A stretch of DNA of 39,856 bases, from the NCBI GenBank assembly GCA_002304435.1, contig NEUZ01000010.1, positions 1 to 39,856 of the forward strand. Direction: 5' to 3'. This stretch comes from Opitutia bacterium Tous-C8FEB. Its GTDB lineage: Bacteria; Verrucomicrobiota; Verrucomicrobiia; Opitutales; Opitutaceae. The notes below the pieces were generated by a model. The model was not told the DNA's origin. It was given only the letters and a program-made list of their open reading frames with translations, and did no database searches. Positions 1 through 39,856 of this stretch are shown piece by piece (position 1 is the first letter of the stretch; each line of letters begins with the position of its first letter). A program made the position numbers and the translations under genes.

Positions 1-2
1 GG

Positions 3-74
3 GCCGCCGGCGCGGGACGGTCCAAGGGCGGCGGCGGCAAGCGCAAGGCCGCGGCCAAGGCGGGCGAACCCTGA
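3..74 (+). CDS. C-terminal tail of an unrecognised protein (5' end outside window)
   Basis: An open frame enters from the left edge and stops at TGA 72-74. Only 23 residues are visible. They are rich in Gly, Lys and Ala (GGGGKRKAAAKAGEP at the end), as in a disordered basic tail that could contact nucleic acid. Nothing identifies the family. The stop is 40 bp before the acyltransferase-glycosyltransferase gene on the same strand, so the two may be co-transcribed. A chance open frame cannot be excluded over so short a stretch. Confidence 0.4.
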   Translation, partial: AAGAGRSKGGGGKRKAAAKAGEP

Positions 75-114
75 GGCGCCCCGCGCGCCGGCGACCGGCC
101 GCGGAATATCCCTC

Positions 115-2028
115 GTGCAGCTCCTGCTCCTCCAACTGCTCGGCCGACTCGCGGCGCACAGCCCCGAGGGCCTGCTGCGCCTGCTCTCGCACGCGCTGGG
201 CGACGCGATCTTCCTGCTGCTCCCGCGCCGGCGCAGGCTCATCCTCTCCAACCTCCACCACGCGTTTCCCGAGCGGGACGAGGCGTGGCGGCGCCGCATC
301 GGCCGGGAGAGCTGCCGCCGCTTGGTTGAAACGGGGCTACTCTCCCTCGCCCTGCCCTACCTCGGCCCGGAACGCCTGCGCCGCATCGCCTGGGCCGGCC
401 CGGAGTTGCTCGCGCTGCACGCCCGGCATCAGGCCGATCCGGCGCCGACCCTGATCTGCTCGCCGCACCTCGCGCACTGGGAGGCGCAGACGGCGCAGCC
501 GCTCACCGTACCCGGCACGTTCCCGGAGTTTGGGATCATCTACCGCCCGCTCGATTCCCCCGCCGCGGACCGCTTCATCCGCGCGGCCCGGGAGCGCTTC
601 GGGATGCGCCTGCTCTCGCGGAAGGAAGGCTTCGCCGAGGCGCTCAAGATCCTGCGGCGGCGCGGCTTCGTCGGCATCCTCTTTGATCAGAACGCCGGCC
701 TGCAGGGCGCCCTCACCACCCTGTTCGGGCGCGTCTGCGCGACCACCGAGCTGCCCGGCCTGCTCGCGGAAAAGTTCTCGGCTCGCGTCTACGGGATCTA
801 CCCGCGCCGCCACGGCTTCTGGCGCGTGGAGATCGGCGCGCGCGAACTCGCGCACGATGGCACGTCGGAAGCCGTCACCTTCGGCCTGAACCGCTGGCTA
901 GAGAACCTGCTGACGACGGACGAGGACCTGTGCGCCTCGTGGCTCTGGGCCCACGACCGCTGGCGGCACCAGGACCAGCCCGCACTCCGGTTCCGTCTCG
1001 AGTCGAAGCGCAACCTTCTCCGCGCGGAACTTGCGGCGCGCGGCCTGGCCGCCCCACCCCGAAGGACGCGGATCTGGATCCGGCTGCCGAACTGGCTGGG
1101 TGACGTCGTGCTGGCGGCCCCCCTGCTCCGCGCACTGCGCCGGGGCCGGCCCGACGCCGAACTCCTCCTCGTCGGCCGCGCCGCCTTCGGTCCCTTGGTG
1201 GAGACGTGGGGCCTGGGCGACCGCTACCTGGCGCTGCCGGCGCGCGGGCCCGGCTATTTTCGCTTCTTCCGCCGGCTGGCCGCGGAGCATCCGGACGTGT
1301 GGCTGCTGTTCACGCAGTCCCTGCGCGGTGACCTCGAGGCGTGGTGCAGCGGGGCCCGCCAGCGCTTCGGCCTCCAGCGGGCCGGCCAGCCGCGGCCGCT
1401 GCTCTCCCACCGTTACCGCGTGCCGGCGGCGTGGGACGAGACCGGGCGCCATCAGCTCGCGCTCTGGACTGAATTCCTCTCGCACTTCGGCCTCTCGGAG
1501 GCGCCCGACCTCAGCCCGCTGGGGCCGCCGCCCGCGCCTGCACCCGACGGCCCCATCGGTCTCATCGTCGGCTCCGAGAATTTTCCCGCGAAGCGCTGGC
1601 CCGTGGCGGCCTGGCGCGGGCTGATCGAGGCCCTCCCCGAGGCGCGTTTCGAGCTCTTCGGCACCCCGGGAGACCGGCCCCTCGCCGCGGCCGTGGCGGA
1701 CGGCTGGCCGACGGGGCGCGTGCGCAACCGGGCGGGCGAGACCGATCTGCCGGGCTTCGCCGCCGCGCTCCGGGCGTGCCGCCTGCTCGTGACCAATGAC
1801 ACTGGCGGCATGCACCTCGCCAACGCGCTGGGCATCCCCGTCCTCGCGCTGTTCGGCCCGACCAATCCGATCCGCACCGGACCGGTCTTCACCGCCCCGC
1901 ACCGCGTGCTGCAGCCCCCGGGCTGCCCGCCCACCGGCGGCGGCGACCTCGCCCAACTCGCCCCCGCGACCGTCGCGGCGGCCGTGCGGGAGATGTTGCC
2001 TATTTCCGGCGGCCGGTTCCCGTCTTGA
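115..2028 (+). CDS. Fusion of LpxL-type lipid A acyltransferase and family 9 glycosyltransferase (heptosyltransferase)
   Basis: This 637-residue protein joins two LPS enzymes. Residues 1-300 match the LpxL/HtrB (lysophospholipid acyltransferase) family: hydrophobic N-terminus, then the catalytic HX4E motif at His118-Glu123 (HLAHWE). Residues from about 318 on match GT9 ADP-heptose:LPS heptosyltransferases, with RLPNWLGDVVLAAPLLRALR at the start of the Rossmann half and the nucleotide-sugar site TNDTGGMHLANALG near residue 560. Each half is about full length for its family, so this looks like a true fusion. It would acylate lipid A and add a core heptose at the inner membrane. The GTG start is chosen because it begins the hydrophobic helix. 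An ABC ATPase gene follows after 19 bp. Confidence 0.85.
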   Translation: MQLLLLQLLGRLAAHSPEGLLRLLSHALGDAIFLLLPRRRRLILSNLHHAFPERDEAWRRRIGRESCRRLVETGLLSLALPYLGPERLRRIAWAGPELLALHARHQADPAPTLICSPHLAHWEAQTAQPLTVPGTFPEFGIIYRPLDSPAADRFIRAARERFGMRLLSRKEGFAEALKILRRRGFVGILFDQNAGLQGALTTLFGRVCATTELPGLLAEKFSARVYGIYPRRHGFWRVEIGARELAHDGTSEAVTFGLNRWLENLLTTDEDLCASWLWAHDRWRHQDQPALRFRLESKRNLLRAELAARGLAAPPRRTRIWIRLPNWLGDVVLAAPLLRALRRGRPDAELLLVGRAAFGPLVETWGLGDRYLALPARGPGYFRFFRRLAAEHPDVWLLFTQSLRGDLEAWCSGARQRFGLQRAGQPRPLLSHRYRVPAAWDETGRHQLALWTEFLSHFGLSEAPDLSPLGPPPAPAPDGPIGLIVGSENFPAKRWPVAAWRGLIEALPEARFELFGTPGDRPLAAAVADGWPTGRVRNRAGETDLPGFAAALRACRLLVTNDTGGMHLANALGIPVLALFGPTNPIRTGPVFTAPHRVLQPPGCPPTGGGDLAQLAPATVAAAVREMLPISGGRFPS

Positions 2029-2047
2029 CCCTTCCTCGACTCTCGCC

Positions 2048-3022
2048 GTGCCCCTTCTCGAAGTCACCGACCTCCGGACCAGTTTCCACACCCGCACCGG
2101 CGTGACCCGGGCGGTGGACGGGGTGAGCTTCAGCCTCGAGCGGGGGGAGACGCTGGGAATCGTCGGCGAGTCCGGATCCGGCAAGTCGGTCACCTGCTAC
2201 TCGATCCTCGGCCTGATCCCGCAGCCGCCCGGCCGGATCGAGGGCGGGAGCGCGGTGTTCGCCGGGACGGACCTGCTGCGGTGTCGGCCGGAGGAGGCGC
2301 GGGCGCTGCGGGGCAAGCGGATCGCGATGATCTTCCAGGATCCGATGACGTCGCTGAACCCGTACCTGCGGATCGGTGACCAGCTGATTGAGCCGCTGCT
2401 GATCCACGAACGGCTGCCCCGGGAGGAGGCGCGGCGCCGCGGCCTGGCGATGCTCGAGGCGGTGGGCATCAACGATGCCGCGCGCCGGCTCGACCTCTAC
2501 CCCCACGAGTTCTCCGGCGGGATGCGGCAGCGCGTGATGATCGCGATGGCCCTCATCACCAAGCCCGAGCTGCTCATCGCCGACGAACCGACCACCGCGC
2601 TGGACGTGACGGTGCAGGCGCAGATCCTGGAGCTGATCCGCAAAATGCAGCGCGAGCTGGGGATGGCGGTCATCTTCATCACTCACGACCTCGGTGTGGT
2701 CTCCGGCCTGTGCGACCGCGTGCAGGTGATGTACGCGGGGCGCATCGTGGAGACTGCCGACACGCGGACCCTCTTCCACGCGCCGCGGCATCCCTACACC
2801 CGCGCGCTGCAGCGCTCCATTCCGGCCCTCCAGGCCAAGGGCGCCACGCTTTACACCATCCCGGGGCTCCCGCCGGATCTCTCGCGCCCCGTGCCCGGCT
2901 GCGCGTTCGCCGCCCGCTGCGAGCACGCGAACGACGCCTGCCGCGCCGAGCGCCCCGCGTTGCGCGCGGCGGCGCCCGGCCACCTCCACGCGTGCCTCCG
3001 CGCGCACGCCGGCGAACTCTGA
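2048..3022 (+). CDS. oppD: Oligopeptide/dipeptide ABC transporter ATPase (OppD/DppD type)
   Basis: This 324-residue ABC ATPase powers uptake of peptides or a related solute at the inner membrane. Visible motifs are Walker A GESGSGKS, the signature FSGGMRQRV, Walker [13 protein letters not shown] and the H-loop THDLGVV. The C-terminal extension typical of OppD/DppD is present, with the PG-x-PPDL region and a cysteine cluster (GCAFAARC, then Cys at two more sites) that binds an Fe-S cluster in some members. The open frame extends further upstream into the previous gene, but homology begins at the GTG used here ([10 protein letters not shown]). The partner ATPase follows after 13 bp. No permease or binding-protein gene lies in the window, so the substrate is unknown. 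Confidence 0.85.
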
Positions 3023-3035
3023 CCCCGCCCGCCCG

Positions 3036-4019
3036 ATGTCCGAAACGATCCTCGAGCTCCGCGACGTCAAGACCCACTTTCCGCTCCACCGCGGGCTGAT
3101 CTTCCGGCGCGACGCGGGCACGGTGAAGGCCGTCGACGGCGTCTCCCTGTCCGTGCGGCGCGGCGAAGTCCTCGGGCTGGTCGGGGAGTCCGGCTGCGGG
3201 AAGTCCACTCTCGCGCGCACCATTTTGCAGCTGCTGCCGACCACGGCCGGAGCCGTGTTGCTCGGCGGGCGCAACCTGACCGCCGCCGGCGCGGAGGAGG
3301 TGCGGGCGGCGCGGCGGGACCTGCAGATGATCTTCCAGGATCCCTACGCCTCGCTGAACCCGCGAATGACCGTGTTCGACACCCTGGCCGAGCCGCTGCG
3401 CGTCCACCGCGTCTGCACGGCCGAGGAAATCCCGGCGCGGGTGCACCGCCTGATGGAGCGGGTCGGGCTGGCGCCGCGCTTCCTGCGGAAGTACCCGCAC
3501 GAGTTCTCCGGGGGCCAGCGGCAGCGGATCGCCATCGCGCGGGCCCTCGCGCTGGAGCCGCGCATCGTGGTGGCGGACGAGCCGGTGTCGGCCCTCGATG
3601 TCTCCATCCAGGCGCAGATCCTGAACCTGCTTGCCGGCCTGTGCCGGGAGATGGACCTCACCCTGATCTTCATCGCGCACGACCTCTCGGTGGTGAAACA
3701 CATCTCCGACCGCGTGGCCGTGATGTACCTAGGGCGGATCGTGGAACTGGGGGCGGCGGCGGACGTGATCGAGCGGCCGCAGCACCCGTACACGAGGGCC
3801 CTCGTGAGCGCGATTCCCGTGCCCGATCCCGATGTGGAGCGGACGCGGCAGCGGCTGGTGTTACCGGGGGATCCGCCGTCGCCGATCAACCCTCCACCGG
3901 GCTGCGCCTTCCATCCCCGGTGCGCGTATGCGGTCGCGCGTTGCCGCGAGGCGGTTCCCCCGCTGATCCCCGCCGGTCCCGCCCGCGAGGCGGCGTGCGT
4001 GCGGCTCGGCGAGCTTTGA
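3036..4019 (+). CDS. oppF: Oligopeptide/dipeptide ABC transporter ATPase (OppF/DppF type)
   Basis: A 327-residue ABC ATPase, the second half of the heterodimeric motor made with the preceding gene. It has Walker [11 protein letters not shown]-loop [11 protein letters not shown], signature [16 protein letters not shown], Walker [13 protein letters not shown] and H-loop IAHDLSVV. The C-terminal oligopeptide-transporter extension follows, with four cysteines from GCAFHPRC onward. An insertion after the first strand ([12 protein letters not shown]) is usual for OppF. The ATG is preceded by a C-rich stretch with no Shine-Dalgarno. The gene ends 32 bp before the convergent acetyltransferase-like gene. 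Confidence 0.86.
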
Positions 4020-4051
4020 GGCTCGAGCCGGGCGTTTCCGCCATCCGGCCC

Positions 4052-5275
4052 TCAGAGCCGGAGGAAGATCCGGCGGCGGTGGAGCCACCAGCAGCCTAGC
4101 CAGAAAACCAGGCCCACCACGGTCGCCTGCACGAACGGGGCATTGGCCGCGCCCAGCACCTTGAAGACGTCCGCGCCAAGGTGCGTCTGAAGCGTCTTCG
4201 CCGTCCACGGCCGCAGCAGCATTCCCATCACGTAGATCGCCAGGGAGTTCATCCCCACCACGACCAAGGGGAACGTCCACCCCCGCCACTGGCGCACGTC
4301 CACCGCCCAGTAGAGGCCACCGAGAATCAGCGCGCACCAGCCGGTCGACCACAGGGCCCAGCTTGGCGTCCAGATGCGTTTCACCAGCGGGATCCCGACC
4401 GCCGCCCCGAGTAACCCCAGCGCGAGGCCCGCGATCCCCGCCAGCAGCAGCCAACGCGCCTTGTCCCGGGCACTGCGGCTGGAACGCAGGAGCTCCCCGG
4501 CCATCAGGCCGAGCAGCATCGTCGCCAAGGACGGCAGGAAATTGAGCGTCTGGTAGCCTCCGCCGTTGAAGACGAACGGCTCGGCGCGCGGCAGCAGGTT
4601 CAGCAGCCAGGTGTCGACCGCGTGGCCCACGTTCGCGTTCTTGTGCCACGCCGCGCCGACGCCCGCGAGGTGCTGCTGCGCCCAGGCGGCAGTCACGCCC
4701 GCCTTCGGGGCCCCCGCGGCGGGATCGATCCCCGGCGCCGGATAGGTGGCGTACAGGGCCCAAGTCCCGAGCAAAATCGCCGCCACGGCGCCTGCCTGCA
4801 CGCGGGGGGAGCGCCCCCAGAGCAGGAAGAGGAACGGGTAGCCGAGGCCGATCTGCGTCAGCACGTTCATCAGCGACCACTCGGTGCCGTTGCGCCCGTT
4901 CGAGATGAGGAAGATGCCGAGAGCCGCGAGCGCCACCGCCCGCCAGCAGGCGTGCCCGAACATCCGCCCCCACGCCTGGCCCTCGCGCTGGCGCCGCACG
5001 TAGGAGTACGCCATCGAGACGCCCACCATGAACATGAAGGACGGCTGGATCAGGTCCCAGTAGCCGCCGCCTCGCCACTCCGCGTGCTCGAACTGGTGGA
5101 GCACGAGACCCCAGAAGCCGGAGTCGGGGTCGGCCTTCAGGTGGTTGCGCGCCGTCGCGGCAAGGCCGAAGCCATTGCACGCGAGCGAGATCATGATCAG
5201 GCCGCGGTACACGTCGAGGGACTGCAGACGGTCGGGCAGCGGGGCGGGCACGGGGGCAGGGACGGAGGAGCTCAT
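4052..5275 (-). CDS. Multi-pass membrane protein, heparan-alpha-glucosaminide N-acetyltransferase-like (DUF5009/NagX type)
   Basis: A 407-residue membrane protein with about ten hydrophobic helices. The start of the domain, RLQSLDVYRGLIMISLACNG, matches the HGSNAT/NagX group (DUF5009), which has the pattern R-x-x-S-L-D-x-x-R-G-x. Lysosomal HGSNAT moves an acetyl group from cytosolic acetyl-CoA to a sugar amine across the membrane. Bacterial relatives are assumed to acetylate sugars or glycans but are mostly uncharacterised. The ATG at 5275 is chosen because the longer frame adds low-complexity residues; it is preceded by the C/T tract TTCCCCTCCG. It diverges from dnaE, leaving 145 bp that must hold both promoters. 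Confidence 0.75.
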   Translation of the reverse strand: MSSSVPAPVPAPLPDRLQSLDVYRGLIMISLACNGFGLAATARNHLKADPDSGFWGLVLHQFEHAEWRGGGYWDLIQPSFMFMVGVSMAYSYVRRQREGQAWGRMFGHACWRAVALAALGIFLISNGRNGTEWSLMNVLTQIGLGYPFLFLLWGRSPRVQAGAVAAILLGTWALYATYPAPGIDPAAGAPKAGVTAAWAQQHLAGVGAAWHKNANVGHAVDTWLLNLLPRAEPFVFNGGGYQTLNFLPSLATMLLGLMAGELLRSSRSARDKARWLLLAGIAGLALGLLGAAVGIPLVKRIWTPSWALWSTGWCALILGGLYWAVDVRQWRGWTFPLVVVGMNSLAIYVMGMLLRPWTAKTLQTHLGADVFKVLGAANAPFVQATVVGLVFWLGCWWLHRRRIFLRL

Positions 5276-5420
5276 CGGAGGGGAACGCGCCGGACGCCGA
5301 CGCGCGGGGTGCGCAGAGCGTGTCCGGGCGGCCGCGCGTGGCGAGCGCAATCCCCGGTCCGCGCCGGCGGACGTTTCGGGTCTTGCCCGGCCGCACGCAC
5401 CAGCTTCCCTCAGCCCGCGC

Positions 5421-8400
5421 GTGACCGCTGATCCCCAGTTCGTCCACCTCCACGTCCACACCGACTACAGTCTGCTGGACGGCTGCTGCCGCATCGACCG
5501 ACTGGTGGAGCGGGCGGTCGAGATGGGGATGGGCGCGATGGCGCTCACGGACCACGGCAACCTCTACGGCGCGATCGAGTTTTATCAGCAGGCGAAGGCG
5601 CGTGGCCTGAAGCCGCTGATCGGCTGTGAGCTGTACCTCGTCGAAACCTCCCGGCTGGAGAAACACGGTCGCAACGACGACGAGGGGAAGACTATCTTTC
5701 ACCTCGGCCTGCTCGCGAAGAACCTCAAGGGCTACCAGAACCTGCTGAAGCTAGTCTCGGACGCCCACCTCAAGGGCTTCTACTACAAGCCCCGGACCGA
5801 CCTAGACACCCTCGCGCGCCACGCCGAGGGCCTGATCGGGTTCACCGGCTGCCTCGCCTCGCTGGTGCCCCAGCACCTCCTGCACGGCCGCGAGGAGGAG
5901 GCCCGCCGCGCGTGCGGCCGTTTTGTCGAGATCTTCGGGCGCGAAAACTTCTTCGTCGAGCTGCAGGACCACGGCCTGCCCGAGCAGCGGCAGATCATCC
6001 CCGGGCTCCTCCAGCTCGCGGCCGAGTTCAACCTGAAGGTGGTCTGCTCGAACGACGTGCACTACGTGCGGCAGACCGACGCCGGCCCGCACGACGCGAT
6101 GCTCTGCATCCAGACCGGCGCCAAAATCGAGGAGGAGAAGCGGATGCGCTTCACCGGGCAGGAGTTCTACCTGAAGTCGGGCGCGGAGATGGCGCGGCTG
6201 TTCGCGGAGGTCCCGGATGCGGTCCCCAACACCCGGCTCGTCGCCGAGATGTGCGACCTCGCGATCCCCTTTCCCAAGGGCAGCGAACGCTACCCGCGCT
6301 ATCCCTTGCCCCCGGAGGTGAAGACCGACCGGACGGGCTACCTGCATCAGCTCTGCCTCGAGGGCCTGCGGACCCGTTACGGCTTTGATCCAGCGCCCGT
6401 CGCCGCGCAGCCGGCGATCGCGGAACGGCTGGAGCGCATCCGTAACCCGCCTGCGGGCCAGAAACCGCAGGCGCCCGACTACGCCGGCCTCACCCGCGAC
6501 GAGGAGCTGGTGGTGCGGCTCGAATTCGAGCTCGCGATCATCGGCGTCACCGGATTCGCCGACTATTTCCTCGTGGTCTGGGATTTCATCGCGTGGGCGA
6601 AGGGCCAAGGCATCCCCGTGGGCCCCGGCCGCGGTTCCGGCGCCGGCTGCCTCGTGGCCTACCTGCTGGGGATCACCAACCTCGACCCGATCCGCTTCCG
6701 GCTGCTCTTCGAGCGTTTCCTGAACCCGGAGCGCGTCTCCCCGCCCGACTTCGACATCGACTTCTGCATGCGCCGCCGCGGCGAGGTCATCGACTACGTG
6801 CGCCGGAAGTACGGGGAGCAGTGCGTCGCCAACATCATCACCTACGGCACCCTCGGGGCCAAGATGGTCATCCGCGACGTCTCGCGCGTGCACAACCTGC
6901 CCTTCGCGGACGCCGACCGCCTGGCCAAGATGGTGCCCGACGAGCTCAACATCACGCTGGAGGACGCCATCACCAAGAGCGCGGAGCTGCGCGACGAGGT
7001 GGCGCGCAACCCGGTGGCCAAGCGCATCATGGACCAGGCCCGCGTGCTCGAGGGGATGGTGCGCAACACCGGCAAGCACGCCGCCGGGATCATCATCACC
7101 GACCAGCCGCTCGAGGAATTCGTGCCGCTCACCCTGCAGGAGGGCGACATTACGGTGCAGTTCGACATGAACGCGGTGGGCAAGCTGGGCCTGCTGAAGA
7201 TGGACTTCCTCGGGCTGAAGACGCTCACCGTGATCGCGGACGCCGTGGCGCACATCCGGCGCGGGGCGGACCCGGCCTTCGACATCGAGACGATCCCGCT
7301 CGACGACCCCGCGACCTACGCCCTGCTGAACGCCGGCCGCACCGTCGGCGTGTTCCAGCTCGAGTCGCCGGGGATGCAGAACGCCTGCCGCCAGGTGGGC
7401 GTCTCGAACATCGACGACATCAACGCCATCTGCGCGCTCTACCGGCCCGGGCCGATGGCGTTCATCCCGGACTACGCCCGCGGCAAAAAGGACCCCGCGA
7501 GCGTGTCCTATCCGCACCCGCTGCTCGAGCAATCCCTCCGCGAGACGCACGGGATCATCGTCTACCAAGAGCAGGTGATGGAGTGCGCCAAGATCATCGC
7601 CGGTTACACGCTCGGCGGCGCCGATATGCTGCGGCGCGCGATGGGCAAAAAGGACGCCGAGGCGATGGCCAAGGAACGCTTGAAGTTCGTCGAAGGGGCC
7701 GGCCGGGTGAACCGCCTCGACGAGCGCAAGGCGAACGAGATCTTCGACCTACTGAACAAATTCGCCAGCTACGGCTTCAACAAGTCGCATTCGGCGGCCT
7801 ACGCGCTCGTCAGTTACCAGACCGCCTACCTCAAGGCCAACCACCCGGTGGCCTTCATGGCCGCGGTCCTCACCGCGGAGCTGGGCAACGCCGACAAGGT
7901 CTCGCACTTCGTCGCCGAGGCCGGCGCGATGGGCATCACGGTACTCGGCCCCGACGTGAACGAGTCACGCGAGACGTTCACGCCCGTCAGCGGGCGCATC
8001 CGCTTCGGACTGGGGGCGATCAAGGGCGTGGGCGAGCTGGCGGCGCAGCAGATCATCACCGAGCGCGAGGCGCGCGGGCCCTACCGGGACTTCGAGGATT
8101 TCGCGCGTCGGATCGACGGCCGCGCGATCAACAAGCGCGTGCTGGAGCACCTGGTGAAGACGGGGGCCTTCGACTATTCCGGCGCCCCGCGGCGCGCGCT
8201 CTTCGACGGGATCGACGGCGCGCTCGCCGCCGCCGCCGCCGCCGCCCGCGACCGCGCGGCCGGCCAGCACAGCTTTCTCGATCTCCTCGGCGGCGAACCC
8301 ACCCCCTCCGCCCCGGCGCCCGGACGCGGGGCCGTGACGCCGCGCCCGCCGGCCGAGGACTTCCCGCCCGCGGAGAAGCTCGCCTTCGAGAAGGAACTGC

Positions 8401-9053
8401 TCGGGTTCTACGTCTCCGGCCACCCGCTCGAGGCCTACGCGGGCCTCACCGAGTCGATCGACACCTTCGCCCCCGAGGCGCTGCTGCAACAGCCGGATCG
8501 CACAGAATTCCGCCTCTGCGGGATCGCCGGCAGCCTGGTGAAGAAGCTGGCGAAAAAGGATAATCGCCCCTGGGTCGCCTTCACCCTCGCCACCCGCCGG
8601 GCCACGCTCGCGCTGAACCTCTTCGCCGACGGCTATGCCGCGTACGGACAGAGTCTCGGCGAGAACGCGCTGGTGCTCGTGCAGGGCAACGTGCTCGTCA
8701 ACGCCGAGGGCGCGCGCCTCAACGTCAAGGAGTGCTACCCGCTCGACGGCCAGGTCGCGGCGCTGGTCAGCAAGGTCACCTGGCTGCTCCGCCCGGAGGC
8801 CCCAGGGACGCCCGATTTCCTGACGCGCCTGCGCGCGACGATCGACCGCCAGGTGGGGGACACCCGCGTGGAGTTCGCCTTCGCCTTCCCCGATCGCTTC
8901 ACGCCGGTGGCAGAGGCCAGCCCCGCCCTTACGTGGAAGATCAACGCCGCGTCCTTTCAGGAACTGCGCGCTCACCCCGCCGTCGCCGGTGTGCTGGTGG
9001 AGACCCGCCGCCTCGAACTGAAGGAAGATCGTCGCTGGAAGCGCCGGTCGTGA
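5421..9053 (+). CDS. dnaE: DNA polymerase III alpha subunit
   Basis: This 1210-residue protein is the replicative polymerase catalytic subunit. The N-terminal PHP domain opens with FVHLHVHTDYSLLDG. The polymerase active site has PDFDIDF with Asp445 and Asp447, and the third acidic residue is Asp595 in KMDFLGL, in line with E. coli Asp401, Asp403 and Asp555. Later parts include the tandem helix-hairpin-helix region (KTGAFDY) and an OB-fold C-terminus. Length and motifs fit DnaE1 rather than the error-prone DnaE2. Homology begins at GTG 5421; the open frame continues upstream but is not conserved in character. An Ala run (8227-8250, GCC repeats) sits in the linker before the OB-fold. Confidence 0.95.
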   Translation: MTADPQFVHLHVHTDYSLLDGCCRIDRLVERAVEMGMGAMALTDHGNLYGAIEFYQQAKARGLKPLIGCELYLVETSRLEKHGRNDDEGKTIFHLGLLAKNLKGYQNLLKLVSDAHLKGFYYKPRTDLDTLARHAEGLIGFTGCLASLVPQHLLHGREEEARRACGRFVEIFGRENFFVELQDHGLPEQRQIIPGLLQLAAEFNLKVVCSNDVHYVRQTDAGPHDAMLCIQTGAKIEEEKRMRFTGQEFYLKSGAEMARLFAEVPDAVPNTRLVAEMCDLAIPFPKGSERYPRYPLPPEVKTDRTGYLHQLCLEGLRTRYGFDPAPVAAQPAIAERLERIRNPPAGQKPQAPDYAGLTRDEELVVRLEFELAIIGVTGFADYFLVVWDFIAWAKGQGIPVGPGRGSGAGCLVAYLLGITNLDPIRFRLLFERFLNPERVSPPDFDIDFCMRRRGEVIDYVRRKYGEQCVANIITYGTLGAKMVIRDVSRVHNLPFADADRLAKMVPDELNITLEDAITKSAELRDEVARNPVAKRIMDQARVLEGMVRNTGKHAAGIIITDQPLEEFVPLTLQEGDITVQFDMNAVGKLGLLKMDFLGLKTLTVIADAVAHIRRGADPAFDIETIPLDDPATYALLNAGRTVGVFQLESPGMQNACRQVGVSNIDDINAICALYRPGPMAFIPDYARGKKDPASVSYPHPLLEQSLRETHGIIVYQEQVMECAKIIAGYTLGGADMLRRAMGKKDAEAMAKERLKFVEGAGRVNRLDERKANEIFDLLNKFASYGFNKSHSAAYALVSYQTAYLKANHPVAFMAAVLTAELGNADKVSHFVAEAGAMGITVLGPDVNESRETFTPVSGRIRFGLGAIKGVGELAAQQIITEREARGPYRDFEDFARRIDGRAINKRVLEHLVKTGAFDYSGAPRRALFDGIDGALAAAAAAARDRAAGQHSFLDLLGGEPTPSAPAPGRGAVTPRPPAEDFPPAEKLAFEKELLGFYVSGHPLEAYAGLTESIDTFAPEALLQQPDRTEFRLCGIAGSLVKKLAKKDNRPWVAFTLATRRATLALNLFADGYAAYGQSLGENALVLVQGNVLVNAEGARLNVKECYPLDGQVAALVSKVTWLLRPEAPGTPDFLTRLRATIDRQVGDTRVEFAFAFPDRFTPVAEASPALTWKINAASFQELRAHPAVAGVLVETRRLELKEDRRWKRRS

Positions 9054-9074
9054 ACGGCCGCGCCGCCACTTTAA

Positions 9075-10190
9075 ATGCACGAATCCGCCATCCTCAACCA
9101 CGCCGCGCGCGTCCTCGCCGGAGTCACCGGTGAACTCCCGGCCGACGCGGTCCTGCGCCGCCACCTCGCGGATTCCGGCCGACTGGGCGGCCGCGAGCGC
9201 CGGGAGATCAGTCGCGCCGTCTTCGCCGCCTTTCGTTGGCGCGAGTGGCTCAACCCCAGCGACTCCCTCCAACGCCAGACCGCAGCCGCCCTCGAGTTGC
9301 AGGCGCGGTTCAACGCGGACCCGCGAGCCATCAAGCCCGAGGCCCTCGCCGCCCGGGCGATCCCGGAGTGGCTACGGGAGGAGATGGACCTACCCGCGGA
9401 CTTCCTGCGCCAGCTGCAGCGCGAGCCCGTGCTCTGGCTCCGCGCCCGCCCGGGCACCTCAGTAACGCTCAGCCGCGAACTCGGCAATTGCCGTGCCTCC
9501 GACCGCGCGCCGGACGCGCTCCGCTACGGGGGCACCCAAGACCTCTTCCTCACTCCGGCCTTCCATCGTGGGGCCTTTGAGATCCAAGACCTCGCCTCCC
9601 AACTCGTCGGCCACGCCTGCGCGCCCCAGCCGGGCGAAACTTGGTGGGACGCTTGCGCCGGGGAGGGCGGCAAGCTCCTGCACCTCTCCGACCTGATGCG
9701 CAACAAAGGCCTACTCTGGGCGACGGACCGCAATCCGCGGCGGCTCGCGACCCTCCGCCGCCGCGCGGCCCGCGCGGGCGTTTTCAACTTCCGCCCCGGC
9801 ACTTGGGACGGCGGCGCGCGGCTGCCCATCAAGACGAAGTTCGATGGCGTGCTCCTCGACGCCCCCTGCAGCGGCGTCGGCACCTGGCAGCGCAACCCCC
9901 ACGCGCGCTGGACGACCGGCCCCGAGGACGTCGCCGAGCTGGCTGTCACCCAGCGCGCCTTGTTGGAGCACACTTTGCCCGCTGTTCGGCCGGGCGGGCG
10001 CCTCGTCTACGCCGTCTGTACCCTCACCCGGCGCGAAACAACCGAGCTGGCCTCCGCCTTTGGCGCGGCGCACCCCGAACTGGAACCCACGCCTCTCTTC
10101 GGCGTGCCCGACGGCCCGGCCAGCCTCACCCTGTGGCCGCAGGAACTCGAGGCGAACGGGATGTTCCTAGCCGCCTGGCGCCGGCGCTAA
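9075..10190 (+). CDS. rsmB: 16S rRNA (cytosine-5-)-methyltransferase, RsmB/NOL1-NOP2-Sun family
   Basis: A 371-residue SAM-dependent RNA m5C methyltransferase. Residues 1-75 look like the NusB-like RNA-binding domain. The catalytic domain has the SAM site DACAGEGGKLLHLSD, motif IV DAPCSGVGT with Cys265 and motif VI YAVCTLTRRET with Cys315. In this family the motif VI Cys attacks cytosine C6 and the motif IV Cys helps release the product. RsmB is the best guess, but the protein is shorter than E. coli RsmB (429 residues), so another RNA target of the same family is possible. It starts 21 bp after dnaE and is followed 7 bp later by a second methyltransferase. Confidence 0.8.
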   Translation: MHESAILNHAARVLAGVTGELPADAVLRRHLADSGRLGGRERREISRAVFAAFRWREWLNPSDSLQRQTAAALELQARFNADPRAIKPEALAARAIPEWLREEMDLPADFLRQLQREPVLWLRARPGTSVTLSRELGNCRASDRAPDALRYGGTQDLFLTPAFHRGAFEIQDLASQLVGHACAPQPGETWWDACAGEGGKLLHLSDLMRNKGLLWATDRNPRRLATLRRRAARAGVFNFRPGTWDGGARLPIKTKFDGVLLDAPCSGVGTWQRNPHARWTTGPEDVAELAVTQRALLEHTLPAVRPGGRLVYAVCTLTRRETTELASAFGAAHPELEPTPLFGVPDGPASLTLWPQELEANGMFLAAWRRR

Positions 10191-10197
10191 TTCCCAC

Positions 10198-10965
10198 GTG
10201 GCCCGGATCAGCGCCGACATCGTCCGCGCGGACTTCAATGACCTCCTCGCGGTGCTGCACTACACGCGCGCAGCCCACGGCCTCGGCCTCTGGGCCTCCG
10301 AACGGCTGCTGATCGAGCGTTTCTTCCCGGACCGAGAGGCGCCCCTGCTCGAAGCGGGATGCGGCGCTGGGAGGGTCACGCTCGGCCTTTGGGCGCTGGG
10401 TTACCGGCGACTGACCGCGTTCGATTTCGCGGCGGAACTCCTCGACCAGGCCCGCAGTCTGGCTGCCGAAAGAGGCGCAGAGGCGATCCGGTTCCTCGAG
10501 GCTGACGCCACAAAGCTTCTGCCCTCACTCTCCGCCGCCGGGGTGGCGCCCGCGGCCGGAGCCCTCTTTCCTTTTAACGGTCTGATGCAGATCCCCGGCC
10601 GGGAAAACCGCCGCCGCGCCCTCGCCGGGTTGCACGCCGCCTGCCTGCCCGGCGCAACCCTCCTTTTCACCAGCCACGACCGGGAAAGTTCGCGCACGGA
10701 ACGCGCGCTCTGGCGGCTGGAGGCGGAACGCTGGGCGCGTGGCGAACAGGACCCACGGCTCGTGGAGTTTGGCGACCGCTACTTCACGGACGAGAACGGC
10801 CGGACCTTTATGCACCTGCCAGACCGCACCGAGGTGCTGGCCGATCTGGCTGCGACCGGCTGGACGCACTGCTTTGACGCGGCGCGCCGCGACATCGCCC
10901 GCGAGACGAGCGCCGTGCGAGAGTTTTCCGACGAATGCCGCTTTTGGGCGGCGCGACGGGAGTAA
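10198..10965 (+). CDS. Class I SAM-dependent methyltransferase, substrate unknown
   Basis: A 255-residue soluble protein with the class I SAM-binding fold. Motif I is LEAGCGAGRVTLGLWALG (residues 51-68), followed by an acidic residue in LTAFDFAAELLDQARSLA, as expected for the ribose contact, and EADATKL for motif II. The rest gives no clue to the substrate. The GTG start lies 7 bp after the RsmB-like stop, so the two are probably co-transcribed and perhaps co-translated. It ends 15 bp before the convergent flavin reductase-like gene, with no clear terminator between. Confidence 0.75.
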   Translation: MARISADIVRADFNDLLAVLHYTRAAHGLGLWASERLLIERFFPDREAPLLEAGCGAGRVTLGLWALGYRRLTAFDFAAELLDQARSLAAERGAEAIRFLEADATKLLPSLSAAGVAPAAGALFPFNGLMQIPGRENRRRALAGLHAACLPGATLLFTSHDRESSRTERALWRLEAERWARGEQDPRLVEFGDRYFTDENGRTFMHLPDRTEVLADLAATGWTHCFDAARRDIARETSAVREFSDECRFWAARRE

Positions 10966-10980
10966 CCGCACGGCAGCGAC

Positions 10981-11598
10981 CTAGGGCGCGCCGTCGGGGC
11001 GACGAACGGTGAAGATTTCCCGCGTCCGCGCATAGGCCTCGCCACCGAGCCGGCCGATCAGGTCGAGTCGAGCCGGATCCGGCCGCCCGTCGGGCCCGAG
11101 CACGTCGTCGCGGACATGGGTGTGGACGATGCGGCCGAAGACTACCGTGGCCGCGCCGGGGCCCTCGCCGAAGGGAATCTCGCGCTCGACCACGCATTCG
11201 AAAGCGACAGGAGCGCTGGCGACCCGCGGCGGTCGCACCCGGGCTGCCGGCGTGGCGTCCACTCCGAAGCGGGCGAACTCGCTTTCCCCGTGTGGCAATG
11301 GCGCCGCGGTGGCGTTCATCACCTCCGCCTGCGCGAAAGGCACCAAGTGCACGATGAACTCAGGGACCTCGCGCACGTTGCGCAGGGTGTCCTTCGGGGT
11401 GCCATCCCGGGTGTTCGCGGCGACGAACATCAGCAACGGCGGCCGCGCGGAGATGGCTTGGAAATAAGAGAACGGGGCTAGGTTGGACTGGCCGTCCCGC
11501 GAGACTGTAGAGATCCAGGCGATCGGCCGCGGCAGAATCGTGGCGATCATCCACGCGTGGGCTTCGCGCGGCGGGAGGGCGGCGAGATCGAGTTCCAT
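10981..11598 (-). CDS. Flavin reductase-like FMN-binding split-barrel protein
   Basis: A 205-residue protein of the flavin reductase-like/FMN-binding split-barrel group. Typical features are PRPIAWISTVSRDGQSNLAPFSYFQAIS near residues 24-51 (the region that binds FMN), PPLLMFVAAN, the KDTLRNVREVPEFIVHLV block, and a late GRIVHTHV strand. Members reduce flavins or act on unknown small molecules; the true substrate here cannot be read from sequence. ATG 11598 is chosen as the start because residues upstream in the open frame are low-complexity; it follows the C/T tract CTCCGCCCTT. It diverges from the octaheme cytochrome gene across 103 bp. Confidence 0.75.
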   Translation of the reverse strand: MELDLAALPPREAHAWMIATILPRPIAWISTVSRDGQSNLAPFSYFQAISARPPLLMFVAANTRDGTPKDTLRNVREVPEFIVHLVPFAQAEVMNATAAPLPHGESEFARFGVDATPAARVRPPRVASAPVAFECVVEREIPFGEGPGAATVVFGRIVHTHVRDDVLGPDGRPDPARLDLIGRLGGEAYARTREIFTVRRPDGAP

Positions 11599-11701
11599 AA
11601 GGGCGGAGTTTGGCCGGTAAATTCCGAATGGCGAACCCAGAGCCTTACCCGCCGGGTTCGCTTGCTTCTCGCCGGGGCGCCGACTTTCCTCGCGCCTCGC
11701 C

Positions 11702-13951
11702 GTGGCCGACCGTCCCTTCAACGCCCGTCTTCGCGCCTGCCTTGCCCTGATCGGGGTAGCGGCGCTCGCGGGCCTTTTCGCCGGCGCCACCGGCGGCTGT
11801 GGCCAGCCGAAGCCCTCCGCCGCCTCCTCCTCCGCGGCCGCCGTCGCGACCATACCGGCGAAGTCCGCCGATTGTCGCGCCTGCCACGAGGACATCTACC
11901 GCGACTGGGCCGGCTCCCATCACGCGCTCGCGCACCGGGCCGTGGATGCGCCGGCAGACGCCACCGCGGTCGGCACCCCCCAGCGCTTCAACCTCCACGG
12001 CGTCGACTACGAGATCCGCTGGGAAGACGGCAAGCCCACCTTCACCGAGCGCCGGGGGAACGGTGATCCCGGATACACCTACGCGGCCGACTTCGTCATC
12101 GGCCACACTCCGTTGCTGCAGTACGTCGTGCCGGGGGAACGGGGCGCGTACCAAGCGGCGGAACTGGCGTGGGACCCGCAGCGCAAGGAATGGTTCAACG
12201 TCTTCGCCGATGAGCGCCGCCGACTTGGCGAGTGGGGGCACTGGCGGGGGCGAGGGATGAACTGGAACTCGATGTGCGCTCACTGCCATCTCACCGATTA
12301 CCGAAAGAACTACGACCTCACCACCGACACCTACCGCACGACCTTCCGCGAGCAGGGCGTAGGCTGCTACCAGTGCCACGGAGACCTCCCCGAGTCGCAT
12401 TTCCGACCGCGCCCCTCGCCTCCGGGCGGACGCGGACCAGGCGCCACCGCCGCCGAGCTCCAGCGAGCGCAGGAGACGTGCGCCCCGTGTCACGCGCGCA
12501 ACGAGCTCCTTACGGGACGCCTCGAGCCCGGCGGCTCCTACCACGACCACTACCGCCTCACCCTGCCGACGGAAGCGAACGTCTTTTACCCCGACGGCCA
12601 GGTGCGCGACGAGGACTTCAACTACACCTCGCTCCTCACCAGCCGGATGGGCGGCAAGGCGGGCGTCACCTGCCTCGACTGCCACGACGCCCACAGCGGG
12701 AAAACCATCCTGCCGGTGCAGGATAATTCTCTCTGCCTGCAATGCCACGGTCCCTCCCCGCGCGGCAATGCCCCAATCATCGACCCCATCGCCCACTCGC
12801 ATCACCTGCCCGGCAGCACCGGGGGCCGCTGCGTCGAGTGCCATATGCCGCGCACGACCTATATGCAGCGGGATCCGCGGCACGACCACGGCTTCACGAA
12901 GCCGGATCCACTGCTGACCAAGGAGTTGGGCATTCCGAATGCCTGCAACCGGTGCCACACTGACCGCTCGGTGGATTGGGCGATCGAGCACGCCGAGAAA
13001 TGGTACGGACCGAAACTCGAGAATCGTCAGCGGCAGCGCACCCGCGTCGTCGCCGCCGCGCAGGCCGGCCAGCCCGGCTCGCTGGACCGCCTGCTCGAGT
13101 TCATTGCGAACGAAGACGTGCCGGCCTGGCGCGCCACCCTCCTCCTGCTCACCCGCCCACAGGCGACGCGCGACGCACGCGTGCCCACGGTCGCGAAGGA
13201 ACACCTCACCCACGCCGACCCGATGGTCCGCTCCGCCGCGGTCCAAGTCCTCTCCGGGGTCCCGGGCCAGAACGACGTGCTGCGCCCAATGCTGAATGAT
13301 CCGGTCCGCCTCGTCCGCCTGGATGCCGCCTGGCCCCTCTCACCGGAGCTTCCCGCGGGCTCACGCATCCGGCAGGAACTCGACACCTACCTCGCGGCGA
13401 GCGCCGATCAGCCCGCCGGCCGGATGCGACTGGGCCAGGATTTCTTCAACCGCGGGCGCACCGCCGAGGCCGAGGCTTCGCTCCGGCAGGCAGTGGCTTG
13501 GGACCCCAACTCGCCCGGGCTCCACGACACGCTGGGCATCGTGCTCAACGAGCTCGGCCGCCCGGGCGAGGCGGCGGCCTCCCTCTGGCGGGCCGCGCAG
13601 CTCAATCCGACCGACGCCGACGCCGCCTTCAACGCCGCCCTCGCCTACGCCGGGGCGCGCCAGTTGCCGGACGCGGAGCTCGCCCTGCGCGAGGCCGTGC
13701 GCCGGAATCCGCGCTTCGACCGCGCCTGGTACAACCTCGGCCTGCTCCTGCACCAGACCGCCCGCAGCAACGAGGCGATCGCGGCCCTCGCGACCGCCGA
13801 GCAGCTCGCGCCCCGCGTCCCGGACTATCCCTACGCCCGCGCAACCATCCTCCGCCAGCAGGGCGATCGCGCCGGGGCCGCCGCGGCCGCGCGCCGCGTC
13901 CTCGAGCTCGATCCGCGGCACCCGCAGGCCCGCGCGCTCCTGTCACCTTAG
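11702..13951 (+). CDS. Secreted octaheme cytochrome c with HEAT-like and TPR repeats
   Basis: A 749-residue exported protein. An N-terminal hydrophobic helix ends near Cys33; the TGGC there is a poor lipobox, so soluble or lipid-anchored export are both possible. Eight CXXCH c-heme sites follow, with first Cys at 58, 192, 222, 260, 324, 345, 377 and 415. The 130-residue gap after heme 1 is rich in His that could serve as distal ligands. Residues about 450-560 look HEAT-like and 570-745 form TPR repeats, suggesting docking to a partner. It should carry electrons or reduce a substrate in the periplasm, but no known reductase active site is evident. Its stop overlaps the convergent SDR gene by 9 bp. 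Confidence 0.82.
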
Positions 13952-14716
13952 CAGGGTGACGCCCCCGTCGATGTCGTAGGCGGAGCCGGTAATGAAGGCC
14001 GCCTCCGGCGAGCAGAGGAACGCCACCAGCGCGGCCACCTCATCAGGTTGCCCCATCCGCCCGAGCGGCTGGGCCGCCGCGAGCCGCGCCAGTGTCGCCG
14101 CCTCCTCGCCCGGATAGTGCTTGGCCACGAACCCGTCGACGAACGGCGTGTGCACGCGCGCCGGACACACGCAATTGGCGCGGATGCCGCGGTCGACGTA
14201 GTCCCGCGCCACGGAAAGGGTCATCGCCAGCACCGCGCCCTTGGTCATCCCGTAGGCGAAGCGCTGCGGGAGGGCGATTTTCGAGACCACCGACGCGAGG
14301 TTGCAGATCACGCCGCCCCCGGCCTCGAGCAGGCGCGGGACCCCGAAGTGCAGGCCGTGGTAGACGCCCTTGACGTTCACCGCGTACAGGCGGTCGAGAT
14401 CCTCCGGCGCCGTGTTCAGCACGTCGCCCACGTGGCTGATGCCCGCGTTGTTCACCAGGACATCGAGCCGGGGCGGCGCGGCGAACGCCTCCGCCATCGC
14501 GGCAGTGTCCGTGACGTCGGCGGTGACGGTCTCCGCGCGCCCGCCGGACGCCCGGATCTCCTCCGCGACGGCGGAGGCGGCCTCGGGGCGCGATTCCAGG
14601 ATCCACGTCACCGCACCCTCGGCGGCGAGGCGGAGCGCGATGGCCCGGCCGATGCCGGACCCGCCTCCGGTCACGAGCGCGGTGCGCCCGGCGAAACGTT
14701 GCGGCCACGCGCTCAT
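13943..14716 (-). CDS. Short-chain dehydrogenase/reductase of the glucarate operon
   Basis: A 257-residue classical SDR. The NAD(P) site is TGGGSGIG (residues 16-23), NNAG is at 89-92, and the catalytic set Asn114, Ser142, Tyr155 and Lys159 (YGMTK) is intact. It ends with the usual [11 protein letters not shown] strand. Its start lies 2 bp after the glucarate dehydratase stop, so it is the last gene of the gar/gud operon. It could oxidise a sugar acid or uronate that feeds the pathway, or reduce a keto acid; which one is not shown. The open frame continues upstream inside the dehydratase gene, but the Rossmann fold begins at this ATG. Confidence 0.85.
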
Positions 14717-14718
14717 CG

Positions 14719-16005
14719 TCACCAGCGGGTGGCCTGGAAGGTCCAGCCCGGGACCTTCTTGCGCATCTCGACCTCGTCGTTGCGCTCGCGCAGCCCGCAG
14801 CGGAGGTAGGCGGAGTGCGCGCGGGCCAGCGCCTCGCGGTCGAGCCGGACGCCGAGGCCCGGCTCGCGCGGCAGGGTGACGCAGCCCTCCTCGATCGGCA
14901 GGCGGCCACCGACGATGATGTCCTCCCATTGCCACGGGTAATGCGTGTCGAGCGCATAGGAGAGGTTGGGCATCGCGGCCCCAAGATGGGTCATCGCCGC
15001 AAGCGAGATCCCCGCGTGGTTGTTGGAGTGCATCGACACCCCGCGGCCGAAGGTCCGGCAGTGCGCGGCCAGCTCCATCGACGCGCGCAACCCGCCCCAA
15101 TAATGGTGATCGGTGAGGATGATGTCCTCCGAGCCGGTCCGGACGCTGCCCGGCAGGTCATCGAAGGAGGTCGTGCACATATTGGTGGCCAGCGGAAGGC
15201 GCAGGGCACGACGCACCTCGGCCATCGCCTCCTGTCCGCGACACGGGTCCTCGAGGTATTCCAGGACGCCCCCGAGCTCGCGGCCCCAGCGGATGGAGGT
15301 CGGGACGGTCCAGAGCGCGTTCGGATCGAGCCGCAGCGGCACTTCCGCGCCGAAGCGGCGCCGGAGGGCCTGCATCGCCGCCACTTCCTGCGCGGGCTCG
15401 AAGACGCCGCCCTTGAGCTTGATGGAGGCGAACCCGAAGGCGCCGACCATCGCCTCGGCCTGCGCCACGATGCCGTCCGGATCGAGCGCCGCCCGCTGCC
15501 GGGCCGCGTCCCAACCCTTGGCCGCGGGATCGGTGCCAAACCCGAGCTCCCCGCCCGCGCCCTCGTACTTGTAGAAGAGGTAAGCCGAGTAGGGCACGCG
15601 CTCGCGCACCACGCCGCCGAGCAACTGGGCAACCGGCACCCCGTACGCCTGCCCCTGCAGGTCGAGGCAGGCCACATCGAGGGCGCTGAAGACCTGCACC
15701 CGGGTGCGACCGTCCCACGGCTTGTCCCCGCGGGCAGCGGAAGCCTCGGGCGCGCCGCGCTCCGCGAGACGCTGGCGGAGCGCCTGCCAGTTGCGCGGAT
15801 CGCTGCCGATGACGGCCTCGCGCACCGCGGCTAGCGCGGCGTCCACCGCGACGCTACCGGGCACTTCGGCCAGGCCGCTGAGTCCATCCGCGGTGCGCAG
15901 CTCGACGACGGTGCGCAGGCAGTAGGGGGCGTGCAGGCCGGCGGCATTGAGCAGCGGCGGATCCCCCAGCGCGATGGGGGTGATGTGCATCTCGGTGATA
16001 CGCAT
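14719..16005 (-). CDS. gudD: Glucarate dehydratase, enolase superfamily
   Basis: A 428-residue enolase-superfamily enzyme that dehydrates D-glucarate to 5-keto-4-deoxy-D-glucarate. The catalytic KxK is Lys196-Leu-Lys198 (SIKLKGG), metal ligands are Asp227 (RLDPNALW), Glu252 (EYLEDP) and Asn275 (ATNMC), and the His-Asp dyad is His330 ([16 protein letters not shown]) and Asp353. The MHSN-x-H-x-GISLA-x-MTH block is characteristic of GudD rather than mandelate racemase. It sits 7 bp after the aldolase and 2 bp before the SDR gene, which gives the pathway order. A galactarate/idarate preference is possible. Confidence 0.88.
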
Positions 16006-16012
16006 CGTCGGC

Positions 16013-16780
16013 TCAGTTGGCGCGGAGGCCGGCGAGGAACCCCAACAGGCCGGCGCGCGCGGCGCCGCCATCGCTGCCGAGGGCGGTGAAGGTGTAGCCC
16101 AGCTCCCGCACCTTGGGCACGAGGGCCGGCTGGTGCACCAGGATTCCCGCGGCCTTGCCGTGGCGGCGGGCCGCGGTGGCGACGCGGCGCAGGGCCGCGG
16201 TGAAATCCGGATGCTCCAGCTGATCGCGGATCCCCATATTGTAGGACAGGTCCGTGGGTCCCACGAAGAGCACGTCCGCGCCGTCGACGGCGGCGATATC
16301 CTCGGCGTTCGCGACCGCCTCGGGCGTCTCGATCTGGATGACGCCGAGCAGGCGCTCGTGGGCGTGGAGGTAGTAGTCCTCGAAATCACCGCCGAAGCCG
16401 GCCCCGCGGTTGAACTTCGCGACGCCCCGGGAGCCGTGGGGCGGGTAACGCATCGCGGAGACGGCCGCGCGCGCCTCGGCGGCCGTGTTCACATACGGCA
16501 CCATCACCCCGCTGGCCCCCGCGTCGAGCACCCGCTTGAAGCGGGCGGGCTCGTTCTGGGCGATGCGCACGACCGGAAACGCCGGCGTGGCGGCCGCGGC
16601 GTGCAGCTGGTGCAGGAGGAGGTCCTCGCCGCCCGGGCCGTGCTCGTGGTCGATGAGCAGCCAGTCGAAGCCCGCCAGGCCGGCGATCTCGACGGTCAGC
16701 GGGGATCCGAGGTTAAGGAATGTGCCGGTGAGCCACTCACCGGCGAGGGTGCGGCGGCGGAAGTCAGGCGAGAGTCTCAT
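16013..16780 (-). CDS. garL: 2-dehydro-3-deoxyglucarate aldolase, HpcH/HpaI family
   Basis: A 255-residue class II (metal-dependent) aldolase of the HpcH/HpaI family. It should split 5-keto-4-deoxy-D-glucarate to pyruvate and tartronate semialdehyde. The catalytic pieces are all present: His45 in LIDHEH, Arg72 in VVRI, and metal ligands Glu150 (VIQIET) and Asp176 (GPTDLS), nearly the same numbering as HpaI. The GVAKFNRGAGFG loop fits the GarL-like branch. Family members accept several keto acids, so the GarL call rests mainly on its place between the reductase (3 bp upstream) and glucarate dehydratase (7 bp downstream). Confidence 0.85.
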   Translation of the reverse strand: MRLSPDFRRRTLAGEWLTGTFLNLGSPLTVEIAGLAGFDWLLIDHEHGPGGEDLLLHQLHAAAATPAFPVVRIAQNEPARFKRVLDAGASGVMVPYVNTAAEARAAVSAMRYPPHGSRGVAKFNRGAGFGGDFEDYYLHAHERLLGVIQIETPEAVANAEDIAAVDGADVLFVGPTDLSYNMGIRDQLEHPDFTAALRRVATAARRHGKAAGILVHQPALVPKVRELGYTFTALGSDGGAARAGLLGFLAGLRAN

Positions 16781-16783
16781 CGT

Positions 16784-17659
16784 TCAGCGGGAGGTGTAGA
16801 GCTGGTAGAGGGCCTGGGTGCCGCACTCGTCGAGCCCGCGCGCGGCGACCTCGTCGTAGAGCCGCCGGGCGACGGCGAGCCCGGGCAGGTCGAGCTGGAG
16901 CTCCGCCGCGCTGTCGAGGGCGATGCGCATATCCTTGAGGATGTGCTTCACGTAGAAGCCGGGGGCGTAATTGCCGGCCAGGGCGCGCGGCGCGAGGTTA
17001 GTCAGCGCCCAGCTGCCCGCCGCGCCGCCGCTGATGCTGGCGTGGACCGCCGCCGGATCGAGCCCGGCTTTCCGGGCGTAGGCGAGCGCCTCCACCCACG
17101 CGACCATCCCCACCGCGACGGCAATCTGGTTCGCCATCTTGCAATACTGACCCGCGCCAGCCGCGCCGAGGCGGGCGATGTTCTTGCCCATCAGGTCGAA
17201 GAGCGGCCGCGCCCGCGCGAAGGCCTCCTCCTCGCCGCCAACCATAATGACGAGCCGCGCCTCGCGCGCGCCGAGGTCGCCGCCGGAGACCGGGGCATCG
17301 AGGGCGTCGAGCCCGCGCGCGGTGGCCGCCGACGCGATCCGCCGCGCGAGCACCGGGCTGGAAGTGGTCATATCGATCAGCAGCGCCCCCGGCCGCGCGC
17401 GTTCCACGATGCCGCCGGCGCCGAGGTAACTCGCCTCCACGTCAGAGGGGAAGCCGAGCATCGTGATCACCGCGTCCGCGGCGGCCGCCGCCGAACCCGC
17501 GGAGTCGTGCCAGGTCGCGCCGGCCGCAAGCAGCTCCGCCGCCTTGGCGGGGGTGCGGTTGTGGACGTGGAGCCGGTGGCCGGCGCGGAGGAGATGGCCG
17601 GCCATGCTGCGGCCCATCACACCGATGCCGATGAACGCGATCGAGAGCGGGGAGGACAT
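16784..17659 (-). CDS. garR: 2-hydroxy-3-oxopropionate (tartronate semialdehyde) reductase
   Basis: A 291-residue member of the beta-hydroxyacid dehydrogenase family. It has the Rossmann motif FIGIGVMG near residue 10, the substrate-binding DAPVSGGDLGAR block (121-132), and the catalytic Lys174 in GQYCKMANQ. In this operon it should reduce tartronate semialdehyde from the aldolase to D-glycerate with NAD(P)H. 3-hydroxyisobutyrate dehydrogenase is the alternative by sequence alone. It is the first gene of the operon and its ATG follows the all-pyrimidine tract CCCCTTCCTT. A divergent NIPSNAP gene starts 113 bp away. Confidence 0.86.
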   Translation of the reverse strand: MSSPLSIAFIGIGVMGRSMAGHLLRAGHRLHVHNRTPAKAAELLAAGATWHDSAGSAAAAADAVITMLGFPSDVEASYLGAGGIVERARPGALLIDMTTSSPVLARRIASAATARGLDALDAPVSGGDLGAREARLVIMVGGEEEAFARARPLFDLMGKNIARLGAAGAGQYCKMANQIAVAVGMVAWVEALAYARKAGLDPAAVHASISGGAAGSWALTNLAPRALAGNYAPGFYVKHILKDMRIALDSAAELQLDLPGLAVARRLYDEVAARGLDECGTQALYQLYTSR

Positions 17660-17772
17660 AAGGAAGGGGTGGAGAAGTGAAAAACGCCCCGGCGGCCCCG
17701 CGCGATGCAATTCTCCGCGCGCTCCGGGATTGCCAGCGCCTCGTCCGCACTCGACGCTCCGCCCACTCCCCT

Positions 17773-18615
17773 ATGCCCTCCTCCCGCCGCACCTTCCTGA
17801 CTTCCTCAATGGCCACCGCCGCCGCCCTTGCCGCCACGACCCGCCCCGCCCGCGCCGCCACGGCCGCCGGCCGCGAGTACTATGAGATCCGCTGCTACCA
17901 CCTGAAGGCCGACACGCGCCTGAAGGCCAGCGCGCCCCGCGCCCCCGTCGAGGCCTACCTCGCGAACGCCCTGCTGCCCGCGCTCTCCCGCCGCAACGTC
18001 GGCCCCGTCGGCGTCTTCACCGAGATCAAGGTCGACAAGCCCAAGGGCACCTCGGAGCCGGTCGCGGACAGCCCGCTCTGGGTCCTGATCCCGCACGCGA
18101 CCCTCGAGTCCTTCCACGCCGTGAGCGCGGACCTTGTCACCGACCCGCAGCTGCAGGCCGCGGGGGCCGCCTACCTCCAGGTGGAGAAGGCGAAGCCGGC
18201 CTTCGAGCGGATCGACACCTGGCTGCTCCGCGCGTTCGCCAGCATGCCCCGCCTCGAGGTGCCCGCCTTCTCGAAGGCCAAGGCGCCGGGCCGCGTCTTC
18301 GAGATGCGCGACTACGAGAGCCACAGCGAGCTGAAGGCCCTCAACAAGATGGCGATGTTCGACGAGGGTGAAACCCAGCTGATGCGCGACCTCGGGATGA
18401 GCCCGGTCTTCTTCGGCCAGGCGCTCGCCGGCCCAAACCTGCCGCACCTGCGTTACTTCACCTCCGGCCCGACCCTTGAGGCGCACCTCGCGGCGTGGAA
18501 GAAGTTCGGCCCCGATCCGCGCTGGGTGAAGATGAAGGATGACCCCCGCTGGGCCAACAATACCTCGCGCAACACCGCGCGCTTCCTAGTGCCGGCCGCC
18601 TGCTCTCAGCTCTGA
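17773..18615 (+). CDS. NIPSNAP-family protein with Tat signal peptide
   Basis: A 280-residue exported protein. The N-terminus carries a twin-arginine motif (SRRTFLTSS) and a hydrophobic stretch ending around ARAATA, so it is probably folded before export. The mature part holds two ferredoxin-like NIPSNAP repeats, the first starting at YYEIRCYHLK and the second at RVFEMRDYESHSE. The biochemical function of NIPSNAP domains in bacteria is not settled. It is divergent from the glucarate operon and may share its control region, though nothing else ties it to glucarate. The start at ATG 17773 gives a proper Tat signal. Its stop overlaps the convergent metalloprotease gene by 10 bp. Confidence 0.78.
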   Translation: MPSSRRTFLTSSMATAAALAATTRPARAATAAGREYYEIRCYHLKADTRLKASAPRAPVEAYLANALLPALSRRNVGPVGVFTEIKVDKPKGTSEPVADSPLWVLIPHATLESFHAVSADLVTDPQLQAAGAAYLQVEKAKPAFERIDTWLLRAFASMPRLEVPAFSKAKAPGRVFEMRDYESHSELKALNKMAMFDEGETQLMRDLGMSPVFFGQALAGPNLPHLRYFTSGPTLEAHLAAWKKFGPDPRWVKMKDDPRWANNTSRNTARFLVPAACSQL

Positions 18616-19562
18616 TCCCGGCGCCCGCGGCGGCGCCAGGCCCAGACGAGGCACAAGACCCCGGTCCCCAGCGCAAAGGCGGCCGGTTCGGGCACGGCTG
18701 TGAGCATCGCGGCGTAACCGATGTCGTTGAGCGCCCGGAGATCGAGGCTCGTGACATACTTGCGGACGCCCGCCGCGATGTCCGGATCCATCAGCGTCTC
18801 CTGAACCGCCCCGTCGCGGGTGGAGAAGCTGAGGGTATTCGCCGCCCAATGATCGCGCCCCGCGTTGAGCGGCACCCCAAAGGGCGTGTCCGACTTTTCC
18901 TCCAAGCTTTTGCCCCCCGCGAAGGCGCCGTTGAACAGGTTACGATCCCACCCGGATCCTCCCCGGGTGTCGCCGAATCCGAGGACGTGCAGCAACTCGT
19001 GGGCCGCGACGGAAAAGAAGTCGAACTGGCCCGCGAAGCTGCTGTTGGCCAGCGGCGTCGAATCAAAGAACCAAGAGGTGGACGAGTTGAACGAGAGCGC
19101 CGCGACGCTGGCCCGGGTGTAGACGCTGTCGCCGACGGTTCGCTTGAAAACGGTGTTGTTGACCCAGCCCTGCTCTCCGCTGGCGCTAATTTCCGGAAGG
19201 ATCGCCTGCGCCAGCACCGAGCCCCCCAGCCCGGCCCCCCCAACATAGACCACCACCGTATTGGCGGCGACCGCGAGGTCGGTCACGGAATGGGTCGTCG
19301 CCGGATCGGAAGGCGAGTTGAACTGGGCGGTCCAGGTGTTGCCCCCGCCCGCGGTGATGCCCGCGAGGCTTGTCGCGGTAAGGAACTGGCTGACGTAGCT
19401 GCCCACCGCCTCCAGATGGAGCCGTCGGCCCGCGTTCGCTCCGCTGAAGAAGCCGGTGTCGAGCGAGTAATCGAAGGTGAAGTTCAACTGCGCGCGCAGG
19501 CCTGCGACCGGACCAAGGCAGAGCGAGAGGAGCAGCAAAAGACGACCGGAGGGGACGCGCAT
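18606..19562 (-). CDS. PEP-CTERM-sorted metalloprotease-like protein
   Basis: A 318-residue secreted protein with an N-terminal signal peptide ending near LRAQ. The zinc site HELLHVLGFGD gives His188, Glu189, His192 and, as a likely third ligand, Asp198, a metzincin-like layout. The C-terminus has the PEP-CTERM sorting signal: VPEP, a hydrophobic helix and a final RRRGRR cluster. Such proteins are cut and anchored by an exosortase, which is not in this window. Overall it resembles the PEP-CTERM metalloprotease family described as NF038122; I cannot confirm the match. It probably acts on secreted proteins or matrix outside the cell. Confidence 0.72.
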   Translation of the reverse strand: MRVPSGRLLLLLSLCLGPVAGLRAQLNFTFDYSLDTGFFSGANAGRRLHLEAVGSYVSQFLTATSLAGITAGGGNTWTAQFNSPSDPATTHSVTDLAVAANTVVVYVGGAGLGGSVLAQAILPEISASGEQGWVNNTVFKRTVGDSVYTRASVAALSFNSSTSWFFDSTPLANSSFAGQFDFFSVAAHELLHVLGFGDTRGGSGWDRNLFNGAFAGGKSLEEKSDTPFGVPLNAGRDHWAANTLSFSTRDGAVQETLMDPDIAAGVRKYVTSLDLRALNDIGYAAMLTAVPEPAAFALGTGVLCLVWAWRRRGRRDQS

Positions 19563-19683
19563 GACAGGACGTCATTGCCACAAGTCCCGGCGCTTCAGGA
19601 AAAACCTTTAACCGGCGGAAATCCCGGATCTACATCGGCCTTCCACGCGGGGTTCCACCCATCCCCTGCTGCGGCAATTCCCT

Positions 19684-20430
19684 ATGCGCCAAACCTTGGC
19701 GATCCTATTCCTCCTCGCGACGCCGGCCTCCGCCGCCGAGCCCCCTCCCCTGCCGGAGTACCGCGCCCCGCGCGCGCCCACGCCTCCGCGGATCGATGGG
19801 CGCCTCGATGACCCCGCCTGGGCCGCCGCCCCGCTCGCCGGGGACTTTGTCTTCACCTGGTTCAAGGCAGGCACCCGCGAGCAGACCCGCGCACGCCTGC
19901 TCTGGGACGACACCCACCTCTACCTCGCCTTCGAGTGCGACGACCGGCACATCACCGCCCGACACACCGAGCGCGACGGCCGCATTCCCGAGGACGACTG
20001 CGTCGAGCTGATGCTGATGCCCGATCCGGCCAAGCCCGACGTCTATTTCAACTTGGAATTCAACGTGATCGGCGGGCTGCTCGACAACTTCCGCCCGCAC
20101 GGGCCGAACCGTCCGCGCGCCCCCCGCTGGGACGCCGAGGGCGTACGGCTCGCGGGCACGCACGAGGGCTCCCTGAACGATGATGCCGACGAGGATCGGG
20201 TCTGGCGCGTGGAGGTGGCGATCCCCTGGCGCAACTTCGCCGCCCACGCGGCCGCGACGCCGCCGCGCCCCGGCACCGTGATGCGGATGAACCTCAACCG
20301 GCACGGCGGCCGCACTAACCCGCAGTACAGCCAGTGGGCGCAGGCCCTCACGCCGAAGCCCTCCTTTCATACTCCGGACCGCTTCGGCCGCCTCATTCTC
20401 GAGGCCACCCCGACCACGCCGCAGCCGTGA
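19684..20430 (+). CDS. Secreted carbohydrate-binding family 9-like protein
   Basis: A 248-residue exported protein with signal peptide ending at ASAAEPP. The mature part fits CBM9-like/DOMON-like domains: RIDGRLDDPAWAAAP, the LLWDDTHLYLAFECDD strand, EDDCVELMLMPD, the YFNLEFNVIGGL block and the late RVWRVEVAIPW. Such proteins bind sugars, and some relatives bind heme. It leads a run of three secreted proteins on this strand (to 23781), which suggests a shared role in binding and oxidising a sugar outside the cell. The start follows GCAATTCCCT, without Shine-Dalgarno. Confidence 0.72.
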   Translation: MRQTLAILFLLATPASAAEPPPLPEYRAPRAPTPPRIDGRLDDPAWAAAPLAGDFVFTWFKAGTREQTRARLLWDDTHLYLAFECDDRHITARHTERDGRIPEDDCVELMLMPDPAKPDVYFNLEFNVIGGLLDNFRPHGPNRPRAPRWDAEGVRLAGTHEGSLNDDADEDRVWRVEVAIPWRNFAAHAAATPPRPGTVMRMNLNRHGGRTNPQYSQWAQALTPKPSFHTPDRFGRLILEATPTTPQP

Positions 20431-20440
20431 GGCCCATTCT

Positions 20441-21697
20441 ATGCGCGTCCGCCGCTTGACCCACCCCCTCGCGCGCGCCCGCCTTTCCCTTGCCGTCGGG
20501 GTTCTCGCCGCGGCCCTGGACTCGGGCCGCGCCGTCGCGGCGGAGCGCCCGTCCCAGTCCACCCCGCCCCACGTCGCCCTCCTCGGCGCACCTGCGGAGT
20601 CCACCGCGGAACTCACCGCCATCGCGACGGCGCTCGCCCTCTTCACGGTGGTCGGCAGCGCGGAGGAGGCTGAGGTGGCGGTCGTGTGGCGTGGGCCGGG
20701 TTCCGCGGGTTCCGCCGTTGACGCCGCCTTCGCGGGTTTCCTCGAACGCGCGCGACCACTGGTGGTGCTCGGAGCCGACCCTGCCGCTTGGCCCGGCGGC
20801 GCATCCGAGGTGGCCGCCCTGCTGGGTGCTGCGCCGGGAGGGAGCTTCGCGCAGGGCGCCGCACCCACGGTACTCAGCGACTACGCCCATCCTATCACCA
20901 CCGGCGTCACCGAGCCTCTGGCGCCACCTCCCCTGCGGCTGTGGAGCGGACTCACCGCAGATACCTTCGTCCTGCAGGAGGCGACCGCGGGTGAGGAAAC
21001 GGCTCCGCTCGCTTGGATCCGCCAGGACGGCACCCGCCGGCTCGTGCACCTCGCTGCGTTAAACCCGGCTACCTTACGCGAGGCCTCGGGCCTCCGGCTC
21101 GTCACGCAGGCGGTCTGGTGGGCGAGCGGTCGACCGGTGCCCGGCGCAACGCCCCACCTACAGCGGACGGTACTGCCCGACGCGCATCCCGGATCCTTCG
21201 CGCTCACCTTTCCCGAAGGCGTGGGCGTCTGCCTCGATCCGGTCCGTGGGGGTATCAACTACCTTTGGGCCGGCGAATTCGCGGACCTGAGGCCGCGCTG
21301 GCTGACGAAGCAGGGCGCCCCCGCGCGGCTCGATGGGCCCGTCTGGTACCGAGAATCCCCGGAGCCCGCGTGGCGTACGGCGGCCGGAGGGCCAGCCGCG
21401 CCGTGGCGCTTCCGCGGCCATACCGCGCGCGCCGGCACAACCGAGTTTCACTATGAGATCGACGGCCGGAAGGTTACGGAACGTCCGACGGCACTGCCAG
21501 AAGGCCGGGGCCTGACCCGCCACTTCACGGTGGGGCCGGGTAAGCCTACCCTCTGGCTACGACTCGCACCGCAAGCCGGGGTCCGCATCGAGGTGACGGG
21601 GGCGAGACGCGAGGCGGAGCACGCCGGGTTCACTGAGGAGTCCGGTGGCGCATTCACGGTGCAGCTACACCGCGCCGACGGAGAGGCGATCCGATGA
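20441..21697 (+). CDS. Secreted protein with ThuA-like N-terminal region; function unknown
   Basis: A 418-residue exported protein I cannot name with confidence. After a basic, hydrophobic N-terminus (residues 1-33), residues about 45-230 resemble a diverged ThuA/glutamine-amidotransferase-like fold: PHVALLGAP, ARPLVVLGADPAAW, YAHPITTGVTEP and a final RRLVHLAALNP strand. Residues 260-418 form a beta-rich second part (GVGVCLDPVRGGINYLWAGEF) of a type I associate with secreted cytochromes in Verrucomicrobia. Its stop overlaps the next start as ATGA, so production of the two is coupled, which argues for a complex or shared pathway. Confidence 0.55.
   Translation: MRVRRLTHPLARARLSLAVGVLAAALDSGRAVAAERPSQSTPPHVALLGAPAESTAELTAIATALALFTVVGSAEEAEVAVVWRGPGSAGSAVDAAFAGFLERARPLVVLGADPAAWPGGASEVAALLGAAPGGSFAQGAAPTVLSDYAHPITTGVTEPLAPPPLRLWSGLTADTFVLQEATAGEETAPLAWIRQDGTRRLVHLAALNPATLREASGLRLVTQAVWWASGRPVPGATPHLQRTVLPDAHPGSFALTFPEGVGVCLDPVRGGINYLWAGEFADLRPRWLTKQGAPARLDGPVWYRESPEPAWRTAAGGPAAPWRFRGHTARAGTTEFHYEIDGRKVTERPTALPEGRGLTRHFTVGPGKPTLWLRLAPQAGVRIEVTGARREAEHAGFTEESGGAFTVQLHRADGEAIR
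21680..21686 (+). promoter_or_regulatory. Shine-Dalgarno of the propeller-cytochrome gene
   Basis: GGAGAGG lies 7 nt before ATG 21694. It is the only convincing Shine-Dalgarno that I found in front of a start in this window, and it supports the choice of the overlapping ATGA start. Confidence 0.55.
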
Positions 21698-23781
21698 AAC
21701 CGTTCCTGCTCGGGTTCCTTGCGCTGTTTTCCGCCTGTCTCGCTCTGGCGGCGGCCCCAGCAACGGCCCGTTTTTCCGGCCGGATCGAGAGCGAGGGCGG
21801 CGGCCCCGCTCGATTCGCACAGGTGCGGGTCGAGGGCGCGGCGCTGGCGGGGCGAGAGAACAGCCAGGTGATTCAACGCGCCGGGAACGACGGCGCCTTC
21901 CAGGTTTCCCTGCCACCCGGCGTGTACGAGATCTGGGTGACCGCGCCGGACCACGAGGAGGCCACCTTCCGCCTCGAGGTCGCCGCCGGTTCCACCCTCC
22001 ACCGCGAGGTCCGCTTGTCGGCGCTGCGGCGCACCCCATACCGGGTCGAGGCCGTGGCCCTGCCGCGGATGATGATCCCGGAGGTCTCGGGAATCACCTT
22101 CACCCCACGGGGCAGCCTCGTCGTCACCAACCGGCGTGGTGAGGTCTGGATCCGACACGTCGGCGGCGAACGCTGGAGTCGATTAGCCCACGGGCTGCAC
22201 GAGCCGTTCGGCGTGGTCGCCACCGATGAGACGGATGTCTTCGTCATCCAGCGGCCCGAGCTCACGCGGCTGCGCGACCTAGATGGCGATGGCGTCGCGG
22301 AGATCGGAACCACGGTGGCGGACCACTGGGGCATCACCGGGAGTTACCACGAGTTCACGTACGGCCTGGTGCGCGACCGGGCAGGTAACTTTTACGCCTC
22401 CTCGGGCCTCTGCTCCTTCGGACGCGGGGTCGAGTTGCCGTGGACCCGGGGCCCGCTCCGGACGGCACAGTACCTCCCGTGGCCGGGGCCCGGCGCCGTC
22501 CCGGACGGCCACCGCTCCGTGGCGGAGTTCCAAGGTTGGGCGTTCCAAATCGCCCCGGACGGCACGTTCACCCCGTGGGCCTCGGGCTTCCGCCAGCCCC
22601 TCGGCGTCGGGCTAAGCCCGGACGATGAGCTCTTCATCAGCGATTGCGCTGGAGCTTGGGTACCCACCTCGGCCCTGATCCACGTGGAGCGCGGCGCATT
22701 CCACGGGCACCCCGACAGCCTCAAATGGCATCCCGAACTGCGGGACCGGGGCCTGTCCGCCGCGGAGGTCTCCCGCCTGCGCCGGCCACCGGCGGTGTAC
22801 CTCCCGCGTGGCCTGATGGGAACATCCCCCGGCCAACCGGTGTGGGACCAGACAGGCGGCCGGTTCGGTCCATTCACCGGTCAGGTCTTTCTCGGCGACG
22901 TGTCCGCCGTCCTGATGCGCCTCGATCTGGAAAAGATCGGCGGCGCCTATCAGGGAACGGCGTTCCCGTTTCTCCGCGGGCAAGGCCTGCGGCTCGGCGG
23001 GATGCGCCACGCGTTCGGGCCGGATGGTGCCCTTTACCTCGGGCAGACCGTCCGCGGTTGGATGCCGACGGGGGGAAACGAGGGCCTGCAGCGCATCACG
23101 TGGGATGGCACCGCCCCCGTCGAGATCCTTACGCAGCGGCTGACGGAGCGGGGTTTTGACCTGACCTTCACCGTGCCGATGGGCACGGCGGCGGCCAAGG
23201 CGCAGCACTACCGGTTCAAACGCTTCCGCTACGACCACCACCCCCTTGACGGCTCGCTGCGCCGCGAGGAGACCGAGGTGCCGGTGACCATCGCGCGCCT
23301 CGAGCCGGACGGCCGACGCCTGCACCTAGAGCTCGCGGAAGTGCAGCCCGGCTTCGTTCACGAGCTGACCGTCGCCCCCGCGGTAACCAGCGTGGGCGGG
23401 GAGCCGCTGCTGAACCGCGTCTCCTACTACACCCTCAACCGGCTCGTCGACGGCACGACCGTCACAGCTCCATCGAAACTCCTCGCCACGGCGGAAACCG
23501 CGCTGGGGCCGGGCGATCCGAGGGCCGGCGCGGAACTGTACCGCCTGCACTGCGCGACGTGCCACGGCGCGGACGGCAAGGGCTCACTGGCGGCGGGCAC
23601 CCCGGATTACACTGGGGCCCGGGGCCTGCGCACCCGGTCGGACGCAGAGCTCGCGCAAATTGTCACCGAGGGTCGACTCCCGGAGCCGCCGGCGGTGAAC
23701 CCGATGCCGCCGTGGGGGAACGTGTTACCCGCGCAGGCGATCCGCGACGTCGTGGCCTACCTGCGCGAGGCGTTCCCCTGA
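21694..23781 (+). CDS. Secreted beta-propeller protein with C-terminal cytochrome c domain
   Basis: A 695-residue exported protein with three parts. Signal peptide (1-20) is followed by a carboxypeptidase-regulatory-like beta-sandwich (about 25-110, ending VRLSALRR). Residues 120-470 form a propeller of the sorbosone/glucose dehydrogenase-like kind found in large PVC membrane-bound dehydrogenases (GVVATDETDVFVIQRPELTR and GFRQPLGVGLSPDDELFISD). Residues 600-695 are a cytochrome c domain with CATCHG at Cys620-His624 and a probable axial Met671 in PMPPWG. It likely oxidises a sugar or alcohol and passes electrons on. It is coupled to the ThuA-like gene by an ATGA overlap and preceded by GGAGAGG. 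Confidence 0.75.
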   Translation: MKPFLLGFLALFSACLALAAAPATARFSGRIESEGGGPARFAQVRVEGAALAGRENSQVIQRAGNDGAFQVSLPPGVYEIWVTAPDHEEATFRLEVAAGSTLHREVRLSALRRTPYRVEAVALPRMMIPEVSGITFTPRGSLVVTNRRGEVWIRHVGGERWSRLAHGLHEPFGVVATDETDVFVIQRPELTRLRDLDGDGVAEIGTTVADHWGITGSYHEFTYGLVRDRAGNFYASSGLCSFGRGVELPWTRGPLRTAQYLPWPGPGAVPDGHRSVAEFQGWAFQIAPDGTFTPWASGFRQPLGVGLSPDDELFISDCAGAWVPTSALIHVERGAFHGHPDSLKWHPELRDRGLSAAEVSRLRRPPAVYLPRGLMGTSPGQPVWDQTGGRFGPFTGQVFLGDVSAVLMRLDLEKIGGAYQGTAFPFLRGQGLRLGGMRHAFGPDGALYLGQTVRGWMPTGGNEGLQRITWDGTAPVEILTQRLTERGFDLTFTVPMGTAAAKAQHYRFKRFRYDHHPLDGSLRREETEVPVTIARLEPDGRRLHLELAEVQPGFVHELTVAPAVTSVGGEPLLNRVSYYTLNRLVDGTTVTAPSKLLATAETALGPGDPRAGAELYRLHCATCHGADGKGSLAAGTPDYTGARGLRTRSDAELAQIVTEGRLPEPPAVNPMPPWGNVLPAQAIRDVVAYLREAFP

Positions 23782-23785
23782 GCGC

Positions 23786-24388
23786 TCAGGCGGCGAGGTA
23801 AGGCGTGCGGGTTGCGAGGGCCTGCACGGCGGGAAGTCCCTCGAGCAGTTCCCCGATCGCGTCCCAGCGGCCGTGGATGAGGGCATCGCGAGCGGCGGGG
23901 CGGACCTCGGCGGGAATGGCTTGCCCGCCGAAGCGGATCTCGCCGGCGGCGACATCCAGCGTAACCGCGAGGGAGGGATCCGCTGCGATGGCCGCGGCCA
24001 GCCGGGCGATATCCGCGCGCGCGGCGGCGGCGCAGGGAATGCCGAGCGTCGTGCAGTTGCCGAAGAAGATCTCCGCGAAGCTCTCCGCGACTACCGCGCG
24101 GAAGCCGTACTTCTGAATCGCCTGCGGCGCGTGTTCGCGCGAGGAGCCGCAGCCAAAATTGGCGCCCGAAAGCAAGATCGTGGCGCCGCGGAAGCGCGGG
24201 TCGTTCAGCGGATGGGCCTGGTCGGTGCCATCGGCGTTCTTGCGCACGTCGTGGAAGAGGAACTCCCCCAGCCCGTCGAACGTCACGCACTTCATAAAGC
24301 GCGCGGGGATGATGCGGTCGGTGTCGATGTCGTTGCCCGGCACGTACACGGCGCGGCCGGTGACAGCGGTGATCTTCTCGAGGGCCAT
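23786..24388 (-). CDS. leuD: 3-isopropylmalate dehydratase small subunit
   Basis: A 200-residue protein of the aconitase swivel-domain family, the partner of LeuC in leucine synthesis (2-isopropylmalate to 3-isopropylmalate). Key parts are GNDIDTDRIIPARFM near residue 18, the substrate-loop GANFGCGSSREHAPQAI and the FGNCTTLGIPC strand. The length is normal. It starts 11 bp after the leuC stop, so the pair is one operon. Its start follows CCTTCTGCTT. The stop is 4 bp from the convergent cytochrome gene with no obvious terminator in between. Confidence 0.93.
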   Translation of the reverse strand: MALEKITAVTGRAVYVPGNDIDTDRIIPARFMKCVTFDGLGEFLFHDVRKNADGTDQAHPLNDPRFRGATILLSGANFGCGSSREHAPQAIQKYGFRAVVAESFAEIFFGNCTTLGIPCAAAARADIARLAAAIAADPSLAVTLDVAAGEIRFGGQAIPAEVRPAARDALIHGRWDAIGELLEGLPAVQALATRTPYLAA

Positions 24389-24399
24389 AAGCAGAAGGG

Positions 24400-25815
<1,416 letters not shown>

Positions 25816-25890
25816 GGGAAGAATCGCCCTAACTGTAACAGGATCCCGGGGCGGGCGGGGAAGCCTTATTTCCGGACGGAAAGACGAAAC

Positions 25891-25916
25891 AGCCGGGACC
25901 CCGCGGGGTCCCGGCT
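25891..25916 (-). terminator. Rho-independent terminator after glnK
   Basis: A near-perfect inverted repeat (AGCCGGGACCC, loop CGCG, GGGTCCCGGCT; 11 bp stem). Read on the minus strand it is followed by GTTTCGTCTTTCC, a modest T-rich tail. It lies 23 bp after the glnK stop and should end the amt-glnK transcript before leuC. Confidence 0.8.
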
Positions 25917-25939
25917 GGTCACGCGCGCAGGCGGGGGCC

Positions 25940-26290
<351 letters not shown>

Positions 26291-26298
26291 TTAGGGGT

Positions 26299-27759
26299 TC
26301 AGCTGACGTAGCCTTCTTCGCCGTGTTCGGAGATATCCAAGCCCTGGCGTTCAGCCTCCTCGGTGGGCCGTAGGCCGATGACGGCCTTGACGATGTAGGC
26401 GATGATGGCGGTGGCGACCACCGACCAGACGATGGTGAGGGCGACGGCCTTGAGCTGGTTGGCGAGCAGGCCGTCCATCAGTTTCATCCCGTCGGGCCCG
26501 AGGACCGCGTTGGCGGCCGGATCGGCGAACACGCCGGTGAGGATGGCGCCGAGGGTGCCGCCCACACCGTGCACCCCGAAGGTGTCGAGGGAGTCGTCAT
26601 ACCCGAAGGCCTTCTTGAGGTAGGCGCAGGCGAGGAACGGAATGACCCCCGCGAAGATGCCGATGATGACCGCTGAGGTCGGGAGCACGAAGCCGGCGCC
26701 CGGGGTGATCACCACCAAGCCGGCCACGATACCGGAGCAGAAACCGAGCACGCTGGGCTTGCCGCGCAGGACCCACTCGCAAACCGCCCAGGTGAAGCCA
26801 GCGGTGGCAGCCGCGAGGGTCGTGGTCGCGAAGGCGTTGGCCGCGATGCCATCGGCGCCGAGGGCGGAGCCGGCGTTGAAGCCGTACCAGCCGACCCAGA
26901 GCATACCGGTGCCGACCATACAGAGCACCATCGAGTGCGGGGGCATCGACTCCTTACCGAAGCCCACTCGCTTGCCGAGGATGATGCAGAGCACCAAGGC
27001 GGACCAACCGGAGGTCATATGCACCACAGTCCCGCCGGCGAAGTCGATCGCCTTGATCGCAGCGTCCTTGTTAAGCGGACCGCACATCAGACCATTCGCC
27101 GCCCAGACCATGTGGGCGAAGGGGAAGTAAACGAGGAACATCCAGAGCGCCACGAACACGAGCACCGCGAGGAACTTCATCCGCTCGGCGATCGCGCCCA
27201 CGATGAGCGCAGGGGTGATGATGGCAAAACTCAGCTGGAACATCGACCACATCATATCGCTGATCCAGTGGTAGCCGGCGCCGGTCTTACCAGCCTCCAC
27301 GCCGGTCAGGAATTTCGCGGCGGTGTCGCCAATGATCGCGTTGCCCCCAGAGAAAGCGAGACTGTAGCCCACCGCCCACCAGAGGATCGTGACCAGCCCG
27401 GCGATGCCCATGCACTGGGCGAGCACCGAGAGGACATTCTTGCGCCGGACTAGGCCGCCATAGAAAAGCGCGAGGCCGGGCAGCGTCATAAAAATGACGA
27501 GCGCGGTGCTCACCATCTGCCACGCGTTGTGGCCGGGACCGGGACCGGGGATCTTCGAGGCGACGTCCGGCGTGCGGGCGCCGTTGTTCACGTAGGCCTC
27601 TAGGTCCGCGATGCGCTGCTCCATCGTGGGCTCCTTCGGGGCGGGCGGCGCCGCGGGCGCGGCGGGCGCGGGGGTTTGGGCGGACAGCGATCCCCAGCAA
27701 AGCCCGGCAAGCAGGGCGAGGAGCGCGAACGGCTTCATTCGACGAATACAGGTGGACAT
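26299..27759 (-). CDS. amt: Ammonium transporter
   Basis: A 486-residue Amt/Rh-family channel with a cleavable-looking signal (to about SAQ28), an Ala/Pro-rich stretch, and eleven membrane helices. The pore histidines are His247 (TVVHMTSGWSALV) and His397 (FGVHGVGGTLGA). The Amt signature FGKRVGFGKESMPPHS-like region and the cytosolic C-terminal tail (EEAERQGLDISEHGE), which P-II binds, are present. ATG 27759 is used; ATG 27738, seven codons in, is an alternative start that also gives a full signal peptide. A sigma-54 promoter lies about 100 bp upstream. Confidence 0.93.
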   Translation of the reverse strand: MSTCIRRMKPFALLALLAGLCWGSLSAQTPAPAAPAAPPAPKEPTMEQRIADLEAYVNNGARTPDVASKIPGPGPGHNAWQMVSTALVIFMTLPGLALFYGGLVRRKNVLSVLAQCMGIAGLVTILWWAVGYSLAFSGGNAIIGDTAAKFLTGVEAGKTGAGYHWISDMMWSMFQLSFAIITPALIVGAIAERMKFLAVLVFVALWMFLVYFPFAHMVWAANGLMCGPLNKDAAIKAIDFAGGTVVHMTSGWSALVLCIILGKRVGFGKESMPPHSMVLCMVGTGMLWVGWYGFNAGSALGADGIAANAFATTTLAAATAGFTWAVCEWVLRGKPSVLGFCSGIVAGLVVITPGAGFVLPTSAVIIGIFAGVIPFLACAYLKKAFGYDDSLDTFGVHGVGGTLGAILTGVFADPAANAVLGPDGMKLMDGLLANQLKAVALTIVWSVVATAIIAYIVKAVIGLRPTEEAERQGLDISEHGEEGYVS

Positions 27760-27859
27760 GCGCGTGGTGGTTGGGTTTGAGGGCCTGAACAACCGGCCGC
27801 ACGGGGAACAGACCCCATTTGGCCGGAGTGGGACCGCAGGGCGGGCCCGACCTTCCTTA

Positions 27860-27875
27860 AGCACGCCCCGTGCCA
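27860..27875 (-). promoter_or_regulatory. Sigma-54 promoter (-24/-12) of amt-glnK
   Basis: Minus-strand TTGGCACG, four bases, then GTGCT matches the RpoN consensus YTGGCACG-N4-TTGCW at all positions except the first of the -12 box. The GG and GC pairs are exactly 10 bp apart. The predicted start near 27849 gives a 5' leader of about 90 nt before amt. It suggests activation by NtrC or a like protein under nitrogen limitation; I did not find a clear NtrC site. Confidence 0.75.
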
Positions 27876-28055
27876 AGGCGGCAGCGATTTTAACCACGTA
27901 CCGCACCACGGTGGCGAGACGCGGGCTCCCTCTTGAAACCCGCCTAATCCACGGCGCATCGCCGCTTCGAAAAGGCGTACCCTACGCTCGGCGAACCTCG
28001 CCGGAAATTCCGCGCGGAAAAGATCCCGTGCCGACTCCCGCCGGCGGGCCGGCCG

Positions 28056-30269
<2,214 letters not shown>

Positions 30270-30362
30270 CGTGAAGGGACGGAACCAAGGAGCTAAGCGG
30301 GCCGCGCGCGTCACCCGCAAACAGAAATTGCGTCCCGACCCCGCCCGGAAGGCGCGCCGGCC

Positions 30363-31736
30363 TCAACCGCCGACCGCGAAGAGGTGCCGCTGCCCGGTCA
30401 GGTACAACACGCCCCCGGCAGTGATCGGGGTCCCGTGCCCGGCGTCGGGCAGCGCGGGCACCTTCGCGAGCAGGCGCAACTCGCGGCCCAGAGCGAATTG
30501 CAGCACCTCGCCGTCTGCCGTCTGCACCCACAACCGACCGTCCGCCACCAGCGGCGAACCCCAGATGTTGGCCTTGGCGTCGTGCACCCAGAGCCGGCGC
30601 CCGGTCTCCAGGTCGACGCAGTGAATGTAGCCGGGGGCATCCGCCGCGTAGACCAACCCCTCGTGCACGGCCACGGTGGAAATGCTGTCGTTGAAGTCCT
30701 CCCCGCCTAGCCGCCAGAGCTCACCGGTCGCGGTCAGGTCGCCCCGCCCGCGGGCGTCGATGCAGCGCAGGGCGCCCGGGCCGCTCCCCGCCTCAGGCTC
30801 GCCCACCGCCACCAGCACCCGGTGGCCAACGAACACGGGCGCAGCCACGAGGCTGAAAGTGGTGTCCGGCTCGCCGTCCGGGGACGCCTTTTCGTGGGCC
30901 TTGCAGTTGAACTTCCAGAGGAGCCGACCATCCGCCGGTGCGAAGGCGTAGAGCCAACCGTCCCCGCCGGGAAACAGGACCTGCGCCACCCCGTCGACCA
31001 CGCCGTGGCTCGGCGACCCCCACTGTCCCGTGAGAATGCGGCCGCCGGGCGAGGCGTCCTGCCAGACCACGCGCCCGGTCTTCCGGTCAACGGCGACGAA
31101 ACTGGGCGCCTGCGGCTGCCGCACCTTGCCGGTCCGCGGATGCGCCGCGTTGCCCGTAAGGGCGAACACCAGCTCACCCACGACGAGCGGGGACGACGCG
31201 GACGCCTGGTTGACCTCGACCCCCAACCGGGCCCGAAAATCGAGCGACCAGATTTCCCGGCCGTCGCGAACGTCGCGGCAGACGAGCTCGCCGCGATTGC
31301 TCACATAGAAGACCTCGTCGCCCGCCACGCAGGGCGTGGAGCAGAGGCCGATGGTACTATCGTCCTCGGCATCGTCCGCCAGCTTGGGGTGCACGGCCTC
31401 CCACAGCAGCCGGCCGTCCTCGGCGGAGAAACAGCGAAGGACGCCGGCCTTCTCCGCCCCAGAGGATTCGGCGCGGTTGGTGCCGATCAGCACCCGGCCC
31501 GCCGCCACCACGGGGGCCCCGTAGGTGACGTCCCCCAACGGCGCCGCCCAGCGCACGTGGCGCGCGGGACCACCCGGACCAGCCACCGCCCAGTCGCGGG
31601 GCAGGCCAGTGGCGGTGGCGACCATATTGCGGTCGGGGCGCCCCCCGAGCATCGGCCAGTCGCCGGCCGCGAGGACAGGACCCCCGGTGGGCAACAGCAG
31701 AGCGAGCAGGGCGCAGCGTAACGGGGGAGGGTTCAT
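30363..31736 (-). CDS. Secreted PQQ-type beta-propeller protein
   Basis: A 457-residue exported protein with a signal peptide ending near LAAGDW. The mature part is a repeat of propeller blades of the PQQ-binding-like (YncE/BamB-type) fold: PMLGGRPDRNMVA, then blades such as GRLLWEAVHP, DGREIWSLDF, GRVVWQDASPGG and GRRLWVHDAK. No PQQ-dependent alcohol dehydrogenase catalytic residues are obvious, so it may bind or scaffold rather than catalyse. Its start overlaps the stop of the upstream propeller gene as ATGA, so the two are coupled and likely work together. Confidence 0.78.
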   Translation of the reverse strand: MNPPPLRCALLALLLPTGGPVLAAGDWPMLGGRPDRNMVATATGLPRDWAVAGPGGPARHVRWAAPLGDVTYGAPVVAAGRVLIGTNRAESSGAEKAGVLRCFSAEDGRLLWEAVHPKLADDAEDDSTIGLCSTPCVAGDEVFYVSNRGELVCRDVRDGREIWSLDFRARLGVEVNQASASSPLVVGELVFALTGNAAHPRTGKVRQPQAPSFVAVDRKTGRVVWQDASPGGRILTGQWGSPSHGVVDGVAQVLFPGGDGWLYAFAPADGRLLWKFNCKAHEKASPDGEPDTTFSLVAAPVFVGHRVLVAVGEPEAGSGPGALRCIDARGRGDLTATGELWRLGGEDFNDSISTVAVHEGLVYAADAPGYIHCVDLETGRRLWVHDAKANIWGSPLVADGRLWVQTADGEVLQFALGRELRLLAKVPALPDAGHGTPITAGGVLYLTGQRHLFAVGG

Positions 31737-32974
31737 GGCGCGCCGACGCAAACGAGATGGTTGAAGGTTCGCAGGTACATCCGGTCGCCCACGACGCACG
31801 GCGTACTGTGCGTGCCCTCGCCGATCGGGTTGCGGGCGAGGAGCCGGAACTCGTCCCCGGCCGCGAGCACGAGCATCTCCCCCTTGGTCGAGGCGCAATA
31901 GAGCCGGCCTTCGACCCAGACCGGCGAAGCGAAGAACTCGGCGCGCAACCGTTCAGACCACAGGGTGCGGCCCGTCGCTGCCTCGATCGCCGTGGCGACC
32001 CCGCCGTCACTCACCAAGTAGACGCGGCCCTCGTGGTGCACGGAGGTGGTCACGTACGGCGTGGCGACCTTGAGGGTGTAGGCGACCCGGCTCTCCGCGT
32101 CGCCCGAGCCGTCCAGCCGGACCGCGCTGAGGTAGTTGCCCGCCCCTCCACCCTGCCCGCAAGTCCCGATCACCAAGTCCCCCGCGACTACCGGTGAGGA
32201 GACCATCCGCTTGTTGAAGACCGGGGCGTCCCAGAGTTGGCGCCCGGAGGCCGGATCGAGGCTCGAGATGCCGTGCGACTGGCTGGCCAGCAGCAGCTCC
32301 TCCCGCCCGTCGGCGCGGCGGAGGACGCAGGGCGTGCCGTAGGCGGTGCCACTACGGGACGTCCGGCGCGGGGTCTCCCAGAGGACTCGCCCCGTGGCGG
32401 GGTCGAGCGCCGTCACCGTGCTCGCGCCATCCTGGTCATTGGTCACGATCAGCCGTCCGGCGTGCAGGATCGGCGAGGCGCCGTGGCCGTGCTGGGAGAC
32501 GAAAGGTCCGAGGTCGCGCGACCAGAGCTCGCCGCCCGCGTGGTCGAAGGCGCGCACCCAGAAGTGATCCGCGGAGACAAAGACCGCGAAGACACGCTCC
32601 GCGTCGACAACGGGCGAGGAGTTGGCGTAGCCGGCGTTGCGGTTGGCTGGCCGATGCGTGGGGAGGGCGTACGTCTTCCGCCACAATTCCCGGCCGTCCC
32701 GCCGGTCCAGGGCAAGGATCGATCGCTCCCGGCCCTCGTCGGTGGCGGCGGTGACGAACAGGCGCTCACCCCACGCCACCGGCGCCCCGTGACCGCCGGC
32801 AGGTAACCGCACACGCCAGCGGAAATCCGCCTCGGTCCAAGCGACCGGCAGGCCCCGCGCGGGGCTGATGCCGGTGCCGTTGGGCCCGCGGAACCGGGTC
32901 CACTCCTGGGCGCACGCCGATCCGGCACTGCAAACCGACAGGAGGAGGAACACCAATAGGCGGGGATTCTTCAT
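31733..32974 (-). CDS. Secreted PQQ-type beta-propeller protein
   Basis: A 413-residue exported protein, signal peptide ending at ACAQEW. Residues 26-40 (WTRFRGPNGTGISPA) are the typical opening of verrucomicrobial/planctomycetal PQQ-like propellers, where WP-x-FRGP marks the first blade. Later blades include GRELWRKTYAL, GRVLWETPRR and GRTLWSERLR. It is the first gene of a coupled pair and may lie in one unit with aspS further on. The function is unknown; polysaccharide use, alcohol oxidation and envelope assembly are all possible. It diverges from cutA across 113 bp. Confidence 0.78.
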   Translation of the reverse strand: MKNPRLLVFLLLSVCSAGSACAQEWTRFRGPNGTGISPARGLPVAWTEADFRWRVRLPAGGHGAPVAWGERLFVTAATDEGRERSILALDRRDGRELWRKTYALPTHRPANRNAGYANSSPVVDAERVFAVFVSADHFWVRAFDHAGGELWSRDLGPFVSQHGHGASPILHAGRLIVTNDQDGASTVTALDPATGRVLWETPRRTSRSGTAYGTPCVLRRADGREELLLASQSHGISSLDPASGRQLWDAPVFNKRMVSSPVVAGDLVIGTCGQGGGAGNYLSAVRLDGSGDAESRVAYTLKVATPYVTTSVHHEGRVYLVSDGGVATAIEAATGRTLWSERLRAEFFASPVWVEGRLYCASTKGEMLVLAAGDEFRLLARNPIGEGTHSTPCVVGDRMYLRTFNHLVCVGAP

Positions 32975-33087
32975 TGTGCGGGGGGGTGGCGCCGAGGCTC
33001 GCCGGCGCCATCGCGCGGTCAACGGCGAATGCGCCGCCCCGCCGATCCCGCTTGTCAGCCGCCCACCCCGCGGGAAGCTGCCCGCCG

Positions 33088-33414
33088 ATGAAAGTTGCGT
33101 GGACCACCGTGGCGACCGCCGGCGAGGCAGAGCAATTGGCGCGCGAACTGGTGACTGCGGGACTGGCCGTGTGCGTGCAGATCGAGGGGCCCCTCCGCTC
33201 CCATTACGTGTGGGAGGGCAAGGTGGAATCCGCCGGGGAGCACCGGCTCACCCTAAAGTGCCTCGACGAGCAATTGATCGCGCTGGAGGCGGCGGTGCTG
33301 GCCCGCCACCCGTACTCCGTCCCGGAATGGATTGTGGTGGATGCCTGCCGGGTCGGAGAAAAATACTTGTCATGGGCGCGGTCGGAGCGTCAGGCTAAAC
33401 CCTTTAACACCTAG
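33088..33414 (+). CDS. cutA: Divalent cation tolerance protein CutA
   Basis: A 108-residue trimeric CutA1-type protein. Family marks are AVCVQIEGPLRSHYVWEGKV in the middle and the HPYSVPEWIVVDA strand. It is linked to copper tolerance in E. coli, but its wider role is unclear. The frame upstream to 32974 is not conserved in character; the ATG at 33088 gives the normal length. It ends 19 bp before the small basic protein gene. Confidence 0.88.
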   Translation: MKVAWTTVATAGEAEQLARELVTAGLAVCVQIEGPLRSHYVWEGKVESAGEHRLTLKCLDEQLIALEAAVLARHPYSVPEWIVVDACRVGEKYLSWARSERQAKPFNT

Positions 33415-33433
33415 CGCCCACTCCCTTTCCGTT

Positions 33434-33589
33434 ATGTCCCAGCACAAGAGCCTCCAAGGATCCTCCGGCATCGTCGTCAAACGCAACGTCCTCAAGCGCT
33501 TCGAGCGGGTGGACCTGCTCAAGAAGCGTGGCCAGTGGAAGGCCGGCGATCGCGTCCAGGGCCTGCGGAAGACCAAGCCCGACGTCTGA
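33434..33589 (+). CDS. Small basic protein of the PVC superphylum
   Basis: A 51-residue, Lys/Arg-rich protein (MSQHKSLQG, then VVKRNVLKRFERVDLLKKR). I recognise it as the small basic protein family (TIGR04137 as I recall it) found in Verrucomicrobia, Planctomycetes and Chlamydiae. Its role is not established; size and charge suggest nucleic acid or ribosome contact. It follows cutA by 19 bp and is followed at once by a strong terminator, so it is probably highly expressed. The ATG follows CCTTTCCGTT, without Shine-Dalgarno. Confidence 0.82.
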   Translation: MSQHKSLQGSSGIVVKRNVLKRFERVDLLKKRGQWKAGDRVQGLRKTKPDV

Positions 33590-33608
33590 GTTTTCCCTCC
33601 CCTTTCCC

Positions 33609-33637
33609 GGCAGGCAGTACCCACTGCCTGCCTTTTT
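33609..33637 (+). terminator. Rho-independent terminator after the small basic protein
   Basis: A perfect 10 bp stem (GGCAGGCAGT / ACTGCCTGCC) with loop ACCC, followed directly by TTTTT. It starts 20 bp after the stop codon and is the clearest intrinsic terminator in the window. Confidence 0.93.
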
Positions 33638-33656
33638 CGTACCCCTCCCCCAGCCT

Positions 33657-34328
33657 ATGTTAGACCTGATCCGCAAGCTGGTGGACTTCATCGTCCACAT
33701 CGACCGGCACCTCGCCGAGATCATCGCCTCGTACGGGCTGTGGACCTACGCGGTGCTCTGGCTGATCATCTTCGCGGAGACGGGCTTAGTGGTGACGCCG
33801 TTCCTGCCCGGCGATTCCCTCCTGTTCGCGGCCGGCACCTTCTGCGCGAAGCCGGAAACCGGACTGAACGTGCACCTGATGGCTGCCCTCCTGTGGGTGG
33901 CGGCAGTGCTCGGGGATACCGTCAATTACTGGCTGGGCTCCCGGCTCGGGCCCGCCGTGTTCAAGCGAGAGGACTCGATGTTTCTGCGCAAGAAACACCT
34001 CGAGCGGGCGCACGCCTTCTTCGAGAAATACGGTGGCCGGGCGATCATTCTAGCGCGCTTCGTGCCCATCGTGCGGACCTTCGTGCCCTTTGTCGCCGGC
34101 GTCGGCCGGATGCATTACGTGCGCTTCATCGCCTACAACGTGCTCGGCGGCTTCATCTGGATCTACTTTTTCCTCTACGCCGGCTACTGGTTCGGCGGCC
34201 TGCCCTTCATCCAGCGGAACTTCAAGCTGGTGATCCTGGCCATCATCATCATCTCCGTCCTGCCCATCGTTTGGGAAACTTGGCGGGCGTGGCAGGAAGC
34301 GAAGCGGGAACGGGCCCGCGGGGCCTGA
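33657..34328 (+). CDS. DedA-family membrane protein
   Basis: A 223-residue inner-membrane protein of the DedA/SNARE-associated (VTT) family. Conserved marks are FAETGLVVTPFLPGDSLLFAAG, GDTVNYWLGSRLG, and the GRAIILARFVPIVRTFVPF segment with the family arginines. DedA proteins are tied to membrane lipid flipping, proton motive force and envelope stress. The ATG follows CCCCCAGCCT and lies 20 bp after the terminator's T run, so it probably has its own promoter or is read through. It ends 13 bp from the convergent sulfatase. Confidence 0.88.
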   Translation: MLDLIRKLVDFIVHIDRHLAEIIASYGLWTYAVLWLIIFAETGLVVTPFLPGDSLLFAAGTFCAKPETGLNVHLMAALLWVAAVLGDTVNYWLGSRLGPAVFKREDSMFLRKKHLERAHAFFEKYGGRAIILARFVPIVRTFVPFVAGVGRMHYVRFIAYNVLGGFIWIYFFLYAGYWFGGLPFIQRNFKLVILAIIIISVLPIVWETWRAWQEAKRERARGA

Positions 34329-34341
34329 ACGGCGCGGCGGC

Positions 34342-35751
34342 CTAACGCGCCGCCGCCTTGAGTTCCTGGAAGCGGGCACGCAGCCCGGCCAGCTGTCCCG
34401 CCTGCGCGGGATCCGCGGCCAGGTCGCGCTCCTCGCGCGGATCAACCGCGAGGTGGAACAGTTGTTCCAACCCGAAGTCCGGCCAGAACATATACTTCCA
34501 GTCGGCGCGGACCAGCGCCTCCGACGCGGGGATGAAGTCCTTGTTCCGGATCACCGCGTGCTCGTAGAAAAATTCGCGGCGCCAGTCCGCCGGCCGCCGC
34601 TCCGGCGCATAGAGCGCCGTCAGATCACGGCCCTGCATCCCGGGGGAAGCGGGTAATCCGGCGGCCCCCAGCACAGTTGGGGCTAAATCGACATTGAGCG
34701 CGAAGGCCGCTTCCGTCGCCCCCCGGCGCGCGGCCGGCAGGCGCGGATCGCGCACGATCAGCGGTACCCGGATGCTCTCCTCGTGCGGGTACCACTTGTC
34801 CGCGAGGCCGTGCTCCCCGTGGAAGAATCCGTTGTCCGTGGTGAAGACCACCAGCGTCTCCTCCAGCACCCCCTGCCGCTCCAGTTCCGCCAGCACCCGC
34901 CCGCAGACCGCGTCGGCTTCGGTCACCAGCCGGTAGTAGTTGCGCATCATCTCCTGGTACTTCTCCGGCTCATCAAACCGCCAATGCCAGCGGACGCGGC
35001 CCTCGTTGCGCTCGTTCGCGATGAAGGGCGGCAGGCGCCGGTGATGCTCCTCCGTGGCGGTCGGCGGCACCGGAATCCGCACCCCGGCATAAAGCGGGAG
35101 GCTCTCCGGCTGGGGCAGGAACTGCGCCGGATGCTGGTCCTCCGCGTGCGCCGCGACAAAGGCGAGCGTGAGGCAGAAGGGCCGCCCCGCCGGGCGCGTG
35201 CGCAGGAATTCAAGTGCGTCCGCCTCGTTCCGGCGGGTCACGTGCTCCGGCTCACCGCCCGGCCGCGGGAGCCAGTGCCGCATCGGCGTGATCCGCCCGG
35301 CGCCAAAGTCGTAACTCTCCGCGGGAAACTTCCCGTTGTGCCACTTGCCCACGTGCCCGACGTGATACCCGGCCGCCCGCAGGCGCCCGGGATACGTCTC
35401 CGCCCAGGGGGTGCGGAACATCTCGAACGCGCGGTTCCCGTGCCGCGACATCCACTGCCCGGTGAGCAGCGTCGCCCGGCTCACGCCGCAGATGGAGGTG
35501 GTGACAAAGCTGTTGGTGAACCGCAGTCCCTCGCGCGCGAGCCGGTCGAGGTGCGGCGTGCGCACAACCGGGTTGCCCGCCGCGCCGAGGGTGTCGTGGC
35601 GCCAGTCGTCCGCGTACAGCAGCACCACGTTCAGCGGACGGGGCGCAGCCGCGGGGGCCGGGGCGGCGCCCGCGAGTAAGGGCAGCGCCAGCAGTCCGAG
35701 CCTGAGCCAAGGGGTCCGGCGGCCGCCGGCACGGGGGGACGGGGAAGACAT
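34342..35751 (-). CDS. Secreted sulfatase with variant formylglycine motif
   Basis: A 469-residue exported sulfatase of the alkaline-phosphatase fold (S1 family). After a signal region (to about 38) the metal site begins with [10 protein letters not shown] (Asp48, Asp49). The nucleophile region is [13 protein letters not shown], so Cys88 heads C-G-V-S-R instead of the usual C-x-P/A-x-R, with Arg92 and the LLTG tail kept. [13 protein letters not shown] supplies the second metal pair. It should remove sulfate from a polysaccharide, provided Cys88 is converted to formylglycine by a maturase not seen here. The substrate cannot be told from sequence. Confidence 0.85.
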
Positions 35752-35810
35752 CGCGGGCGAAGTTGCGCGATGCCCCCGCGGTTGTCACGACCGCAAGATC
35801 CGCCGGCGGG

Positions 35811-37520
35811 TCAGCGGTCCGCGGGGACGCTGGTCAAAGCCTCCTCCATCGTGGTCACGCCCTCGCGGACCTTGAGCAGGCCGTCCTGGTGGAGAGTCTT
35901 CATCCCGCCGCGCATCGCGATCCGCTTGAGCTCCGCCGCCTCGGCGCCCGCGTTGATCGCGGCCACCAGCTCCTCGTTGCCCACCATCAGCTCGTGGATG
36001 CCGACGCGCCCACGGTAGCCGTTATGGTCGCACTTGGGGCATCCCTCGGGGTGCGCCTTGTGGACAGGACCGCTCCAGCCGAGGGCCCGCTCCAAGAGGT
36101 CGCGCTCGCGCCCGGAAGGCTCGTATTCGACCCGGCAGGAGCGGCAGACCCGCCGCAGGAGCCGCTGGGCGCAGACGCAGCGCAGGGACGACGAGAGGAG
36201 AAAGGGCTCGACCCCCATATCCGTCAGGCGGGAGACCGTCGTGGGGGCATCGTTCGTGTGGAGCGTGGAAAGCAGGAGGTGACCGGTGAGGGCGGCCTCG
36301 ACCGCAATGCCGGCGGTCTCCTGGTCGCGGATCTCGCCCACGAGGATAACGTCCGGGTCCTGCCGAAGGAAGGAGCGTAGCGCACTGGCGAAGGTGAGCC
36401 CAATCTGCCGGTGCATCTGCATCTGGTTGATGCCGGGCAGGGTGTACTCGATGGGGTCCTCGGCGGTGCGGATGACGAGGTCCGGGGTATTGATCTCGTT
36501 CATCGCCGAATAGAGGGTCATCGACTTGCCCGAGCCCGTCGGGCCGCAGTGCAGGATCATCCCGTGCGGCTCCCGGATGCAGGCGCGGTAGCGGGCCAGG
36601 TTGTCCGCAGAGAAGCCGAGATCCGACAGGGGCAACGTGGTCCGCTGCTTGTCGAGAATCCGCATCACCACCCCCTCACCGTGGTTGAGCGGTGCGGTGG
36701 ACACGCGCAGGTCAATGTCGAGACCCTTCTTGGAATACTGCCGGAACACGATGCGCCCATCCTGGGGCAGCCGCCGCTCCGAAATATCCAAGTTGCACAT
36801 AATCTTCAGGCGCGCCACCAGCGCGGGCCCGACCTTCCTCGGCAACCGGAGCCGCTCGTAACACACCCCATCGACCCGATTGCGGACCACGACCTCCTTC
36901 TCCTGGGGCTCGATGTGGATGTCGCTCGTCCCCGCGAGGTACGCCTCCTCGACGATCCGGTTCGCCAGCTGGATGATCGGCCCGGACTCCTCCGTGACCT
37001 CCTCGTCCTTGAGTTCTGTCTCGGGCTCCTGGCGGTACTGCTGGTCGATCCGCGTGACGACATCCGCGAAGCCGGCCCCCTTGTCCTGCCCACGGGCCAC
37101 CTTCTCCCGGAGGTCCTCGGCGCGAGCGAGGAGGCGAACCACGGTGCGGCCGGTGAGGTCTTGGACCTTGTCGGCCACCGCGCGGTCAAACGGGTCGACG
37201 CACGCGAGCAGCAGCAGATCCCCCAGATACCCCACGGGCAGCACGAGGTTCTTTTGGCAAAAATCCAGCGACAGGCCCTCGAAGGTCTGCGGCGTCACGC
37301 GGATGCGGGCCACGTTGCAGGCGCGCATCCCGTAGGCGTGGGCAGCCGCCAACAACCGCGGGAAGTCGGGCACGCGGTAATCGTCCCGCAGGAGCCGGTC
37401 GAGGGCCTCGCCACTCAGGTCCTGCGGATGTTGCAGCAACTCATCCCGCTGGGCCGGCTGGAGCCGCCCCAACTCGACGAGGTGGGTGACGATGCTGGTC
37501 TGGACGCGTCCGAGGGGCAT
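35811..37520 (-). CDS. GspE/PilB-family type II secretion or type IV pilus ATPase
   Basis: A 569-residue assembly ATPase. An N-terminal MshEN/T2SSE_N-like domain (about 1-140) precedes the hexameric motor: Walker A GPTGSGKS (326-333), Asp box around TAEDPIEY, Walker B DVILVGE (390-396) and His box STLHTNDA. A zinc-binding tetracysteine follows at Cys459, Cys462, Cys494 and Cys497. It drives pseudopilus or pilus assembly at the inner membrane. GspE and PilB cannot be told apart without the rest of the machine. It starts 2 bp after the stop of the MshEN-like gene, so the two form one unit. Confidence 0.88.
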
Positions 37521-37522
37521 CT

Positions 37523-38056
37523 TCAGCGCGCGAGGGTTCCGAGCCTACCCAAATGCTCTGCCACCCCGTCCAGCGTCGTGCCGAACCAGAGCACCGGACC
37601 CTGGATCTGAGCTTCCCAGTGGGCCTTGGCCACGGGGCTGAGGACATAGGCCGAGGCGAGGCAGGTGAAGCCGTCCAGCTTGTCGAACGGCACCGTCCAC
37701 GTCGCCCAGCAGGCCCCGGGGTCAGGCAGCCGGCGGAACTCATCGGGCACGTCGAACTCGCGCAGGTCCACCAGCCCGGCCCCCTCGTGCTCCATCGCGT
37801 GGCGCAGCACGTCCTCCTCCCGGAGGAATTTAAGCGACTGGGTGAGGACGCGCAGGAGCGACGCGCCCCGCTCGCCCCCGGACACCCACTCTAGCCAGCG
37901 GTCGTTCGCCTCCTGCAGCTGCCCCGCCGACAGCAGGTTGCGGTCCGACAGCGTCAGACCGAGCTGCCGGTTGGCCTTCATCAGGAGCGAGCGATGTTCA
38001 CTAGGGGCGGACACCGCAGCTAGCTTCGCCTCAGCCGGCGGCGGGAGGCGACGCAT
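37523..38056 (-). CDS. Stand-alone MshEN-like (GspE N-terminal) domain protein
   Basis: A 177-residue soluble protein I read as an MshEN/T2SSE_N-like domain on its own. [20 protein letters not shown] and [21 protein letters not shown] follow the repeated LG-x-x-L pattern, and [10 protein letters not shown] matches the domain's later strand. In some proteins this domain binds cyclic di-GMP, but here the pattern is too diverged to be sure. It lies between obgE (26 bp overlap) and the ATPase gene (2 bp gap), so it probably serves that ATPase. A start at ATG 37981 (MKANRQLG) would remove the overlap and fits the domain edge better. Confidence 0.6.
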
Positions 38057-39071
38057 TTCCGGCGCGCGGGCGCCGGCGGACGCGTTTTAACAATTCCTTT
38101 TTAAATCGATCGATGCCGTCCCCCGTGGAGCACGAAATGCCCAGCACATCCACGCTCGGGTGGCGGCGGCGGAACTTGGCCAGCCAGCCCTTCGCTTCCG
38201 GCAAATCGAGCTTATTGGCCACGACGAGCCGGGGCTTTTTGAGCAGCGCCGGATCATAGAGCTTCAATTCCCGCAACAGGTGGCGGTAGTCCTCCCGGGG
38301 ATCCCGCGCGTCCGTTCCGGCCATATCGAGGAGGAATACGAGCAGGGCGCAGCGCTCGATGTGGCGCAGGAAACGGTGCCCGAGGCCGCGGTTCTCGTGC
38401 GCGCCCTCGATCAGGCCGGGGATGTCCGCAAGCAGCAGGCGGCGGGCGCCGCGCTTGTCCTCCGGGTACTCAATCACCCCGATCTGGGGATGCAGCGTGG
38501 TGAAGGGATAGGCCGCGGTGCGCGGACGGGCCTGGGTGATGCGGCCCATCAGGGACGACTTGCCCGCGTTGGGGAAACCGACGAGGCCAACATCCGCGAT
38601 GCTCTTGAGCACTAGCCGGTAGGTCCCGGACTGCCCCACTAGGCCCGCATTCGCCCGCCGGGGGGCACGCGTCGTGGAGGTCTTGAAGTGGGTGTTGCCC
38701 CAGCCGCCGTTGCCGCCCTGGCAGAGCACGATGCGCTGCCCATCCTCGATCACCTCCGCCACCGGTTTGCCGGTCTCGAGATCAACGACCATCGTACCCA
38801 AGGGCATCCGCAGCACGCACGCCTCACCGTCACGTCCGTTGCAGTCCGCGCCTAGGCCGTGGCCGCCGCGCTCGCCGCGCCAGTGGGGCTGGTACTTGTA
38901 GTCGACCAGATTGTTGGTGTTCACGTCCCCCAGTAGGACCACGTCGCCGCCGCGGCCGCCGTCGCCGCCGTTGGGTCCGCCCCACGGCTCATATTTCTCC
39001 CGGCGGAAGCTGATGCAGCCCCTGCCCCCATCCCCGGCGGCCAGCTTCACGGTGCATTCGTCGACGAACAT
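38031..39071 (-). CDS. obgE: GTPase Obg
   Basis: A 346-residue GTPase with the glycine-rich Obg fold first ([24 protein letters not shown] opens it, and [20 protein letters not shown] is typical), then the G domain: G1 [10 protein letters not shown]2 in PFTTLHP, G3 [12 protein letters not shown]4 NKLD. Obg binds the 50S subunit and links ribosome assembly to growth and stress. ATG 39071 gives the normal N-terminus; the frame upstream is low-complexity. Unusually for obgE, no rplU or rpmA precedes it: a sulfatase lies divergently upstream. Its stop overlaps the next gene by 26 bp. Confidence 0.93.
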
Positions 39072-39175
39072 CCGGCCGACGATGCAGATGCGCCGGGCTT
39101 TGCCAAGGGGAGCGTTGCCCGATTCGGAGCGGCCTTGTGCCCCGCCCACGTTTGCCCCTAATTGCAACCACCCCG

Positions 39176-39856
39176 ATGTCCCCCGCCGCCCTCCTCCGCC
39201 GCGTCCTGACGGCTGCCGCCCTCGCCGCCTCACTGGCACACGCCGCCCCCAACCGCCTACCCAACGTAGTGATCCTCTACGCCGATGACCTCGGTTACGG
39301 CGACCTGGGCTCTTACCACGCGGGATCCCGCATCCCCACCCCGCACCTCGACCGCCTCGCCGCCGCCGGGCTCCGCTTCACCGACGCGCACAGCTCCTCC
39401 GGCGTCTGCACCCCCAGCCGCTACGCGCTGCTCACCGGGCGGCACCACTGGCGCGACTTCCACGGCATCGTAAACGCCTTCGGCGCCCCGGTTTTCCGGC
39501 CAGGCCAGCTCACCCTCCCGGAAATGCTGCGCCGCCAAGGCTACGCCACCGCCGCCATCGGCAAATGGCACCTCGGCTGGGACTGGGACGCCATCCGCCG
39601 CCCGGGCGCCCAGCCTCGCGGCGGCGGCAAGGCCAAGGCCCCGCAGGAATGGGGGCCCGAGGCGTTCGACTGGACCAAACCCATCCCCAGCGGGCCGCTC
39701 GCCCGCGGCTTCGACCACTACTTCGGGGACGATGTCATCAATTTCCCGCCCTATTGCTGGATCCAAGACGACCGCGTGGTCACCGCGCCCGACCGCCCCC
39801 TCGACACCGGCCGCTTCAAGCCGATCAAGGAGGGCAACTGGGAATCGCGCCCGGGA
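39176..39856 (+). CDS. Secreted arylsulfatase, 3' end outside window
   Basis: The first 227 codons of a sulfatase that runs off the right edge with no stop. A signal peptide (1-23, ending HAA) precedes [13 protein letters not shown] with the metal Asp37-Asp38. The formylglycine motif is canonical, [11 protein letters not shown], with Cys78 as the residue to be oxidised. [10 protein letters not shown] supplies the conserved Lys and His. It fits the S1 arylsulfatase family; the substrate is unknown. It is divergent from obgE, with 104 bp between the starts. Confidence 0.88.

Follow-up and report, generated by a model that had tools for sequence, protein, structure and literature searches.

Does the -24/-12-type element in front of the ammonium transporter gene amt in this stretch of DNA (the window, 39,856 nucleotides) belong to a genuine sigma-54 (RpoN) promoter, and which activator would then open it? 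The locus lies on the minus strand, in the order aspS (28482..30320), a first P-II gene (P-II#1, 28056..28394), a 296-bp gap holding the site, amt (26299..27759), a second P-II gene in the glnK position downstream of amt (P-II#2, 25940..26278), and an intrinsic terminator-like hairpin with a T-rich tail (25890..25917). Profile matches identified both P-II genes as well as aspS, which is also the upstream neighbour of the first P-II gene in several relatives. The amt gene, whose product has an N-terminal extension, scored 428.1 bits against TIGR00836 (cut-off 343.3), and with an Amt gene above its family cut-off and a P-II gene adjoining it, the locus has the makeup of an amtB-glnK operon. The gap runs from the end of P-II#1 at 28056 to the probable amt start, an ATG at 27759(-), whose context (gcgcATGtcc) the window genome shares with its four closest relatives.

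The element upstream of amt

Read directly, minus-strand positions 27876-27860 are T-TGGCACG-GGGC-GTGCT. In the element itself (TGGCACGGGGCGTGCT, 27860..27875, minus strand), which can also be described as TGGCACG-N5-TGCT at 27875-27860, exactly ten bases separate GG from GC, as in the invariant GG-N10-GC pattern, and the TGGCAC and TTGCW flanks of the general consensus are present with one mismatch. The near-consensus sigma-54 site that the initial annotation had placed upstream of amt, with one mismatch and this spacing, is borne out by that reading. It is the sole match in the window to TGGCAC-N5-TTGCW with at most one mismatch. Because 0.71 (sd 0.77) such matches are expected per window by chance, the sequence alone is weak evidence, and the motif by itself, without conservation, is not significant in the window; this expectation would suit a fortuitous match in a GC-rich genome, with amt served by a different promoter or by transcripts reading through from aspS-P-II#1. 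Narrower patterns gave lower expectations. TGGCAYN6TGCT, which belongs to a lineage pattern (GGCAY/TGGCAY-N6-TGCT type) fitted after the first scoring scan, occurs once in the window against 0.15 expected, and the stricter TGGCACG-N5-TGCT, composed only after the site was seen, is expected 0.02 times per window. Throughout the 2.17-Mb genome of the window (96 contigs, 70% complete), TGGCAYN6TGCT was found twice, versus 15 times for the same pattern read backwards, and the motif was rarer than its reversed control in all 12 genomes inspected (range 5 vs 39 to 41 vs 44). The other copy in the window genome (L121:1501-1516) matches the consensus and is followed after 46 nt by the ATG of a gene whose product looks secreted and ends in VPDRG..RRRR; some 100-140 bp upstream of this copy is an inverted repeat (AAGTGTAA/TTACACTT). 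The protein appears PEP-CTERM-like by eye; this label, taken from a reading of the C-terminus, was set aside, NCBIfam having assigned no family.

Our preferred reading, with a probability of about 0.92, is that the element is a genuine sigma-54 promoter driving the amt-P-II#2 unit. RpoN-RNA polymerase would bind the -24/-12 element and wait as a closed complex until, under nitrogen shortage, a phosphorylated NtrC-type AAA+ activator hydrolyses ATP and opens it. With the C of GC at 27861 taken as -12, the predicted transcription start (+1) falls at 27849 on the minus strand, followed by a predicted 90-nt leader (27760..27849) up to the conserved ATG. Transcription would proceed from about 27849(-) through amt and P-II#2, and may end at the hairpin at 25917-25890. 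That transcription depends on RpoN, that it responds to nitrogen, where it starts and which activator it uses are all inferred. A structured leader was considered and dismissed, the fold being unremarkable (z -0.80) and the window having no Rfam match at gathering scores.

The promoter could be real and amt could at the same time receive read-through from upstream of aspS or P-II#1, in which case sigma-54 would only boost a basal level of amt expression. The three genes aspS, P-II#1 and amt are co-directional, separated by roughly 90 and 300 bp, and a simple pattern scan of the interval between P-II#1 and amt gave nothing resembling a terminator. Such read-through is putative, and we regard it as rather unlikely. 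In 25700-28700, the scan found one terminator pattern where 1.8 were expected in shuffles, and it is by position only, behind P-II#2, that the hairpin counts as a possible terminator.

Conservation before amt and glutamine synthetase genes

Window-only statistics are insufficient to reject a chance origin of the element; we reject it because the motif is conserved in relatives. The amt matches among named genomes place the window with Opitutaceae-like Verrucomicrobiota. When more distant Opitutaceae are aligned, no long stretch before the amt start is invariant apart from the -24/-12 element. We then considered 57 genomes around the window, which share ancestry and 46 of which carry amt. In 40 of these 46 genomes, one or more of the examined amt genes are preceded by GGCAYN6TGCW, a count made without a separate spacing control. 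The retrieved stretches contain 77 amt genes and not every copy (for example, one of three in G043); 52 of the 77 have the motif upstream. By this pattern, the motif is missing at 25 of the 77 genes and at every examined amt copy in six of the 46 genomes.

A spacing control came from 225 upstream regions, mostly of Verrucomicrobiota and clustered down from 241, from which gene starts less than 300 nt from a locus end and matches below 45% identity were excluded. The N6 spacing gave 87 matches, against 8 for N3-N5 and N7-N9 together (seven of them at N3), and N6 was matched once on the antisense strand and not at all in the first 300 nt of the genes; a gene-body control of 600 nt overran short P-II genes, giving N6 matches (19 and 10). 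By class, GGCAY-N6-TGCW precedes 30/46 leading amt genes, 31/69 amt genes behind P-II and 3/3 amt genes behind amt, together with 23/51 leading P-II genes and 0/6 P-II genes behind P-II; the count of 0/50 for P-II genes behind amt carries little weight, these regions being short (mean 61 nt). In many P-II-first loci, the motif precedes P-II rather than amt. Tandem arrays of two or three amt plus P-II genes were observed in Opitutaceae (L136, L138 and L145-L150), where most amt genes have a motif of their own; on the other hand, amt directly behind the first P-II gene is without it in L134, L137, L141, L142, L146 and L150. At the base scored as a mismatch in the initial annotation, 86 sites divide into 30 with C, 27 with T, 23 with G and 6 with A. 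This position is variable in the lineage, whose consensus is TGGCAY-N6-TGCT, and this consensus can be used for regulon annotation in a little-studied phylum.

Furthermore, the motif is found before glutamine synthetase genes. The sequence TGGCACGRAAGGTGCT precedes such a gene in the four closest relatives for which a glnA contig is available; the best NCBIfam match of its product is GlnII, at 375.4 bits and under the cut-off of 500, and the enzyme is referred to here as GSII-like. All 30 examined upstream regions of GSII-type glnA (30 loci returned, from 38 genomes with a matching gene) contain GGCAY-N6-TGCW, at a distance of about 88-137 nt from the query start, whereas six other spacings together matched in a single region. 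The window genome, 70% complete as assembled, yielded no glnA. GSII glnA of the relatives would thus come under the same kind of control as amt, and for most of the amt-bearing Opitutales genomes examined, ammonium uptake and glutamine synthetase would join the functions under sigma-54 control. A fortuitous match is hard to reconcile with a motif kept before both amt and glnA at one spacing, and no sigma-70-type promoter pattern (E. coli consensus) that might serve amt instead was found in 25700-28700; we hold this explanation to be highly improbable. In some relatives, the motif also stands before genes that we take to be flgB- and flhB-like.

RpoN and candidate activators

The initial annotation had called for rpoN and an NtrC-type activator to be confirmed in the genome. 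The first is present, with a match to PF04552 of 191.5 bits (cut-off 22.8). Among the 57 genomes, rpoN was found in 54 and not found in G009, G017 and G048; G009 (93% complete) has no rpoN match yet carries the motif before amt and glnA, and its missing rpoN is presumably an assembly gap. As to the second, receiver-AAA+ activators are present, and the one that best matches NtrC remains under the family cut-off of TIGR01818. With rpoN, such activators, and the motif before amt and GSII glnA, the proposal that amt-P-II is under sigma-54 control in this lineage has strong support.

Four response regulators of the window genome (L002-L005) combine receiver and Sigma54_activat domains. The PF00158 domain alone is weak proof of a sigma-54 activator because all 14 control genomes, among them archaea, have matches to it as well. 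Activators contact sigma-54 through a GAFTGA-type loop; this loop reads GSFTGA in L002 and GAFTDA in L003, and no such motif is present in L004 and L005. Against TIGR01818 (ntrC), L002 scored highest of the four with 470.9 bits (cut-off 558.6), and it covers positions 2-384 of the 463-position profile, the C-terminal part being missing. At E 1e-135, an ortholog of L002 occurs as a single copy in 48 of the 57 genomes, and its distribution follows that of amt: 44 genomes have both, 2 amt only, 4 the ortholog only and 7 neither (Fisher 3.9e-5, without phylogeny correction). The motif is present in 40 of the 44 amt genomes with an ortholog, the other four having none at the examined amt genes, and it is found at 0/4 amt genes of the two genomes without one, of which one is 67% complete. 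We infer that L002, the best candidate, drives amt.

The activator of amt could instead be a protein bearing a helix-turn-helix (HTH) end, either L003, which retains HTH_8, or a second sigma-54 activator type with a GAFTGA loop and a Fis-like C-terminus, seen in L214-L217 and more widely, and near-universal. This L217 type is present in 52 of the 57 genomes and in 42/42 of the more complete ones (E 1e-125), and the four closest copies keep both the GAFTGA loop and the Fis-like end. It was not found in the incomplete genome of the window, and could sit in the missing part. Nevertheless, it does not track amt, being present in 9 of the 11 genomes without a found amt, as well as in G044, where amt is present and the motif absent; the loop of L003 departs from GAFTGA, the HTH-bearing L004 and L005 are without a GAFTGA-like motif, and L002 is the best ntrC match. 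The findings on the L217 type thus cut in part against L002, and its phyletic pattern in part favours L002. An HTH-bearing activator is a possibility to be taken seriously, although we lean towards L002.

In L002 itself (L002:1054-2547, G000:C34) and its orthologs L200-L203 and L249, the C-terminal HTH is replaced by a basic, Ala/Pro/Lys-rich tail. Pfam detected HTH_8 in 16 of 23 aligned L002 orthologs, and six of the seven without it were identified as L002, its four closest orthologs and L239. By alignment, the ortholog of G021, the sixth close genome, has the same basic tail; the C-terminal end of the G001 copy is cut off, which places it outside the tail comparison. In the six closest genomes, the DNA-binding end of the L002 activator therefore seems to be lost, and this loss looks recent because HTH_8 is retained by 16 of the 23 orthologs examined in the order. 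We also considered whether a frameshift conceals the HTH, and rejected this: no HTH was seen by eye in the other frames, and in all four comparisons made, third codon positions are where the tail sequences diverge most. In these six genomes, the DNA-binding end is gone and the promoters are retained, with the motif before amt in 5/5 genomes that have amt and before glnA in 4/4 that have glnA.

Upstream activator sites were sought as well. A scan for exact 5-bp dyads covered the regions upstream of 30 glnA and 82 amt/P-II genes and gave no convincing NtrC-type palindrome; the commonest glnA dyad, found in 6/30 regions versus 2 in mononucleotide shuffles, is GC-rich and comes from related sequences. 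Upstream of glnA (L260-L289), 5' of the motif, we observed two blocks, TCATGA..CTTCT in 13/30 and TGGCAAG in 17/30 regions; they occur in 0/4 window-clade genomes, one of which has only 204 nt of upstream sequence. As common activator sites, the blocks were discarded, with TCATGA..CTTCT at 0/32 and TGGCAAG at 2/32 amt sites (either strand). Simple searches did not find a convincing dyad common to amt and glnA, and the absence of a common upstream site fits activation from solution. In the window clade, an HTH-less NtrC-type L002 might act from solution and need no upstream sites to open the sigma-54 promoters of amt and glnA, a proposal that we consider unlikely. The same proposal would make this, by analogy and equally doubtfully, an evolutionary replay in environmental Verrucomicrobiota of the state of CtcC in Chlamydia, and it is no more than conjecture that the loss of the HTH became possible because strong sigma-54 sites had become very few. 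Were it correct, L002 would illustrate how a protein of the enhancer-binding kind can become independent of enhancers; what might surprise a specialist is the missing DNA-binding end.

The two P-II genes and known systems

The initial annotation had stated that the other P-II gene has no properly spaced site, and had suggested that GlnK is inducible and GlnB constitutive. No site scoring at least 8, an arbitrary threshold on an in-house scale with a maximum of 11.25, was detected within 450 bp upstream of P-II#1, in agreement with the first statement. Further, GGCAYN6TGCW was found in the 600 bp before the first P-II gene in 0/15 arrays beginning with P-II (21 arrays drawn). Both results agree with P-II#1 being outside sigma-54 control. 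The suggestion on GlnK and GlnB is supported only in part, by the motif-free upstream region of P-II#1, and constitutive expression of that gene is putative. The two P-II proteins of the window are 95.5% identical (5 of 112 residues differ; 89.3% DNA identity) and have identical T-loops. With 161-166 bits, both are under the NCBIfam equivalog cut-offs of PRK10665 (181) and PRK10858 (202), which we take to stand for GlnK and GlnB, respectively. In the P-II tree, first and second copies of the window clade are grouped with support of 97/96, among first-position copies and apart from most amt-linked copies of other genomes. The genes at 25940-26278 and 28056-28394 are thus likely to be recent duplicates or products of gene conversion, and any difference between them would be in expression and not in the kind of protein; the sequences are consistent with two copies of a single P-II, of which one is probably nitrogen-inducible. 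The idea that P-II#1 is a remnant of a lost upstream amt-P-II unit was abandoned, as P-II lies behind aspS in many relatives. A third, diverged P-II-like gene (L130:5096-5437, minus strand; PF00543 55.6 bits) lies behind a membrane protein that we presume to be SbtA-like, so that it is perhaps SbtB.

Taken together, the element is very probably a sigma-54 promoter of an ordinary, known kind; it is well conserved, and its lineage has seen little experimental work. Sigma-54-dependent glnK-amtB operons occur in Proteobacteria. As in those operons, a -24/-12 element precedes an amt-P-II unit and glutamine synthetase is in the same regulon; unlike in them, amt comes before P-II, a further P-II gene lies behind aspS outside the unit, the -12 part reads NTGCT, the glutamine synthetase is GSII-like, and an NtrC box was not found. 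In excerpts of a published survey, ammonia permease, PII and glutamine synthetase are sigma-54 targets mainly in Pseudomonadota, and Opitutia show a lesser sigma-54 enrichment for some nitrogen-fixation genes and motility (PMC12316311). Among the literature matches listed for Verrucomicrobiota or Opitutales with sigma-54, rpoN, NtrC, amt or glnK, none concerned this promoter. In Methylacidiphilum fumariolicum SolV, likewise verrucomicrobial but of a different lineage, the amtB transcript was three- to fourfold up in N2-fixing cells and glnK was down, not up, according to passages of that study, in which no mapped promoter is given (PMC3404531). Activators without an HTH are known from CtcC of Chlamydia and FlgR of Helicobacter, designated group 5 or type Ic in the available passages of three papers (PMC7175178, PMC3162934, PMC7482065). 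L002 has the domain composition of such group 5 bEBPs (FlgR/CtcC type), with receiver and AAA+ domains and no DNA-binding domain. Like CtcC and FlgR, it has no HTH_8; unlike in those proteins, its loss looks recent, and its suggested targets would be nitrogen genes.
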